DNA of 64,000 bases from Azoarcus sp. Aa7. GTDB taxonomy: Bacteria; Pseudomonadota; Gammaproteobacteria; Burkholderiales; Rhodocyclaceae. The translations under genes and the position numbers were made by a program. The stretch lies in assembly GCF_014822185.1 (NCBI RefSeq), contig NZ_QVLR01000056.1:1-64000 (forward strand), read 5' to 3'. Below are positions 1 through 64,000 of this stretch, piece by piece. Below the pieces are notes generated by a model. That model had not been told where the DNA came from. It saw nothing but the letters and a program-made list of their open reading frames with translations, and made no database searches. Position 1 is the first letter of the stretch. The number at the start of each line of letters is the position of its first letter.

Positions 1-933
1 GACCGGGGGCGGCGGGGAAGGGGGCGCCAGGGGCTGCGTGGTGAGGCTGCCCTGCGGGCCATGCGCGGCGAGGCGGCGGGCGATTTCGTGGATCCCTTCG
101 AAACGCGCGGCGCACCACGCGGGCGCGAGCAGCGTCGGTGCGTTGGCGGTCGCGGACACGCGGTGATACACGACGCCCGCGGGCGTGCGCCGGATCATCT
201 CCGTGGCGACCTCGGCGTAATGCGCGGCGTCCGGCGGCGCAACCTCGCCGCGGCGCCACGCGGCGGCGAGGCGGCTGCCCTTGACGATCATCAGCGGGTG
301 CAGCTTCAGCCCCTCGACCCCGAGCTCCAGCACGCGCTCCAGCGTATCCAGACTGCGCTCGGGCGCTTCGCCGGGCAGTCCGACGATGAGGTGCGTGCAC
401 ACCGGAATTCCCCGCGCATGGGCGCGCGCCGTCGCATCCGCGTAGGCCGCGAAGCCGTGGCCGCGATTGACGCGCGCGAGCGTGTCGTCGAAGGCGCTCT
501 GCAGGCCCAGCTCCAGCCACACCTCGTAGCCGCGCTCGCGGTAGCCGGCGAGAAGATCCAGTGCCGCGTCCGGTACGCAATCGGGGCGCGTGCCGACGCA
601 CAGTCCGACGATGTCCGCGCCGGCGAGGGCCTCCTCGTACAGCCGTTGCAGCGTCTCCACCTCCGCGTAGGTGCTGGTGTAGGCCTGGAAGTAGGCGAGG
701 TAGCGGCGCGCGCGGTCGGCGCGGACGCGGCCGGCATCGAGCTGCTGCGCGATCGGCGCCTCGGCCTCGTCGCTGAACGAGCGCACGTTGCAGAAGGTGC
801 AGCCGCCGCGCCCGAGCGTGCCGTCGCGGTTGGGGCAGGTGAAATTCGCGTGCAGCGGCAGCTTGTGCACGCGTTCGCCGAAACGCGCGCGCAGGTGGCG
901 GCCTATCGTGTTGACGTAATGGTCGAGCTGCAT
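1..933 (-). CDS. TIGR01212-family radical SAM protein (YhcC-like), C-terminus cut by window edge
   Basis: The reading frame is open from an ATG at 933 to the first base of the window, so about 311 codons are visible and the stop is missing. Near residue 41 it has the radical SAM cysteine cluster in the form used by this family, TCPNRDGTLGRGGCTFC, which binds the 4Fe-4S cluster that cleaves S-adenosylmethionine. Family members are about 300-320 residues, so little is missing; the visible end is a proline-rich tail. The substrate of this family is not firmly established. It starts one base after the cobD stop codon, so it is almost certainly co-transcribed with cobD. That placement is not enough to assign it a role in cobalamin synthesis. 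Confidence 0.85.
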   Translation of the reverse strand, partial: MQLDHYVNTIGRHLRARFGERVHKLPLHANFTCPNRDGTLGRGGCTFCNVRSFSDEAEAPIAQQLDAGRVRADRARRYLAYFQAYTSTYAEVETLQRLYEEALAGADIVGLCVGTRPDCVPDAALDLLAGYRERGYEVWLELGLQSAFDDTLARVNRGHGFAAYADATARAHARGIPVCTHLIVGLPGEAPERSLDTLERVLELGVEGLKLHPLMIVKGSRLAAAWRRGEVAPPDAAHYAEVATEMIRRTPAGVVYHRVSATANAPTLLAPAWCAARFEGIHEIARRLAAHGPQGSLTTQPLAPPSPPPPV

Positions 934-934
934 G

Positions 935-1918
935 TCAGGCTGGCCTGCGCAGGCTGTCGAGCGCCGCGGCGAGGCGGTTCCAGCCGGTTTCGTCCGGCGG
1001 CAGGCCGAAGCGCAGACTCGCCGGTTCGTCGAAGCGGCGCACGAGGATGCCGGCGCGCGCGAGGTGGTCCTGCACCGCCGGTGCGTCCCGATGGCGCACC
1101 CACTGGAACAAAGCCGGCCCGGCGGGTTCGCCGAGGCCGCAATCCCGCAGCAGGCCGGCGAGGCGCGCGGCTTCGCCTTGCAGGCGCTCGCGCATCGCGT
1201 CCTGCCACGCGTGGTCGGCCAGCGCCGCGCGGGCGACGTGGCGGGCCGGTCCGCTCAGCGTCCACGGCCCGAGGAGGTCGGCCAGGCGTTCGCGCAGCTC
1301 CGTCGGTGCGAGCACGAAGCCGACGCGCGCACCGGCCAGCCCGAAGAACTTGCCGAGCGAGCGCAGCACGACCAGGTTCGCGCGCCCGGCGGCCGCTGCG
1401 AGGCTTTCGGCCGGGTCGGCATCGATGAAGGCTTCGTCCACGACCAGCCAGCCGCCGCGCGCGGCGAGCCGCGCGTGCCAGGCCAGCAGCCGGTCGCGCG
1501 AAAAACGTGCGCCGGACGGGTTGTTGGGGTGCACGAGGAGCAGCACGTCGGTGTCGTCGATCGCCTCCTCGACCGCCTCCGCCGCGACGGCGTGCAGCGT
1601 GCGGCCGCGCCAGGCATGCGGATGTTCGGCATAGGTCGGCGCGAGCACGGTCACGCGCTCTCCGGGGATCAGCGCCGGCAGGGCCTGGATCGCCGGTTGC
1701 GAGCCGGCGACCGGCAGCAGCTGGTCGGTGCCGTAGCAGGCCGCGGCGGCAGCTTCGAGCCCGTCGCCGTCCTCGGGCAGGCGGTGCCAGGCGGATGCCG
1801 GAACGGGCGGCACAGGCCACGCGTGCGGGTTGATGCCCGTCGACAGGTCCAGCCAGTCCGCGAGCGGAATGCCGTACTGTCGCGCCGCGCGGCGCAGGCG
1901 TCCGCCGTGCTCAAGCAT
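935..1918 (-). CDS. cobD: L-threonine-O-3-phosphate decarboxylase (cobalamin biosynthesis)
   Basis: This 327-residue protein is a fold-type I PLP enzyme. It makes (R)-1-amino-2-propanol phosphate, the linker between the corrin ring and the nucleotide loop of cobalamin. The N-terminal HGG and DLSTGINP motifs are typical of CobD. NNPSG (about 132-136), DEAF (161-164) and SLGKFFGLAG, with Lys190 as the probable Schiff-base lysine, mark the aminotransferase active site. It is called CobC in the Pseudomonas denitrificans nomenclature. It lies downstream of cbiB, whose product joins this linker to cobyrate, with a 255-bp gap filled by palindromic repeats, and just upstream of the radical SAM gene. 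Confidence 0.93.
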   Translation of the reverse strand: MLEHGGRLRRAARQYGIPLADWLDLSTGINPHAWPVPPVPASAWHRLPEDGDGLEAAAAACYGTDQLLPVAGSQPAIQALPALIPGERVTVLAPTYAEHPHAWRGRTLHAVAAEAVEEAIDDTDVLLLVHPNNPSGARFSRDRLLAWHARLAARGGWLVVDEAFIDADPAESLAAAAGRANLVVLRSLGKFFGLAGARVGFVLAPTELRERLADLLGPWTLSGPARHVARAALADHAWQDAMRERLQGEAARLAGLLRDCGLGEPAGPALFQWVRHRDAPAVQDHLARAGILVRRFDEPASLRFGLPPDETGWNRLAAALDSLRRPA

Positions 1919-1950
1919 GCGAGATTCGCGGCTGAAGCCGCTCCCAAGTC

Positions 1951-1990
1951 CGGATTGGCGGGATACGCTGCGCTCCTCCCGCCCTACGCG
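1951..1990. repeat. Half copy of the GTAGGGCGGG palindromic repeat
   Basis: This is the right-hand arm only, GGCGGGATACGCTGCGCTCC followed by TCCCGCCCTACG. It lies between cobD and a full copy at 2024-2120, so the gap between cbiB and cobD consists mostly of repeat sequence. Confidence 0.8.
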
Positions 1991-2023
1991 ATTCCGTGCG
2001 GCTGATCCGCTTCTCCCTCAGTT

Positions 2024-2120
2024 CGTAGGGCGGGAAAGCGAAGCGCATCCCGCCACGCGGCGGTCGGGCGAGTTCCAACGCCTGGATCGGCGGGATACGC
2101 TGCGCTCCTCCCGACCTACA
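2024..2120. repeat. Full copy of the GTAGGGCGGG palindromic repeat
   Basis: It begins CGTAGGGCGGGAAAGCGAAG and ends in CTCCTCCCGACCTACA, so the two arms are imperfect inverted repeats around a variable middle. The same architecture recurs at about 4638, 8833, 25883, 33897, 37323 and 38468. Its transcript could fold into a long hairpin between cbiB and cobD. Confidence 0.85.
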
Positions 2121-2173
2121 CGCGTTCGCGCGATTGCCCTGCCGCTCCCCCATGGCAGCTCCAATGAAGCCCA

Positions 2174-3100
2174 TCATGTCGTTCCCGCCAGCGCCGCGAG
2201 GGTCGCCCCGGCGGCAACGATGCCCAGCCACAGCAGCATGCCGTGCTGCATCAGGCGCACCGCGGCGCGCACGCTGGCGGCATCGGGCGTGCGGCCGCAG
2301 CCGAGCGGCGGGCGCTGCTCCTCGCGGCCGTGGTAGATCGCCGCGCCGCCGAGCCGGACCCCGAGCGCGCCGGCGCCCGCCGCCATCACCGGTCCGGCAT
2401 TGGGGCTGTCCCAGGCCGGGGCCTGCGCTCGCCAGCACGCCAGCGCGTCGCGGCTGCGGCCGAGCAGCGCGTAGGTCAGCGCCGTGAGCCGCGCCGGCAG
2501 CCAGTTGAGGACGTCGTCGAGGCGCGCCGCCGCCCAGCCGAAGCGGATGAAGCGTTCGGTGCGGTAGCCCCACATCGCGTCGAGCGTGTTGGCGAGGCGG
2601 AACACCAGCGCGCCCGCGCCGCCCGCGATGCAGAACCAGAACAGCGCGCCGAACACCGCGTCGTTGCCGTTTTCGAGCACCGATTCGGTGCCGGCCTTGG
2701 CGACGCCGGCCGCGTCCAGCGCGCGCGTGTCGCGGCTGACGATCCAGCCCACGCGCTCGCGCGCCATGTCGAGGTCGCCGGCCGCGAGCGGTGCCGCGAT
2801 CGCCTCGGCATGCTGCGCGAGGCTGCGCGCGCCGAGCGCGAAGTAGAGCAGGCCGATATCGACCAGCCAGTGCGCGGCGGGATGGCTCGCGCGCAGCAGC
2901 AGCGCCAGCACGAGCCACGGCCCGATCGCCAGCAGCCACGCGAGCAGCCCGCCCGCACGGGTCGGCAGCAGCGGTCGCAGGCGCGCCTCCAGCCAGCCGG
3001 CCCAGCGGCCGAAGCCGACCAGCGGATGCCAGCGGCGCGGCTCGCCGAGAAGGTGGTCGAGGGCGATGCCGGCGAGGAGTTTGACGAGCAGGGAAGTCAT
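2174..3100 (-). CDS. cbiB: Adenosylcobinamide-phosphate synthase (cobalamin biosynthesis)
   Basis: This 308-residue integral membrane protein attaches the aminopropanol (phosphate) side chain to adenosylcobyric acid. It starts with [21 protein letters not shown], the highly conserved N-terminal signature of CbiB. It continues with [25 protein letters not shown] and [15 protein letters not shown], all family motifs, and has several hydrophobic segments. The ATG at 3100 was chosen because it begins directly before this signature. Only 57 bp separate it from the divergent cobQ start, so the two promoters must overlap. It is called CobD in the P. denitrificans nomenclature. Length and motifs look intact. 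Confidence 0.94.
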
Positions 3101-3157
3101 CGGGGCGAAGCTTATCGGCGATAATTCGCCGCTTTGAACGAGCCGGGATTCTACGCC

Positions 3158-4624
3158 ATGCCGCAAGCAATCACCCTGATGGTGCAGGGAACGACCTCCG
3201 ACGCGGGCAAGAGCACGCTGGTCGCCGGACTCGCGCGGATGCTCGCGCGGCGCGGCGTGCGCGTCGCGCCGTTCAAGCCGCAGAACATGGCGCTGAACTC
3301 CGCGGTGACGGCGGACGGCGGCGAGATCGGCCGCGCGCAGGCGCTGCAGGCGCTCGCCGCCGGGGTCGCGCCGCACACCGACTTCAATCCCGTGCTGCTC
3401 AAGCCGTCCACCGACATCGGCGCGCAGGTCGTCATCCACGGCAAGGTCGCCGCCAACCTGTCTGCGCGCGACTACCACGCCTACAAGCCGACCGCGATGA
3501 AGGCCGTGATGCAGTCCTGGGACCGCCTCACGAGCGCCTACGAGTGCGTGCTGGTCGAAGGCGCCGGCAGCCCGGCGGAGATCAACTTGCGCGATCGCGA
3601 CATCGCCAACATGGGCTTCGCCGAAGCCGCCGACGTGCCGGTGATCCTCGTCGCCGACATCGACCGCGGCGGCGTGTTCGCGCATCTGGTCGGCACGCTC
3701 GAACTGCTGTCGCCGTCGGAGCAGGCGCGCGTGAAGGGCTTCGTCATCAACCGTTTCCGCGGCGACATCGGCCTGCTGCAGTCCGGGCTGGACTGGCTCG
3801 AGGAACGCACCGGCCGGCCCGTGCTGGGCGTGCTGCCCTACCTGCACGGCCTGTTCCTCGACGCCGAGGACGCGCTTGGCGAGGCCCGCGTCGACAAGCG
3901 CGAGGCGCGCCTGCGCGTGGCCGCGCCGGTCTATCCGCGCATCTCCAACCACACCGACCTCGACGCACTGCGCCTGCATCCCCAGATCGATTTCCGCTGG
4001 GTCGGGCCCGGACAGGCGATCCCGCCCGCCGACCTGATCGTCCTGCCCGGCTCGAAGAGCGTGCAGGCGGACCTCGCCTGGCTGCGCGCACAGGGCTGGG
4101 AGCCGGCGATCAAACGGCACCTGCGCTATGGCGGGAAAGTCGCGGGCATCTGCGGCGGCTTTCAGATGCTCGGCGCGCGCCTCGCGGACCCGCAGGGACT
4201 GGAAGGGGCGCCGAGCACCGTCGCGGGGCTGGGGCTGCTCGACATGGAAACCGTCCTCGAAGCCGAAAAACAGCTCGAGAACCGCTGCGGCGCGCTGTGC
4301 CTGCCGGGCGGGGCCGCCGTCGCCGGTTACGAGATCCACATGGGCGTGAGCCGCGGCGCAGCCCTCGACCGCCCCGCGCTGCGTTTCGACGACGGTCGCC
4401 CCGACGGGGCGCTCTCACACGACGGACAGATTCTAGGAACCTACCTGCACGGGCTGTTCGACGCGCCTGCGGCCCTGTCCGCGCTGCTCGCGTGGGCCGG
4501 GGCGGGGGAGGTCGAGACCGTCGATCTTGCGGCACGGCGCGAAGCGGATCTTGACCGGCTGGCGGACAGCGTTGCGGCCCATCTGGATCTTGCGCCGGTA
4601 TTGCCGGCCGCGTGGCTCGTCTGA
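3158..4624 (+). CDS. cobQ: Cobyric acid synthase (glutamine-hydrolysing)
   Basis: This 488-residue enzyme amidates four side chains of adenosylcobyrinic acid a,c-diamide, using ATP and glutamine. The N-terminal dethiobiotin-synthetase-like domain carries the P-loop [11 protein letters not shown] and the [10 protein letters not shown] motif. The C-terminal class I amidotransferase domain has the nucleophile Cys332 in [11 protein letters not shown] and His431 in GTYLHGLFD. The ATG at 3158 is preferred over an in-frame TTG at 3134 because family alignment begins at [10 protein letters not shown]. It diverges from cbiB, and the shared pathway with cobD and cbiB makes this a late-cobalamin cluster. 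No B12 riboswitch fits in the 57-bp gap. Confidence 0.95.
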
Positions 4625-4637
4625 ACGCTTGAAATCC

Positions 4638-4745
4638 CGTAGGGCGGAAAAGCGAAGCGCCTTCCGCCGCATGGGAATTTACCGTCGCCGGCGCTCCCGG
4701 TCCGCCGCATTCGGCGGATAACGCCTTCGGCTCATCCGCCCTACC
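4638..4745. repeat. Palindromic intergenic repeat, variant arms
   Basis: The left arm CCGTAGGGCGGAAAAGCGAAG and right arm GGCTCATCCGCCCTACC are inverted. The arms carry GGCGGA/TCCGCC where other copies have GGCGGGA/TCCCGCC. It fills the space between the convergent ends of cobQ and the enoyl-CoA hydratase gene and may act as a bidirectional hairpin there. Confidence 0.8.
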
Positions 4746-4747
4746 GA

Positions 4748-5530
4748 TCAGCGCCCGGTAAACACCGGCTTGCGCTTCGCGAAGAACGCGTCCAGCCCCT
4801 CGCGGTAGTCGTCCGTCGCGAGGAAGTCGAACGCCGCGCGCTTCTCATCCTGGCTCAGGGCGCCGCCGCGCATCAGCCGGTGCACCCACTGCTTGTGCCA
4901 GCGTGCCACCAGCGGCGCGCCGGCGACGATGCGCGCGGCGCTTGCGCGGGCTTCGTCCAGCACCTTCTCGTCGTCGGTCACCCGCGTCAGCAGCCCCTTC
5001 TGCAGCGCCTCGCGCGCGTCGAGGATGCGCCCCTCGAGCAGGATCTCCAGCAGCACCGCCGGGCCGACGAGGTCCAGCAGGCCCGCCATCTCGCCTGGAT
5101 ACATCGAAAAGCCCAGGCGGTTGATCGGGGCGCCGAAGCGCGCCGACTCGCCGGCGATGCGCAGGTCGCAGCAGCCCGCGATCTCCAGCCCGCCGCCGAC
5201 GCAGGCGCCCTGAATCGCGGCCACGGTCGGAATCGCGCACGCGCGGATCGCGTCCAGCGCCGCGGCGACCAGCGTGTCGTGGTAATGCAGCGCGTCGTCG
5301 ACGGTCGCGCGTACGGTCAGGAATTCCTCGATGTCGCCGCCCGCCGCGAATGCCTTGTCGCCCGCACCGCGCAGGATCACGCAGCGCAGCGCGGGAGTCG
5401 CGGCGATGCGCTCGAAGGCTTCGCGCAGCGCGACCCACATCGCGGAGTCGATCGCATTCAGCTTGTCGGGGTTGGAGAGGGTCAGCGTGGCGATGTCGCC
5501 GTCCGTGGAAAACAGTATCTCGCCGCTCAT
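4748..5530 (-). CDS. Enoyl-CoA hydratase/isomerase family protein
   Basis: This 260-residue protein belongs to the crotonase superfamily. It has NPDKLNAID near the N-terminus, the CoA-binding/oxyanion-hole segment AFAAGGDIEEF, and GACVGGGLEIAGCCDLRIA followed by GAPINRLGFSMYPGEM. These are the two oxyanion-hole regions of the fold. The substrate cannot be read from the sequence; a short-chain enoyl-CoA hydration or related reaction is likely. The start was placed at the ATG at 5530, where crotonase similarity begins; an upstream extension of 44 codons has no such character. It is divergent from yjcH-actP and shares a 206-bp promoter region with it. Confidence 0.85.
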   Translation of the reverse strand: MSGEILFSTDGDIATLTLSNPDKLNAIDSAMWVALREAFERIAATPALRCVILRGAGDKAFAAGGDIEEFLTVRATVDDALHYHDTLVAAALDAIRACAIPTVAAIQGACVGGGLEIAGCCDLRIAGESARFGAPINRLGFSMYPGEMAGLLDLVGPAVLLEILLEGRILDAREALQKGLLTRVTDDEKVLDEARASAARIVAGAPLVARWHKQWVHRLMRGGALSQDEKRAAFDFLATDDYREGLDAFFAKRKPVFTGR

Positions 5531-5736
5531 GCTGGGTTTCGTCGCTGTAAGTTGAGTGTAAGGCTTGGAAATTATTGGCTTGTTGCGCTGCAAAAAAATT
5601 CCATACGGTGTGGTACGGAGTCTTGTAGATGATATATCATCCGCCCGTCGATACCGCTGCACAGACGGTTGGCTCGACAGCAGGAGGAGTGTGGTGGAGC
5701 AGCGTCACAACGTTGCTTTTCTTGGAGGGAGAGGGA

Positions 5737-6057
5737 ATGTCAGTTTCAATGTATGCGCACATCAGGCGCAATCCGCGCTTTGCGGAACTCGTCGCGAAGC
5801 GCACCCGCTTTGCCACGATCCTGTCGATCGTCGTTCTGACGATCTTCTACGGCTTCGTGATGCTCGTCGCCTTCGCGCCCGGGCTCATCGCGCAGCGTCT
5901 GTCCGAAGGCAGCAACCTGACCTTCGGCGTCGCGATCGGCCTGTTCCAGTTCGTGTTCTTCTGGGTGCTGACGCTGGTCTACGTGCGTCGCGCCAACGGC
6001 GAATTCGACGACATCAACAACGAAATCGTGCGCGCCGCGTGGAAGGAAGAAAAATAA
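5737..6057 (+). CDS. yjcH: DUF485 membrane protein (YjcH-like), partner of acetate permease
   Basis: This 106-residue inner-membrane protein has two hydrophobic segments, roughly residues 28-51 and 64-84, the DUF485 arrangement. The ATG at 5737 follows a strong Shine-Dalgarno run (GGAGGGAGAGGG), which excludes the longer upstream reading frame. Its stop overlaps the actP start by one base (TAATG), so the two are translationally coupled. The same yjcH-actP pair occurs in Escherichia coli downstream of acs. Its exact role is unknown, but the coupling suggests it supports permease function. No acs gene is in this window. Confidence 0.9.
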
Positions 6058-7733
6058 TGAAAGCCTCCGTTATCTCGCGCCTGGCCGCCGGCCTGTTCTC
6101 GTTGTCCGTGGCCGCTTCGGCCGTTGCCGGCGATGCCATCGCCCAGACGGAAAAGCAGGGCCTCAACCTGCACGCGATCGGGATGTTCTTCCTGTTCGTG
6201 GTGATGACCCTGGTCATCACCTACTGGGCCGCATCGCGCACCAAGTCGACCGCCGATTTCTACACCGCCGGCGGTGGCATCACCGGCTGGCAGAACGGCC
6301 TCGCGATCGCCGGTGACTACATGTCCGCCGCGACCCTGCTCGGTCTCACCGCGATGATGTACACGCAGGGCGTCGACGCGTACATCTACATGATCGCGTT
6401 CTTCGTCGGCTGGCCCATCATCCTGTTCCTGATGGCCGAACGCCTGCGCAACCTCGGCAAGTTCACCTTCGCCGACATCACCGCCTATCGCCTCGACCAG
6501 GGCAAGGTGCGCACGATGGCCGCCATCAGCTCGCTGACCGTGGTGTGTTTCTACCTCGTCGCCCAGATGGTCGGCGCCGGCCAGCTCATCAAGCTGCTGT
6601 TCGGCCTCGACTACAACATCGCGCTGTTCGTGGTCGGTGCGCTGATGATGGTGTACGTTACCTTCGGCGGCATGGTCGCGACGACCTGGGTGCAGATCAT
6701 CAAGGCCTGCATGCTGCTCATCGGCGGCACCACCGTGATGCTGCTCGCGTTCAGCCAGTTCGGCTTCAGCTTCGACGAGCTCACGACGCGCGCGATGGAA
6801 GTGCACAAGCTCGGCGGCAAGCTGCTCGCCCCGGGCAGCCTGCTCGCCGATCCGGTCACCGCGATCTCGCTGGGCCTCGGCCTGATGTTCGGCACCGCCG
6901 GCCTGCCGCACATCCTGATGCGCTTCTTCACCGTCACCGACGCCAAGGAAGCGCGCAAGTCGGTGCTCTACGCCTCGGGCATCGTCGCGTACTTCTTCAA
7001 CGTCATCGCCATCATGGGCCTGTGCGCGATCCTGATCGTCGGCACCAACCCCGAGTTCTTCGAGGCCGGCCAGATCGGCGGCAAGGTCATCGGCGGCGGC
7101 AACATGATCGCCATGCACCTCGCCAAGGCGGTCGGCGGCAACCTGCTGCTCGGCTTCCTGTCGGCCGTGGCCTTCGCCACCATCCTCGCGGTTGTCGCCG
7201 GTCTCGCACTGGCCGGCGCGTCGGCGATCTCGCACGACATCTACGCCCGCGTCATCATGAAGGGCAAGGCGTCGGAAACGACCGAACTGAAGGTGTCCAA
7301 GTTCGCCACCATCGGCCTCGGCATCGTCGCCGTCCTGCTCGGCATGGCGTTCGAGAAGATGAACATCGCGTTCATGGTCGCGCTGGCCTTCGGCGTGGCC
7401 GCTTCGGCCAACTTCCCGGTGCTGATTCTGTCGATGTACTGGAAGGGCCTGACCACGCGCGGCGCGCTGTGGGGCGGCTACTCCGGCCTCTTCAGCGCGG
7501 TGACCTTCGTCGTGCTGTCGAAGTCGGTGTGGGTGGACGTGCTGCACAATGCGGCCGCGATCTTCCCCTACACCCAGCCCGCGCTGTTCTCGATGCCGAT
7601 CGCCTTCATCCTCGCTATCGTCGTGTCGAAGATGGACAGCAGCGTCGCCGCACAGAAGGAAATCGAAGCCTTCGAAGACCAGTACGTGCGCGCGCAGACC
7701 GGCGTCGGCGCAGCAACGGCTTCGTCGCACTGA
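6057..7733 (+). CDS. actP: Cation/acetate symporter
   Basis: This 558-residue sodium:solute symporter imports acetate and other short carboxylates. The first 29 or so residues look like a cleavable or N-terminal membrane segment ending in AVAGDAIA. A series of about 13 hydrophobic segments follows, with the conserved stretches [29 protein letters not shown] and [15 protein letters not shown] characteristic of the SSF family ActP branch. It overlaps yjcH by one base and is followed by a strong terminator at 7781-7814, so the operon is yjcH-actP. Acetate uptake fits the propionyl-CoA and fumarase genes elsewhere in the window, but these are not linked. Confidence 0.95.
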
Positions 7734-7780
7734 GCGCCAGTTAGAAGCCCGCGGCACGACATGTGCCGCAGCAATATCGC

Positions 7781-7814
7781 AAACCCCCGCGAGGCTTGTG
7801 CCCCGCGGGGGTTT
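7781..7814 (+). terminator. Rho-independent terminator of yjcH-actP
   Basis: The stem AAACCCCCGC (7781-7790) pairs perfectly with GCGGGGGTTT (7805-7814), extended by one G-C pair, around a 12-base loop. It is followed by GTTCTTTTTG. It lies 47 bases after the actP stop. Confidence 0.9.
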
Positions 7815-7860
7815 GTTCTTTTTGGGGGTGGACTGGCGCGATTTTCAGCGCTACGATGTT

Positions 7861-7878
7861 TTACCACAATTGTAGTAA
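7861..7878. promoter_or_regulatory. Candidate autoregulatory operator of the ParD-like/RelE-like pair
   Basis: TTACCACAATTGTAGTAA is an 18-bp near-perfect palindrome (one mismatched pair) centred on CAATTG, in an AT-rich pocket ten bases before the antitoxin ATG. Type II antitoxins usually bind such a site to repress their own operon. That this is the operator is inferred from position and symmetry. Confidence 0.6.
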
Positions 7879-7888
7879 TAGATCTGCC

Positions 7889-8122
7889 ATGTCCGCCACG
7901 ACCTCTATTCGAATTGACCAGACGCTTTACAACCAGGCCAAGGCTGATGCCGCCGCTGAGCATCGCACCATCGCAGGTCAGATTGAATTCTGGGCAAAGG
8001 TGGGGCGGGCGGCGCTCGACAACCCCGACTTGCCGGTAAGTTTCATCGCCGAGTCGCTTGCATCGATGGCTGAGGCACGCGATGAGGCCACACCCTTCGT
8101 GCCCCGGGGTCGTCCGCAGTGA
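7889..8122 (+). CDS. ParD-like type II antitoxin
   Basis: This 77-residue protein begins with a ribbon-helix-helix-like segment (TSIRIDQTLYNQAKADAAAE) followed by RTIAGQIEFWAKVGRAALDNPDLP, the signature of the TA-system ParD-like family. The ATG at 7889 was chosen because it begins immediately before the DNA-binding strand and directly follows the palindromic operator; longer upstream frames read through the actP terminator. Its stop overlaps the GTG start of the toxin gene (GTGA), a typical toxin-antitoxin coupling. It is predicted to neutralise the downstream RelE/ParE-fold protein and to autorepress. Confidence 0.85.
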   Translation: MSATTSIRIDQTLYNQAKADAAAEHRTIAGQIEFWAKVGRAALDNPDLPVSFIAESLASMAEARDEATPFVPRGRPQ

Positions 8123-8403
8123 GCGGTTACGACATCCTGCAGACGCGCCGATTTGCCCGACAGTACAAGAAGCTGCACGACAACGTCGTTGTCGACGTCG
8201 ACATCGCAGTGGCCGCCATCGCGGAAAACCCCGCTCTAGGCGAACGCAAGAAAGGGGACCTGGCAGAGTTGATGGTCGTCAAGTTTCGAAGCCAGGGGCA
8301 ACTCTATTTGCTTGGATACACGGTCGCAGAGCAAGTCAGGTTGATATATCTGGAATCCGTGGGGCCTCATGAGAACTTCTACCGGGACTTGAAACGAACC
8401 TGA
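8119..8403 (+). CDS. RelE/ParE-fold type II toxin
   Basis: This 94-residue protein starts with GTG, overlapping the antitoxin stop by four bases. The pattern TRRFARQYKKLHDN near the N-terminus, a central AIAENPALGERKKGDLAELMVVKF with basic residues, and QLYLLGYTVAEQVRLIYLESVGPHENFYRDLKR at the end match the RelE/ParE superfamily, including the terminal aromatic/basic residues common in this fold. Whether it is a ribosome-dependent mRNase or a gyrase poison cannot be read from the sequence. The gene looks intact. Confidence 0.83.
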   Translation: MSGYDILQTRRFARQYKKLHDNVVVDVDIAVAAIAENPALGERKKGDLAELMVVKFRSQGQLYLLGYTVAEQVRLIYLESVGPHENFYRDLKRT

Positions 8404-8458
8404 ACATGGACCCATGTCATTGACAGCCGCGCAGGCGCCGGGCTATTAATTCAGAATC

Positions 8459-8806
8459 ATGGGATCGCTAGCCGAAATCGACTCCGATACGATCAACGCC
8501 ACCCGCGCCTTCATTGCAATGGTTGCGGAACGTTACGACATTGCCGGTGCCATCCTTTTCGGCAGCCGGGCACGCAAGACCCATCGGTCGGACAGCGACG
8601 CGGATGTGGCCGTGCTCCTGCATGGAACCGCAGGCCGGTTCGTGGCGACCAAGCTCGCGATGGCCGATCTTGCGTATGACGTACTTCTGGAAACCGGCAT
8701 TCGCATTCAACCTCTGCCGATACGGGAGGACGAATTGCTCCATCCTGAGACCTACTCCAACCCGCGCCTGCTGCACAACATCGAGCGTGAGGGGATTCGG
8801 TTGTGA
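8459..8806 (+). CDS. MNT-type nucleotidyltransferase (antitoxin), orphaned
   Basis: This 115-residue minimal nucleotidyltransferase has the fold signature GSRARKTHRSDSDADV at residues 35-50, with Asp47 and Asp49 as probable metal ligands. In MNT/HEPN modules this protein modifies or neutralises a HEPN RNase encoded immediately downstream. Here the stop overlaps a GTG start (GTGA at 8803-8806), exactly as in such pairs, but the downstream frame is only a remnant of about ten codons. The module is therefore probably inactive, leaving an orphan antitoxin. No clear Shine-Dalgarno precedes the ATG at 8459, and the region has a lower GC content than its neighbours, in keeping with horizontal acquisition. 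Confidence 0.82.
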   Translation: MGSLAEIDSDTINATRAFIAMVAERYDIAGAILFGSRARKTHRSDSDADVAVLLHGTAGRFVATKLAMADLAYDVLLETGIRIQPLPIREDELLHPETYSNPRLLHNIEREGIRL

Positions 8807-8833
8807 ATGCGCAAGAGCTGATGGCAAAGTCCT
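8803..8833 (+). pseudogene. 5' remnant of a HEPN toxin gene cut by a palindromic repeat
   Basis: The frame starts with GTG overlapping the nucleotidyltransferase stop and reads V(M)NAQELMAKSC. This resembles the start of HEPN-domain proteins paired with MNT enzymes. The palindromic repeat begins at 8833, and the frame then runs into repeat-encoded residues. No further HEPN-like sequence is visible after the repeat ends near 8930, so most of the gene has been lost. The HEPN assignment rests on ten residues plus the gene-pair architecture. Confidence 0.55.
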
Positions 8834-8930
8834 GTAGGGTGGGAGCAGCGCAGCGTATCCCGCCACGCGGCGGTCGGGCGTGTTCCCACGCCGGACTGGC
8901 GGGATGCGCTGCGCTCCTACCGCCCTACGT
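8833..8930. repeat. Full copy of the palindromic repeat, truncating a HEPN gene
   Basis: The arms GTAGGGTGGGAGCAGCGCAG and GCTGCGCTCCTACCGCCCTACG are inverted. This copy interrupts coding sequence: it follows the first codons of the HEPN partner of the nucleotidyltransferase at 8459. Confidence 0.85.
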
Positions 8931-8994
8931 TCATGCTGTCCGGCGAGTCGGTCAAGATGAGCCCGGAGTCGCGCTGGTCCTGAACGGTAAAATC

Positions 8995-9026
8995 AAATCC
9001 CCGCAGGGCAGACCTTGCAGGGATTT
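8995..9026 (-). terminator. Candidate terminator of the tad operon
   Basis: On the minus strand AAATCCCTGCAAGG pairs with CCCTGCGGGGATTT (G-U pairs allowed), followed by GATTTTA. It lies 32 bases past the stop of the last tad gene. The T-run is short, so confidence is moderate. Confidence 0.5.
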
Positions 9027-9057
9027 GTCATGGAACCAGGTCGCGGGGGGCGATCTT

Positions 9058-10389
9058 TCAGATCGGGTCGGCCGGCCCGCGTAGCCCTTGCCTGATGACG
9101 TCGCCGGTACGCGTGAATCCTCCACTCTGGGCCTGTGGAGCCGGCGCCGGGTTGCGTGCGTATCTGGCGCAGAGCCCCAGCACCGAGCAGGCATCGCTGA
9201 TGTTCAGGTCCTTGCCCAGCATCAGACGTACGTCGGTCACGAGATTGCCGGGCGCGGCGCGCAGCTCTGCACGGAAGGGCAGGCGCTTGACGAAGGCGGC
9301 GGCAGCTTCGCGGTAGCCATCGCGGTACTCCACGTAGGACAGCATCTGGTCGAATGCCCTGTGGTTCGTGAGCCGGGGACGTTCGAAACCCTCTTGTCCG
9401 AGCAACCGCGCGAGCCGGCGGGCTAGCCCCTCGCCACCCTGACCGTTGGTGATTTCATAGCGGACGATGCGTGCGATGAGCTGCGGTTTCTGCGGGGCGG
9501 GAGCCGGGGCCGCGCCCTGAGCAGGCACCGCGGCCGGAGCCGCACCCGGTGCCGGTATCCAGGCCTGCGGTGTCAATGCGCTGGTACGGACGACGTCACC
9601 TGCTGTCGGCACGGGATAAACCACTGCCGCAGGCGCACTTGCAGCAGGGGCCACCGCTGACTTGATGATGGTTGCCGCTTCCGCCACGGCCTCGGTGCGC
9701 GACAAGGCGGGTGCCCGCAGTTCGAACACGTTGTCCGCCACCTGCACGAGGACGCTGCCGGGCTGAGGCGGGTTTTCGGTTGCCGCGACGGACCGCGTTT
9801 CCGGATCTGCTGGCTGCGAAGCGGTGGCCGGCGGTTGGCCGGCGTCCGCGAACCCCTTGGCTACCATCGCCTGCTCGCGTTCGCCGATGCGCGCATAGGC
9901 GGTTTCCAGGTTGCGCCAGGCGTGGCGGTTGTCGCGGTCCAGATCCACCGCGCGACGAAGCGGCACCACGGCGTCGGTGTCGCGTCCCGCGAGGATGAGC
10001 GCGTATCCGAGGTTGTTCTGGATGTGGCTCGCATCGGGCGCTATCGCCGCTGCCTTCTCGAACGCGTCGACCGCCTCCGCGATCTTGCCGGTCTTCGCGA
10101 GCGCGGTGCCCAGCGCGTCCCAAGCAGCGCCGTGCTGCGGGTTCGAAGCTACTGCAACCCTGTAGGCGCCGATCGCCACGCCGAGCCTGTCCTGTCCGTC
10201 ATGGTAGCGACCGAGTTGATAGTAGGTATCGGCATCGCGGCGGCTGTGCTGGATTTCGAGCACCGGGTCGATCGACCACGCCTTGGGCGGCATCGTCGGC
10301 GCGGTGGAGCAGCCGGCGACGAGCAGGGTTCCGAGGGCGCCCAGCGTCGCGAGCGACACCGAACGGGGAGCGGGAATCATGTTTTGCAT
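9058..10389 (-). CDS. tadD: TadD-like TPR lipoprotein with C-terminal LytR_C-type domain
   Basis: This 443-residue predicted outer-membrane lipoprotein has a signal peptide with lipobox LVAGCS (Cys27). Residues of about 50-185 form consecutive tetratricopeptide repeats (DTYYQLGRYHDGQ, AAWDALGTALAKTGK, SHIQNNLGYALILAG, HAWRNLETAYARIG). An alanine/proline-rich linker follows. The last 130 residues (IARIVRYEITNGQGG onward) resemble the LytR/CpsA/Psr C-terminal domain. TadD proteins help the secretin assemble in the outer membrane. It is the last gene of the tad operon and is preceded by AGAGGA. The domain fusion is common in betaproteobacterial tad loci, but the function of the C-terminal part is unknown. 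Confidence 0.85.
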   Translation of the reverse strand: MQNMIPAPRSVSLATLGALGTLLVAGCSTAPTMPPKAWSIDPVLEIQHSRRDADTYYQLGRYHDGQDRLGVAIGAYRVAVASNPQHGAAWDALGTALAKTGKIAEAVDAFEKAAAIAPDASHIQNNLGYALILAGRDTDAVVPLRRAVDLDRDNRHAWRNLETAYARIGEREQAMVAKGFADAGQPPATASQPADPETRSVAATENPPQPGSVLVQVADNVFELRAPALSRTEAVAEAATIIKSAVAPAASAPAAVVYPVPTAGDVVRTSALTPQAWIPAPGAAPAAVPAQGAAPAPAPQKPQLIARIVRYEITNGQGGEGLARRLARLLGQEGFERPRLTNHRAFDQMLSYVEYRDGYREAAAAFVKRLPFRAELRAAPGNLVTDVRLMLGKDLNISDACSVLGLCARYARNPAPAPQAQSGGFTRTGDVIRQGLRGPADPI

Positions 10390-10425
10390 GGTGTTGTCCT
10401 CTTACGGTGTGTCAGCGCGATCCGC

Positions 10426-11367
10426 TCACCCACCACCACTCTTGAGAAACACGCGATAGATGGAGATGACCGCTGGGCCGAGCAGCACCATCATCAACGC
10501 AGGGAAGATGAAGAACACCAGCGGGAACAGCAGCTTGACTGGGATTTTGGCTGCCGCTTCCTCGGCACGCTGGCGGCGTCGTGTGCGCAGCTCCTCGGCA
10601 TGCACGCGCAGCGATTCCGCGATGCTGGTGCCGAAGCGGTCGGCCTGGATCAGCATGGTCACCAGCATCGCCGCTTCATCCAGCCCCGTGCGCAGCGCCA
10701 GATTGCGCAGCGCCTGTTCGCGCGTCGCGCCGACGCGCAGTTCCAGGCCGACCAGATGCATTTCGTCGGCCAGTTCCGGCGAGCGCACGCGCATTTCCTC
10801 CGCGGCCCGCGCGATCGCGGCGTCGAGGCCGAGGCCGGCCTCGATGCAGACGATGATCAGGTCGATGCCGTCCGGGAAGGCCTCGAACAGTTCGAGCTGG
10901 CGGCGCCGTATCGCCATGCGCAGGATCAAATTCGGGAAGTAGTAGCCGATCGTCGCGAGCAGGAGGATGAAGGCGAGCATCGCTCTCGCCTCCCAGGGCA
11001 CGTTCGCGATTCCCGCATAGAACATGAACAGCAGTGGCAGGGAAATCGCAAGGCTTGCCTTGGCGGCGAAATACAGCATCGGCGCCCACGGTTGCCGCCA
11101 GCCTGCGTTCATGAACAGGGTGCGGAGACTCGATTTTTCCCACCCTTCGGTCGGCAGCGCGAGGCGCGCGATCGGCTTGGCGACCTCGGCCATCTTCTTC
11201 TGCCACCGGGTATCCTCGGCGGCGCCAGGGGTTCCCGCGGGGCTGACGACCGCCCGCAGCCGGTCCTGCACGAGGTTCGGGCGCATCACGAACCAGACCA
11301 GACCATATGCGGCGCCCGTTACGGCGACGAAGACCAGAACGAGATAGATCACTTGTGTGGCATTCAT
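10426..11367 (-). CDS. tadC: TadC, type II secretion F-domain inner-membrane protein
   Basis: This 313-residue membrane protein forms the inner-membrane platform of the Flp pilus machine, together with TadB. Transmembrane segments lie near residues 5-28, about 110-150, and at the C-terminus (LLFPLVFFIFPALMMVLLGPAVISI). The T2SSF domain includes FPDGIDLIIVCIEAGLGLDAAIARAAEEM and RFGTSIAESLRVHAEELRTRRRQRAEEAAAKIPVK, which is the family's typical cytoplasmic region. The ATG at 11367 follows GAGGAGAG. It lies directly downstream of tadB with a 30-bp gap. Confidence 0.93.
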   Translation of the reverse strand: MNATQVIYLVLVFVAVTGAAYGLVWFVMRPNLVQDRLRAVVSPAGTPGAAEDTRWQKKMAEVAKPIARLALPTEGWEKSSLRTLFMNAGWRQPWAPMLYFAAKASLAISLPLLFMFYAGIANVPWEARAMLAFILLLATIGYYFPNLILRMAIRRRQLELFEAFPDGIDLIIVCIEAGLGLDAAIARAAEEMRVRSPELADEMHLVGLELRVGATREQALRNLALRTGLDEAAMLVTMLIQADRFGTSIAESLRVHAEELRTRRRQRAEEAAAKIPVKLLFPLVFFIFPALMMVLLGPAVISIYRVFLKSGGG

Positions 11368-11397
11368 GGTTCACTCTCCTCGCATGTCCGGCTTGCC

Positions 11398-12372
11398 CTA
11401 CACGCGAATCTTGATGATCTGCCGCATCCACAAGATCCCGAAGACCATCATGACGATGGTGGTGCCTATCAGCGTAGGGCCGGCGGGGTCCGTCCATAGA
11501 ACTTTCATGAGTTGCGGGCGGACTGCGAACATCATCGCCGCGGCGGCGAAGGGCAACAGGCTCAGGATCCATGCCGACAGGCGCCCCTCTGCGGACAAGG
11601 AACGGATGGTGCCCATGAGCTTGAAACGGGCGCGGATCAGCGCGCTCAGGTTGTCGAGCAGTTCCGCCAGATTGCCGCCGGTATCGCGTTGCAGCAGCAC
11701 GGCGATGACGAAATAGCGCAGATCGATCACCGGCACGCGCGCGACCAGGTTCAGCAGGGCTTCCTGCATCGGCACGCCGAAATTGACTTCGTCGAAGGTC
11801 GTGCGGAATTCGCCCGCGAGCGGTTCATTTGCCTCCTGGCCGACCATGTCCAGCCCGCCCGAGAATGCGTGGCCGGCGCGGAGCGCACGCGAGATCAGGT
11901 CGAGTGCGCCGGGAAGCTGCTCCTCGAACAGGCGCAGGCGCTTGCGGCGCATGGCCAGCAGCCGGACGAAGGGGGCGACGTAGGCAAGGATCGGCAGCGC
12001 GATCACGACGACGAGCGGCAGGCTCAGCGCGATCGCGGCCAGCAGCGCCGCCACGGCCAGGATCAGGCTGAGGATGATGAATTGCGGCACCGTCTGCGTG
12101 GAACCGGCCTGCTGCATCAGGCGGTCGAGCTGATGGACGCGCGGCAGGCGCATGAGGCCGCGCTCGATGATGGACATCTCGTCGTAGGAGCGTTGCCGGA
12201 CCAGCGAAATCGACTCGCTGCCATGATGGCCCGCGGAAATCGCCCGTAGCCGCCGCTGCAGCCGCTGGGCATCCTCGCCCTTCACGTTGTTCCAGTAGTT
12301 GAGCGCTCCTTCGAGCGCGAAGACCACCGCCAGAAACGTGAACAGCACGAACAGATAGTAGCCATATTCCAT
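11398..12372 (-). CDS. tadB: TadB, type II secretion F-domain inner-membrane protein
   Basis: This 324-residue paralogue of TadC is predicted to form the polytopic platform that the TadA ATPase acts on. The N-terminal segment YYLFVLFTFLAVVFALEG and two central hydrophobic segments (about 105-140) precede the T2SSF domain. That domain carries EQLPGALDLISRALRAGHAFSGGLDMVG and QRDTGGNLAELLDNLSALIRARFKL, and two C-terminal membrane segments follow. It sits between tadA and tadC, with nine bases to the tadA stop, so translation is probably coupled. Confidence 0.93.
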   Translation of the reverse strand: MEYGYYLFVLFTFLAVVFALEGALNYWNNVKGEDAQRLQRRLRAISAGHHGSESISLVRQRSYDEMSIIERGLMRLPRVHQLDRLMQQAGSTQTVPQFIILSLILAVAALLAAIALSLPLVVVIALPILAYVAPFVRLLAMRRKRLRLFEEQLPGALDLISRALRAGHAFSGGLDMVGQEANEPLAGEFRTTFDEVNFGVPMQEALLNLVARVPVIDLRYFVIAVLLQRDTGGNLAELLDNLSALIRARFKLMGTIRSLSAEGRLSAWILSLLPFAAAAMMFAVRPQLMKVLWTDPAGPTLIGTTIVMMVFGILWMRQIIKIRV

Positions 12373-12381
12373 GGCGTCACC

Positions 12382-13740
12382 TCATTCGTAGAGTTTCGCC
12401 GGATCGAACATGTCGTCCCGCAGCGTGATTCCGTAGGCACGCATGCGTTCGAGGAATTTCGGGCGAATGCCGGTGGCGCGGAATTGGCCGCGTACCGACC
12501 CGTCGGGCGCGACGCCGGTCTGGTGGAAGGTGTAGATCTCCTGCATAGACACGACCTCGCCCTCCATGCCCGTGACCTCCTGGATGCTCACGATCTTGCG
12601 CTTGCCGTCGGTCAGGCGTGCGGCCTGGACGACCACGGAGATCGCGGAGCCGATCTGCGCGCGTGCGGCCTTCGGGGGGAGCTGGAGCCCGGCCATCGCC
12701 ATCATGTTCTCGAAACGGGTGAACGCGTCACGCGCCGAGTTGGCATGCACCGTCGTCATCGAGCCTTCGTGGCCGGTGTTCATCGCCTGCAGCATGTCCA
12801 GCACCTCGGCGCCGCGAACCTCGCCGACGATGATGCGGTCCGGGCGCATGCGCAGGCTGTTGCGCACCAGCGCGCGCTGGGTCACCTCGCCCTTGCCTTC
12901 GATGTTGGGCGGGCGCGTCTCGAGTCGCACCACGTGCGGCTGCTGAAGCTGGAGTTCGGCCGCGTCTTCGATCGTGACGATGCGCTCGTTGAGCGGGATG
13001 TAGCTCGACAGGGCGTTAAGGAGCGTGGTCTTGCCGGTGCCGGTGCCGCCCGAGATCAGCACGTTGAGCTTGGATTTCACCATCCCGGAGAGCAGTTCGG
13101 CCATCTGCGGCGTGAGTGTCTTGAGCCCCATCAGGTCGTCCATCTTCAGCGGGACGACGGCGAAACGCCGAATCGACAGCAGCGGGCCGTCGAGCGCCAG
13201 CGGCGGGACGACCGCATTCACGCGCGAACCGTCGGGCAGCCGCGCATCGACCATGGGACTGGACTCGTCGATGCGCCTGCCGATGCGGGAGACGATCTTG
13301 TCGATGATCTTGTGCAGATGCTGGTTGCTGGCGAAGCGGACGTTGGTCAGCTCCAGCTTGCCGTGCCGCTCGACGTAGACGTAGCGGCAGGTGTTCACCA
13401 GGATGTCCGAGATCGTCGGATCGGCGAGAAGCGGTTCCAGCGGGCCCAGGCCGAGCATCTCGTCCTGGATGTCCTGGATGAGCTGCTTGCGCTCCACGGC
13501 GTTCAGTGCCGTGCCGTCCTCGGCCAAGATGCGCTCGACCAGAACCTTCAGCTCGTTCCGCAGGCGTTCGGCCGGCATGTTGGACATCACTTCGAGGTCT
13601 ACCCTGTCGAGCAGGCGCCGATGGATGTCGGTGCGCAGCTGCGCATAGGCCGACTCGTCGCGTAGAGGCGGACCGTCCGCGATCCCCGCTGCGAGCGCGG
13701 CTGTGGTCTGGATGTCCTCCAGTCTTTGTCTGAGGTTCAT
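12382..13740 (-). CDS. tadA: TadA/CpaF family pilus assembly ATPase
   Basis: This 452-residue secretion ATPase powers Flp pilus assembly. It has the Walker A motif [10 protein letters not shown] near residue 231-238, an Asp box region ([22 protein letters not shown]), a Walker B region around [21 protein letters not shown] and a His box [14 protein letters not shown], all features of the CpaF subgroup of GspE/VirB11 ATPases. The N-terminal 100 residues form the usual helical domain. The ATG overlaps the stop of the cpaE-like gene (ATGA). It is an intact, full-length member. Confidence 0.96.
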
Positions 13741-14945
13741 GATCGGTCTCCTAGCGAGGCGCGCGCTTCGTCGGACGGGCGGCTGCCGCCGCCGAACAGG
13801 CCGCGAAGCCAGCCGGTAGTCTGGGCAGGGGTCTTGGTGAGCTCACACGCCATTTCGTGCAGCGAGCGCGTGACGGCGTCGCGCGGGGCGAGTTCGGCGA
13901 TGGGACGCCCACGGTTGATCGACGCCGCGACGGCCGCAAAACTGTTCGGCACGGTCTTGAAGACGTCGCGTCCCACGGTCCGCTCGACGTCCGCGAGCGA
14001 TAGCTCGCCGCCTTTCTCGAAGCGGTTGATGATCAGATGCACCTGCGAGTCCGGGTACCCGAGCGAGCGGAAAACCTGAAGCAGGCGGCTCGCGTCGCGC
14101 AGGAAGGGCAGCGTAAGCTGAAGCACCAGGTAGATGCCGTCGGCGCTGTCGAGCGCCTTTACCGATACCGCGTCCATCGTGCGGCTGACGTCGAGCAGCA
14201 CGAAATCGTAACTGCTCTTTGCGATGCCGATCAGGCGTGCAACGCTTTCCGGCTTGACGCTCAACGCCTTGTCCGGCGCGTCCGGCGCGGCGAGCACCCC
14301 CAGGTTCGGGTTGATCCTGAGCAGGCTGGATTCGAGCAGCGCGCTGTCCATGCGCTGGGTGTCGCGGGCGACGTCGGCGACGGACGATGCTGCCGGCGTT
14401 TCGGACAGGTACAGCGCGGCCTCGCCGAAGTGCAGGTTGAGGTCGATCAGGCACACCCGCTTGCCCTCGGCGGCGATGGCGTGCGCGAGGTTGGCGGTGA
14501 TGAAGGTCGTGCCGCTGCCGCCCTTGCACGGCACCAGCGCGAGCACCTTGCCCTGCTGGCGCGGTACGCTGGCCCAGGAAATTCGCTCGCGGATGCGGCC
14601 GATCGACTGCTGGATGCCCTGCTGCGTCAGCGGCGCCGCAAGCACCTCGCGTATGCCCAGGCGCATGGCGGCAAGCAGGAACTCGGGCGACTGGTGTCCG
14701 CACACCACGATCAGCGTCACCTCGGGGTGCCGCATCGCGACCCGATCCAGTCCCTGCAGCTCCGCTTCCAGCCCCTGCGGCGCTTCGACGACCAGCAGGT
14801 CGGGGTGTTCCTGCTCGACCAGCGCGGGAGCCTGCATGGCATCCCCGTGCCATGTCGTCACTTGCACCGAACCGTCGTCGGTAGCGAGAAAACCCGTGAG
14901 CCTTTGCAGGGTGTCCGGGTTGATAGACAGCGCAGCGATGCGCAT
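13737..14945 (-). CDS. cpaE: CpaE/TadZ-like pilus localisation ATPase
   Basis: This 402-residue protein has an N-terminal receiver-like domain (IAALSINPDTLQRLTGFL to about residue 120) and a C-terminal MinD/ParA-type ATPase domain. Its deviant Walker A is CKGGSGTTF (about 136-143). TadZ/CpaE proteins localise the tad machine, often to a pole. The receiver-like part shows no standard DD/D/K phosphorylation set and is probably a pseudo-receiver, as in other CpaE proteins. The ATG at 14945 follows AGGAGG. An in-frame ATG at 15041 also has a good Shine-Dalgarno (GGAGAAGG) and would add 32 residues, so the start is not settled. Confidence 0.92.
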   Translation of the reverse strand: MRIAALSINPDTLQRLTGFLATDDGSVQVTTWHGDAMQAPALVEQEHPDLLVVEAPQGLEAELQGLDRVAMRHPEVTLIVVCGHQSPEFLLAAMRLGIREVLAAPLTQQGIQQSIGRIRERISWASVPRQQGKVLALVPCKGGSGTTFITANLAHAIAAEGKRVCLIDLNLHFGEAALYLSETPAASSVADVARDTQRMDSALLESSLLRINPNLGVLAAPDAPDKALSVKPESVARLIGIAKSSYDFVLLDVSRTMDAVSVKALDSADGIYLVLQLTLPFLRDASRLLQVFRSLGYPDSQVHLIINRFEKGGELSLADVERTVGRDVFKTVPNSFAAVAASINRGRPIAELAPRDAVTRSLHEMACELTKTPAQTTGWLRGLFGGGSRPSDEARASLGDRS

Positions 14946-15101
14946 TGCGGTGTTTCCTCCTGTGGACGGCGCGCCGGCCGGCGTTCCCAAAGGAACCAGG
15001 CCTTCCGCTGCGCGTCTGGACAGCCAGTCAGTGCCGCTCATCACCTTCTCCAGATGGGTTTCCGATGGGCCGTCCCGACCGGAACTGCATCAATTCAATA
15101 C

Positions 15102-15659
15102 TCAATCCAAGCCCAAGGCCTCGGCCGGCATGATCACCGTCGCGCCGGGCAGGGGTACGTTGAAAATTCCGAACACCATCGGGATGTACTCCACCACGCT
15201 GCCGTCGGCGTTGCGCAGCGTTGCGCGCACGAAACGTATGCAGTTGCTCTCTTCGAGCAGACAGTTTCCGACGTTCGCCTCGGCTGTCGCGCTGCTCGGG
15301 TAGCTGATGGGGTTCGTGCCGTTCTTGGCATCCGTGTAGCTGTGGAAGAACTGCAGGCGAACCCGGCCGTTGGTCACCTCGCGGCCCCCGGGCAGAGCGA
15401 CCGAGCCGGTGCTGGTTGCACTCTGGAACACCGCGGCCCGCTGGATCGCATTGGTCTGGTTCTGCCAGTTGACGACCTGTTCACGTGCCGCGCGCCTCGT
15501 CACTTCCTGCACCGTGCTGAGCACGTAGAAGAAGCGACCGAATTCCACGATGCCGAACATCAGGGGCAGGAAGGCGAACAGGGCGACGAGCGCGAATTCG
15601 ACCGCCGCAGCTCCCGCCTGCCGTTGCCTGTTTCGAGTTCGACTGGTTGTGCATGTCAT
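15102..15659 (-). CDS. tadE: TadE-family minor pseudopilin
   Basis: This 185-residue protein has a short basic N-terminus followed by RQAGAAAVEFALVALFAFLPLMFGIVEFGR, the TadE prepilin-like signature with the conserved Glu in AAVEFAL. It is predicted to be processed by the TadV peptidase and to act as a minor pilin or assembly factor. The remainder is periplasmic and includes two cysteines in NCLLEESNC that could form a disulfide. It is the first of two tandem tadE genes upstream of the cpaE-like gene. Confidence 0.88.
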   Translation of the reverse strand: MTCTTSRTRNRQRQAGAAAVEFALVALFAFLPLMFGIVEFGRFFYVLSTVQEVTRRAAREQVVNWQNQTNAIQRAAVFQSATSTGSVALPGGREVTNGRVRLQFFHSYTDAKNGTNPISYPSSATAEANVGNCLLEESNCIRFVRATLRNADGSVVEYIPMVFGIFNVPLPGATVIMPAEALGLD

Positions 15660-15669
15660 GTTGGCGCTC

Positions 15670-16140
15670 CTACCGCATGTAGGGCATCGTTGTGTGCGGT
15701 GTCAGCGTGATGTCGAAGCCCGACTTGCCGTCCCGGGAGATGAAGGGAAACCAGATGCCCAAGGTCATCGAATAGGAGACATCGACAATCACGCGCGTGA
15801 CATTTCCGGGCGCGGCTGCCGATGCGCAGGCTGTCGGGGCGCAGGTGACGGTGACGTCGGCCGCCGTGAAATTCGGCACGCCCGCCGCCGTTGCGGCAGT
15901 GACCACCAGATCCTCCGCCGTGGCGCTGGCCGTCGCCAGGGCGGGCATGGAGATGGTCGACATGTAGCGTGCGCCGTCGCGCGTGGCCTTGGCCAGCGCA
16001 TCGTAATGCCATACCGCGCGACCGAACTCGACGATACCGGCGCAGATCAGAAGCATCAGGAAGACGAGGAGCGCAAATTCGACTGCGGCGACTCCTCCCT
16101 GCCGCTGTCGTGCTGCCTTTCCGATGGCCAGGCTGTCCAT
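15670..16140 (-). CDS. tadE: TadE-family minor pseudopilin, second copy
   Basis: This 156-residue protein carries RQGGVAAVEFALLVFLMLLICAGIVEFGRAVWHYDAL, the same prepilin-like segment as its downstream neighbour, followed by a short periplasmic domain with one cysteine pair (TCAPTAC). It lies ten bases upstream of the other tadE start and nine bases after the tadG stop, so all three are in one transcript. It might be called tadF in some nomenclatures; the sequence does not distinguish these. Confidence 0.87.
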   Translation of the reverse strand: MDSLAIGKAARQRQGGVAAVEFALLVFLMLLICAGIVEFGRAVWHYDALAKATRDGARYMSTISMPALATASATAEDLVVTAATAAGVPNFTAADVTVTCAPTACASAAAPGNVTRVIVDVSYSMTLGIWFPFISRDGKSGFDITLTPHTTMPYMR

Positions 16141-16149
16141 GACTTTTTC

Positions 16150-17502
16150 TCAGCGGTACAGTTTGATTTCGGGAATACTCGAGGGCGGGGTCGAAATGAC
16201 CTTGATGAACTCCGCGTAGATCCCCCTCTCCGTCGGAGATCCCGTCCCCTGTGCTTTCACCGGCATCAGGAACTGGGCAAAGGCGGGAACCTGCACCGGC
16301 TTGCCCGAACCGTTGATCTGCGGATTCCCGCTTGCGTCGAGGCAGTTCGTTGCGAGCCCCATCGTGATGATTCGCCGGTTGGGCTGCGCGAGGGGAAGAC
16401 TCGATGTGCGCGGTGGCGTGTGATAGACGCTGCCGGCAGACTGCGTATAAGGCGTGCCGGTGCCCGGATAACTGGCATTCACGGGCGGCTGCGAAGTCGC
16501 GCCGGGACGCACTGCCGACCAGCGCACCCCCAACTCGGGCGTGGCGGGGTCGGTGTCGGGCGGATCGTCGGCCTGACGCACCGGCTCATAAGGCGCATCC
16601 GTCCAGTACTTCGGCATTCCGTTCGCCGGATCGTCCCACTTGTATGACTGGATGTTCGTGTCCGGAGGGCAGGCTTCGGGCGTGAGGCTCGCCGGCAGGC
16701 CGCCGTAGTCGTCGAAGCGGGTGTTGAGGGCGTTGGCCATCGTTCCGAACGCGGGCTGGGTCAGGCTGGAGTAGGTGCCCGGGCTGGAGATGCAGAAGGT
16801 CTTGCCCCGGCACATGATGTCCCGCATTTGGTCCGCGCCGTTGATAAGTGCAGGGGCTCCTGGTGGTACGGGATCCATGTAGCCGACGTTGCCGGGTCCC
16901 GGGCCGCCCGGGGTATCCGCCAGCCGGTATGACTGGCCGGCAATGAAGCCCCAGTTGCCCGCCGCGCCGAGCGAAGGATCGGGCGCGCACACGAACATCG
17001 GCAGGTTCTCGCACACCGGTACGCCTGCGACTGCAAGTGCCGTCGCGGTCGTGCTGCCGTGTGCGGCGCTGACGGCCATCATGAACCAGGTCGGGCGCGT
17101 TCCCTGCGCGATGTTGGTGGTATCGACCTTGATGAAGCGCTTGTTAAGAGGTTGGGTCAGCGAGGTGGCGATATCGGACCAGGGGCCGTCGGCGTCAGAT
17201 GCGAACTGGATATTGGCGTCGAGAATCGTCACCGCAGTCTGGTCGAAGTCCGAGGCATTCAGCAAGGCCATCGCCTTTGCCTCGGTGACGGCGTTGGTGA
17301 TGCCCGGCGCGGTGCCGTCCAGGCGTTTGGCGCCGGCCAGCGCCGCGGCATCCGCAGCGTTCTGCAACTCGGTCTTGCGGATGTAGAGGTTGCCGAGGTC
17401 GATCACGATGCCCAGGAAACTGATGAAGACCACTGTGCCAATCGCGACCATGACGGCCACGGCGCCGCGCTGGCCATGCCTGAACGGGACTTTCGATGTC
17501 AT
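16150..17502 (-). CDS. tadG: TadG-like Flp-pilus assembly protein
   Basis: This 450-residue protein starts with QRGAVAVMVAIGTVVFISFLGIVIDLGNLYIRKTELQNAADAAALAGAK, the TadG N-terminal signature (Flp pilus assembly TadE/G-like domain). A long periplasmic region rich in proline, glycine and threonine follows, with scattered cysteines. In other systems TadG anchors the machine or spans the periplasm. The ATG at 17502 has GGAG eleven bases upstream and begins just before the conserved segment; an upstream extension to 17541 would overlap the preceding lipoprotein gene region and lacks similarity. Confidence 0.88.
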   Translation of the reverse strand: MTSKVPFRHGQRGAVAVMVAIGTVVFISFLGIVIDLGNLYIRKTELQNAADAAALAGAKRLDGTAPGITNAVTEAKAMALLNASDFDQTAVTILDANIQFASDADGPWSDIATSLTQPLNKRFIKVDTTNIAQGTRPTWFMMAVSAAHGSTTATALAVAGVPVCENLPMFVCAPDPSLGAAGNWGFIAGQSYRLADTPGGPGPGNVGYMDPVPPGAPALINGADQMRDIMCRGKTFCISSPGTYSSLTQPAFGTMANALNTRFDDYGGLPASLTPEACPPDTNIQSYKWDDPANGMPKYWTDAPYEPVRQADDPPDTDPATPELGVRWSAVRPGATSQPPVNASYPGTGTPYTQSAGSVYHTPPRTSSLPLAQPNRRIITMGLATNCLDASGNPQINGSGKPVQVPAFAQFLMPVKAQGTGSPTERGIYAEFIKVISTPPSSIPEIKLYR

Positions 17503-17541
17503 TGCCGCATTTCTCCAGGTTGCGTCCGCCGCCGCTGGCAC

Positions 17542-17835
17542 TCACTGACCGCCGCCGCTACTGATCCCTTCGCCGATGCTGATCACCGAGAAGGTGGCGG
17601 GCGGCGCCTTGAAGCTGTCGTGATAGCGGTCGATGGCGTGTCCTGCCGATTCGGCATCGATGCCGGCGACCGGATCGGTGTTGCGCGAAGCGTCCGGATT
17701 GATCGTCTGCAGCGCGCGCGCAGCGGTGACGGAATGCCCGAACTTGGCATCGAGGTTCGGCGTCGTGGTCGCGCATCCCGTCGCGACGGCCGAGGCCGCG
17801 AACACGAGGGCGGAAAGTGCTCTGAGCATGGCCAT
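17542..17835 (-). CDS. Small tad-associated lipoprotein
   Basis: This 97-residue predicted lipoprotein has the lipobox AVATGCA (Cys21) after a hydrophobic signal. The rest has a pattern I recognise from betaproteobacterial tad operons: TTPNLDAKFGHSV, INPDASRNTDPVAGID and RYHDSFKAPPATFSVISIG. The protein is usually labelled only as a pilus assembly lipoprotein. It sits between cpaC and tadG. Its function is unknown; an outer-membrane location suggests a role near the secretin. Confidence 0.75.
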   Translation of the reverse strand: MAMLRALSALVFAASAVATGCATTTPNLDAKFGHSVTAARALQTINPDASRNTDPVAGIDAESAGHAIDRYHDSFKAPPATFSVISIGEGISSGGGQ

Positions 17836-17841
17836 CTCCTC

Positions 17842-19386
17842 TTATCGGGTCTGGAATCCGCCGTCGGCCGGGGCGGCCGGGGCGTTGCCTGCGGGCTGTT
17901 CGTCGAATGGCGGCGAACCTTCCATCTTGCCTTGCAGGAAGAACTCCCCGCGTGATGGCGGCACGAAGTGATCGGTGGGCAGCGAGTAGTTCGACGGCAG
18001 CGGCTTCACGAGACGCGGCGTGATCACGAACATCAGTTCGCTGCGGTCGGTCTGGAACTCGCTGCTGCGGAACAGCGCACCGAGGATCGGAATCTCCCCG
18101 AGGCCGGGGAAGCGCTTCACCGTCTCGGTGACGTTGTTCTTGATCAGGCCGGCGATCGCGAAGCTCTGGCCGTCGACCAATTGCACCGTCGTCTGCGCCC
18201 GCCGTGTCGTGAAACTGGGCAGGATCGCGGTCGTGCCGTCTATCGTCGTGAAGGGTGAACCCGTCTGCGACAGTTCCGACACCTCTGGCGAGACCTTCAG
18301 GTTGATGCGGCCGCCATCCAGTACTGTGGGTGTGAATTTCAGACCGACGCCGAACTCCTTTTCCTCCAGCGTGACGGTCGTCAGTCCGGTCGTCGAATTT
18401 GCCCGTGCGACGGGAATGAAGATCTTGCCGCCCGCGAGGAAGCTGCCTTCCTGCCCGCTGATGGCGACGATGTTGGGTTCGGCGAGGATCTTTAGCAGGC
18501 CGTCGCGCTTTTCCGCGTCGATCGCGAGCAGTTTGTTGGGGCTCTTGATCGCGGTCAGCAGGCCCGCGCTGTCGGTCAGCAGGCTGTTGATGATGGAATA
18601 GGTCCAGTCGCCGGTCGTCGCCGAGAAGCGGAATTCCGCGCCCAGCTTGTCGAGCAGGGTCTTGGAGACCTCGGCGACCTTCACTTCGAGCATCACCTGC
18701 TGAGGCGAGCGGACGCGCATCATGTTCACGACTTGCGAACCCGCCGCCCGCACAGCGCCGCGTGACTCGCTGATGTTGATCGTCGCACCCGGGGCCACCT
18801 GACCGCCGCCAGCGATTACCGGCAGGACCAAGCCACGGTTGAGGTTGCGCACGTAGGCGTCCGCGATCGCAACGGCCTCGTCGGCGCGCATCGCGCTGGA
18901 TACCTCGCCGGTCAGGACGATGGATTCCGCGGCGGTGGTCACGCGGATGCCTTTTTCATCGGGTAGCAGTTCGTGAATGCGCGATTCCAGGCGGGCGGCG
19001 TCGACGTTGACCGACACGTCGACGATGGTTGTTGCGCCGCCCTTGCGCCACAGGATGACGTTGGTCGAGCCGACGGTCTTGCCGAGCAGGTACAACTCCC
19101 GCGCACTGATGAGCGTCACGTCGGCGACTGTCGGATTGCCGACCGAAATCCGGTCGATGGCGGCGGGCAACCGTAGCAACGTGGACTTGCCGATCACAAG
19201 GCTCATCGCGGGGCCGATCTCGGCCGATTCGGCGTAGGCGGACTCCATACCCCGCTGCGGCGCCGCGACTGGAGTGGCCTTGGCTGCGTTGGTCGTTAAG
19301 GGAATACACAGGCCCGCAAGCAAGGCGAACGCGGCAAATTGCCTGAGGCGGGGCGTGGCGCAGAAAATGGCAGGTTGGCTTTTCAT
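17842..19386 (-). CDS. cpaC: CpaC/RcpA outer-membrane secretin
   Basis: This 514-residue secretin forms the outer-membrane pore of the Flp pilus. A signal peptide ending near residue 35 (TTNAAKA) is followed by the pilus and BON-like N-terminal domains (LVIGKSTLLRLPAAIDRISVGNPTVADV, ESIVLTGEVSSAM). The C-terminal secretin domain comes next, with VMLEVKVAEVSKTLLDKLGAEF and the signature GLIKNNVTETVKRFPGLGEIPILGALFRS. A C-terminal extension after the beta-domain (from about residue 450) is proline-rich. It lies between cpaB and the small lipoprotein gene, in the same operon. Confidence 0.94.
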   Translation of the reverse strand: MKSQPAIFCATPRLRQFAAFALLAGLCIPLTTNAAKATPVAAPQRGMESAYAESAEIGPAMSLVIGKSTLLRLPAAIDRISVGNPTVADVTLISARELYLLGKTVGSTNVILWRKGGATTIVDVSVNVDAARLESRIHELLPDEKGIRVTTAAESIVLTGEVSSAMRADEAVAIADAYVRNLNRGLVLPVIAGGGQVAPGATINISESRGAVRAAGSQVVNMMRVRSPQQVMLEVKVAEVSKTLLDKLGAEFRFSATTGDWTYSIINSLLTDSAGLLTAIKSPNKLLAIDAEKRDGLLKILAEPNIVAISGQEGSFLAGGKIFIPVARANSTTGLTTVTLEEKEFGVGLKFTPTVLDGGRINLKVSPEVSELSQTGSPFTTIDGTTAILPSFTTRRAQTTVQLVDGQSFAIAGLIKNNVTETVKRFPGLGEIPILGALFRSSEFQTDRSELMFVITPRLVKPLPSNYSLPTDHFVPPSRGEFFLQGKMEGSPPFDEQPAGNAPAAPADGGFQTR

Positions 19387-19423
19387 TGTTGTTGCTCCCT
19401 ACAGTACGAGATTCGCTGCGTGC

Positions 19424-20266
19424 TCAGAACTCGGCCGTGGAGCGCTGCAGGCCGCGGATAACTTCCACCTTGTCGGGCGATGGCGCGGGAGCCCGTGCGG
19501 GCTGGCGCGGCTTGCTCGCGACGGGTTTCTTCGGCGCTGCCGCCGGCGCGGCCTTCGGCGGTTCGGGCGCGATCGTCGCCGTCTTCAGCAGATCCTCCTT
19601 GCGGATGCCGGCGGTCGCGGCCGGGTCCTTGTCGACCTGGTTGCGCAGCACGAGGGACAGGCTGCCGATGCTGCGCGCGAGATCCAGCTTTTCGGCTTCT
19701 TCCGGGGTCACTTCCAGCGTGACCGCGCTGACGACCTTGGGTTTGGTTTCGTCGCGGGCCGCCTCCTGGGCCACGGCGAGCACGAGGATGCGTTCCAGCA
19801 CGATCTTGGAGATCGAGTTGTCACGTTCGTCCTGGATGTTGACGAGGATGTCCACGTAGTTGCCGGGCAGCGCGAAGCCGGCGACACCGATTACCTCGTT
19901 AACTTTCACCGTGAGTGCGCGCTTGCCGCTATCGATCACGGCCGAAAGCCCGCCCGTGGTTCCCACGGGGGCGAGCTTCGCTTCAATGATGGGTTCGCCG
20001 CGCAGGATGGTGGTGCGTATCACACGCGCCTCAAGCGATTTCGGGTCGTCTATGACCCCCGCTGGCGCGCTTCCGGAAGGCCAGCTCAACACCTGCATCA
20101 TCGAGGGATCGAGCGTGTTGCCGAGTTCGAGGTCGCGCGAGGCGACGACGACCTTCTGCGTCATCATCGCGTTCTTCTGTGCCAGCCAGCTGGCCGCGAA
20201 GAATACTGCGACGACGCCGGCGACCACCGAGAATGCAATCATCAGGAGTGCGCGTGTGGTCTTCAT
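19424..20266 (-). CDS. cpaB: CpaB/RcpC Flp pilus assembly protein
   Basis: This 280-residue protein has one N-terminal transmembrane segment (ALLMIAFSVVAGVVAVFFAASWLA) and then a SAF domain (VVASRDLELGNTLDPSMMQVLSWP) and the RcpC domain (RALTVKVNEVIGVAGFALPGNYVDILVN). The last 60 residues are a low-complexity Lys/Pro/Ala tail. It is thought to work in the periplasm with the secretin. It is 37 bases upstream of cpaC and downstream of the AAA+ ATPase gene. Confidence 0.92.
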   Translation of the reverse strand: MKTTRALLMIAFSVVAGVVAVFFAASWLAQKNAMMTQKVVVASRDLELGNTLDPSMMQVLSWPSGSAPAGVIDDPKSLEARVIRTTILRGEPIIEAKLAPVGTTGGLSAVIDSGKRALTVKVNEVIGVAGFALPGNYVDILVNIQDERDNSISKIVLERILVLAVAQEAARDETKPKVVSAVTLEVTPEEAEKLDLARSIGSLSLVLRNQVDKDPAATAGIRKEDLLKTATIAPEPPKAAPAAAPKKPVASKPRQPARAPAPSPDKVEVIRGLQRSTAEF

Positions 20267-20334
20267 GATGTGTCCTCTGGTCTGCTTGCGAAGGGGGGTG
20301 TGCGTGCTGGCGGGCTGCGCTCAGTGTGTCGGGT

Positions 20335-21660
20335 TCAATTGGTGGCGAAATAGCACTGCCATGCCCACACCAGCGATTCCGAGGTCATTCGCGGCGTGGT
20401 GCCCAGATAGGCGGCGCGGTCGCGGACCTTGCTGACGATGTCGAAGGGGATGCACGCCAGCAGCGGGCGCTGATCCTTCGCGTGCCCGTCACGCAGCAAG
20501 GCCTGGTACGCGTCTTCGTCGAAGGGCACGCCCGCCCGCTCGCTCGCGCCGATGAAGATGCGGCGGTAGGCATCTGCCGACACCGGGCCGACGTAGATCT
20601 TGTAGCCGAGGCGCCGCAGGAAGGCCTCGTCGGCCAGGTCCGCGGGCATGTAGTTGCTCGAGAAGATCACGCTCACGTCGAAGGGCACGCGGAACTTCTT
20701 GCCCGTGTGCAGCGCGAGATAATCGACGCGGCGGTCGAGCGGCACGATCCAGCGGTTCATCAGTTCCTGCGGGGCCACGAGTTGGCGGCCGAGGTCGTCG
20801 ATGATGAAGATGCCGTTGTTGGCCTTGACCTGGGGCGGGGCGGTGTAGAAGCGCGTCTCGTGGTCGAACTGCAGGTCAAGCATCTGTAGTGTCAGCTCGC
20901 CGCCGGTCATCACGGCGGGGCGCCGGCAGCGCAGCCAGCGTTCGTCGGTGGTGTGATGCCGGTCCAGCCCTTCGTTGCGCAAGGCGGAGCGCGAGGGCTT
21001 GTGCACCAAGGGGTCGTACACCTGGATCACCTCGCCATCCAGCATGATCGCGTGCGGCACGTGGATGTCGCCGTAGAGCACGTTCACGACGTGTTCGGCG
21101 ATGAAGGTCTTGCCGCTGCCCGCGGGTCCGTAGACGAGGACTGCGCGGCCTGAGTTGAGTGCGGAACCGACCTGGTCGAGCAGGGCGGGGTCGATCACCA
21201 CGCCGTCGAAGACCGCAGCGAGCTTTTGCTGCGTCACGGTCATGTGCGCGACGCTCTGGCGTTCGATCTGCGCGATGTAGGCCTCCAGCGTGACGGGCGC
21301 GGGGCCGACGTACTGGCTGCGCTTGAGCGCGACCTCGGCGCGGTGGCGGCCGGTGTCAGTGAGCTGGAAGTTGAGGTCGGTCTCGGCCGGCCCGCGGCCG
21401 GGAACCTCGACCAGGCGCTCGGCGCGCATGAAATCGAGCACGGCCTCGACGACTCCCAGCGGCAGCCGGAGTCGTCCGGAAAGGTCCCACAGCGGCAGGC
21501 GGCCGCCCTGAAAGAAGGTCTTGAGCGTGAGGTCGACGAGGAACTGCAGCGGCAGCCCCGCCTCTTCGATCGTGCGCGGCGGAGCGGGCGCCCGGATGCC
21601 GCCGTCGTCCCTGTCCGCGCTTGTCGCGCTTGTGATTTGAACCGACGTGCTCGCGTTCAT
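20335..21660 (-). CDS. AAA+ ATPase of unknown role within the tad operon
   Basis: This 441-residue protein starts with a disordered stretch, then a helical/winged-helix-like region (LVDLTLKTFFQGGRLPLWDLSGRLRLP, ADLNFQLTDTGRHRAEVAL-type). An AAA+ core follows, with Walker A YGPAGSGKTF (about 176-183) and Walker B IFIIDDLGRQ. The sensor region is VIFSSNYMPADLADEAFLRRLGYKI. It sits between the prepilin peptidase and cpaB, so it is almost certainly part of the pilus operon. It is unrelated to TadA and CpaE. Similar proteins are annotated simply as ATP-binding. I cannot assign a function; remodelling of a pilus component is possible. Confidence 0.78.
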   Translation of the reverse strand: MNASTSVQITSATSADRDDGGIRAPAPPRTIEEAGLPLQFLVDLTLKTFFQGGRLPLWDLSGRLRLPLGVVEAVLDFMRAERLVEVPGRGPAETDLNFQLTDTGRHRAEVALKRSQYVGPAPVTLEAYIAQIERQSVAHMTVTQQKLAAVFDGVVIDPALLDQVGSALNSGRAVLVYGPAGSGKTFIAEHVVNVLYGDIHVPHAIMLDGEVIQVYDPLVHKPSRSALRNEGLDRHHTTDERWLRCRRPAVMTGGELTLQMLDLQFDHETRFYTAPPQVKANNGIFIIDDLGRQLVAPQELMNRWIVPLDRRVDYLALHTGKKFRVPFDVSVIFSSNYMPADLADEAFLRRLGYKIYVGPVSADAYRRIFIGASERAGVPFDEDAYQALLRDGHAKDQRPLLACIPFDIVSKVRDRAAYLGTTPRMTSESLVWAWQCYFATN

Positions 21661-21698
21661 TTTCCTGGTCCCCCGGTTCGGCCGGCCCGTTGGTGCGA

Positions 21699-22307
21699 TC
21701 AGATCATGTTCAGTTGGACGGCCCGGTAAATCATGCAGACGATGGTTCCGCCGGCGATCGCGAGGCCGTACGGAAGCCGCGTCGCCGATGGCGGTGCGGG
21801 TATGGAGACCGCGCCGCCGCTGGCGGTGCGCAGCATCGCGCTCGCGAGCATGATGCGCAGGTTCTTAAGCGTCTGCGCGGCCACGCCCGGGCGCAGCGCG
21901 GCGGCGAGCACCAGCACGCCGCCGGCGAGAAAGGTCGAGAAGATCGCCCACCAGATCTCGGGCGACCCGAGAAAGGCTCCGGTCATCGCCATCAGCTTGA
22001 CGTCGCCGGCGCTCAAGCCGCGTAATAGGTATAACGGCAGCAGCACGACCAGTCCGATGAGCAGCCCCTTCAGGGCGCCCCACGGGCCGAGCGCGCCGGG
22101 CAGCAGGCTCAGGAAGCCGTCGCCGCGGGGCAGAATGGTGTGCAGCGCGATTGCGAGAAGCGCCCCGCACAGGATGAGGATGTTGGGAATGCGGTGCCCG
22201 CGCAGGTCGTGCGCGGCGGCGATCAAGAGGAGTGCCGACAGCAGCGCGAGCACGCTCAGTCCCATCGCGGCGGGCGTGCCGAAGACGCTGATGGCGAACT
22301 CTTCCAT
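21699..22307 (-). CDS. tadV: TadV/CpaA prepilin peptidase
   Basis: This 202-residue polytopic aspartic protease (A24 family) cleaves the leader of Flp and probably of the TadE pseudopilins. The two catalytic aspartates are in DLRGHRIPN (about residue 34) and LSAGDVKLMAMTG (about residue 101). It lacks the N-methylase domain of PilD, as usual for TadV. It lies directly downstream of the flp gene (86-bp gap), the canonical order at the head of a tad operon. Confidence 0.92.
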   Translation of the reverse strand: MEEFAISVFGTPAAMGLSVLALLSALLLIAAAHDLRGHRIPNILILCGALLAIALHTILPRGDGFLSLLPGALGPWGALKGLLIGLVVLLPLYLLRGLSAGDVKLMAMTGAFLGSPEIWWAIFSTFLAGGVLVLAAALRPGVAAQTLKNLRIMLASAMLRTASGGAVSIPAPPSATRLPYGLAIAGGTIVCMIYRAVQLNMI

Positions 22308-22393
22308 GGTTGCGGATCCGTTGAAAGCCTGGAGGTGGAAGAAAGCGGGTCGAGCCTGCGGTCGCCCCGCTTTCAGCCTGTCCCACTAACTCA

Positions 22394-22603
22394 TTACATC
22401 GTAATCGGGCAGGTGCCGCTCGATCCTGCTGCGTTGAAGCATTCTGCGATATTCGAGAAGATGAGATTCAGACCGTCGCCGAGCAAGCCGGCACCAACAG
22501 CCATCGCGAGAGCGATCAGCACCGCGAGCAGGGCGTATTCGATCGCGACGGCGCCTTCTTCCTCGTTCCAGAAGCGGCGGATACCTTGAAGTAGCGTTTT
22601 CAT
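22394..22603 (-). CDS. flp: Flp-family type IVb pilin
   Basis: This 69-residue prepilin is the structural subunit of the tad pilus. The short leader KTLLQGIRRFWNEEEG is followed by the mature N-terminus AVAIEYALLAVLIALAMAVG, with the Glu-Tyr pair characteristic of Flp pilins after the Gly cleavage site. The C-terminal region has two cysteines (AECFNAAGSSGTC) that may form a disulfide loop, which not all Flp pilins have. The ATG at 22603 follows AAGGAAA. It is the promoter-proximal gene of the operon. Confidence 0.94.
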   Translation of the reverse strand: MKTLLQGIRRFWNEEEGAVAIEYALLAVLIALAMAVGAGLLGDGLNLIFSNIAECFNAAGSSGTCPITM

Positions 22604-23208
22604 GATGTTTTTCCTTCGAGCCATGATGATCACATCCGCTCCGCCGGCTGCTGGAGCAGCGTTCCGGCTGCGGAACCGGAAGGAGTCGGGGCTGCGCTGC
22701 GGTCTTTGAAGCTGGCTGCTGCGTATCCCGATTCCCTGTGTGTAGTCTGGCCTCCGTCCGCCGGTTCGACATCGCAAGGTGCGCCTATGCAGGCTAGTCC
22801 GATGAGCCCTGCACGCGAGTGACATTTGTCCTGTTTCGATGCACATGGCACTTGGATCGTGAAATATTCACGTTTCCGGGCGCGCGGAGCTGGTCGCTCA
22901 ACTTCGTTCGTGCCTTGCGTGGGTGTCCGCGGATGCATTTCACAATAATTATCAAGGCGGCAATCAAGTACATCGCCCTCTGCTTGTCGAAGGGCAGGCA
23001 TGCGCAGGGCTTCGACAGGCTCAGCCCGAACGGTATTGGGCTACCGGGTTAATTGCGTGTCGAAACACGGGCCGGACGGGATTGCGGATGGCGTGTTCCC
23101 GCGCGCAGGGTTGGCCCGAACTGGCGTCGTGTGTGACGTGCTGGGCTTGTGCTCCGGGATGCGCGTGTTAACCTCGGCACACGTCTTGTCGTGACGGAGG
23201 AGCCGAGC
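22604..23208. other. 605-bp intergenic region between divergent flp and a membrane-protein gene
   Basis: I see no gene here. It should hold the promoters for the tad operon and for the divergent membrane-protein gene, but no convincing -35/-10 or sigma-54 element stands out. A short AT-rich patch lies at about 22935-22955. From 22956 to about 23046 there is a copy of a second repeat type (see the entry at 22956). The base composition is lower in GC than the flanking genes. Confidence 0.6.
22956..23046. repeat. Second repeat type: GGCGGCAATCAA...CCCGAACGGTAT
   Basis: The ends GGCGGCAATCAAGTAC and CCCGAACGGTATTGGG match the copy at 35037-35105 (GGCGGCAATCAAATAC, CCCGAACGGTATAGG). The middle contains CTTCGACAGGCTCAG, which is present inverted in the other copy (CTGAGCCTGTCGAA). 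Confidence 0.65.
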
Positions 23209-24741
23209 ATGCCGGAACAGATTTCCGTCAACCCGACCGCGCGTGCGGTTTCTTTGCAGTGCCGGACTTTCGGTCTGTCGTGGCCGTTGCTCGCCGCACT
23301 GTTTGTGCTCGTCGGAATTCTTTACGACAAACGGATCAACCTGGGGGTGCTGTCCGATGCCGACACATACTGGCATCTGGCCGCGGGGCGCTGGATCATC
23401 GAGCACGGCATGGTTCCAACGACCGATCCATTCTCGCATTCGATGCTGCAGGCGCCGTGGACCGCGCACGAATGGTTGGCGGAAGTCATCCTTGCGCTGG
23501 TGCATCAGATGGCCGGTTGGGGAGGATTGGTGTTCCTCACCGCGGCGCTCGCCGCCTTCACGATGGCCTGCCTGCTGCGCTTCCTTCTCGCGCGTATGGA
23601 GCCCGTGCATGCGCTGATGCTCACCGTCGTCGCCGCGACCATGATGTTGAGCCATCTGGCGGCGCGGCCTCATGTGCTGATGTGGCCGTTGCTGGCCGTA
23701 TGGGTGGGCACTCTCACGAATGCGGGCGAGAAAGGGGATGGCCCTCCATGGCTTCTGCTTCCGCTCATGACGCTGTGGGCGAATCTCCACGGCAGTTTCG
23801 TGTTCGGTCTTGCGCTTGCCGGCGCGCTGGCGCTGGATGCGGTGCTGCAGTCGCCGGGTACGTTGCGCCGCGCTGCCGCGATACGGTGGGGCGCTTTCGT
23901 CACGCTGGCGATACTTGGCGCGATCGTTACGCCGTGGGGGCTGCACGGGTTGTTGTTCCCTTTCGAGCTGACCAGCATGAGTGTGTCGTTGAGTGTGATT
24001 CAAGAATGGCGCTCGCCGAATTTCCAGAAGTTTCACCCGCTCGAGCTGTGGCTGATGATCGTGCTGGCCCTCGCGTGCGCCGGCCGCGTGAGACTCCCAT
24101 GGCTGCGGTTGCTGCTGGTGCTCGGGCTCGTGCATCTCGCGTTACAACACAACCGCCATGCGTCCGTGCTCGGGTTGGTGTCCCCCTTTCTCATCGCGTC
24201 GCCCCTGGGGGCGTGTCTCCGCGCATGCCGGGGCCAGGGCGGAAACGTCGAATCGCTGGACCGCATCTTCGCGGCCCTGGCTGCGCCGGCGCGACCCGTG
24301 GCGCTTGCCGCCGTGGCGGCCGTGGGACTCCTGCTGGGGGCAGAGGTAGCGCGGTCGGACCGCAACAATCCGGTTGCTGCGCGCACGCCCGAGGCCGCAG
24401 TGCAGGCAGCCTTTGCAGCAGGGGCAAGCGGCCCCGTGTTCAATGCCTACGGTTTCGGGGGCTACCTGATCCACGAGGGCGTACCCGTCTTCATCGACGG
24501 CCGCGCGGACATGTACGGCGATGCGCTGTTGCAGCGTTATCTGGGTGCCATGTTTCTGACCGGGTCCGAGGTGCTGCCGAAGCTCCTTGAAGAATACCGC
24601 ATCGGCTGGACCCTGATCGAGCCGGGCACGCCGGCGCTGGCGCTCCTCGATCGCCTGCCCGGATGGCGGCGCGTGTATGCGGACGCGGTGGCGGTCGTGC
24701 ATGTGCGCGACGGCGGGGCGCCGTCAAGCACGCGTCATTAG
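23209..24741 (+). CDS. Polytopic membrane protein of unknown function
   Basis: This 510-residue protein has about ten hydrophobic segments, beginning with SWPLLAALFVLVGILYDK. The first extracytoplasmic loop contains DADTYWHLAAGRWIIEHGMVPTTDPFSH and TAHEWLAEV. A D-x-D-containing loop after the first membrane helix is typical of GT-C-fold, lipid-dependent transferases, but no specific family is clear. The C-terminal 110 residues are soluble, with AYGFGGYLIHEGVPVFIDGRADMYG. The ATG at 23209 follows CGGAGGAG. It precedes a PAP2-type phosphatase gene by 63 bp, so the two may form an operon acting on a lipid-linked substrate. That role is an inference. Confidence 0.65.
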   Translation: MPEQISVNPTARAVSLQCRTFGLSWPLLAALFVLVGILYDKRINLGVLSDADTYWHLAAGRWIIEHGMVPTTDPFSHSMLQAPWTAHEWLAEVILALVHQMAGWGGLVFLTAALAAFTMACLLRFLLARMEPVHALMLTVVAATMMLSHLAARPHVLMWPLLAVWVGTLTNAGEKGDGPPWLLLPLMTLWANLHGSFVFGLALAGALALDAVLQSPGTLRRAAAIRWGAFVTLAILGAIVTPWGLHGLLFPFELTSMSVSLSVIQEWRSPNFQKFHPLELWLMIVLALACAGRVRLPWLRLLLVLGLVHLALQHNRHASVLGLVSPFLIASPLGACLRACRGQGGNVESLDRIFAALAAPARPVALAAVAAVGLLLGAEVARSDRNNPVAARTPEAAVQAAFAAGASGPVFNAYGFGGYLIHEGVPVFIDGRADMYGDALLQRYLGAMFLTGSEVLPKLLEEYRIGWTLIEPGTPALALLDRLPGWRRVYADAVAVVHVRDGGAPSSTRH

Positions 24742-24804
24742 TGCCGGAATCCGGCGCACCGGTTCGCACGGCTTCGGGATGGCAATCACCATCGAGATCG
24801 CGGA

Positions 24805-25824
24805 ATGACTCTTGCTCCCTATATCGTGCTGGTGACGGTCACCTGTGTGCTCAGCGTAATTGCAAGTGCAGTCGCTGGCGCGCATGCTGTCCATCCGATA
24901 GGCACGAACCAGATATCCGTCGTGATCGGATTTCTGTTCTTCTTTGTTGTTGCGCTCACGTTCGCGATGCTGGGCGATGCCGTGCGTCTTGCGCGACGCT
25001 TCAACCGCGAAAATGGGGCTCAGATCGGACTTCGGGCGCTTTCCCTAGCCGCGGGAAAACCCGGGATCGGTTCATTCTTGCTTGTGATCATCGCCGCGTA
25101 CGGCGTTGGAGCGTCTGCGAATCTCGCCGAAGTCTATCGGGTCGAGAGTGTCGTCTGGAACGATGAATGGCTGTGGGAAATCGAACAGGATCTTTTCCAT
25201 GCCCTGCTCGCGCTGCCGGTCAATGTTCCGAAATTCTGGGATGCGATCTACCAGACTCTCTGGGTCGTCGTCTTCCTCGGCCTGGCAGGGCTCGCGTGCG
25301 CGAAAAAGACGCACGCGATGGCGGCGGCACTTTGTGGCGTGGTCATCGCCTTTCATCTGACGCGCTACGTTGCCATCGCAATTCCAAGCGCCGGTCCTGT
25401 GTTCTTTCAGCCAGACCTGTTCGAACTCTCGGGGACCGGGAGCGCTACGTTAGTCCCGTTGTTGCGCGAGTACATGGCCGGTCATGTGGCGCAGAACGGC
25501 TTTCTTCCGGGAACGCAGGCATTTCCCAGCCTGCACGTGGGGCTCGCGTGGTGTGCAGTCGTTGTCATGGCGGGAGCATGGCGCTGGACACTGTGGTTCT
25601 CCCTCCCGTGGTTCGTGTTGAATTGGCTGGCTACGCTCTTCCTGGGGTGGCACTACGCGGTCGACGGCATCGGCGGAATTGCGGTGATGTCTCTTGCCCT
25701 TGTGATTGCGCATGCTCTGATGCGGATCGGATCATGGTGTTCATCGCTGACGCTCCGCATGCGGGGAGAGGGCATGAGAGCTTGCGGGGGAGAACCGGTC
25801 AGCCGCGCAGAATCTGTCGAATGA
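24805..25824 (+). CDS. PAP2-superfamily membrane phosphatase/transferase
   Basis: This 339-residue protein has at least seven hydrophobic segments. The acid-phosphatase-type motifs are PGTQAFPSLHVGLAWC (catalytic His in PSLH) and GWHYAVDGIGG (His and Asp), as in the PAP2_3 subgroup that includes inositol-phosphoceramide synthase-like enzymes. It probably acts on lipid phosphates at the outer face of the inner membrane; the substrate is unknown. It lies 63 bp after the polytopic membrane protein, on the same strand. Confidence 0.78.
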   Translation: MTLAPYIVLVTVTCVLSVIASAVAGAHAVHPIGTNQISVVIGFLFFFVVALTFAMLGDAVRLARRFNRENGAQIGLRALSLAAGKPGIGSFLLVIIAAYGVGASANLAEVYRVESVVWNDEWLWEIEQDLFHALLALPVNVPKFWDAIYQTLWVVVFLGLAGLACAKKTHAMAAALCGVVIAFHLTRYVAIAIPSAGPVFFQPDLFELSGTGSATLVPLLREYMAGHVAQNGFLPGTQAFPSLHVGLAWCAVVVMAGAWRWTLWFSLPWFVLNWLATLFLGWHYAVDGIGGIAVMSLALVIAHALMRIGSWCSSLTLRMRGEGMRACGGEPVSRAESVE

Positions 25825-25882
25825 ATGCGCCCGGACATGCGTTTTGACGCTCGTCCACGCGTTGGTCGAGGATTGGGGGTCA

Positions 25883-25991
25883 CAGGGCGGGAGAAGCCGA
25901 AGGCCGAACGTGGCAAGTGCGCCGCCGCTCGAACGTCGGGTGTGGGCACGCGCCGTTGTGGCGCGATGCGCTGCGCTCCTCCCGCCCTACG
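25883..25991. repeat. Palindromic intergenic repeat
   Basis: The left arm AGGGCGGGAGAAGCCGAAGG and right arm GCTGCGCTCCTCCCGCCCTACG are inverted, as in other copies. It sits in the 234-bp gap between the convergent PAP2 and glycosyltransferase genes; nothing else is visible in that gap. Confidence 0.8.
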
Positions 25992-26058
25992 GGAGCTGGT
26001 GCGATTGCGATTGCCTTGGAATCGTGGGCAAGTCGGTTTGCCTGGCGCGCAGAGCTAT

Positions 26059-27054
26059 TCAGGCGCCGACGCGCCGCACGCCGTGCGTCCGGGTCGCGAG
26101 ACGCGGGCGCATCGCGGGGCGGGATGGCTGATACTCGGTGACGAGATAAAGCGGGCGCCCCTTGGCTTCGTCGAACATGCGCGCCAGATACTCGCCGATC
26201 ACGCCCAGTGCCGCGAGCTGGATGCCGCCGAGGAACAGGATCACCGTCATCAGCGACGGGTAGCCGGCCACGTCGTTGCCGAACAGCAGCGTCTTGGTAA
26301 TCACGTACATGCCGAAGAGGAAGGCAAAGGCGGCCGTGGTCATGCCGGCGTAGGTGGCGATCTTGAGCGGGGCGGTCGTGAAGGACGTGATGCCTTCGAG
26401 GGCGAAATTCCACAGTTTCCAGTAATTCCACTTGCTGCGGCCCGCGAAGCGCGGATCGCGGCGGTAATACACGGCTTTCTGCGGGTAGCCGATCCAGGCG
26501 AACAGGCCCTTCATGAAGCGGTGCTGTTCGCGCAGACGCCCGAGCGCCTCGACCGCGCGGCGGCTGAGGAGGCGGAAATCGCCGGTGTCGCGCGGAATGG
26601 TGATGTTGGCGAGGCGGCCGATGAGGCGGTAGAACAGGGCGGCGCTGAGCTTCTTGAACCAGGTTTCTCCGTCGCGCTGGCTGCGCTGGGCGTACACGAC
26701 GTCGTAGCCATCCTGCCAGTGGCGCAGCAGTTCCGGGATCAGTTCGGGCGGATCCTGCAGGTCGGCATCGATCACGACCACCGCATCGCCGCGCGCATGG
26801 TCGATGCCGGCGGTCATCGCCAGTTCCTTACCGAAGTTGCGCGACAGTTCGAGGATCGCGATGCGATCGTCGCGCGTGCGCATGGCGCGCAGGAGCGACG
26901 CGGTTCCGTCGCTGCTGCCGTCATTGACGTAGATGATCTCGCAGTCGAGCGGGAGGGCATCGACGACGGCAAACAGCCGGCGCTGGAATTCGGGCAGGAC
27001 TTCGGCTTCGTTGAAGGCCGGGACAACGATCGAAAGCAGAAGGCGGTTTTTCAT
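26059..27054 (-). CDS. GtrB/DPM1-like membrane glycosyltransferase (GT2)
   Basis: This 331-residue enzyme has a GT-A domain with SIVVPAFNEAEVLPEF, VNDGSSDGT and DADLQDPPELIPEL (DAD metal motif). Two C-terminal transmembrane segments follow (MTTAAFAFLFGMYVITKTLLFG and SLMTVILFLGGIQLAALGVIGEYLARMF). This matches undecaprenyl-phosphate glucosyl- or related sugar transferases (GtrB, ArnC, YfdH). The ATG at 27054 follows GGAGAGAGGA. It might supply a lipid-linked sugar to other cell-surface enzymes in the area, such as the GT-C-like protein at 23.2 kb, but they are not co-transcribed. Confidence 0.88.
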   Translation of the reverse strand: MKNRLLLSIVVPAFNEAEVLPEFQRRLFAVVDALPLDCEIIYVNDGSSDGTASLLRAMRTRDDRIAILELSRNFGKELAMTAGIDHARGDAVVVIDADLQDPPELIPELLRHWQDGYDVVYAQRSQRDGETWFKKLSAALFYRLIGRLANITIPRDTGDFRLLSRRAVEALGRLREQHRFMKGLFAWIGYPQKAVYYRRDPRFAGRSKWNYWKLWNFALEGITSFTTAPLKIATYAGMTTAAFAFLFGMYVITKTLLFGNDVAGYPSLMTVILFLGGIQLAALGVIGEYLARMFDEAKGRPLYLVTEYQPSRPAMRPRLATRTHGVRRVGA

Positions 27055-27344
27055 GACGTCCTCTCTCCGGCGCCGCGGGTGGGGAGGGCAGGGCGCCCGC
27101 GGCAGATTTGCCATTCCAGTATCGGCCGGGCTGCGCGTCGGGGCATCTGAAGATGCAACTAGGCATGTCAGTGCGTTGTGTCAGGGCGGGGGGGTGACAG
27201 TTGTCCCGGTATGCCGGATCTGCGCACCAAGGCAGTGCATTGCGGGTGCGCCGGGACCGGTTATTGGTTATCGACGAGCAGCAAGCCGGTCGATAGCAGT
27301 GCGTGTCGCGTGACTTGCGTGAGCCGCTCCGGTTCGCGCGTGAA

Positions 27345-27743
27345 CTATGCAGGTGCGGGCGCCGCTGCCGCATGTATCGCCGCGAGCAGCGGATCCCCCG
27401 AACCGTTCTTCGCTACGCAGTCGAAGGCCCCGAGGTACAAGGCACGAAAGCGGGTGTCCGTAGTGAGAAGTCCGGAAAAGACGATGATCGCCGCGTCACA
27501 GCAGGCGCGCAGTTGGGGGATCAGCTCCAGTCCGTCCTCGCCGCCGAGATCGACGTCGAGGACGATGACGTCGGGCCGGAGGCTGCGCGCGAGGTCTATG
27601 GCCTGGCGGCCGGTGGTGGCGCAGCCGGATACCCGCATCGCTTCGCCCTCGCTCCCTATCAGTGCGCTCACGCCGGCGAGGATCGCGCGCTGGTCATCCA
27701 CGAGCAGGACTTCGATCGGCGGGGCGAGGGTGAGGTAGGGCAC
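27345..27743 (-). CDS. Receiver-only response regulator
   Basis: This 132-residue protein is a single CheY-like domain: VLLVDDQ, then VIVLDVDLGGEDG with the phospho-acceptor Asp, IIVFSG (Ser in the switch position) and CVAKNGSG (conserved Lys). It has no output domain. The GTG at 27743 is preceded by GGGAG. The DLGG motif after the acceptor Asp is shared with the NarL-type regulator at 29846-30532, so the two are probably related and may share the kinase at 30545-32245. It ends just before a 290-bp gap where no gene is seen. Confidence 0.82.
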   Translation of the reverse strand: MPYLTLAPPIEVLLVDDQRAILAGVSALIGSEGEAMRVSGCATTGRQAIDLARSLRPDVIVLDVDLGGEDGLELIPQLRACCDAAIIVFSGLLTTDTRFRALYLGAFDCVAKNGSGDPLLAAIHAAAAPAPA

Positions 27744-27943
27744 GGCGGCTTGCTCCCGCGTGCGGCGTGAGCCGCGATGGCTACAACATACCGTGTGTCG
27801 GGTAGTTTCGCCCATAGGAAAACGCGCACGGGCAATCCGTGACAAATTACCCGGATTCGACGTGATGTCGGTCGTGAGTCGGGGCAAGACACCCCGTGGG
27901 TACTGCGGGTGCCAGTTATCGCCGGGGCATGTCGTGCCGGCGG

Positions 27944-29563
27944 TCAGAACACGACCACGGCCTCGTTCGAGCATGTCGCGGTGCCGGCCTCGCAAACCCT
28001 GTAGGTGTAGGTTCCGCTGCCGGTCCTGTTGATGAGGTCGGTGTAGGTGGTGGTGCTCTGATTGTTCGGAAGGCCCGGGACGATCTTCGTGCCGTTGCGC
28101 CAGATATCGACCAGTTGGGCAGTGCTGCCGCTCCACGTGAGGTCGGCCTGCTGTTTGCCTTTGACCTTGGATCCGGTGGCGGCGAGCGTGATGGCTGCGG
28201 CGGGGGGCGGCGGATTCTGGCCGTCGAGTGCGGCGCGGGCATTGACGCGGCCGTATTTCACCCAGGCTTTGAAGTTCTGACCGAGGGCGCCGGCGGTGTC
28301 GGCGTTGTTTTCGATGTAGCCGCGCGCCTGGACGTTGGTGAGGCCTGGCGTATGGGCGAGCACCAGCGCCGCCACGCCGGCGACGTGGGGGGAGGCCATG
28401 GACGTGCCGGACAGCCAGGTGTAGCAGCCTTCCGGATCGTTGGCGGCAAGGCCGCAGGCGGAATTGGGATAGGTGGAGAGGATGTTGTGGCCGGGAGCGG
28501 CGACGGAGACCCAGCTCTTGCCGAAGGTGGAGAAGTAGGCGAGGTTGTCGTGGCGGTCGGTGGCCGCGACGGCGATGACTTCGGGGAAGGCCGCGGGGTA
28601 GGTGGGCGAGTCGGCGTAGTCGTTGCCGGCGGCCGCGACGAGCACCATGCCCTTGCTCCATGCGTACTGGATTGCGTCGGCCTCGGCCTGCGAGGGCGAG
28701 TAGGGATCGGGGTCGCTGCCGTAGCTCATGTTGGCGACGCGGTAGCCGTTGTCGGCGGCGTGCATCAGGCCCGCGATCGAGTCGGCGACGTCGCACAGGC
28801 CGATGATCGGGAACAGTGCCGGCCATTCATGACACACCTTGAGCGAGCCGATCCGTGCCTTCCAGCCGACACCGGCCGTGCCGACGCCGTTGTTGGTGTT
28901 GGCCGCGGCGATGCCCGCGACGTGGGTGCCGTGGCCGAGGACGTCGGCCGGGGTGGAGCTGCTGGTGAAGTTAAGCTGCTCCACGCATTTGCCGAGGAGA
29001 TCGACGTGGGTGCATTCGACGCCGCTGTCGAGGATGGCGATGCGGATGCTGTCGCTGCCCTGAGTGAGGTCCCAGGCCTCGGGCGCGTCGATGTCGGCGT
29101 CCAGGCTGCCTTTTGTCGTCGCCCCCGTGTCGGGATCGTAGAGGGGCTGGGCGGTGTTGTTGAGGCCCCATTGTTCGGCGAAGTATTCGATGCCCAGTCC
29201 GTTGGGCGGGGCGGGGTCCTTGCCTTCGGTAGGCAGGATCAGCGGGCGATGGAAGTTCGGTTCCGCATAGCGGACGTTGGGGTTGCGTTCGTAGAGTGCG
29301 GCGCTGGCTTCGACGGTGCCCAAGGGGATCCGCAGGAGGTGCACGCCGATGGCCTCGAAGCGCTTGATCACTTGGGCACCGACTGCGGTGTGTGCCTGCG
29401 CGATGTCGGCGGCGGGTGTGCCGGGGCGGAAGGCGACCAGCAGTTGGTCGGGGGCGAAGCGCGGTGGGGGCGGTACACCTTCGGGCAGCCCGCCCGCGCG
29501 CGAGGGGGACGCGAATGACACGACGGCGGCGAGCAGCGTGGCAAGGATGGCAGCGTGGCGCAT
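27944..29563 (-). CDS. Secreted S8-family serine peptidase (subtilase)
   Basis: This 539-residue protein has a signal peptide (cleavage near SRA-GG, residue 23) and an inhibitor-like prodomain (LLVAFRPGTPAADIA to about residue 105). Its catalytic domain has Asp179 in AILDSGVECTH, His211 in GHGTHVAG, Asn314 in AAGND and Ser388 in SGTSMASPHVAG. The C-terminal 95 residues form a fibronectin-type-III-like domain. Several cysteines (CTH, GKC, VCHEW, LCD, SACGL, EGCY) suggest disulfides in the secreted enzyme. It lies between the receiver-only gene and the NarL-type regulator, on the same strand, but with 200-280-bp gaps, so it may have its own promoter. Confidence 0.93.
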   Translation of the reverse strand: MRHAAILATLLAAVVSFASPSRAGGLPEGVPPPPRFAPDQLLVAFRPGTPAADIAQAHTAVGAQVIKRFEAIGVHLLRIPLGTVEASAALYERNPNVRYAEPNFHRPLILPTEGKDPAPPNGLGIEYFAEQWGLNNTAQPLYDPDTGATTKGSLDADIDAPEAWDLTQGSDSIRIAILDSGVECTHVDLLGKCVEQLNFTSSSTPADVLGHGTHVAGIAAANTNNGVGTAGVGWKARIGSLKVCHEWPALFPIIGLCDVADSIAGLMHAADNGYRVANMSYGSDPDPYSPSQAEADAIQYAWSKGMVLVAAAGNDYADSPTYPAAFPEVIAVAATDRHDNLAYFSTFGKSWVSVAAPGHNILSTYPNSACGLAANDPEGCYTWLSGTSMASPHVAGVAALVLAHTPGLTNVQARGYIENNADTAGALGQNFKAWVKYGRVNARAALDGQNPPPPAAAITLAATGSKVKGKQQADLTWSGSTAQLVDIWRNGTKIVPGLPNNQSTTTYTDLINRTGSGTYTYRVCEAGTATCSNEAVVVF

Positions 29564-29784
29564 GATCTCTCCTCCGAGGGGAACGAGGGGGCGCCCGGGC
29601 CGGGCGAGGCATCGTCCTTCGCTCCGGAGGTCGCGGGTGCAGCTGGCGGGCGCCGGCTGACAGCGGACGCCTTGCGTTCAGCGTAGTTCGCGGATGCGCA
29701 GAGCGCGAGGGGTAAAGCTGCTCTTGCGGATGCGTGACAAATGTCACGTCTTCCGGGGGAGCGGTTGGGGCCGATCGCCCGGGG

Positions 29785-29812
29785 GTGCGGCGGGATTTCA
29801 TCCCGCCCTACG
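29785..29812. repeat. Partial palindromic repeat
   Basis: GGCGGGATTTCATCCCGCCC with CTACG following is a short hairpin from the GTAGGGCGGG family, in the 282-bp gap between the subtilase and the response regulator gene. Nothing else is recognisable in that gap. Confidence 0.65.
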
Positions 29813-29845
29813 CAGATAGGTGCGGAAGTTCCTACGGGAGACGGG

Positions 29846-30532
29846 TCAGGAGTGGGCTTCCGCGCCGATCTTGCGTTCCTTCGCGTACACGTAGAGCTCG
29901 AGCCGGCCATGTACTTCGAGCTTGTGGTAGATGGTGGTGAGGTGGTTGCGCAGCGTGTGTTCGCTGATGCCGAGGTCGTCGGCGATGACGAGGCTCTTGG
30001 CGCCCTTGCGGCGGACGACGGCGGTAATGACTTCGATTTCCTTGGGCGTGAGCGTGGCGATGCGGGTGTCGTCGGGGCTGGGGGCGGTTTGGCGGGCGCC
30101 GGTGAGCATGTTCATGATGTCGCCGATGAGGGCGCGGTTCACCCATACGTCGCCTTCATGCACCTTTTCGATCGCGCGCAGCAGCACGTCGACCGGTTCT
30201 TCCTTGCGCACGACGCCGCGTGCGCCGGCAAGCACGGCGCGGCGGTGGCTGTCGAGGTCGCGCGAACCGGTGAGCACGAGGACCTTGGCGCCGTGGGTGC
30301 GCAGCACTTCGGCGAAGGATTCGCTGGAGTCCTGGCCGCCGAGGTCGAGGTCGATGACGATGACGTCGGCGTCGCAGCTGGCGGGCGAGGCGAGCAGCTC
30401 GGCGACGTTGGTGGCGCTGCCGACGAGCTGCATGCGAGGCGTGGCGTTGATGAGCTGTTCCAGGCCCCACAGGGTTGCGCGGTGGTCATCGACCAGGAAG
30501 ATCCGGATCGTGCGTTCGGTGACTTCGACCAT
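29846..30532 (-). CDS. NarL/FixJ-family response regulator
   Basis: This 228-residue regulator has a receiver domain with FLVDDHRATLWG, acceptor Asp in VIVIDLDLGGQD, VLTGS and VRKEEP, and a C-terminal LuxR-type helix-turn-helix (LTPKEIEVITAVVRRKGAKSLVIADDLGISEHTLRNHLTTIYHKL). It starts 12 bases after the stop of the histidine kinase and should be its partner. Its targets are unknown. The nearby subtilase and tad pilus operon are candidates by proximity; in Pseudomonas, two-component systems regulate tad loci. Confidence 0.92.
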   Translation of the reverse strand: MVEVTERTIRIFLVDDHRATLWGLEQLINATPRMQLVGSATNVAELLASPASCDADVIVIDLDLGGQDSSESFAEVLRTHGAKVLVLTGSRDLDSHRRAVLAGARGVVRKEEPVDVLLRAIEKVHEGDVWVNRALIGDIMNMLTGARQTAPSPDDTRIATLTPKEIEVITAVVRRKGAKSLVIADDLGISEHTLRNHLTTIYHKLEVHGRLELYVYAKERKIGAEAHS

Positions 30533-30544
30533 GATCGTTGTCGC

Positions 30545-32245
30545 TCAGGCGGTTTTTGGAATTGTGATGATTAAATCAGTAAAGCCTTCGGGGCGGATGT
30601 CGACTACGACACATCCATATACAGATTCCGCGCGCTCGACTATGGAGCGCGGAACGAATTGCGGTGGGGGGGCATTGGCGTCGTGCGGGTTGCGGATGGT
30701 TACGACATAGGCGTCGTCGTGGTTGCTCACGCGGATTTGCGCTTGCGTGGCGGCGGTGTGGCGGCGGATGTTGGTGAGCGCTTCGCTGACCATGGGGAAT
30801 ATCGAGGCGGCGAGCTTGCGCCGCATGGCGATTTCGCCTTCGCACTGCACGGAGACGTCCATGCCGAAGAGCTCGCGGAAGCGCTTGGCCTGACGCTGCA
30901 GCGCAGGGAGCAGGGCGTCGTCGCCGCCGCCGCCTTCGCGCATGCCGCTGACGAGTTCGCGCAGGCGGTGCAGTTCGTCGACGGCGATTTCCTGCAGGGC
31001 GTGGATGTCGTTGCGCAGGGGGTTGTCGGCGGCGGCCTTGCGTGCGAGCGCCTCGATGCCGTATTTGAGCCCGAGGTAGGGCTGGATTGCGGTGTCGTGA
31101 AGGTCGCGGCCGATGCGTGCGCGTTCGGTGGCCATGGCCTCTTCGGCGAGGCGCTCGAGCAGGCCGGCGTTCTCGATTACCGGGGCGAGCTGGTCCATGA
31201 CTGCGCCGAGCAGTTCGGCGTCATGCGAGCGGTAGCGGCGATCACCGGATTCGAGGACCAGGCAGCAGGGCCGGGGGCGGCGCCGGCAGACGGGGACGGC
31301 GAGTAGCGAGCGGGCGTCGAGCATGTCGGCGAGCTCCTCGGTGACGGCGCGCGACGAGGCCGTCGAGGCCTTCGTGACGGTGTCGAATCCGCTCGTGTAG
31401 CGCAGCGGGAAGCGGCCGAACAGGCGGCTTTGGTGGCGCACGCTGGCGATGCCGGCGGGCAGGCGATTGAGCGCTTCGGCGAGGGTGGCGCGCAGTTCGC
31501 CGGTGACTTCGCTGAAGTTGCCGTTGCGGTCGGTGCGGAAGAGACGCGCTTCGCTGCCCGGCAGCGAGACCAGCAGGAGCCCGAGATCGGCGGAGAAGTG
31601 GTGCGCGAGCCCCTGCAGCAGCGCTGTCGCAACGCGCTTGACGCCCTGACGCGGGTCGGCCTGACCGAGCAGGCGGTCGGCGACGGTGATCTGTTCGTTC
31701 ATCTGGATGCCGGCCCGCGCGAGACCGGCGACGAGCGGGCCGAGGACGAGGAGCGAGAGCGGCTGCAGGAGGACTTCGAGACTCGGCTTGGCGAGGTGTT
31801 GGTCGCGCAGCATCAGTTCGACGGTGATCGCAGAGGCGGAGAACAGCGATACGGCCAGGCCCGAGAGGAAGCCGAAACTGAGCGCGGCGAACAGGACGGG
31901 GAAGAGCAGCATCAGCGTGTAGATGCTGCTCTGGGTGCCGGCGAGCCACGCGAAGAGCAGGATCCAGACGGCGTCGATCCACGAGGTGAGGGGGGAGCGG
32001 ATGGGGCGGCTGCCCTCGAGCTCGGACCAGCACAGCCAGCCCGCCCATGCAGCGTAGCCCAGCACCGCGATCATCATCGTCGGGCGGGTGGAGGCCGACA
32101 GGGAGACGGCCTCGGTGGCGGCGACGATGGCGACCAGCACGCGGATGTTCGCCAGCACACGCCGCAGCTCGGGGCTGTTGTCGGCGCGTGCGGCCGCCCC
32201 GTTTCTACGGGCAGGTGTGTTCGGCTTGCTCTGGCTTCCTGGCAT
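30545..32245 (-). CDS. Membrane histidine kinase with degenerate ATP-binding motifs
   Basis: This 566-residue HisKA_3-type kinase has about six transmembrane segments in residues 45-185, a GAF-like region (about 200-360) and the dimerisation/phosphoacceptor motif ERARIGRDLHDTAIQPYLGLKYG (His near residue 382). The N-box SEALTNIRRHT is present. Where the DxGxG G1 box is expected, it reads VTIRNPHDANAPPP, and the G2 region is FVPRSIVERAESVYG, without the usual GL-G. It is encoded immediately upstream of its NarL-type partner. Whether it binds ATP in a modified pocket or acts mainly as a phosphatase cannot be told from the sequence. Confidence 0.85.
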   Translation of the reverse strand: MPGSQSKPNTPARRNGAAARADNSPELRRVLANIRVLVAIVAATEAVSLSASTRPTMMIAVLGYAAWAGWLCWSELEGSRPIRSPLTSWIDAVWILLFAWLAGTQSSIYTLMLLFPVLFAALSFGFLSGLAVSLFSASAITVELMLRDQHLAKPSLEVLLQPLSLLVLGPLVAGLARAGIQMNEQITVADRLLGQADPRQGVKRVATALLQGLAHHFSADLGLLLVSLPGSEARLFRTDRNGNFSEVTGELRATLAEALNRLPAGIASVRHQSRLFGRFPLRYTSGFDTVTKASTASSRAVTEELADMLDARSLLAVPVCRRRPRPCCLVLESGDRRYRSHDAELLGAVMDQLAPVIENAGLLERLAEEAMATERARIGRDLHDTAIQPYLGLKYGIEALARKAAADNPLRNDIHALQEIAVDELHRLRELVSGMREGGGGDDALLPALQRQAKRFRELFGMDVSVQCEGEIAMRRKLAASIFPMVSEALTNIRRHTAATQAQIRVSNHDDAYVVTIRNPHDANAPPPQFVPRSIVERAESVYGCVVVDIRPEGFTDLIITIPKTA

Positions 32246-32461
32246 CGCGTGGACTCTCCCTGCGGGCCGGCCCGCGTGCGCGTCCGGGGAGTCGCTGCTC
32301 CGTTGCCCGTTTCAGGATGTTAGTGAGCGCGGGATTATTGCGAGAAGTTACAAATTCACGGAGTCCGGCGTGTGGGCGGGTTGCGGGAATCCGCTTCGGC
32401 CGCGCGCGTCAAAGAAAAGTGCAGGCCGGAAATGTGGCCGGCGGACGGCCGGGAGAAGAGC

Positions 32462-33862
32462 ATGGATGCGACGCGTACCGAAACCGATTCGATGGGGCCT
32501 GTCGAGGTGGCGGCCGACCGTTACTGGGGAGCCCAGACGCAGCGCTCGCTCGCGCACTTTCCGATCGGCACGGACCGCTTCCGCTGGGGGCGGGCGATGA
32601 TCCGGGCGCTGGGCGTCCTGAAGAAGGCGGCCGCGCAGGCAAATGCCGAACTGGGCGAACTGCCGCCGGAGCTTGCCGAGCTGATCGGTCGTGCCGCCGA
32701 CGAGGTGATTTCGGGTGAGCTCGATGTGCATTTCCCGCTGGTCGTGTTCCAGACGGGGTCCGGCACGCAGTCGAACATGAACGCCAACGAGGTGATCGCG
32801 AACCGCGCGATCGAGCTGGCCGGGGGCACGATCGGCTCGAAGCGGCCGATTCATCCGAACGACCACGTGAATCGCGGGCAGTCGTCGAACGACACGTTTC
32901 CGACTGCGATGCACATCGCGATCGTCGGCGAGTTGCACGATCGCCTGCTGCCGGCCGTTCGGCGTCTGCGCGACACGCTGGCGGACAAGGCGAAGGCCAG
33001 TGAGGAGATCGTCAAGACCGGGCGCACGCATCTGCAGGATGCGACGCCGGTGACGCTCGGCCAGGAGATCGGCGCGTGGGTGGCGCAGATCGATTTCGGC
33101 GGCGCCGCGGTGACGGCGAGCCTGCCGGCGCTGTACGAACTGGCGATCGGCGGCACGGCCGTCGGCACCGGGCTCAATGCCCATCCGCGCTTCGGCGATT
33201 GCGCGGCGGCGCATATCGCGCAGCTGACCGGCCATCCGTTCCGCAGCGCGCCGGACCGCTTCTTCGCGCTGGCGGCGCACGACGCGCTGGTGCAGACCTC
33301 GGCCGCGCTGCGCACGCTGGCGGGTGGGTTGATGAAGATGGCCAACGACGTGCGCTGGCTGGCGAGCGGGCCCCGCTGTGGCATCGGCGAGCTGCTGATC
33401 CCCGAGAACGAGCCGGGCTCGTCGATCATGCCGGGCAAGGTGAACCCGACCCAGTGCGAGGCGCTGACGATGGTGTGCGTGCAGGTGTTCGGCAACGATG
33501 CTGCCGTCGCGTTCGCCGGCACCCAGGGCAACTTCCAGCTCAACGTGTACAAGCCGGTGATGGCGCACAACGTGCTGGAGAGCATCGCGTTGCTGGCGGA
33601 TGCGTGCGACGCCTTCGAGGCGCACTGCGCGCGCGGCCTGAAGCCGAACCTGCCGCGCATCCGCGAGAACCTGGAGAAGAACCTGATGCTCGTGACGGCG
33701 CTCAACCGCCATATCGGCTACGACCGCGCCGCGGAGATCGCGAAGAAGGCGCACCGCGAAGGCCTGTCGCTGCGCGAGGCGGCGCTGGCGAGCGGGTACG
33801 TCCGCGCGGAAGAGTTCGACCTGTGGGTCGATGCGGAGGCGATGACGCGGCCGGGGGGGTGA
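32462..33862 (+). CDS. fumC: Class II fumarate hydratase
   Basis: This 466-residue enzyme interconverts fumarate and malate in the citric acid cycle without an Fe-S cluster. It has the N-terminal [19 protein letters not shown], the substrate-binding stretch [39 protein letters not shown], and the fumarase/aspartase signature [15 protein letters not shown] near residue 320-334. The ATG at 32462 follows GGGAGAAG. It is a single gene, divergent from the histidine kinase operon and followed by a palindromic repeat. Confidence 0.95.
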
Positions 33863-33896
33863 GGGCTCCGTGTGTGCGTTCCCGCCGTGAGTCGTT

Positions 33897-34054
33897 CGTA
33901 GGGCGGGAGTAGCGCAGCGTATCCCGCCACCCGGCGATTGAACGGTCTTCGGCGGTCTTTTTGCGGGGCGGACGAGTCGCAGGCGCGCTCCGCCTCATGT
34001 GCGTTGTCTGAACCGCTGCATGGCGGGATGCGCCTGCGGCTTTCCCGCCCTACG
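33897..34054. repeat. Palindromic intergenic repeat with enlarged centre
   Basis: The arms CGTAGGGCGGGAGTAGCGCAG and GCTTTCCCGCCCTACGG are inverted, but the centre is about 60 bp longer than in other copies (total about 158 bp), including GGGGCGGACGAGTCGCAGGC. It fills the gap between the convergent fumC and GntR genes. Confidence 0.75.
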
Positions 34055-34075
34055 GTCGGTATTTCCCGCGGCCGC

Positions 34076-34747
34076 TCAGGCGACCTTGTTGCGTGCCTTG
34101 GCGATGCGCCCGAGGGCTGCGCGGCCGCTACCGATGTGGGCGCGCATCAGCCGTTCCGCGTCGTCCGCGCGGCGCCCGGTGAGCGCGGCGAGGATCTCGC
34201 GGTGTTCCGCGAGCGACTGTTCGAGGCGGCCTTCGCCGAACAGCGAGTGATGGCGCGACAGTTTGATCACGCGGCGCAGATCCTCGATCGCGTGCTGCAG
34301 CCAGCGGTTGTCCGCGATTTCCTGCAGCGCGAGATGGAAGGCCTGGTTGCCTTCGAAGAAGCCGTTGATGTCTTCCGCCGCTGCGGCCTTTTCGAGTCCG
34401 GCGTGGATCGCGCGCAGGCGGTCGAGGTCCGCGTCGGTGGCCTTTTGCGCCGAGGTCTGGGCGCACTGGCCTTCGAGGAGGGCCATCACGGCGAAGATCT
34501 CGTCGAGATCGCGCTCGGAAATCTCGGTGACGTAGCACCCGCGGCGCGGCTTCAGCGTGACGAGCCCTTCGGAGGCGAGCACCTTCAGCGCCTCGCGCAG
34601 CGGCGTGCGCGAGATGCCGTAGTTGTCGGCCAGCGCCTGCTCGTCGACCCAGGTGCCGGGCGGCAGTTCGTGCGAGAAGATGAGCTGACGCAGCCGCTCG
34701 GCGACTTCCTGGTACAGCGCGAGCGGGGCGATGCGGGTGGCGGTCAT
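34076..34747 (-). CDS. GntR-family transcriptional regulator, FCD (FadR) subfamily
   Basis: This 223-residue regulator has an N-terminal winged helix (LYQEVAERLRQLIFSHELPPGTWVDEQALADNYGISRTPLREALKVLASEGLV) and a C-terminal FCD ligand domain. The histidines in FHLALQ, EHREIL and AHIG fit the metal-binding triad of that domain. It is divergent from the methylmalonyl-CoA mutase gene across a 410-bp region. By position it probably regulates the methylmalonyl/propionyl-CoA genes in response to an organic acid. That is an inference; no operator was recognised. Confidence 0.88.
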   Translation of the reverse strand: MTATRIAPLALYQEVAERLRQLIFSHELPPGTWVDEQALADNYGISRTPLREALKVLASEGLVTLKPRRGCYVTEISERDLDEIFAVMALLEGQCAQTSAQKATDADLDRLRAIHAGLEKAAAAEDINGFFEGNQAFHLALQEIADNRWLQHAIEDLRRVIKLSRHHSLFGEGRLEQSLAEHREILAALTGRRADDAERLMRAHIGSGRAALGRIAKARNKVA

Positions 34748-34966
34748 GGGTGCTGTTCGATGCGGAAATGTTGCGGGCCGGATTGTCGTCGAAATTCCTG
34801 CTCGCCGACAGTTGCATTCATAATTATGGATAAAGTATTATTCGTGCGACGGTACAAGTCAACTTCCCATGTGCGGCGTAGGATTGGGAGCTTGCGCTGG
34901 CGGACCCTTGGTCTGCTGCGCAACGAGAGGGAGAGGGAGCTACGCCGAATGCATGGGAGCGCCGGC

Positions 34967-35020
34967 GACCGCCTGCAGTCTTCGGACTGCGGGCGGTCTC
35001 GTCGTCGCAGCTGACGAGAC
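34967..35020 (+). promoter_or_regulatory. Two tandem hairpins in the methylmalonyl-CoA mutase leader
   Basis: Hairpin 1 is GACCGCCTGCAGTC / GACTGCGGGCGGTC (34967-34980 and 34985-34998) closed by a TTCG tetraloop, with one G-U pair. Hairpin 2 is GTCTCGTC / GACGAGAC (34996-35003 and 35013-35020) with a nine-base loop. The two share three bases, so they are adjacent or mutually exclusive. They lie about 140 bases before the mutase ATG. No known riboswitch consensus, including the B12 box, was recognised. Confidence 0.55.
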
Positions 35021-35036
35021 CGGACGCTGTTAGTCA

Positions 35037-35105
35037 GGCGGCAATCAAATACCTCGGTGCGCACTGAGCCTGTCGAAAGGCTTGGCCCGAACGGTATAGG
35101 TCGCT
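35037..35105. repeat. Second copy of the GGCGGCAATCAA repeat
   Basis: It shares GGCGGCAATCAAATAC and CCCGAACGGTATAGG with 22956-23046, with the internal CTGAGCCTGTCGAA in the opposite orientation. It separates the tandem hairpins from the mutase ribosome-binding site. Confidence 0.65.
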
Positions 35106-35157
35106 GCACCAGTAACGCCGCCCCCGCGGCCAAACGGATTCAAGAAGAGGGTTTGTC

Positions 35158-37317
35158 ATGCCGAACGACAAGATGCCGGCTTATCCCCAGTCGGACCTGG
35201 AAGCCTGGAACAAGGCTGCCGCGAAACACGCGCCGGGTGGCGACGTGGAGAAGCTCAACTGGGTGACGCCCGAAGGCATCGCGGTGAAGCCGCTGTATAC
35301 GAAGGCGGACACGGCCGACCTGCAGCACACCGACACGCTGCCCGGCTTCGAACCCTTCCTGCGCGGCCCGCAGCCGACGATGTACGCGGTGAAGCCGTGG
35401 ACGATTCGCCAGTACGCCGGCTTTTCGACGGCGGAAGCCTCCAACGCCTTCTACCGCAAGGCGCTCGCCGCCGGCGGACAGGGCGTGTCGGTGGCGTTCG
35501 ACCTCGCGACCCATCGCGGCTACGACTCGGATCATCCGCGCGTGACCGGCGACGTCGGCAAGGCCGGCGTGGCGATCGACTCGGTCGAGGACATGAAGAT
35601 CCTCTTCAACGAGATCCCGCTCGACAAGGTGTCGGTGTCCATGACGATGAACGGCGCCGTACTGCCGATCCTCGCCGGCTACATCGTCGCCGCGGAGGAG
35701 CAGGGCGTTTCGCAGGACAAGCTGTCCGGGACCATCCAGAACGACATCCTCAAGGAGTTCATGGTCCGCAACACCTACATCTACCCGCCGACGCCGTCGA
35801 TGAAGATCATCGCCGACATCTTCGGGTACACGGCGCAGCACATGCCGAAGTTCAACTCGATCTCGATTTCCGGCTACCACATCCAGGAAGCGGGTGCGAA
35901 CCAGGCGATCGAGCTCGCGTTCACGCTCGCCGACGGCATGGAGTACGTGCGCACCGGCATCAACAGCGGCATGGACGTCGATACCTTCGCCGGCCGCCTG
36001 TCCTTCTTCTGGGCGGTGGGGATGAACTTCTACCTCGAGATCGCCAAGATGCGCGCGGCGCGTCTGCTGTGGTGGCGCATCATGAAGCAGTTCAACCCGA
36101 AGAGCGCGAAGTCGATGATGCTGCGCACGCACTCGCAGACTTCCGGCTGGTCGCTCACCGAGCAGGACCCGTACAACAACGTCGTGCGCACGACGATCGA
36201 GGCGATGGCCGCGGTCTTCGGCGGCACCCAGTCGCTGCACACCAACGCGCTCGACGAAGCGATCGCGCTGCCGACCGAGTTCTCGGCACGGATCGCGCGC
36301 AACACGCAGATCATCATCCAGGAAGAGACGCACATCTGTAACGTCGTCGATCCGTGGGCCGGCTCCTACATGATGGAAAAGCTGACCCAGGACATGGTCG
36401 ACAAGGCCTGGTCGCTGATCGAGGAGATCGAGGCCATGGGCGGCATGACCAAGGCGGTCGAGTCCGGTTGGGCCAAGATGAAGGTCGAGGAGTGCGCCGC
36501 GGACAAGCAGGCGCGCATCGACTCGGGCAAGGATGTCATCGTCGGCGTGAACAAGTACAAGCTGGCGAAGGAAGATCCGATCGAGATCCTCGACATCGAC
36601 AACCACGCGGTGCGCGAGTCGCAGGTCGCCCGCCTCACCAAGATCCGCGCGACGCGCGACAGCGCCGCCGTGCAGGCCGCGCTCGACGCGTTGACGAAGT
36701 CCGCCGAGACCGGCGAAGGCAACCTGCTCGACCTGTCGGTGAAGGCCGTGCGCCTGCGCGCGACCGTCGGCGAGATCTCCGATGCGCTGGAGAAGGTCTT
36801 CGGCCGCTACCGCGCCAACCCGCAAGCCGTGTCCGGCGTGTATGGAGCCGTCGTGGAAAACGATGCCGACTGGAAGGAACTGAAGGCCGACATCGAGGCC
36901 TTCGTCGCCGAAGAGGGCCGCCGCCCGCGCATCATGATCGCCAAGCTCGGCCAGGACGGCCACGACCGCGGCGCGAAGGTCGTCGCCTCGGCCTTCGCCG
37001 ACCTCGGCTTCGACATCGACATCGGCCCGCTCTTCCAGACGCCGGAAGAGGCCGCGCGCCACGCGGTCGAGAACGACGTGCATGCGGTGGGCTGCTCGAG
37101 CCTTGCAGCGGGCCACAAGACGCTGGTGCCGCAGATCGTGAACGAGCTGAAGCGGCTCGGCGCGGACGACATCGTCGTCTTCGTCGGCGGCGTGATCCCG
37201 GCGCAGGACTACGATGCGCTGTATGCTGCCGGCGCAAAAGGCATCTTCGGGCCGGGCACGCCGATTCCGGCGGCCGCGCGCGAAGTGCTGAAGCAGATCC
37301 GCGCGGCGAAGGCCTGA
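35158..37317 (+). CDS. scpA: Methylmalonyl-CoA mutase (single-chain)
   Basis: This 719-residue adenosylcobalamin enzyme converts (R)-methylmalonyl-CoA to succinyl-CoA. The N-terminal TIM-barrel domain contains [44 protein letters not shown] and NDILKEF. The C-terminal B12-binding domain has DGHDRG at residues 600-605, with His602 as the cobalt ligand, and GxSSL ([10 protein letters not shown]). The ATG at 35158 follows AAGAAGAGGG. It leads a set with meaB, pccB and pccA that forms the route from propionyl-CoA to succinyl-CoA, and it needs the B12 made by genes at the start of the window. Confidence 0.97.
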
Positions 37318-37322
37318 TCGGA

Positions 37323-37420
37323 CGTAGGGCGGGAAAGCGAAGCGCATCCCGCCACGCGGCGCCTGAGCCTGTTTCCAACGGTGGATTGGCGGGAGGCGCC
37401 TTCGGCTTTCCCGCCCTACG
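37323..37420. repeat. Palindromic intergenic repeat between mutase and meaB
   Basis: The arms CGTAGGGCGGGAAAGCGAAG and CTTCGGCTTTCCCGCCCTACG are inverted around a GCCACGCGGCG-type centre. It lies inside what is probably one transcription unit, so its hairpin may affect read-through or mRNA stability between the mutase and its chaperone. Confidence 0.88.
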
Positions 37421-37448
37421 AATGCGAAGCGATGCAACTGACGTCCCG

Positions 37449-38465
37449 ATGCCGATGAATAAACCCGAACACTTGCCCGAGCTCGACGCCGCCGACCGCA
37501 CACTGGTCGACGGCGTGCTCGCGCGCCAGCTGCGCCCGCTCGCGAAGACGATCACGCTGATCGAATCGCAGCGCGAGGACCACAAGGCGCGCGCGCGCCA
37601 CGTGCTCGAAGCGCTGCTGCCGCACACCGGCGGGGCGATGCGGGTGGGCATCTCGGGCGTGCCGGGTGTGGGCAAGTCGACCTTCATCGAGGCGCTGGGC
37701 CTGTACCTGATCGAGCAGGGCCTGCGTGTCGCAGTGCTGGCGGTGGATCCGTCGTCGTCGCTGACGGGCGGCTCGATCCTCGGCGACAAGACGCGCATGG
37801 AGCTGCTGTCGCAGAACCCCGCCGCCTTCATCCGCCCGAGCCCGTCCGCGGGCAGCCTCGGCGGCGTCGCCGAGAAAACGCGCGAGACGATGCTGGTGTG
37901 CGAGGCCGCCGGCTTCGACGTGATAATCATCGAGACCGTCGGGGTCGGCCAGAGCGAGACCGCGGTCGCCGGCATGAGCGACATCTTCTGCCTGCTGCAG
38001 TTGCCTAATGCGGGCGACGACCTGCAGGCGATCAAGAAAGGCATCATGGAGATCGCCGATCTCATCGTCATCAACAAGGCCGACATCGACGCGGGTGCGG
38101 CGATGCGGGCGAAGTCGCAGATGAAGACGGCGCTGCACATGCTGCGTCCGGCGAGTCCCAATTGGACGGTGCCGGTGCTGACGCTGTCAGCGCTGCAGAA
38201 GCAGGGTATCGCCGATTTCTGGACGGCGGTGACGGACTACCGCAAGGCGATGCAGGCGTCGGGCGAGTTCGAGGCCAAGCGGCGCCATCAGGCGCTGGCG
38301 TGGATGTGGGATCTGATCGACGCGGGGTTGCGCAGCCATTTCCGCGGCCATGCGCAGGTGAAGCATGAATTGCCCGGGCTCGCCCGCGCGGTGGAGGAGG
38401 GGACTACGACGCCTTCAGCCGCCGCGATGCGCCTGCTCGGGTACGTAGAGAAGGACGCGACGTAA
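37449..38465 (+). CDS. meaB: MeaB-type GTPase, chaperone of methylmalonyl-CoA mutase
   Basis: This 338-residue G3E-family GTPase protects and reloads methylmalonyl-CoA mutase with adenosylcobalamin. It has Walker A GVPGVGKST (about 70-78), the switch region VDPSSSLTGGSILGDKTRM, the G3 region ETVGVGQSE and NKAD for guanine recognition. The old name for the family is ArgK/YgfD. A second in-frame ATG at 37455 is also possible. It is 131 bp downstream of the mutase, the gap being mostly a palindromic repeat. Confidence 0.95.
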   Translation: MPMNKPEHLPELDAADRTLVDGVLARQLRPLAKTITLIESQREDHKARARHVLEALLPHTGGAMRVGISGVPGVGKSTFIEALGLYLIEQGLRVAVLAVDPSSSLTGGSILGDKTRMELLSQNPAAFIRPSPSAGSLGGVAEKTRETMLVCEAAGFDVIIIETVGVGQSETAVAGMSDIFCLLQLPNAGDDLQAIKKGIMEIADLIVINKADIDAGAAMRAKSQMKTALHMLRPASPNWTVPVLTLSALQKQGIADFWTAVTDYRKAMQASGEFEAKRRHQALAWMWDLIDAGLRSHFRGHAQVKHELPGLARAVEEGTTTPSAAAMRLLGYVEKDAT

Positions 38466-38467
38466 AA

Positions 38468-38577
38468 CGTAGGGCGGGAAAGCCGAAGGCCGAATCTGGC
38501 AACTGCGCCGCCACGCGGCGGTCGGGCGGGTTCCCGTGGTTGGATTGGCGGGATGCGCTTCGCTTTCCCGCCCTACG
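38468..38577. repeat. Palindromic intergenic repeat between meaB and pccB
   Basis: The arms CGTAGGGCGGGAAAGCCGAAG and CTTCGCTTTCCCGCCCTACG are inverted around a CCGCCACGCGGCGG centre. It is again within a same-strand gene series. Confidence 0.88.
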
Positions 38578-38667
38578 AGAGCGGCCAGGCAATTTCGAAC
38601 AGAATTGAAGTTGAACGCCCGGTCGGCACAAAGTCCGGGACAGCAGAACAAGTCAAGGAGGTCATCA

Positions 38668-40200
<1,533 letters not shown>

Positions 40201-40224
40201 TCGCCGCGAGAGGTTCATAAAGAC

Positions 40225-42216
<1,992 letters not shown>

Positions 42217-42263
42217 TCGGGACGGTTGCCGCCGCATCCGCGGCGGCGCCTGTAGCAACGCCG

Positions 42264-42289
42264 AAAGGGCCTGCGCGAGCAGGCCCTTT
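42264..42289 (+). terminator. Rho-independent terminator after pccA
   Basis: The perfect stem AAAGGGCCTGC / GCAGGCCCTTT (42264-42274 and 42279-42289) has a GCGA tetraloop and is followed by CATTTTTG. It lies 47 bases after the pccA stop and closes the propionyl-CoA gene set. Confidence 0.93.
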
Positions 42290-42413
42290 CATTTTTGGGG
42301 CACCCCGCCGGGAGTGCCGGGGCAATCGGAGGCATTCGCTGTCTCATTGATGGCAGCGGCGCGCTTGATCGGGCACGAGCAGCAGGACGACCTAGAATTG
42401 AACATCTTTCCCG

Positions 42414-43283
42414 ATGTTCTCTGCCGACGCGATGACCCGAAGAATACGACTGGTCCTGCACGGCGGTGCGGGCGCTGCCGCCACCCCGGACGACGGGCGC
42501 TCCAGGGCGCACCTGTCAGGTCTTGGACTGCGCTGCGAGGCAATGCTCACGGGCGGAGCCGCGGCGCTGGACGTCGTCGAGTATGCCGTCGCGGAGATGG
42601 AGGCGTCCGGGCTGTACGTCGCGGGCCGCGGCAGCCGGCCCAATTGCGAAGGCGACTTCGAGATGGATGCGGCCATCATGGACGGCGTCACGCGGCGGGC
42701 CGGTGCGGTGGCCTGCGTGCGCCGTGTGTTCTCGCCGATCGGGCTTGCGCGCCGGGTCATGCAGGACACCCCGCACGTGCTGCTTGCCGGTGACGGCGCC
42801 GACCGTTTCGCGTGCGATCTCGGCCTGCGGACGATAGGGCGCCCAGCCGAGTACTTCGTGGCGCTTCCGGCCGCCGATGAGGAAGGATCGCCGCATGGTA
42901 CGGTCGGTGCGGTTGCCCTGGATCTGGGCGGCGCGCTGGCGGCCGCGACCTCGACCGGGGGAACCGCGGGCAAGCTCGCCGGCCGCATCGGCGACAGCGC
43001 ACTGATAGGGGCGGGAACCTGGGCCGACGGGGCCGTGGCCGTGAGCTGTACCGGTGTCGGCGAATATTTCATCCGCGCCGCGGCGGCCCACGAGGTTGCC
43101 GCCCGGGTCCGTCTGGCGCACATGCCGCTCGGGCAGGCGGTCGATGAGGTCCTCGCCGCGATCGCCGCCGATGGCGGCGCCGGCGGAATCATCGCCGTGT
43201 CAGCCCGCGGAGAGGCCGTTGCGCGTTGGAACACGCCGGGAATGAAGCATTACCTCGCCGAGACAGCCGAAGGGGGCCATTAA
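42414..43283 (+). CDS. Isoaspartyl peptidase/L-asparaginase family protein (Ntn hydrolase)
   Basis: This 289-residue protein belongs to the plant-type asparaginase/isoaspartyl dipeptidase family. It has RLVLHGGAGA at the N-terminus, EMDAAIMDG and the self-cleavage site HGTVGAVALDLGG, where Thr163 would become the N-terminal nucleophile, followed by STGGTAGKLAGRIGDSALIGAGTWAD. The family removes isoaspartyl residues from peptides and hydrolyses asparagine. It is somewhat shorter than E. coli IaaA (about 320 residues), mostly at the linker. Two start codons are possible (42414, 42432), neither with a clear Shine-Dalgarno. It is monocistronic, after the pccA terminator. Confidence 0.88.
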   Translation: MFSADAMTRRIRLVLHGGAGAAATPDDGRSRAHLSGLGLRCEAMLTGGAAALDVVEYAVAEMEASGLYVAGRGSRPNCEGDFEMDAAIMDGVTRRAGAVACVRRVFSPIGLARRVMQDTPHVLLAGDGADRFACDLGLRTIGRPAEYFVALPAADEEGSPHGTVGAVALDLGGALAAATSTGGTAGKLAGRIGDSALIGAGTWADGAVAVSCTGVGEYFIRAAAAHEVAARVRLAHMPLGQAVDEVLAAIAADGGAGGIIAVSARGEAVARWNTPGMKHYLAETAEGGH

Positions 43284-43295
43284 CCCGGCAACCAG

Positions 43296-43478
43296 ACGCC
43301 GATCTTTGCCGAACTCGCGACCAATATGGCCGAGAACGGGTACAGCCGCGATGACGAGCGCGCGGCGGACGAGGCCGGCATCGCGTACATGCGGCGCGCC
43401 CCCCGGGGCAGCGCGAGCCCGACTGAAATCATCCGCAACGGGGCCGCGCCCCAAGGCCGGACCGAGGCTGCGCTATGA
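43296..43478 (+). pseudogene. Remnant of an M48 metallopeptidase gene
   Basis: The frame from 43296 reads TPIFAELATNMAENGYSRDDE and continues RAADEAGIAYMRRA, differing at only three of 35 residues from part of the intact M48 lipoprotein peptidase at 51117-51908. It has no start codon, no HExxH region and ends at a TGA at 43476-43478 after unrelated residues. At the DNA level about 105 bp align with roughly 17 mismatches, mostly synonymous, so this derives from a diverged functional paralogue rather than a recent copy of the intact gene. Confidence 0.8.
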
Positions 43479-43846
43479 CTGGGCCGCATTCCTGAATTCG
43501 TGCAATCGGGACCTAGCCTTTCTTTTTGTGGGTGCATCCGACAGGGGCTCCGGCCCGGCGCAGCTCGATACGACGCGACGGCTCCGGTGTCTTTCGTGAA
43601 CCGCGGTATGCGGAACCGCAGGTACGGTGGTGTGAGAGGGCGACATGTGGAACCCCGTCCCCTACTCGCCATGCTCTGCACTAAAAGCGACAAACGCGAC
43701 AAACCACGGGCTGCGCCTGCAACATGGAGAATTATGAACATCATTTGAAAACAGCTTGTTAGGCGTATATCGCGATCTGGTACGGACCTTGCGAAATGTG
43801 GTCACGGACTGAACTGCACACAGTCCCGAACGTGCCGGAGCCGAGG
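43479..43846. other. 368-bp region upstream of the nif ISC operon
   Basis: No gene is visible. It holds the sigma-54-type promoter at 43780-43795. An activator site of the NifA type (TGT-N10-ACA) was not found; the nearest is TGT-N9-ACA at 43631-43645, with one base too few. The segment 43680-43770 is AT-rich compared with its surroundings, as expected for a regulatory region. Confidence 0.6.
43780..43795 (+). promoter_or_regulatory. Sigma-54-type promoter of the nif ISC operon
   Basis: TGGTACGGACCTTGCG matches TGGYACG-N4-TTGC, with the GG and GC dinucleotides separated by exactly ten bases. It lies 52 bases before the iscS ATG, giving a leader of about 40 bases. It places the Fe-S assembly and nifW genes under RpoN and an enhancer-binding activator, presumably NifA. 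Confidence 0.85.
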
Positions 43847-45058
43847 ATGAGCAAGTCGCCGATCTATCTGGATTACTCCGCCACCACGCCGGTCGATCCG
43901 CGCGTGGCCGAACGGATGATTCCCTACCTGACCGAGTTTTTCGGCAATCCCGCGAGCCGTTCGCACGCGTACGGGTGGGACGCCGAGCGGGCCGTCGAGG
44001 CGGCGCGCGAAGACGTCGCGGCGCTGGTCGGCGCCGATCCGCGCGAGATCATCTGGACCTCGGGCGCGACCGAATCGAACAACCTGGCGATCAAGGGTGT
44101 CGCGCGCTTCCACTCGGGCAAGGGCAAGCACCTGATCACGGTGAAGACCGAGCACAAGGCCGTGCTCGACACGATGCGCGAGCTGGAGCGTCAGGGCTAT
44201 TCGGTGACCTACCTCGACGTGCTGCCGAACGGCCTCGTCGACCTCGACGCCTTCCGCGCGGTACTGCGCCCGGACACGATTCTCGCGTCGGTGATGTTCG
44301 TGAACAACGAGGTCGGCGTGATCCAGCCGATCGCCGAACTGGGCGAGATCTGCCGCGAGCGCGGCGTGCTGCTGCACGTCGATGCGGCGCAGGCGACCGG
44401 CAAGGTCGATATCGACCTCGCGACGCTGAAGGTCGACCTGATGAGCTTCTCGGCGCACAAGACCTACGGGCCGAAGGGTATCGGTGCGCTCTACGTGCGT
44501 CGCAAGCCGCGCGTGCGGCTGGAGGCGGAGATGCACGGCGGCGGCCATGAGCGCGGCTTCCGCTCGGGAACGCTCGCGACGCACCAGATCGTCGGCATGG
44601 GCGAGGCCTTCCGCATCGCGCGCGAGACCATGGGGGCCGAGAGCGAGCGCATCCGCATGCTGCGCGACCGCCTGCTGACGGGCTTCGCGGACATGGAAGC
44701 CGTGTCGGTGAACGGCGATCTGGAGCGCCGCGTCGCGCACAACCTGAACATCAGTTTCAACTACGTCGAAGGCGAATCGCTGCTGATGGCGATCAAGGAG
44801 ATCGCGGTCTCCAGCGGTTCGGCCTGTACGTCGGCGAGCCTGGAGCCGTCGTATGTGCTGCGCGCGCTGGGCTTGTCCGATGAGCTCGCGCACAGCTCGA
44901 TCCGCTTCAGCATCGGGCGCTTCACGACTGTCGAGGAGGTGGATTTCGCCGTCGGCCTGATCCGCGACAAGGTCGGCAAGCTGCGCGAGCTGTCGCCGCT
45001 CTGGGACATGTACAAGGCCGGCATCGACCTCGATTCCGTGCAATGGGCTTCTCACTAG
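43847..45058 (+). CDS. iscS: Cysteine desulfurase, IscS-type, in nif context
   Basis: This 403-residue PLP enzyme removes sulfur from cysteine for Fe-S cluster assembly. Lys205 in [11 protein letters not shown] binds PLP, and Cys327 in [13 protein letters not shown] is the persulfide cysteine. The C-terminal [21 protein letters not shown] is typical of housekeeping IscS rather than NifS, yet the gene is the first of a sigma-54-dependent operon with nif genes. The ATG at 43847 was chosen over a longer frame from 43796 because it gives the IscS length and follows GGAG. The partner scaffold iscU follows after ten bases. Confidence 0.93.
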
Positions 45059-45068
45059 GAGATCAATC

Positions 45069-45503
45069 ATGGCTTACAGCGAAAAGGTCCTGGACCACTA
45101 CGAGAACCCGCGCAACGTCGGTTCGCTCGACGCGGGCGAGACGACGGTCGGCACCGGTATGGTCGGTGCGCCCGCCTGCGGCGACGTGATGAAGCTGCAG
45201 ATCATGGTCGGCAAGGACGGCGTGATCGAGGACGCGAAATTCAAGACCTACGGCTGCGGCTCGGCGATCGCGTCGAGCTCGTTGGTGACCGAGTGGGTCA
45301 AGGGCAAGACGCTCGACGAGGCGCTGGCGATCAAGAACACCGCGATCGCCGAGGAACTCGCGCTGCCGCCGGTGAAGATCCACTGCTCGATCCTCGCCGA
45401 GGACGCGATCAAGGCGGCGGTGGCCGACTACCGTGCCAAGCAGGGTGCCGGCGAGACCCTTTCCGATTCCGAATACGCGGCCTGCGAGCCGGCTGCCGCC
45501 TGA
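45069..45503 (+). CDS. iscU: IscU-type Fe-S cluster scaffold
   Basis: This 144-residue scaffold receives sulfur from IscS and assembles 2Fe-2S clusters. It has the three ligand cysteines Cys37 (APACGDV), Cys63 (TYGCGSA) and Cys106 (KIHCSIL), with Asp39 and His105 also conserved. The HscA-binding region LPPVKIHCS matches the LPPVK motif. It is about 15 residues longer than housekeeping IscU, with an acidic/alanine-rich tail ([13 protein letters not shown]). There is no NifU-type ferredoxin or C-terminal Nfu domain. It is in the operon with iscS, erpA, iscA, hscA and fdx. Confidence 0.95.
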
Positions 45504-45526
45504 GTTTCGTTTCCAAGGAGAACATC

Positions 45527-45949
45527 ATGTCGTCCTGCGCCACCTCGTCCGCTTCCTCGACCTGCAAGCCGTCGTCTCCCGCCACCTGTCAAACCGCGAC
45601 CGCGCCCGCCGAGGGCGGCGGCGCGCCCTTCCTGTTCACCGACAGCGCTGCCGGCAAGGTGCGCGAGCTGATCGAGGAGGAGGGCAACGCGGAATTGAAG
45701 CTGCGCATCTTCGTCTCCGGCGGTGGCTGTTCCGGCTTCCAGTACGGCTTCGCCTTCGACGAGGCGGTGGCCGAGGACGACGTCGCGGTGGAGAAGCTGG
45801 GCGTGCAGGTGGTCGTCGATGCGATGAGCTATCAGTACCTCGCCGGTGCCGAGATCGACTTCGAGGACGGGCTCGAAGGCTCGCGCTTCGTCATCAAGAA
45901 CCCCAACGCCACCTCCACGTGTGGCTGCGGCAGTTCCTTCTCCGTCTGA
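45527..45949 (+). CDS. erpA: ErpA-like A-type Fe-S carrier with cysteine-rich N-terminal tail
   Basis: This 140-residue A-type carrier has the three conserved cysteines in [11 protein letters not shown] and [10 protein letters not shown]. The signatures [38 protein letters not shown] match ErpA rather than IscA. Before the domain lies a 33-residue tail rich in Ser, Thr, Ala and Pro, with three extra cysteines ([21 protein letters not shown]) not found in standard ErpA. Carriers of this type pass clusters to target enzymes. It lies 23 bp after iscU and 21 bp before iscA. Confidence 0.88.
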
Positions 45950-45970
45950 TCGCCACGCCGGGAGACAACC

Positions 45971-46294
45971 ATGTCCGTGACACTCAGCGAAACCGCCGCG
46001 CGGCGCGTCAATGCCTTCCTCGCCAAGCGCGGCAAGGGGGTCGGTCTGCGCCTGGCGGTCAAGACCAGCGGCTGTTCGGGAATGGCCTACGCGCTCGAGT
46101 TCGTCGACCAGGAAGACGCCGACGACCTGAAGTTCGAGAGCCACGGCGTCACCGTGCTCGTGGACCGCAAGAGCCACGTCTATCTCGACGGCACCGAGCT
46201 CGACTTCGTGCGCGAGGGGCTCAACGAGGGCTTCAAGTTCCACAACCCCAACGTCAAGGACCAGTGCGGCTGCGGCGAGAGCTTCAACGTCTGA
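45971..46294 (+). CDS. iscA: IscA A-type Fe-S carrier
   Basis: This 107-residue protein has the conserved cysteines Cys35 (TSGCSGMAY), Cys99 and Cys101 ([10 protein letters not shown]). The phrase [14 protein letters not shown] is diagnostic for IscA. It is full length. With the upstream erpA-like gene, the operon has two A-type carriers in tandem, which could deliver clusters to different nitrogenase components. It is 39 bp upstream of hscA. Confidence 0.94.
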
Positions 46295-46333
46295 CGACCG
46301 TCGCCCCGCATTCCACCCGCAAGGACTTCGATC

Positions 46334-48220
46334 ATGGCCCTCCTGCAGATCAGCGAACCCGGCCTTTCCGCCGCCCCGCACCAGCACCGGCTGGCGGTGG
46401 GCATCGACCTCGGTACGACCAACTCGCTCGTCGCGAGCGTCATCAGCGGCAGCGCGGCGGTGATCCCGGACGGGGACGGGCGCATGTTGCTGCCCTCGGT
46501 GGTGCGCTTCCGGGCGGACGGCGCGATTACGACGGGGCACGACGCGCTGGCGCGCCAGAGCGAAGATCCGCTCAACACCATCTCGTCGGCCAAGCGCCTG
46601 ATGGGCCGCGGTCTCGCGGACGTCGAGCGCGGTGGGCAGACCGTGCCCTACCGTCTCGTCGATGCGCCGGGCATGGTGCGAGTGGATACCGTCGCCGGGG
46701 CGAAGAGCCCGGTCGAGATCGGCGCGGAAGTGCTGCGCACGCTGCGCGAGCGCGCGGAGGCGAGCCTGGGCGGGGCGCTGGTCGGCGCGGTGATCACGGT
46801 GCCGGCCTACTTCGACGACGCGCAGCGGCAGGCGACCAAGGACGCGGCGCGCCTGGCGGGGCTCGACGTGCTGCGCCTGCTCAACGAACCTACCGCCGCG
46901 GCCATCGCCTACGGGCTCGACAACGGGGCGGAGGGTGTCTTTGCAGTGTATGACCTGGGTGGCGGCACTTTCGACATCTCGATCCTGAAGCTCTCGCGCG
47001 GCGTGTTCGAGGTGCTCGCGACCGGCGGCGACGCGGCGCTCGGGGGGGACGACTTCGATCACCGCATCGTCGCGTGGGCGCGCGCGGAGGTCGGCCTCGG
47101 CCAGCCCTCGGCGCAGGACATGCAGAGCCTGCTCGCGCGCAGCCGCGCGGCGAAGGAGGCGTTGTCGACGGCCGACCGTGCGGTGATCCGCGTGCCGATG
47201 GGCGCGGAGGATCCGGTGGACCTGATCCTGTCGCGCGACACCTTCGTCACGCTCACGCTCGACCTGGTCGAGCGCACGCTCAAGCCCGCGCGCCGGGCCT
47301 TGCGCGACGCGGGGCTCGCGGTGGACGAGATCCGCGGCGTCGTGCTGGTCGGTGGCGCGACGCGCATGCCGCACGTGCGTCGCGCGGTCGCGGACTTCTT
47401 CGGCCGCGAACCGCTGACCAACCTCGACCCCGACCAGGTCGTCGCGCTCGGCGCGGCGATGCAGGCCAACGTGCTCGCAGGCAACCGCGGCGAGGACGAC
47501 TGGCTGCTGCTCGACGTGATTCCGCTGTCGCTGGGGCTGGAGACGATGGGCGGGTTGATGGAGAAGATCATCCCGCGCAACTCGACGCTGCCGGTCGCGC
47601 GCGCGCAGGAGTTCACGACCTTCAAGGACGGACAGACGGCGATGGCGATCCACGTTCTGCAGGGCGAGCGCGAGCTGGTCGCGGACTGCCGCTCGCTCGC
47701 GCAGATCGAGCTGCACGGCATCCCGCCGATGGTCGCGGGTGCGGCGCGCATCCGCGTGACCTTCCAGGTCGATGCCGACGGACTGCTGTCGGTGTCGGCG
47801 CGCGAGCAGAGCAGCGGTGTCGAGACCTCGGTGGTCGTGAAGCCGTCCTACGGCCTGACCGACGCGCAGATCGCCAGCATGCTCGAGGACTCGCAGACGC
47901 GCGCGGAGGACGACTTGCGCCTGCGCATGGTGCGCGAGGCCCAGGTCGATGCGCGGCGCCTGCTCGACGCGACCGAGGCGGCGCTCGCCGAGGACGGCGC
48001 GGCGCTGCTGTCGCCGCCGGAGCGGGCAGCGATCGCACGGGCGATGTACGCGGTCGGGGAACTGCTCGAAGTGCACAGCCCGGAGAGCCTCGCCGCGCTG
48101 CGCCAGGCGACCGACGCACTCAACCGCGCGACCACCGAGTTTGCGGCCCGCCGCATGAATGCCGGCGTGCAGCGGGCGTTTTCAGGCCAGCGGCTGGATC
48201 AGCTGGAACAGATCGTCTGA
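46334..48220 (+). CDS. hscA: Fe-S assembly Hsp70 chaperone HscA
   Basis: This 628-residue Hsp70 has the ATPase domain motifs [25 protein letters not shown] and [14 protein letters not shown], followed by the substrate domain with [14 protein letters not shown] and QGERELV. It is the specialised chaperone that transfers clusters from IscU. No hscB co-chaperone gene is present in the operon, unlike housekeeping isc operons. It sits between iscA and fdx; the fdx ATG follows after 19 bases. Confidence 0.95.
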
Positions 48221-48239
48221 CGCCGTCGAGGACATCGCC

Positions 48240-48596
48240 ATGCCGCGCATCACGCTGCTACCCCACGCGACGCTGAGCCCTGGCGGGACGGTGTTCGAGG
48301 CCAGGTCCGGCACCTTCCTGTGCGACGCGCTGCTCAAGCAGGGCGTCGCGCTGGAACACGCGTGCGAGAAGTCCTGCGCGTGCGCGACCTGCCACGTCGT
48401 GATCCGAGAAGGCTTCGCGTCGCTGGACGAGGCCTCGTCCGACGAGGAGGACCAGCTCGACCGCGCGTGGGGGCTGGAGGCGCACTCGCGGCTCGCCTGT
48501 CAGGTCGTGGTCCGCGGCGCGGATCTCGTCGTCGAACTGCCGCGCTACACGTGCAACCTCGCCAGCGAAGCACACGACGGGGGCGCCGCACGATGA
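48240..48596 (+). CDS. fdx: ISC-type 2Fe-2S ferredoxin
   Basis: This 118-residue adrenodoxin-type ferredoxin supplies electrons for cluster assembly. Cluster ligands are in [20 protein letters not shown] and RLACQVVV. The sequence after that, VELPRYTCN, is the ISC ferredoxin C-terminus, with a short acidic/alanine extension. Its stop overlaps the cysE start (ATGA). It is a distinct protein from the 2Fe-2S ferredoxin at 53723. Confidence 0.92.
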
Positions 48597-49438
48597 ACGC
48601 CGTGACCGAGTGCCCCGATCTCGCCTCTGCAGCGCCCCCCGCGGCGGGCCTTGTCGCGCTGCTGCGCGAGGACGTCGCCTGCGTCTTCGCCCGCGACCCG
48701 GCGGCGCGCAGCCGGATCGAAGTGCTGACGATCTATCCGGGTGTCCATGCGATCGCGGCTCACCGCGTCGCCCACGTGCTGTGGCGTCGCGGCCTGCGCT
48801 ATCCCGCGCGCCTGCTGAGCCACGTCGCGCGCCTATTCACGCAGGTCGACATCCACCCGGGCGCGACCATCGGGCGGCGCTTCTTCATCGACCACGGCTG
48901 TGGCGTCGTGATCGGCGAGACTGCGGAGATCGGCGACGACGTCACCCTGTACCACGGCGTCACGCTCGGCGGCACGACCTGGAACCCCGGCAAGCGCCAC
49001 CCCACGCTCGGCAGCGGCGTCGTCGTCGGCGCCGGCGCGAAGATCCTCGGGCCGATCACGGTCGGGGACAACGCGCGCGTCGCCGCAAACTCGGTCGTCA
49101 TCGAGGATGTCGCCGCGGGCATGACCGTCGTAGGCATCCCCGGTCGTACCGTCCTGCCGAAGAGCCGGCGCCGCATCGTCGCGCAGGGCATCGATCTCGA
49201 CCACCACCAGATGCCCGACCCGGTCGGCAAGGCGATCGCCTGCCTGCTCGACCGCATCGGCGAGCTCGAACGCAAGGTGGCCGCGACGTCGCCGCAGGAC
49301 GCGGCCCTCGACGCTTGCCACGCCTGCACGCCGGACGATTACTGCGTGCAGCCCGTCTTTTCGTCCGAAGCGGGCATGCCATTCACCGTCGCGCCGCCTT
49401 CCCCCCGCGGCGTGCAAACAGGAGGAGAACGAACATGA
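48593..49438 (+). CDS. cysE: Serine O-acetyltransferase, nif-associated (CysE/NifP)
   Basis: This 281-residue enzyme acetylates serine for cysteine synthesis. It has the left-handed hexapeptide repeat domain with [29 protein letters not shown] and TVVGIPGRT. The C-terminal 70 residues include several cysteines (ACHAC, YCVQ) and are longer than the standard. In Azotobacter, nifP plays this role, boosting cysteine supply for nitrogenase clusters. The start overlaps the fdx stop, and its own stop overlaps the nifW start (ATGA), so the three are translationally coupled. Confidence 0.92.
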
Positions 49439-49767
49439 GCACCCTGACCGAAAACCTGGCCCGGCTGTCGGCCGCGGAGGAGTTCCTCGACTACTTCGCC
49501 ATTCCCTACCAGCAGGCCGTCGTGAATGTGAACCGGCTGCACATCCTGAAGCGCTTCTATCAATACCTGCGCCAGGAGAAGGGCCTCACCGCGTCCGATG
49601 AGACCGAACTGTACAAGTGCTACCAGGGCCTGCTGAAGCGTGCCTACGACGACTTCGTGCGCTCGACGCCGGCCGAGGAAAAGGTGTTCAAGGTGTTCCA
49701 GGAGGCGGGCGGCGCGCGCGGCGTGAGCCTCGATTCCCTGCGCACGACGCTGCCCTCGGCCCGCTGA
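49435..49767 (+). CDS. nifW: Nitrogenase-stabilising/protective protein NifW
   Basis: This 110-residue protein has the NifW features: [33 protein letters not shown] and [24 protein letters not shown]. NifW interacts with the MoFe protein, probably in its maturation or protection from oxygen. It is the nif-specific member that ties this ISC operon to nitrogen fixation. It overlaps cysE by four bases and precedes the 2Fe-2S ferredoxin gene by 26 bp. Confidence 0.94.
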
Positions 49768-49793
49768 TTTCCAACGATACGCGGAGAACCGCC

Positions 49794-50117
49794 ATGCCTC
49801 GCCCCCAACGCCACGTCTTCGTCTGTTCCCAGAACCGCCCCGTCGGCCACCCACGCGGCGCCTGTGCGCACAAGGGCGCGTCCGACGTGTTGCAGACCTT
49901 CTGGCAGGAGTTGCAGAACCGCAACCTGTATTCGGAGATCGCCGTCACCTACAGCGGCTGCATCGGCCCCTGTGACCAGGGCGCCAACGTGCTGGTCTAT
50001 CCCGAAGGCGTGCTCTACCGCGGCGTGCAGAAGGAAGACGTCGCGGAGATCTTCAACGAACACCTGATCGAAGGCCGGCCGGTCGAGCGCCTGCTCGCGC
50101 CAGCGGCCGTCTGGTGA
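49794..50117 (+). CDS. Thioredoxin-like 2Fe-2S ferredoxin
   Basis: This 107-residue protein matches the thioredoxin-fold 2Fe-2S ferredoxins. The ligand cysteines are in FVCSQNRPVGHPRGAC and TYSGCIGPCDQGANVLVYPEG, and the pattern C-x12-C ... C-x3-C is characteristic. Members near nif genes in Azotobacter carry electrons to nitrogenase or assembly factors; the partner here is not known. It is the last gene of the ISC-nif operon. A housekeeping function is less likely in view of the sigma-54 promoter. Confidence 0.88.
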   Translation: MPRPQRHVFVCSQNRPVGHPRGACAHKGASDVLQTFWQELQNRNLYSEIAVTYSGCIGPCDQGANVLVYPEGVLYRGVQKEDVAEIFNEHLIEGRPVERLLAPAAVW

Positions 50118-50265
50118 GCGCCGCTCGCTCGTAACCCCTCCCCGCGCCTGCCAATTCCGGTAATGATGCACTGCATGCCGATTGCTTTTCTGTCGTTTGC
50201 CCTCCGGCCGTGCTAAAGACATAAGGGGTGGTGTCGATTGCATTGTCCGCATCGAGGGGGAAATC

Positions 50266-51021
50266 ATGACGCAAAGCGTTCGGAATATTTCGGCTGCTAT
50301 CGTGAGTGGCCTGGCCCTTGCCGTGACGGCAGGAGTTTCAGTGTCTGTCATGGCCGACGAGGGAGGTGCCCGCAGCCAGGTCTGGGATATCGCCCGCGGC
50401 GGCCAGCTCTATGACAACTGGGCGAAGGTGCTGGGCAGGGAGCTGCCGAAGGAGACGCACCCGGCGTATCCCACTACCGGCAAGCAGAAGGGCGAAGCGA
50501 CCTGGCGCTGCAAGGAATGTCACGGCTGGGATTACAAGGGCGCCGACGGCGCCTACGCCAAGGGTTCGCACCAGACCGGAATCAAGGGGCTGCGCGCCAT
50601 GGTGGGCGCCGATCCGAAGGCGATCGTGAAGATCCTTGCCGACAGCACCCACCGTTACACCGAGGACATGATCGGTCGGGGCGAGATGGAAAAGCTGGCG
50701 CTCTTCGTCAGCCTGGGTCAGATCGACATGGACCTGCACATCGATCGCGCCACGCGCAAGTCGCGCGGCGAAGCCGGTCGCGGTGCGCCGTATTACCAGA
50801 CGATCTGCGCCGTATGTCACGGCTTCGACGGCAAGGCCCTGAATTTCAAGACGCCGGACGATCCGGAGTTTGTGGGCACGATCGCCCGCGAAAACCCGTG
50901 GGAGTTCATGCACAAGGCGCGTTTCGGCCAACCGGGAATCCCGATGATCTCGCTGATCACGCAGCCCGACACGATGATCGCCGATCTGCTCGCCCTGTCG
51001 CAGACCTTGCCGGAGAAGTAG
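50266..51021 (+). CDS. Periplasmic diheme cytochrome c
   Basis: This 251-residue protein has a signal peptide (cleavage near VMA-DEGG, residue 30). Two haem c sites are visible: CKECH at 82-86 and CAVCH at 181-185. Methionines in the later half (DMDLHI, MHKARFGQPGIPMISL) may be axial ligands. It is probably an electron carrier or enzyme subunit in the periplasm; it is not in a family I can name. It lies 148 bp after the nif ISC operon on the same strand, with its own Shine-Dalgarno (GAGGGGG), so it may be separate. Confidence 0.82.
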   Translation: MTQSVRNISAAIVSGLALAVTAGVSVSVMADEGGARSQVWDIARGGQLYDNWAKVLGRELPKETHPAYPTTGKQKGEATWRCKECHGWDYKGADGAYAKGSHQTGIKGLRAMVGADPKAIVKILADSTHRYTEDMIGRGEMEKLALFVSLGQIDMDLHIDRATRKSRGEAGRGAPYYQTICAVCHGFDGKALNFKTPDDPEFVGTIARENPWEFMHKARFGQPGIPMISLITQPDTMIADLLALSQTLPEK

Positions 51022-51116
51022 GCTGGGGGAAAGCTCTTGTCGGGCGGACTCCCCTTGGCATCGCCTTTCCTGTGTATGCTTGAGGGATACTCCGACGCAT
51101 TGCGTGGTTATCCCCG

Positions 51117-51908
51117 ATGACGAAAATTGCCGCCCGTGGTGGAACGTGTGCGCTGGCGGTGCTGGTGGCACTGACGAGCGGCTGCGCGACGCAGCCGCCG
51201 GCAGAGAGCCCGCCGCAGCCACACGGAGCAGCGCGTCAGAACGGTCACGTGACGGCGTGGTCGCTGGCCGAGCTCGGCGCCGCGGAGGGGCGGCGGGTTG
51301 GCGTGCAGGCGCAGGGCGTGGTGCGCTGGTTCGATGCGCAGGCCTTGCGCGCCGCCTGGGCGGCGGCCCGGCGCGTGGGCGCGGTGATGCCGGGTGCGCG
51401 TCCGCAATACCTGCTGGTCGATAACCCCAGCGCCAACGCCTTCGCGATACGCTCCGGCCAGGACGGCGTGATCGGCATCCACACCGGAATGGTCGAGTTG
51501 CTCGGCGCGGACGAGGGCGCGTGGGCGGCGCTGATCGGGCACGAGCTCGCCCACCTCAATCTGCGCCACTCCGAACAGCAGCGCTCGCGCCGCAACGAAA
51601 CCGGCGGGATGGTGGCTCTCGCGAGCGTGCTGCTGACCGTGGTTGCCTTTCCGCTGACGCCCATCTTTGCAGAGTTGGCGACGAACTTTGCCGAGAAGGG
51701 CTACAGCCGCGACGACGAGCGCGCGGCCGACGAGGCCGGCATCGCTTACATGCGGCAGGCGGGCTACGACCCCGAAGGGGCGGTGCGTTTCTTCGAGAAG
51801 CTCGCCACCAGCGGGCAGCCGGAGCGATTCGCCTTCCTGGCCACCCATCCGGATAGTGTCGAGCGCATCGCGGCCGCACGCGCCATTGCGGAGCACACGG
51901 CCGACTGA
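51117..51908 (+). CDS. M48-family metallopeptidase lipoprotein
   Basis: This 263-residue protein has a signal peptide with lipobox LTSGCA (Cys23). It carries the zinc motif HELAH (His142, Glu143, His146) and the third-ligand region RDDERAADEAGIAYM. It resembles the periplasmic LoiP/YfgC-type peptidases that act on outer-membrane proteins. A remnant of a close paralogue lies at 43296-43478, 8 kb upstream. It follows the cytochrome c gene by 95 bp. The gene seems complete. Confidence 0.9.
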   Translation: MTKIAARGGTCALAVLVALTSGCATQPPAESPPQPHGAARQNGHVTAWSLAELGAAEGRRVGVQAQGVVRWFDAQALRAAWAAARRVGAVMPGARPQYLLVDNPSANAFAIRSGQDGVIGIHTGMVELLGADEGAWAALIGHELAHLNLRHSEQQRSRRNETGGMVALASVLLTVVAFPLTPIFAELATNFAEKGYSRDDERAADEAGIAYMRQAGYDPEGAVRFFEKLATSGQPERFAFLATHPDSVERIAAARAIAEHTAD

Positions 51909-51990
51909 ACTCCCGGCAATGGGTGCGCCCTTCGCAGGGGGGGCGGTGGCCGGGGCGGCGGGCCGGTGTCTTCTTCCGACGGGCGCGATG

Positions 51991-52285
51991 CTATGTCGCC
52001 GGACCCGTTTCCGGGCCGAAGCAGACGTCGTAATCGGAGCAGGCCGCGCAGCTCGGCGACTTGCATACGAAGATCTCCTCGCGTTCGCAAAGCTGCTTGT
52101 ACAGGAACTTCTTCCACTTCATGTCGCCGGTATTGCGTTGGGCCAGCGTCATGAAGCGCGTAGCCATGAGTTCGGACAGCGCGCGGCGGTGCGGCAGCCC
52201 GAGGTCCTGCCACAGGTGGTCGGCGCCCATGCACGCGGTGGCGACGGCGTGGGCGAGGGTGAGGGTGATAACGTCGTCTGCCGCT
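51991..52285 (-). pseudogene. Truncated second copy of the nifQ 3' half
   Basis: The minus-strand frame ending at 51991 encodes HAVATACMGADHLWQDLGLP, then ALSELMATRF, DMKWKKFLYKQLCEREE and CKSPSCAACSDYDVCFGPE. It matches residues 131-212 of intact nifQ with few changes and keeps all four ligand cysteines. It has no plausible start; 5' of the similarity the sequence turns unrelated. On the 5' side it may rejoin nifQ sequence across a deletion at a GGCGAGGG direct repeat (GAGGGTGATAACGTCGTC resembles nifQ near 53570), but this is tentative. Confidence 0.8.
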
Positions 52286-52304
52286 TGTCGGACGCAAGCG
52301 GCAG
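52278..52304. other. Inverted repeat at the junction of the nifQ remnant and the MNT/HEPN module
   Basis: CTGCCGCTT / AAGCGGCAG (52278-52286 and 52296-52304) forms a nine-base-pair stem with a nine-base loop. It lies just where nifQ similarity ends and 44 bases before the MNT start, so it could be a terminator-like remnant or an insertion boundary. Confidence 0.5.
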
Positions 52305-52347
52305 GAACACAATCCGGCTGGAAGAGATCAATTCGGCTGGCCGGAAA

Positions 52348-52650
52348 ATGCATCAGCGCCTGAATATCGACAAAGCCACGCTCGCCCGCTATTGCGAGCG
52401 CCACCATATCCGCCGACTGGCGCTGTTCGGCTCTCGGCTCAAAGGGACGGCGGGGCCGGACAGCGACGTCGATCTTCTCGTCGAATTCGACCGCAACGCG
52501 ATCCCGACCCTGTTCGACATGGCAGAAATGGAGCAAGAACTGTCGGACCTGCTGGGAGGGCCGTCGGTCGATCTTCGGACAGAACAGGATCTTTCCCGAT
52601 ATTTCCGCGACGAGGTGCTGCGGACCGCCGAGGTTCAGTATGCGCGTTGA
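52348..52650 (+). CDS. mntA: MNT-type nucleotidyltransferase antitoxin
   Basis: This 100-residue protein has the minimal nucleotidyltransferase motif FGSRLKGTAGPDSDVDLLVEF, with the two Asp residues of DSDVD as metal ligands. In the MntA-HepT system this enzyme AMPylates the HEPN toxin and so blocks its RNase activity. The gene overlaps the hepT-like start by 11 bases. The ATG at 52348 was chosen because the family begins there; longer frames run through the nifQ remnant on the other strand. Confidence 0.88.
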   Translation: MHQRLNIDKATLARYCERHHIRRLALFGSRLKGTAGPDSDVDLLVEFDRNAIPTLFDMAEMEQELSDLLGGPSVDLRTEQDLSRYFRDEVLRTAEVQYAR

Positions 52651-52978
52651 AGACGGCGTTCGAATCCGCCACATGATCGATGCGGCAGAGTCAGCGCTAC
52701 GTTTCATAAACGGACGGCAGCGCGCCGATCTCGAGCAGGATGAGATGCTCAGCTTTGCTCTGGTGCGTGCGGTCGAGGTCATCGGGGAGGCTGCAAGCAA
52801 GGTGACTGCCGAAGGCCGCGCCGAAGTGCCTGACGTACCCTGGGCGGCGGTTACCGGCATGCGCAATCGCCTCATTCACGCCTACTTCGACATCAACCTC
52901 GACATCCTTTGGGCAACGGTCGAACAGGCACTCCCGAGGCTGCTGAAACAACTGAAATCGGTTCGGCTGCCAGAATAG
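52640..52978 (+). CDS. hepT: HepT-like (DUF86) HEPN-domain toxin
   Basis: This 112-residue all-alpha protein belongs to the HepT/DUF86 family. It has the RNase motif R-x4-H-x-Y (RNRLIHAYFDINLDILW) and MIDAAESALRFINGR near the N-terminus. It is predicted to cleave RNA unless modified by MntA. With mntA it forms an intact toxin-antitoxin pair lying between the nifQ remnant and nifQ itself, which indicates insertion into or next to nifQ. Confidence 0.88.
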   Translation: MRVEDGVRIRHMIDAAESALRFINGRQRADLEQDEMLSFALVRAVEVIGEAASKVTAEGRAEVPDVPWAAVTGMRNRLIHAYFDINLDILWATVEQALPRLLKQLKSVRLPE

Positions 52979-53021
52979 GCCCGTGCGTGAAATTGGCACC
53001 CGTCGGATTCCGTAGGACAGC

Positions 53022-53058
53022 AAGCGTTGGGCTTCGCTGCGCTCAACCCAACCTACCC
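53022..53058. repeat. Partial GTTGGG-type palindromic element overlapping the nifQ 3' end
   Basis: GCGTTGGGCTTCGCTGCGCTC and AACCCAACCTACC match the arms of the element between nifK and nifE at 58516-58602. It overlaps the last codons of nifQ, so the nifQ C-terminus (GRLG) is partly encoded by the element. Confidence 0.75.
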
Positions 53059-53708
53059 AAGCTGTCTTCTTCCGGCCCGAAACACGCCAGATAATCCGAA
53101 CATTCCGCGCAGCTCGGCGACTTGCACACGAAGATCCCCTCGCGTTCGCAGAGCTGCTTGTACAGGAACTTCTTCCACTTCATGTCGCCGGTATTGCGCC
53201 GGGCCAGCGTCGTGAAGCGCGTAGCCATGAGTTCGGACAACGCGCGGCGGTGCGGCAGCCCGAGGTCCTGCCATAGGTGGTCGGCGCCCATGCACGCGGT
53301 GGCGACGGCGTGGGCGAGGGCGTGCGAGGTGGCGTCGGCGTCGCTGCGGTGTTCGAGCAGCAGGGTGACGAGGTCGCCGAACTCGTCGATCGGGTCGCCG
53401 GGTTCGGTCGCGGCCAGCGGTGCGAGCAGGGACGCGCGGTGGGTTGCGGACAGGCGCGGGAAGTGGTCCGCGAGGAGCGGCGCGAACGCCGCAGCGGCCA
53501 GGCCGGCGACGGGGCGGTCGTAGGGCGCGGGGCGCAGCGGGGCGTTGGCGATGACCCCGGCGAGGGCGAGGGTGACGTCGTCGTCGGGCGCGCGTGCGGC
53601 GGCGATGAGGTCGGGGTAGGTCGGGGCGGAGCCCGCCGTGGCCCGACGCAGCCGGGCGACGGCAGCGACGGCGCCGTCGTGGAGCGGAGCGCAGGCGGCG
53701 GTCGACAT
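53043..53708 (-). CDS. nifQ: NifQ, molybdenum donor for FeMo-cofactor synthesis
   Basis: This 221-residue protein supplies molybdenum for FeMo-co. The C-terminal motif C-x4-C-x2-C-x5-C is present at Cys195, Cys200, Cys203 and Cys209 (CKSPSCAECSDYLAC), binding an Fe-S cluster. A further Cys187 and TACMGADHLWQDLGLPHRRALSELM are also typical. It is the last gene of the nifH operon, 14 bases after the 2Fe-2S ferredoxin. Its last residues come from a palindromic repeat, and a broken copy of its 3' half lies 1.06 kb away. Confidence 0.93.
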   Translation of the reverse strand: MSTAACAPLHDGAVAAVARLRRATAGSAPTYPDLIAAARAPDDDVTLALAGVIANAPLRPAPYDRPVAGLAAAAFAPLLADHFPRLSATHRASLLAPLAATEPGDPIDEFGDLVTLLLEHRSDADATSHALAHAVATACMGADHLWQDLGLPHRRALSELMATRFTTLARRNTGDMKWKKFLYKQLCEREGIFVCKSPSCAECSDYLACFGPEEDSLGRLG

Positions 53709-53722
53709 GATGCCCTCGTCGG

Positions 53723-54019
53723 TCAGACGAAGCTCAGCAGCTCGACCGCGACGTCGGCGTCGCCGATCATGGCCTGGCAGGCGAGGCGCGATTTCGAGCC
53801 GACGCCGATGAGGGTGTCGAGCTTTTCGTTTTCGTCGCGCTGGATCTTCGACAGGGTCTTGCGGCCGTCCTGCACGAAGAGGTGACAGGATCCGCACTGG
53901 GCCTTGCCGTCGCATTTGTGTGCGACGTTTTCGCCGGCGGCGAGCAGGGCTTGCAGGAGGGTGGTGCCGGCGGCGACGGCTACGGTCTTGCCGGCGGGCT
54001 GGATGGTCAGGGTGGGCAT
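53723..54019 (-). CDS. 2Fe-2S ferredoxin, nif-associated
   Basis: This 98-residue ferredoxin has the plant/bacterial-type ligand set CDGKAQCGSCHLF and RLACQA. Its N-terminus TLTIQPAGKTVAVAAGTTLLQALLAAGENVAHKC is the usual beta-grasp start. It is one of three Fe-S ferredoxins encoded by the nifH operon and its convergent partner. It may donate electrons to nitrogenase or to the NifEN/NifB stages; the sequence does not decide. It lies between the 8Fe ferredoxin (69-bp gap) and nifQ. Confidence 0.9.
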   Translation of the reverse strand: MPTLTIQPAGKTVAVAAGTTLLQALLAAGENVAHKCDGKAQCGSCHLFVQDGRKTLSKIQRDENEKLDTLIGVGSKSRLACQAMIGDADVAVELLSFV

Positions 54020-54088
54020 CGGGCGTGTCCTCTCTTATCCGACTGGATTCGATCTGTTGGGGTTCGGGGGTTGGGGTTTGGGGTTCGT

Positions 54089-54400
54089 TCAGGCCGCCTG
54101 CGCGGCGCTGTGGGTGTAGCACTTCTTAGGGCAGATCTTCATGCACGCTTCGCAACCGACGCAGTTTTCCGGGTTGGCGATGGTCATGACCTTCTTTTCG
54201 TACTCGTCGTCCTCATCCTCGTCGTCGTCGCCGACGGCGATGCGTTCGCCTTCGTCGTTGAGGCCGACGAGTTGCAGCACGTCGCGGCCGCAGACCTTGA
54301 AGCAGCGGCCGCAGCCGATGCATTTTTCCTCGTTGATGGATTCCGCGAAGCGCGGCGTCCAGGCGCGCCCGCTGGGGAGCGTGATGGTGAAGTCGGCCAT
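54089..54400 (-). CDS. fdxB: Nif-specific 2[4Fe-4S] ferredoxin (ferredoxin III, FdxB type)
   Basis: This 103-residue protein has two 4Fe-4S motifs, [11 protein letters not shown] and [15 protein letters not shown]. Between them is a highly acidic insert of about 17 residues ([13 protein letters not shown]-like) that many FdxB proteins have. The N-terminus [22 protein letters not shown] is characteristic of nif-specific ferredoxin III. It probably feeds electrons to nitrogenase or to cofactor assembly. It is encoded four bases after the DUF683 gene. Confidence 0.92.
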
Positions 54401-54404
54401 GGCG

Positions 54405-54611
54405 TCAGCCTCCGAGTTCGGCGATGCGGGCGCGCATCGCGGCGAGTTCGTCGAAGGCCTGGTAGGCCTTGCTGGCGACCTCGGGGATCGTCTCCCAGCG
54501 GAGCGGCAGTTCCTCGGAGAGGTCGTGCAGCTCCATCTTGAGGTTCATCGCGCGGGCCGAGAGCTTCTTGACCTGGGCCTTGAGCTCGTCGAGCGTGGGT
54601 GCGGGGTCCAT
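54405..54611 (-). CDS. DUF683 (CCE_0567-type) nif-associated small protein
   Basis: This 68-residue protein is mostly helical: [50 protein letters not shown]. This matches the DUF683 family, common between the nifX-associated protein and ferredoxin genes in diazotrophs; a cyanobacterial member has been described as a metal-binding two-helix protein. The function is unknown. The ATG at 54611 lies 21 bases after the DUF269 stop. Confidence 0.88.
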
Positions 54612-54631
54612 TGCTTTCTCCGTGACGGCGC

Positions 54632-55126
54632 TCAGCCGTAGTTCGCGACTTCGGGGAATTTCTCGATCATCTCGACGCCGGCCTCGACCCATTTCGTGCC
54701 GTCGGCGGCGAGCTTTTCGAGCGATTCGAAGCCGAAGCGGTGGATGTCGCGCAGGTAGCGGTTGACGACGATCAGGCGGCCGGCGGCGAGGAACAGTTGG
54801 CCGAATCCTTCGTGGCTCATCTTCATCATCGGCTTGACCATGATGCCGGTGCGCCGCTCGATGGCGAGGCCGACGGCGTTGTAGAAGAGCTCCAGCCGCC
54901 ATAGGGTTTCGGGGTCGGGGTCGCCGATGATCGGGATCTCGCGGCGTTGCTCCTTGGTGATGAGGTAGGGCGCGAGCAGGGTTTCGTTGCTCTTGCCATC
55001 CCAGGTGCCGTGGGTGTCCTGGGCGCGCCATTGCTTGACGAGTTCGATGATGAACGCGTTGTCCATGGGCATGGAAGCGGGCGACGCCGCTTCAATCACT
55101 GCTTGCGCTTCTGCTGTTTCAGCCAT
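54632..55126 (-). CDS. NifX-associated nitrogen fixation protein (DUF269)
   Basis: This 164-residue protein carries the DUF269 signatures [48 protein letters not shown] and [41 protein letters not shown]. It nearly always follows nifX in diazotrophs, and its biochemical function is not established. It overlaps nifX by eight bases, so the two are translated together. Confidence 0.93.
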
Positions 55127-55529
55127 GTTCCACCTCGTCTTCGAAATTCATTTCGCGTTCCTGTCCCTTCGTCAGCGCCTTGCGCAGCCACGGCGGCGGG
55201 GTGCCGCCCAGCGTGGCTTGCAGCTTGTCGAGGAGGTCCATGATCGGTTCGGGCTGGTTCACCTTGACCGGGTGGATCTTGTTGGCGACGACGCGCGCGG
55301 CGCCCGAGCCGCCGATCGCCGCGACGTAGAGGATCGCGCAGTCGTGGATCGCTTCGAGCTTGGGCGCGAGCTTGTCCTCGTTGCCGTCTTCCTGCAGGTC
55401 GCCGTCGAAGACGAAGGTCTCGACGAAGTCGTAGCCGTCGGGCCGGACGTCGTAGATGGCGATGTTCTTGGCCCAGCCGAAGTGGGCGTCGACCCTTTGC
55501 AGGTCCTGGGTGGTGAAGGCGACTTTCAT
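55119..55529 (-). CDS. nifX: NifX, FeMo-cofactor/NifB-co binding protein
   Basis: This 136-residue protein binds cofactor precursors during FeMo-co assembly. The fold is the dinitrogenase iron-molybdenum cofactor domain: [28 protein letters not shown] and [27 protein letters not shown]. The ATG at 55529 follows AAGGAG; a TTG two codons upstream is less likely. The C-terminal segment [13 protein letters not shown] is shared with NifX. It is 24 bases after nifN. Confidence 0.95.
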
Positions 55530-55553
55530 GGTCAACTCCTTGGTCTGGCGGGT

Positions 55554-56942
55554 TCAGGCGGCGAGGGTGGCGGACTGCGCAAGCCGGGCTTGTGCGACGG
55601 CTTGCAGGCTGGCTTCGGGCAGGGCCCAGCGGGTCGGCCCGACCTCGTGGTGTTCGGCGAGGAACAGGTTGCCGAGCGTGAAGATCAGCGCCTTCGTGCC
55701 GCGGTAGCCGACGGACAGCTGGTCGCTCGCGCCGAGGCGATCGAAGAGCGGCAGGCCCGCGCGGTGGAAGGGGATGTGCAGGCGCTCGGCGGCCTGCCGG
55801 CCGTGCGAGTGGGTGATCATCAGGTCGCAGTCGCGGGCGCCGGCTTCGAGGTCTTCGAGATCGCCGATCAGGACTTCGTCGGTCGGCAGGCGTTCGAGGA
55901 GCGGCGAGGCGGTGGTCGTGACCGCGGTGTGGAGTTTGGCGCCCATCTCATGGATGAGGCTTCCGAGCGCCCAGAGCAGGTCGGGCTCGGCGCCGATCGC
56001 GATCTTCTTGCCGCCGAAGAAGAAGTGGCCGTCGAGCATCGCGTCCTGCAGCTGGCTGCGCTGGCGCCGCCATTTTTCGGGCACGGGCGTGCCGGAGATC
56101 TCGGCGAGGTGGGCGATGAAATGGTCCATCGCATCCAGCCCGGTGAGGCGGTCGAAGACGCGGTAGGGGACGCCCGCGCGGGCTTCGAGCGCGGCGGCGG
56201 CGGGGCGCATCTGTTCGCCGATCGCCAGCGTGGCGATCAAGGCGCCGAGGCGGCGGGCATCGGCGAGGGGCGTGCCGCCGATGGTGGTCGGGCTGAAATC
56301 GTCGGCGATGTGGCCGTCGAGCGAGCCGGAGACGTCGGGCAGGAAGATCGGGGCGAGGCCGAAGGATTCGACGATCTCGCGCACTTCCTCGATGTCGCGC
56401 GGCGTGAGGTGGCAGCCGGGCAGCACGGCGACCTGGCGCGAGCGCTGCGGACGGATCTGAACCGGATCGACGAGCGTCCTGACCATCGCTTCGGTGGCCT
56501 TCGCCCAGCCGTCCTGGAAGGCGCCGAGGTAGTCCGGCGTCGAGACGTAGACGATCGCGGTGTCGGCGATCTCGGGGTGGCGCTGGTGGATCAGCTTGAG
56601 GAAGCCCTCGACGTCGTCGCCCTTGGTCTCGGTGAGGCCGGTCGAGCAGATCGCGATGAGGTCCGGCTTGGCGCGCGTGCGGATGTTGAGGATGGCCTTC
56701 TCGATGTTCTCCATGCCGCCCATGATCGTCGTCGCTTCGTTCATGGCGGTCGTCTGCAGCGGGATCGCTTCGCGGAAGTGGCGCACCAGCACCACGAGGC
56801 CGAAGGACGTGCAGCCCTGCGAGCCGTGCATCACGGGCATGCAACGGTTCATGCCGAGGAAGGCGTAGCTCGCGCCGAGCGGCTGGCTCATCTTGAGCGG
56901 ATTGACCGCGCAGGCCTTCTTGGGGATCACGATCTTAGCCAT
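55554..56942 (-). CDS. nifN: NifN, FeMo-cofactor scaffold beta subunit
   Basis: This 462-residue protein resembles NifK and forms the NifEN scaffold on which the cofactor precursor is completed. It has [41 protein letters not shown] and [14 protein letters not shown]. The cluster cysteine lies in GSQGCTSF. The ATG at 56942 overlaps nifE by eight bases, so the two subunits are translationally coupled. It is full length. Confidence 0.95.
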
Positions 56943-58443
56943 GGGCCACCTCCAGCGCGTCAGGTTTGGAGTCCCCGGCCGGTACGCCTGCATGCGCACC
57001 GGCGCTCGTCGGGCCTTCAGTCCGCAGGGACTGAAGGCACATCCCCTCCTCGCCCCAGGGCGCCGCCTTGCGTACCTGCTCCCACACCGGGTTGTGGAGC
57101 GTCTTGTCGATTTCCTCGACGAGGCTCACCATGCCTTCGTAGCCGGCGTAGGCGTAGTGGCGTTCCTGGTTGATGTCGAGCCAGGGCATCTTGGCCTTCA
57201 GCGCGACGAACTGCGAACGGCCGCCGGACAGCATGATGTCGGCGCGGGCTTCCTTGAGCATCGCGTACATTTCGCGCGGGCTCATGTCGTCGATCATGTG
57301 CGCTCTGTCGTCATCACTGAGACCCATGATCTCCTTGATCTTTTCCTTGTCTTCCTTCGTCGATTTCTTGACGCTGGTGCCGACGATCTCGATGCCGACT
57401 TCCTGCAGCGCGGCGACCACCGACCACGACTTCACGCCGCCGGTGATGAGCAATACGCGCTTGCCCGCGAGGCGTGCCTTGTAGGGTTCGAGCCGCGCCC
57501 ACGCGCGCGCTTCCTCGGCGGCGATCAGCGCCTCGGTGCGCGCCATCAGCTCTTCCGGTGCGCCCTTTTCGATGAGCAGCCGCGCGATCTCGCGCAGCGA
57601 GTCGGAGACGTCGGCGATGCCGTAGAAGGAGCCTTCGAAGAAGGGGATGGCGTAGCGCTCTTCCATCTTGCGCGCGACGTTGATCATCGCCTTCGAGCAC
57701 ACCATCATCGCGGCCTTGGCGCGGTGCGACCAGGCGACTTCCTTGTAACGGGCGTCGCCGCTGATGCAGGACAGCACGCGGATGCCGAGCGCGTCGAGGA
57801 GCGGCGTGATCTGCCACAGCTCGCCGGAGAGGTTGTACTCGCCGATGATGTTGATGTCGTAGGGAGTGGTGAACTCGGGCTCTTCGGTGCCGATCACGTA
57901 GTCGAGCAGGGCTTCGGCGCCGAGCTTGTTGCCGAGGTTCTTGACGCCGGCGAAGCCGGGGGAGTTGACCGGGATCACCGGCTTGCCGAACTTCGCACTG
58001 GCGGCCTTGCATACGGCCTCGATGTCGTCGCCGATCAGCGCCGTGACGCAGGTCTGGTACACGAACACCGCGGGCGGATCGACCTTGTCGATGATTTCCT
58101 TGATCGCCTTGTACAGCCGCTTCTCGCCGCCGTAGATGACGTCCATCTCGTTGATGTCGGTGGTGAAGCCGGTGCGATAGGTCGTCGGGCCCGAGGACGC
58201 CGCGTGGCGGTTGTCCCACGAGTTGCCTTCGCAGGCGATCGGTCCGTGCACGAGGTGCGCGACGTCGACGATCGGCTGCAGCGCGATCTTGGCGCCGTCG
58301 AAGGCACAGCCGCCGGCCGCGGCGCCGGGCGCGAGCTGCTTGGTACAGCCCTTCTTGCGTTCCTTCTCCGACTTGCCCTGGTTCTTGTCGCAACCGGGTT
58401 CGTCGAAAACGGCCTGGATCTTCTGGTTGAGCAGGGCGCTCAT
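56935..58443 (-). CDS. nifE: NifE, FeMo-cofactor scaffold alpha subunit
   Basis: This 502-residue protein is the NifD-like part of the NifEN scaffold. It has [61 protein letters not shown] and [14 protein letters not shown], with the conserved cofactor-region cysteine. The C-terminal 30 residues are low-complexity. Its start lies 187 bases after the nifK stop; that gap is mostly palindromic repeat, and no promoter was seen there, so nifE is probably transcribed from the nifH promoter. Confidence 0.95.
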
Positions 58444-58474
58444 CTCGTGCCTCCGTGCGACGCGTTACAACCTT

Positions 58475-58628
58475 GTGTGTGGCGGGTTGGCTCCCGCCCT
58501 ACGGATCGGGGTGGGGTAGGTTGGGTTGAGCGCAGCGAAGCCCAACATTCGGCGCAATCGGAGCCGCCGTTGTTGGGCTTCGCTGCGCTCAACCCAACCT
58601 ACGAGCCACGAGCTCAGCCCAACCTACG
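58475..58628. repeat. Palindromic repeat array filling the nifK-nifE gap
   Basis: A half of the GTAGGGCGGG family (GGCGGGTTGGCTCCCGCCCTACG, 58478-58500) is followed by a full GTAGGTTGGG-type element. Its arms are GTAGGTTGGGTTGAGCGCAG (58516 on) and CTGCGCTCAACCCAACCTAC (ending 58602), and a third short arm ends at 58628, three bases before the nifK stop. The arms are perfectly inverted over more than 20 bp. Confidence 0.88.
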
Positions 58629-58630
58629 CC

Positions 58631-60190
58631 TTACCGGATGATGTCGAAGCTGTAGTCCGTCTTCGATGCCACGTTGGTATTGGCGTCCAGCGCCTCGAAG
58701 TACTCGTCGAGGATCTGCATCAACACGTGCAGCCCGCCCTGGTAGCCCCAGATCGGCAGCCGGTGGTAGTGGTGGCGGTCGAAGATGGGGAAGCCGATGC
58801 GGATCAGCGGTGTGCCGGTGTCGCGCTCGAGGTACTTGCCGTAGGTGTTGCCGATCAGGAAGTCCACCGGCTCGGTGTTGAGCAGCGAGCGCATGTGCCA
58901 CAGGTCGCGCTTCGGATACACGTGGCAGTCGCGGCCCACCGGCGACGCGTCGAGCAGCGCCTGCACCTTCGCCGCCCACTTGTCGTCGCCGTTGGTGGCG
59001 AGGATGTGGGTCGGCTCGCAGCCCAGGTCGAGCAGGAACTGGGTGAGGCCCAGCATCATGTCCGGATCGCCGTAAAGCGCGAACTTCTTGCCGTGCAGGT
59101 GGGCCTGCGAGTCGGTGATCGCATCGACGAGGCGGCCGCGTTCGAGCTTCAGCGCGTCGGGCACCGGCTTGCCGGTGATGCGCGACAGTTCCTTGAGGAA
59201 CTTGTCGGTGCCGGTGACGCCGATCGGGCTGTTGAGGGTGACGACTTCCTGGCCTTTCTCGGCGATGTACTTGGCGGTCTTCTCGGCAGAGTATCCCTGG
59301 TAGACGATGGTGGCCTTGGCGTTGAGCGCGGCGGCGGCTTGTTCCTTCGTCGTGCCGCCTTCGTACATGCGGAACTGGCCGTCGGTGGGGGTATCCCAGG
59401 CGTCCGACGGATCGCACAGGACGGTCGCCTCGACGCCCATCATCGAGAACAGGCGCTTGATCTCCTTCATGTTGCCGACGACGTAGCCGTCGAAGCCGCC
59501 GATGAAGTTCACCGTCTCGTTGGGCGCGCGTTCGAGCTTCGGCGCCGTGCCGGCCTTGCCGTCCCAGAAGTGCTGCAGGATGCCCTTCAGCGCGTTGTCG
59601 TAGCCGGTGATGTGGCTGCCGACGAAGGCCGGGGTGTGGGCGAAGGGCACGTCGTACTCGGCGGGCACGCTGCCTTTCTGCTTGGCGGTCTTGATGAAGG
59701 CGTCGAGGTCGTCGCCGATCACTTCGGCCATGCAGGTGGTGGAGACGGCAATCATCTCCGGCTTGTACAGGCTCAGGGAGTTGGCGAGGCCGTCGACCAT
59801 GTTGTTGAGGCCGCCGAACACCGCCGCGTCCTCGGTCATCGACGAGGAGACGCAGGACGTCGGTTCCTTGAAGTGGCGCGAGAAGTGCGAGCGGTAGTAG
59901 GCGACGCAGCCCTGCGAGCCATGCACGAAGGACAGCGTCTTCGAGAAGCCGTTGGCGACGAAGACCGCGCCGAGCGGCTGGCAGGCCTTGGCGGGGTTCA
60001 CCGTCAGCGCCTCGCGCTTGAAGTTCTTCTCGCGGTAGTCCCAGGACTTGGTCCAGTCGCGGATCTCGGCGACCTTGTCGGCCGGGTGGCCGAACTCGAA
60101 GTTGGCCTTCTTGTTCTCGAACAGCTCGGTGTATTCGGGCTGGCGGAACAGCATCTCGTGGTCGATGACCTTTTCAGCGTTTTGCGGCAT
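58631..60190 (-). CDS. nifK: Nitrogenase molybdenum-iron protein beta chain
   Basis: This 519-residue subunit carries the P-cluster cysteines Cys70 (AKACQPLG), Cys95 ([11 protein letters not shown]) and Cys153 ([12 protein letters not shown]). [21 protein letters not shown] is the conserved region beside the P-cluster. The length fits the NifK of Mo-nitrogenases from proteobacteria. It lies 64 bases after nifD and ends at the repeat array before nifE. Confidence 0.98.
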
Positions 60191-60254
60191 GGTGAATCTC
60201 CTGAATACGTGAAGAATTGGGCGGCAAGCTCAGGCGGCGAGGGGTGAATCGCGC

Positions 60255-61709
60255 TCAAGCCGCGAAGGGATCCTTCGCCAGCCCCCACACCGGGCTGTTG
60301 ATGGCCATGTCCATGTCGCGGGCGAAGATGGCGAAGCCGTCGTAGCCGTGGTACGGGCCCGAGTAGTCCCACGAGTGCATCTGGCGGAAGGGCACGCCCA
60401 TCTTCTGGAAGACGTACTTTTCCTTGATGCCGGAACCGACCAGGTCGGGTTTGATCTTGTCGACGAAGTGCTCGAACTCGTGGCTATTGACGTCGTCGTA
60501 GATCAGCGTGCCGTCGTTCACGTAGTGGGTGGTGCGCTGGTAGTCGTCGCCGTGGCCGAACTCGTAGCCGGTGCCGACCACGTTCATGCCGAGATCTTCA
60601 TACGCGCCGATGACGTGGCGCGGACGCAGGCCGCCGACGAACAGCATCACCGTCTTGCCTTCGAGGCGCGGCTTGTACTTGGCGATCACCGCCTCGGTCA
60701 GCGCGCGGTACTTGGCGATGACCTTTTCGGTGTTCTCCTTGATCTTGTCGTCGAAGTGGCTGGCGATTTCGCGCAGGCTCGCCTCGATCTTCGACGGACC
60801 GAAGAAGTTGTACTCGACCCAGGGCACGCCATACTTCTCTTCCATGTGGCGCGAGATGTAGTTCATCGAGCGGTAGCAGTGCAGCACGTTGAGCTTGGCC
60901 TTGGGCGTGTTCTCCAGCTCGGCGAGGGTGCCGTCGCCGGACCACTGGGCGATCACGCGCAGGCCCATCTCTTCGAGCAGGATGCGTGAGGACCACGCGT
61001 CGCCGCCGATGTTGTAGTCGCCGATGATGGCGACGTCGTAGGGGCTGCTCTCGAACTTGTTCTTGTCCGGGTCGGTCTTGTCGAACACAAAGTCGCGCAC
61101 CGCGTCGTTGGCGATGTGGTGGCCCAGCGACTGGGAGACGCCGCGGAAGCCTTCGCAGCGCACCGGCACGATGGTCTTGCCGCCGTACTCCTTGGACTTC
61201 TTCTTCGACACCGCCTCGATGTCGTCGCCGATCAGGCCGATCGGGCACTCGGACTGCACGGTGATGCCCTTGTTGAGCGGGAAGAGTTCCTGGATCTCGT
61301 CCATGATCTTCTCGAGCTTCTTGTCGCCGCCGAAGACGATGTCCTTCTCCTGGAAGTCGGAGGTGAATTGCATCGTCACGAAGCTATCGACGCCGGTGGT
61401 GCCGATGTAATAGTTGCGGCGCGCCGCCCACGAGTACTGGCCGCAGCCGACCGGGCCGTGGCTGATGTGCACCATGTCCTTGATCGGACCCCAGACGACG
61501 CCCTTGGAGCCGGCGTAGGCACAGCCGCGGATCGTCATCACGCCGGGCAGCGACTTGATGTTCGACTTGACGTTGCAGTCGGGCTTGCCTTCCTCATGCA
61601 CCGCGAGGTGCTTGGCGCGCTTCTTGGCGGTTTTTTCGGGGTAGGCCTCGAGGACCTCGGCGATCAGTTCCTGGTTTCGGGCTTTGGTTTCTTCAACGGT
61701 GAGGCTCAT
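60255..61709 (-). CDS. nifD: Nitrogenase molybdenum-iron protein alpha chain
   Basis: This 484-residue subunit holds FeMo-co through Cys278 ([13 protein letters not shown]) and His445 ([20 protein letters not shown]). Its P-cluster cysteines are Cys63 ([11 protein letters not shown]), Cys89 ([10 protein letters not shown]) and Cys155 ([11 protein letters not shown]). His197/198 in [13 protein letters not shown] corresponds to the conserved histidine near the cofactor. The ATG at 61709 follows GGAGA; an upstream in-frame start would add only four residues. It is 186 bases from nifH. Confidence 0.98.
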
Positions 61710-61894
61710 GGTGCTCTCCAATCACAGAATCGAACTCTTCAATCCGGCGCTCCCACGTCCTGGGAGAGCTCTGCGCAAAGCGCGGACCGGCGGGCAGGCG
61801 ACCGGCCACCCAGGCCGCGCCACACTTTTCGCGGAGATCTCCGCGTTGCGCGCCGGCAGCCCCGCGACGGGCCTGCCGGACGCGCGGGAAGTGC
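61710..61894. other. nifH-nifD spacer with a perfect palindrome
   Basis: The 185-bp spacer contains CGCGGAGATCTCCGCG (61830-61845), a perfect 16-bp palindrome, in a GC-rich context. The transcript could form an 8-bp stem, although with little loop. No T-run follows in the transcription direction, so it is not a terminator; it might be an mRNA processing or stability site that keeps nifH mRNA in excess. Confidence 0.45.
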
Positions 61895-62800
<906 letters not shown>

Positions 62801-62919
62801 TCAGGTTGAGGTTTTCAGCGCTTACCGTTGCATGCATCCGGTATTGGCCGCTCCGAAACTCTTATAGGTCTTCGTCTCAAGTTGCGCGTTCGGCGAGACA
62901 TCACGGTGCAAGCCTCTTC

Positions 62920-62935
62920 AGCAACCCTTGTGCCA
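62920..62935 (-). promoter_or_regulatory. nifH: Sigma-54-type promoter of the nifHDK operon
   Basis: On the minus strand TGGCACAAGGGTTGCT fits TGGCAC-N5-TTGCW, with GG and GC ten bases apart. It is 144 bases upstream of the nifH start. A NifA upstream site of exact TGT-N10-ACA form was not found in the 250 bases beyond it. Confidence 0.88.
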
Positions 62936-63201
62936 GTACGGGAAAATTATCGTAACTGCCGGAAAATAAAGGAAAAGTGTGTTTGCGCGGATGTCGTGTC
63001 GTGCGCGTTGCGGCGATATACAAACCGAACAAAGGGCACAGAGTCTTGCGCGGAACGACGGGGCGGGGAGGGGCGCCGGCAACGGGCGCTGGATGGCGCT
63101 TTGCGCGCCGGCGCTGGTGCCGGCGGGCGGTGCGCATGTCTGTCGCGGGCCCGGAATACGCCTTGCTTGATGATCGGCAAACCCACTCGCAGGAGCACGT
63201 C

Positions 63202-63627
63202 ATGCAGATCGGTGTCGATACCCAGAGGGCAGTCGAGAACAAGCGCATCTTCGTCGTCGATGACGACGAGGTCAGCGGCATCGCGCTGCAGTTCATGCTT
63301 GCCGACGAAAACGAGACGCACGTGTTCGAGGCGCTCGACGCCGCGCTCGACAAGGCCAGCGCGTGGCCGCCGCAGCTGATCCTGCTCGGGCGCGGGCTGT
63401 GCGTCGGGCAGGAGGCGGCGCTGATCGCGCGCATCAAGGCGAATCTCGCCGGGGTGAAGATCCTGCTCGTGTGCGACGCCTGCAGCGCGCCCGACGTGGC
63501 GATGCTGCGCGCATCGGGCGCCGACGGCATCCTCACGCGACCACTGGATCTGGCGAGCGTACGGCGTAAAGTGGACGGCCAGCTCGGGCGGCGCATGTCG
63601 CTCGGCATCCCTCTCGTCGTCCTCTGA
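63202..63627 (+). CDS. Degenerate receiver-domain protein divergent from nifH
   Basis: This 141-residue protein has a CheY-like fold with the acidic pair in RIFVVDDDEVSG (residues 20-22). The phospho-acceptor position is Gly63 in LILLGRGLCVG instead of Asp, the switch Thr/Ser region is LLVCDACS, and the conserved Lys-Pro turn is ILTRPLDL with Arg in place of Lys. It is therefore a pseudo-receiver that probably cannot be phosphorylated in the usual way. The ATG at 63202 follows AGGAG. It is transcribed away from nifH and followed ten bases later by the truncated haemoglobin gene. Confidence 0.8.
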   Translation: MQIGVDTQRAVENKRIFVVDDDEVSGIALQFMLADENETHVFEALDAALDKASAWPPQLILLGRGLCVGQEAALIARIKANLAGVKILLVCDACSAPDVAMLRASGADGILTRPLDLASVRRKVDGQLGRRMSLGIPLVVL

Positions 63628-63637
63628 GGCCGCTCCG

Positions 63638-64000
63638 ATGCACGCTCCCATCCCGAAAATTGTCGCGAATGTGAACCCGCACTACGAGAGGCTCGGTGGC
63701 GAGCCTGCGGTGCGCCGGCTGGTCGAGCGCTTCTATGCGCTGATGTGCGAACTGCCCGAGGCGGAGAAGATCCGCGCGATGCATCCGCAAGACCTGGCGC
63801 ACGCGAAGGAGAAGCTCTTCATGTTCCTGGCCGGCTGGCTGGGCGGGCCGCCGCTGTACGCCGAGCGCCACGGCCCCCCGCGCCTCGGACGCGCCCACGC
63901 CGGCTTCGGCATCGACCGCTCCGCGCGTGACGCGTGGATGCTGTGCATGACGCGCGCGCTCGACGAGCAGGTGGCCGACGCGGAGCTGCGAGCGCAACTC
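63638..64000 (+). CDS. Group II truncated haemoglobin, 3' end beyond the window
   Basis: The frame is open from the ATG at 63638 to the last base, 121 codons, so at most a few residues are missing. The sequence has HYERLGGEPAVRRLVERFYALM, LFMFLAGWLGGPPLYAERHG and RAHAGFGIDRSARDAWMLCM, the TrHb2 (YjbI-type) pattern with an aromatic residue after the B helix, the proximal His and the conserved Trp. Such globins bind oxygen or nitric oxide. Divergent from nifH, it may protect nitrogenase from oxygen or NO, which is an inference. It follows the pseudo-receiver gene after ten bases. Confidence 0.88.
   Translation, partial: MHAPIPKIVANVNPHYERLGGEPAVRRLVERFYALMCELPEAEKIRAMHPQDLAHAKEKLFMFLAGWLGGPPLYAERHGPPRLGRAHAGFGIDRSARDAWMLCMTRALDEQVADAELRAQL

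Follow-up and report, generated by a model that had tools for sequence, protein, structure and literature searches.

The question raised by this locus is what a small response-regulator-like protein, encoded back to back with nifH in Azoarcus sp. Aa7, does beside nitrogenase if it can no longer be phosphorylated. The window, by which we mean the whole stretch of DNA analysed, comprises 64,000 nucleotides (positions 1 to 64,000 of contig NZ_QVLR01000056.1, assembly GCF_014822185.1). An earlier note, made from the sequence alone, had proposed that this protein and the truncated haemoglobin encoded next to it are an oxygen- or NO-sensing module for nitrogenase, operating without phosphotransfer and kept at nifH by selection. 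The features concerned are as follows:

58631..60190, minus strand: nifK (ORF; gene order and similarity match annotated nif clusters)
60255..61721, minus strand: nifD (ORF; gene order and similarity match annotated nif clusters)
61895..62776, minus strand: nifH, nitrogenase iron protein (ORF; 91% identity to the annotated Methylococcus NifH)
62777..63201, no strand: nifH/pseudo-receiver divergent control region, 425 bp (motif scan)
62920..62935, minus strand: nifH -24/-12 element TGGCACAAGGGTTGCT, agreeing fully with the consensus applied (sequence)
63152..63167, plus strand: sigma54-type -24/-12 element CGGAATACGCCTTGCT 5' of the pseudo-receiver (motif scan)
63191..63195, plus strand: AGGAG, likely ribosome-binding site of the pseudo-receiver (sequence)
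63202..63627, plus strand: stand-alone pseudo-receiver of 141 aa, the first of the genes divergent from nifH (ORF and translation, Pfam, AF2, family of 90)
63388..63390, plus strand: Gly63 codon (GGG) at the acceptor-Asp position of active receivers (counted from 63202; 1MVO alignment)
63538..63540, plus strand: Arg113 codon (CGA) at the conserved-Lys position (counted from 63202)
63628..63637, plus strand: ten-base spacer between pseudo-receiver and globin (sequence)
63638..64000, plus strand: truncated haemoglobin, ATG at 63638, 121 of its 135 aa within the window (ORF ends at contig position 64045)

The layout given in the earlier note is accurate: the receiver gene is divergent from nifHDK, with a 425-bp gap to nifH and then nifD and nifK, and ten bases lie between its stop at 63627 and the globin ATG at 63638. 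The complete globin ORF, which continues on the contig to 64045, encodes 135 aa (L009:839-1246; G, L and C numbers are our handles for genomes, loci and contigs). The same genome carries a second nifHDK cluster (L144, contig C106), the NifH, NifD and NifK of which are 95%, 79% and 67% identical to those of the window; no receiver match was found in the 12.6 kb around it.

Pfam recognizes a Response_reg domain (PF00072) in residues 16-124 of the window protein at 25.1 bits, which is under the curated cut-off of 30.2, and no other domain; the family to which it belongs is unnamed, being described by no Pfam or NCBIfam model. The AF2 model is a (beta-alpha)5 receiver fold (pLDDT 85, pTM 0.78) in which confidence falls below 50 pLDDT at tail residues 1-4 and 6-8. 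A Foldseek search gave 398 matches at E <= 0.001, the best row being the NsrR receiver (TM 0.72/0.85), and the 50 matches listed were all receivers, receiver-containing or receiver-like proteins. A profile alignment to the receiver of Bacillus subtilis PhoP (1MVO) places Gly63 and position 113 on columns which we take to be the acceptor Asp and the Lys of PhoP. The replacement of the acceptor by Gly and of the Lys by Arg had therefore been read correctly in the window protein.

These changes were followed through a family of 90 distinct members, obtained from 97 sequences by collapsing identical ones. At the acceptor position Gly is found in 80, Ala in five, Ser in four and Asn in one; Asp occurs in 0/90 and Glu in none, which upholds both the expectation that Gly would be kept there in other genomes and that of signalling without phosphotransfer at the usual site. 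No Asp is conserved nearby that might stand in for it: as an alternative acidic acceptor next to Gly63 we considered position 65, which is Asp in just 12/90. The Lys position (113) is Lys in 66 members, Arg in 19, as in the window protein, Thr in four and Val in one; since it is still Lys in 66/90, some switching logic might survive. The window protein does have the acidic pair of which the earlier note spoke (D20, D21 and D22 follow beta1), but this is not a trait of the family, position 20 being Asp in 75/90 members and position 21 acidic in 36/90. To judge from its residues, the phosphorylation pocket is degenerate across the family. AF2, Foldseek and the family alignment together thus describe a receiver fold without the acceptor Asp, that is, a pseudo-receiver.

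Conservation lies elsewhere. The conserved stretches are the tail (MQIGV[D/E]), the end of alpha1 with the alpha1-beta2 loop (QFMLxDExETH), alpha5 (VRxKVD) and the LGR thereafter, and column entropy averages 0.77 bits over the 13-residue N-terminal tail and 0.40 over the alpha1-beta2 loop, compared with 2.32 in alpha3 and 2.39 in alpha4. Predicted to be disordered and yet nearly invariant, the tail may be a docking peptide.

Among the matches listed in a search of 200 genomes, full-length or near-full-length members of the family were found in 16, our own included, the other 15 at 43-84% identity to the window protein. All 16 carry nifH, against 63/200 genomes overall, which indicates an association beyond chance. 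In a 388-genome sample of the phylum a clear relative (E < 1e-40) was present in four, again including our own, and all four possess nifH, which occurs in 40/388. These family counts leave out L025 and L026 (2/18 matches) and G468 and G572 (2/6), which are ordinary or distant receivers. Since 13 of the 29 genomes with a NifH at least 86% identical have no receiver among the matches listed, the protein is not universally required. Among plasmids, nifH was found in 245 records, of which 200 belong to Rhizobium or Sinorhizobium, but the receiver turned up in a single record, a Methylococcus plasmid annotated with nifHDK, then a "response regulator", then a "group II truncated hemoglobin", which is the order of the window.

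A scan of one genome per species, with a 17-sequence alignment as query, yielded 142 relatives, the best 80 of which were taken as loci; these overlap some genomes of the 200-genome search. The best 80 of 142 loci come from alpha-, beta- and gammaproteobacteria and from one contig labelled Fibrobacteria. The latter (L105) carries nifH, D, K, E and N, receiver and globin in proteobacterial order, and represents either a transfer or a mis-binned contig. Seven of the 80 could not be judged, as their contig ends less than 1.5 kb upstream of the receiver; in 72 of the remaining 73 the nearest detected upstream gene is a divergent nif gene, namely nifH in 67, nifE in three and nifB in two. Hence the linkage to nif which the earlier note had anticipated is conserved for the receiver, and a position away from nif, far from being the rule, was seen in 1/73. 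The nifH-receiver gaps of the 67 loci measure 341-1956 bp, with no tested gene between, and 61/67 are of 721 bp or less. The three nifE-receiver gaps (L063, L067, L116) are of 633-679 bp and contain readable putative ORFs of 99-204 aa on both strands. The one exception is Derxia lacustris (L079), in which no nif gene lies within 8 kb of the receiver; a sigma54-type element is kept upstream of this copy, and nifH is elsewhere in the genome. Distances between receivers correlate with those between NifH (Mantel rho 0.38, 41 loci) and NifD (0.57), the NifH-NifD value being 0.51, and none of 999 permutations reached these figures. This moderate congruence is compatible with shared inheritance, and is not decisive.

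The control region points to the nif regulon. Within 150 bp upstream of the receiver a sigma54-type element (NGGN8TTGCW, i.e. GG-N10-GC) was found in 77/80 cases (79 loci from the best 80 of 142, plus the window), while dinucleotide shuffles gave a mean of 1.8 and a maximum of 6. Similarly, TGT-N10-ACA occurs in 64/68 nifH-receiver intergenic regions (shuffles 4.9, maximum 11). The window itself has no TGT-N10-ACA NifA enhancer in 62777-63201, even with one mismatch allowed, and the nifH control region of its relative L058 is likewise without one. With the motifs in place, we infer that the receiver would be co-expressed with nifH by NifA and sigma54.

Relatives of the two genes have appeared in print as annotations. 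In the nif-fix cluster of the acid mine drainage fosmid DX-1A-14, nrf2 (hemoglobin) and nrf3 (two component response regulator) are adjacent ORFs of 414 and 426 bp with matches in Herbaspirillum seropedicae SmR1, and a sigmaN site is listed for nrf3 (PMC3912193). Judged from these descriptions rather than from sequences, they are very probably of the same types as our globin and receiver and of the same family; the portion of that paper available to us gives annotation only and does not mention the missing phospho-acceptor, a conserved linkage or a role (PMC3912193). Globins with a putative NifA promoter have been reported in nif clusters of Herbaspirillum and Burkholderia (PMC3093359), where the globin lies in the nif cluster as it does here but a receiver goes unmentioned in the available portion. 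The receiver is likewise absent from the portions seen of PMC3916325, PMC4999443, PMC6066989, PMC8788690, PMC9769520 and PMC12903952, and a full-text literature search turned up the pair as annotations only, with no functional account of the receiver. What was known, as far as the available portion of PMC3912193 goes, are annotated relatives; what is new is a pseudo-receiver in a role of which no description was found.

Receiver folds without an acceptor Asp are found in the N-domain of KaiA and in atypical regulators of the ChxR type. The pseudo-receiver of CikA (5jyu) resembles the present family in lacking that residue and in being presumably phosphate-independent, but the present protein, of 141 aa and encoded beside nif, stands free instead of forming part of a clock protein or transcription factor. 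With the stand-alone receivers of PF00072, such as Spo0F, CheY and DivK, it shares fold and topology, the first acidic residue after beta1 and often the beta5 Lys; unlike these, the family has no acceptor Asp (0/90) and possesses a conserved tail predicted to be disordered, and the window protein scores under the Pfam cut-off. At one annotated locus, that of the Methylococcus plasmid, no histidine kinase was found near the receiver.

Bradyrhizobium, the one genus studied in depth, includes both nodulating and non-nodulating diazotrophs, for which NodA served as a proxy. Among 205 genomes nifH was detected in 129, NodA in 113 and the receiver (E <= 1e-25) in 36. The receiver is present in 18/19 genomes with nifH and without NodA, versus 14/110 with both (Fisher P 2e-12, a statistic which ignores phylogeny). 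The sole NodA-negative exception, G752, was counted as negative and carries a decayed but open copy. The 14 NodA-positive genomes with a receiver comprise five that carry nifH twice, three whose receiver copies are broken (G620, G649, G642) and six that combine a single nifH with an open copy. In four further receiver-positive genomes (G629, G664, G688, G744) nifH was not detected at the threshold; the contig of G629 stops within nifH, and that of G664 some 220 bp upstream of the receiver. Three genomes with two clusters (G648, G685, G710) possess an intact receiver beside a nifH far from NodA, and their other nifH has no receiver or a weak, stop-bearing fragment. The upstream regions of 41 NodA-positive nifH genes (38 of the 96 match-negative genomes with nifH and NodA, and the second nifH of G648, G685 and G710) were searched at E <= 0.01: no trace of the receiver was found in 31, and ten gave truncated, stop-bearing or strongly diverged matches, some of which (E 0.002-0.003) may be due to chance. 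In L202, L207 and L208 a strongly diverged receiver-like gene stands opposite nifH, with 12-14 of 34 conserved positions and Gly at the acceptor; these copies resemble one another and may constitute a second subfamily.

The copies also differ in selective constraint. We assigned copies to a free or a symbiotic type, including G752 in the latter although its genome is NodA-negative, and left out the four strongly diverged copies of G610, G695, G639 and G758. The seven free-type copies retain 33-34 of 34 family-conserved positions and give dN/dS of 0.06-0.19 (median 0.10, 21 pairs), while the ten symbiotic-type copies retain 14-30 and give 0.20-1.12 (median 0.58, 43 pairs), the pairs in either set not being independent. 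Without the most decayed copies, G752 and G736, the symbiotic median is 0.35 (0.20-1.04, eight copies, 26 pairs), and without G636 as well it is 0.32 (0.20-0.63). The contrast therefore shrinks when these copies are removed but stays, and the ranges do not overlap. For nifH, over overlapping sets of loci, the free and symbiotic values are 0.072 and 0.055, and for the TIGR01616-like neighbour, again over overlapping sets, 0.17 and 0.26, a small difference. As constraint on the receiver is weaker in symbiotic clusters and nifH is equally constrained in both, it is the receiver in particular which seems to become dispensable in nodulating lineages. Among the window protein and three copies from the same genus, dN/dS is 0.18-0.34. 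A similar pattern of retention is known for NifV: rhizobia with nitrogen fixation outside the nodule retain it, and many of the others have lost it. NifV is the enzyme homocitrate synthase, however, and not a receiver-fold protein.

The globin has to be considered separately. The full protein matches Pfam Bac_globin at E 3e-36 (124.6 bits, cut-off 21), its best solved relative is 2XYK, a "2-on-2 hemoglobin", proteins named HbO are among its matches, and it is called group II after the annotation of its Methylococcus relative. That it forms one O2/NO-sensing module with the receiver, as the earlier note had it, we consider quite improbable. The ten-base spacing in the window speaks for it, as do the direct adjacency of the two genes in 15 of the best 80 of 142 loci, a globin (with another gene) opposite nifH in five genomes in which nifH has no receiver next to it (L043, L044, L050, L051, L054), and the O2 delivery proposed for a nif-linked, putatively NifA-driven Herbaspirillum globin in the portion seen of PMC3093359. 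But in the other 65 of these 80 loci no globin was detected directly after the receiver, one was found there in 6/16 receiver-positive genomes of the 200-genome search, and each gene is found without the other. At E <= 1e-8 the complete genomes G323 and G381, which have the receiver, give no match to the window's globin; G005 and G003, in which no receiver was found at that threshold, encode a globin 82-83% identical to it on a contig lacking any nifH match. The two genes are thus no obligate pair, and the pair is unsupported as the unit; conserved linkage to nif (72/73 judgeable loci) and selection to keep it there are upheld for the receiver. We regard the truncated haemoglobin as an optional operon partner, plausibly contributing to the receiver's task by delivering O2 or removing NO/O2. 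Other neighbours recur as well. The gene detected next in alphaproteobacterial loci frequently resembles that for the TIGR01616 nitrogenase-associated protein of Methylococcus, and in L098, L104, L083 and others a run of genes for a TIGR01616-like protein, a SagB-like nitroreductase, a rhodanese and an ankyrin protein lies downstream of the receiver, beside nifH. A protein of about 195 aa is encoded just downstream of globin or receiver in L061 (3643-4227) and in 12 further nif-linked loci, 71-87% identical to that of L061; its Methylococcus member has no Pfam or NCBIfam match, and its AF2 model (pLDDT 88) has no PDB fold match at E <= 0.001.

Other readings of the receiver were weighed against the same evidence. 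As an adaptor for nitrogen status it would mediate the ammonium switch-off of nitrogenase, or the control of NifA, through PII-type partners, and would be needless in bacteroids that export ammonium; the loss in nodulating Bradyrhizobium fits this as well as it fits an O2-related role. NifL is the classical nitrogen and O2 regulator of NifA. It exceeds its cut-off in just 2/31 receiver-positive genomes, the only ones counted, so that a different controller is conceivable, and replacement of NifL by the receiver is at most suggested; Methylococcus capsulatus (L072, G589) nevertheless has both, and no PII, DraT or kinase was present among 28 annotated features around the Methylococcus plasmid copy, the one locus inspected. 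On balance we find this alternative unlikely, though worth keeping in view. A stand-alone receiver binding NifA or RNA polymerase might instead tune the divergent nifH promoter, and its placement between two sigma54-type promoters in a shared control region, together with the pseudo-receivers known in transcription factors, lends this some appeal. Pfam finds only the receiver domain, however, and in 6/73 judgeable loci (best 80 of 142) the gene lies beside nifE or nifB or away from nif, so that control in cis of the nifH promoter is not needed; symbiotic clusters, moreover, presumably express nif without it. With no recognised DNA-binding domain and some loci not beside nifH, a local repressor or activator role is disfavoured, and we think transcriptional regulation improbable.

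If the pseudo-receiver sensed a ligand, for instance as a sensor of quinone or redox state, it would resemble that of CikA, which binds quinone and appears among the Foldseek matches, and the conserved cluster D35, E36, E38 and H40 could bind a metal or ligand; but the CikA structure is at rank 47 amid generic receivers, which is unspecific, and the conserved residues are located at alpha1-beta2, outside the degenerate pocket, which makes such a sensor very improbable. We can hardly credit, finally, that the gene is a hitchhiker with no part in nitrogen fixation, retained near nif by chance or shared transfer. Clusters of nif genes can indeed be transferred as blocks, and distances to NifH and NifD are just moderately congruent, but both the same-genus and the free-type Bradyrhizobium copies are under purifying selection, the gene has its own sigma54-type element, and constraint on it relaxes in symbiotic clusters while that on nifH is unchanged. 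Substitution for NifM was also examined, in 60 of the nifH-positive genomes: NifM exceeds its cut-off in 1/19 receiver-positive genomes (G027, which has a second NifH at 74%), in 0/19 receiver-negative genomes with NifH of at least 80% and in 21/22 with NifH of 75-78%. It tracks the NifH clade and not the receiver, and a simple substitution is unsupported.

The reading which we favour, and to which we would give just short of an even chance, is that the protein is a pseudo-receiver of the nif regulon, a phosphate-independent adaptor co-expressed through NifA and sigma54 that shields or gates the nitrogenase system outside the nodule. The protein, whose receiver fold has lost phosphorylation at the usual Asp and carries no recognised output domain, would be switched on by NifA/sigma54 together with nifH and would most likely act post-translationally, as a docking protein. 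The N-terminal tail and the conserved face of alpha1, the alpha1-beta2 loop and alpha5 would bind a partner in the nitrogenase system, the candidates being the nitrogenase enzyme or else its assembly or electron supply, and the system would thereby be shielded or gated where O2 and nitrogen status fluctuate, outside the nodule. The partner, the signal and the direction of the effect are what we infer in this scheme. Nodules differ from free life in buffered O2, ammonium export and plant-supplied metabolites, and on account of these differences an O2/redox shield or gate is our first choice, with control by nitrogen status second. The safest statement would be that the protein is probably a phosphate-independent, protein-binding module for nitrogen fixation outside nodules which, by its promoter motif, is co-expressed by NifA/sigma54.

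The family may also represent a class of nitrogenase accessory protein that would be new, namely a receiver independent of phosphorylation, required outside the nodule and dispensable within it, with an invariant tail docking on the nitrogenase system; this we hold to be a serious possibility, if on the whole a doubtful one. Which genes are needed for fixation outside the nodule is an open question of practical interest for the transfer of nif clusters to other hosts, and the present gene, although its annotation is that of an ordinary response regulator, offers a concrete candidate for a free-living component that has been missing. In this family the receiver fold has apparently been repurposed, to serve as the dedicated partner of a metabolic enzyme system and not of a kinase.
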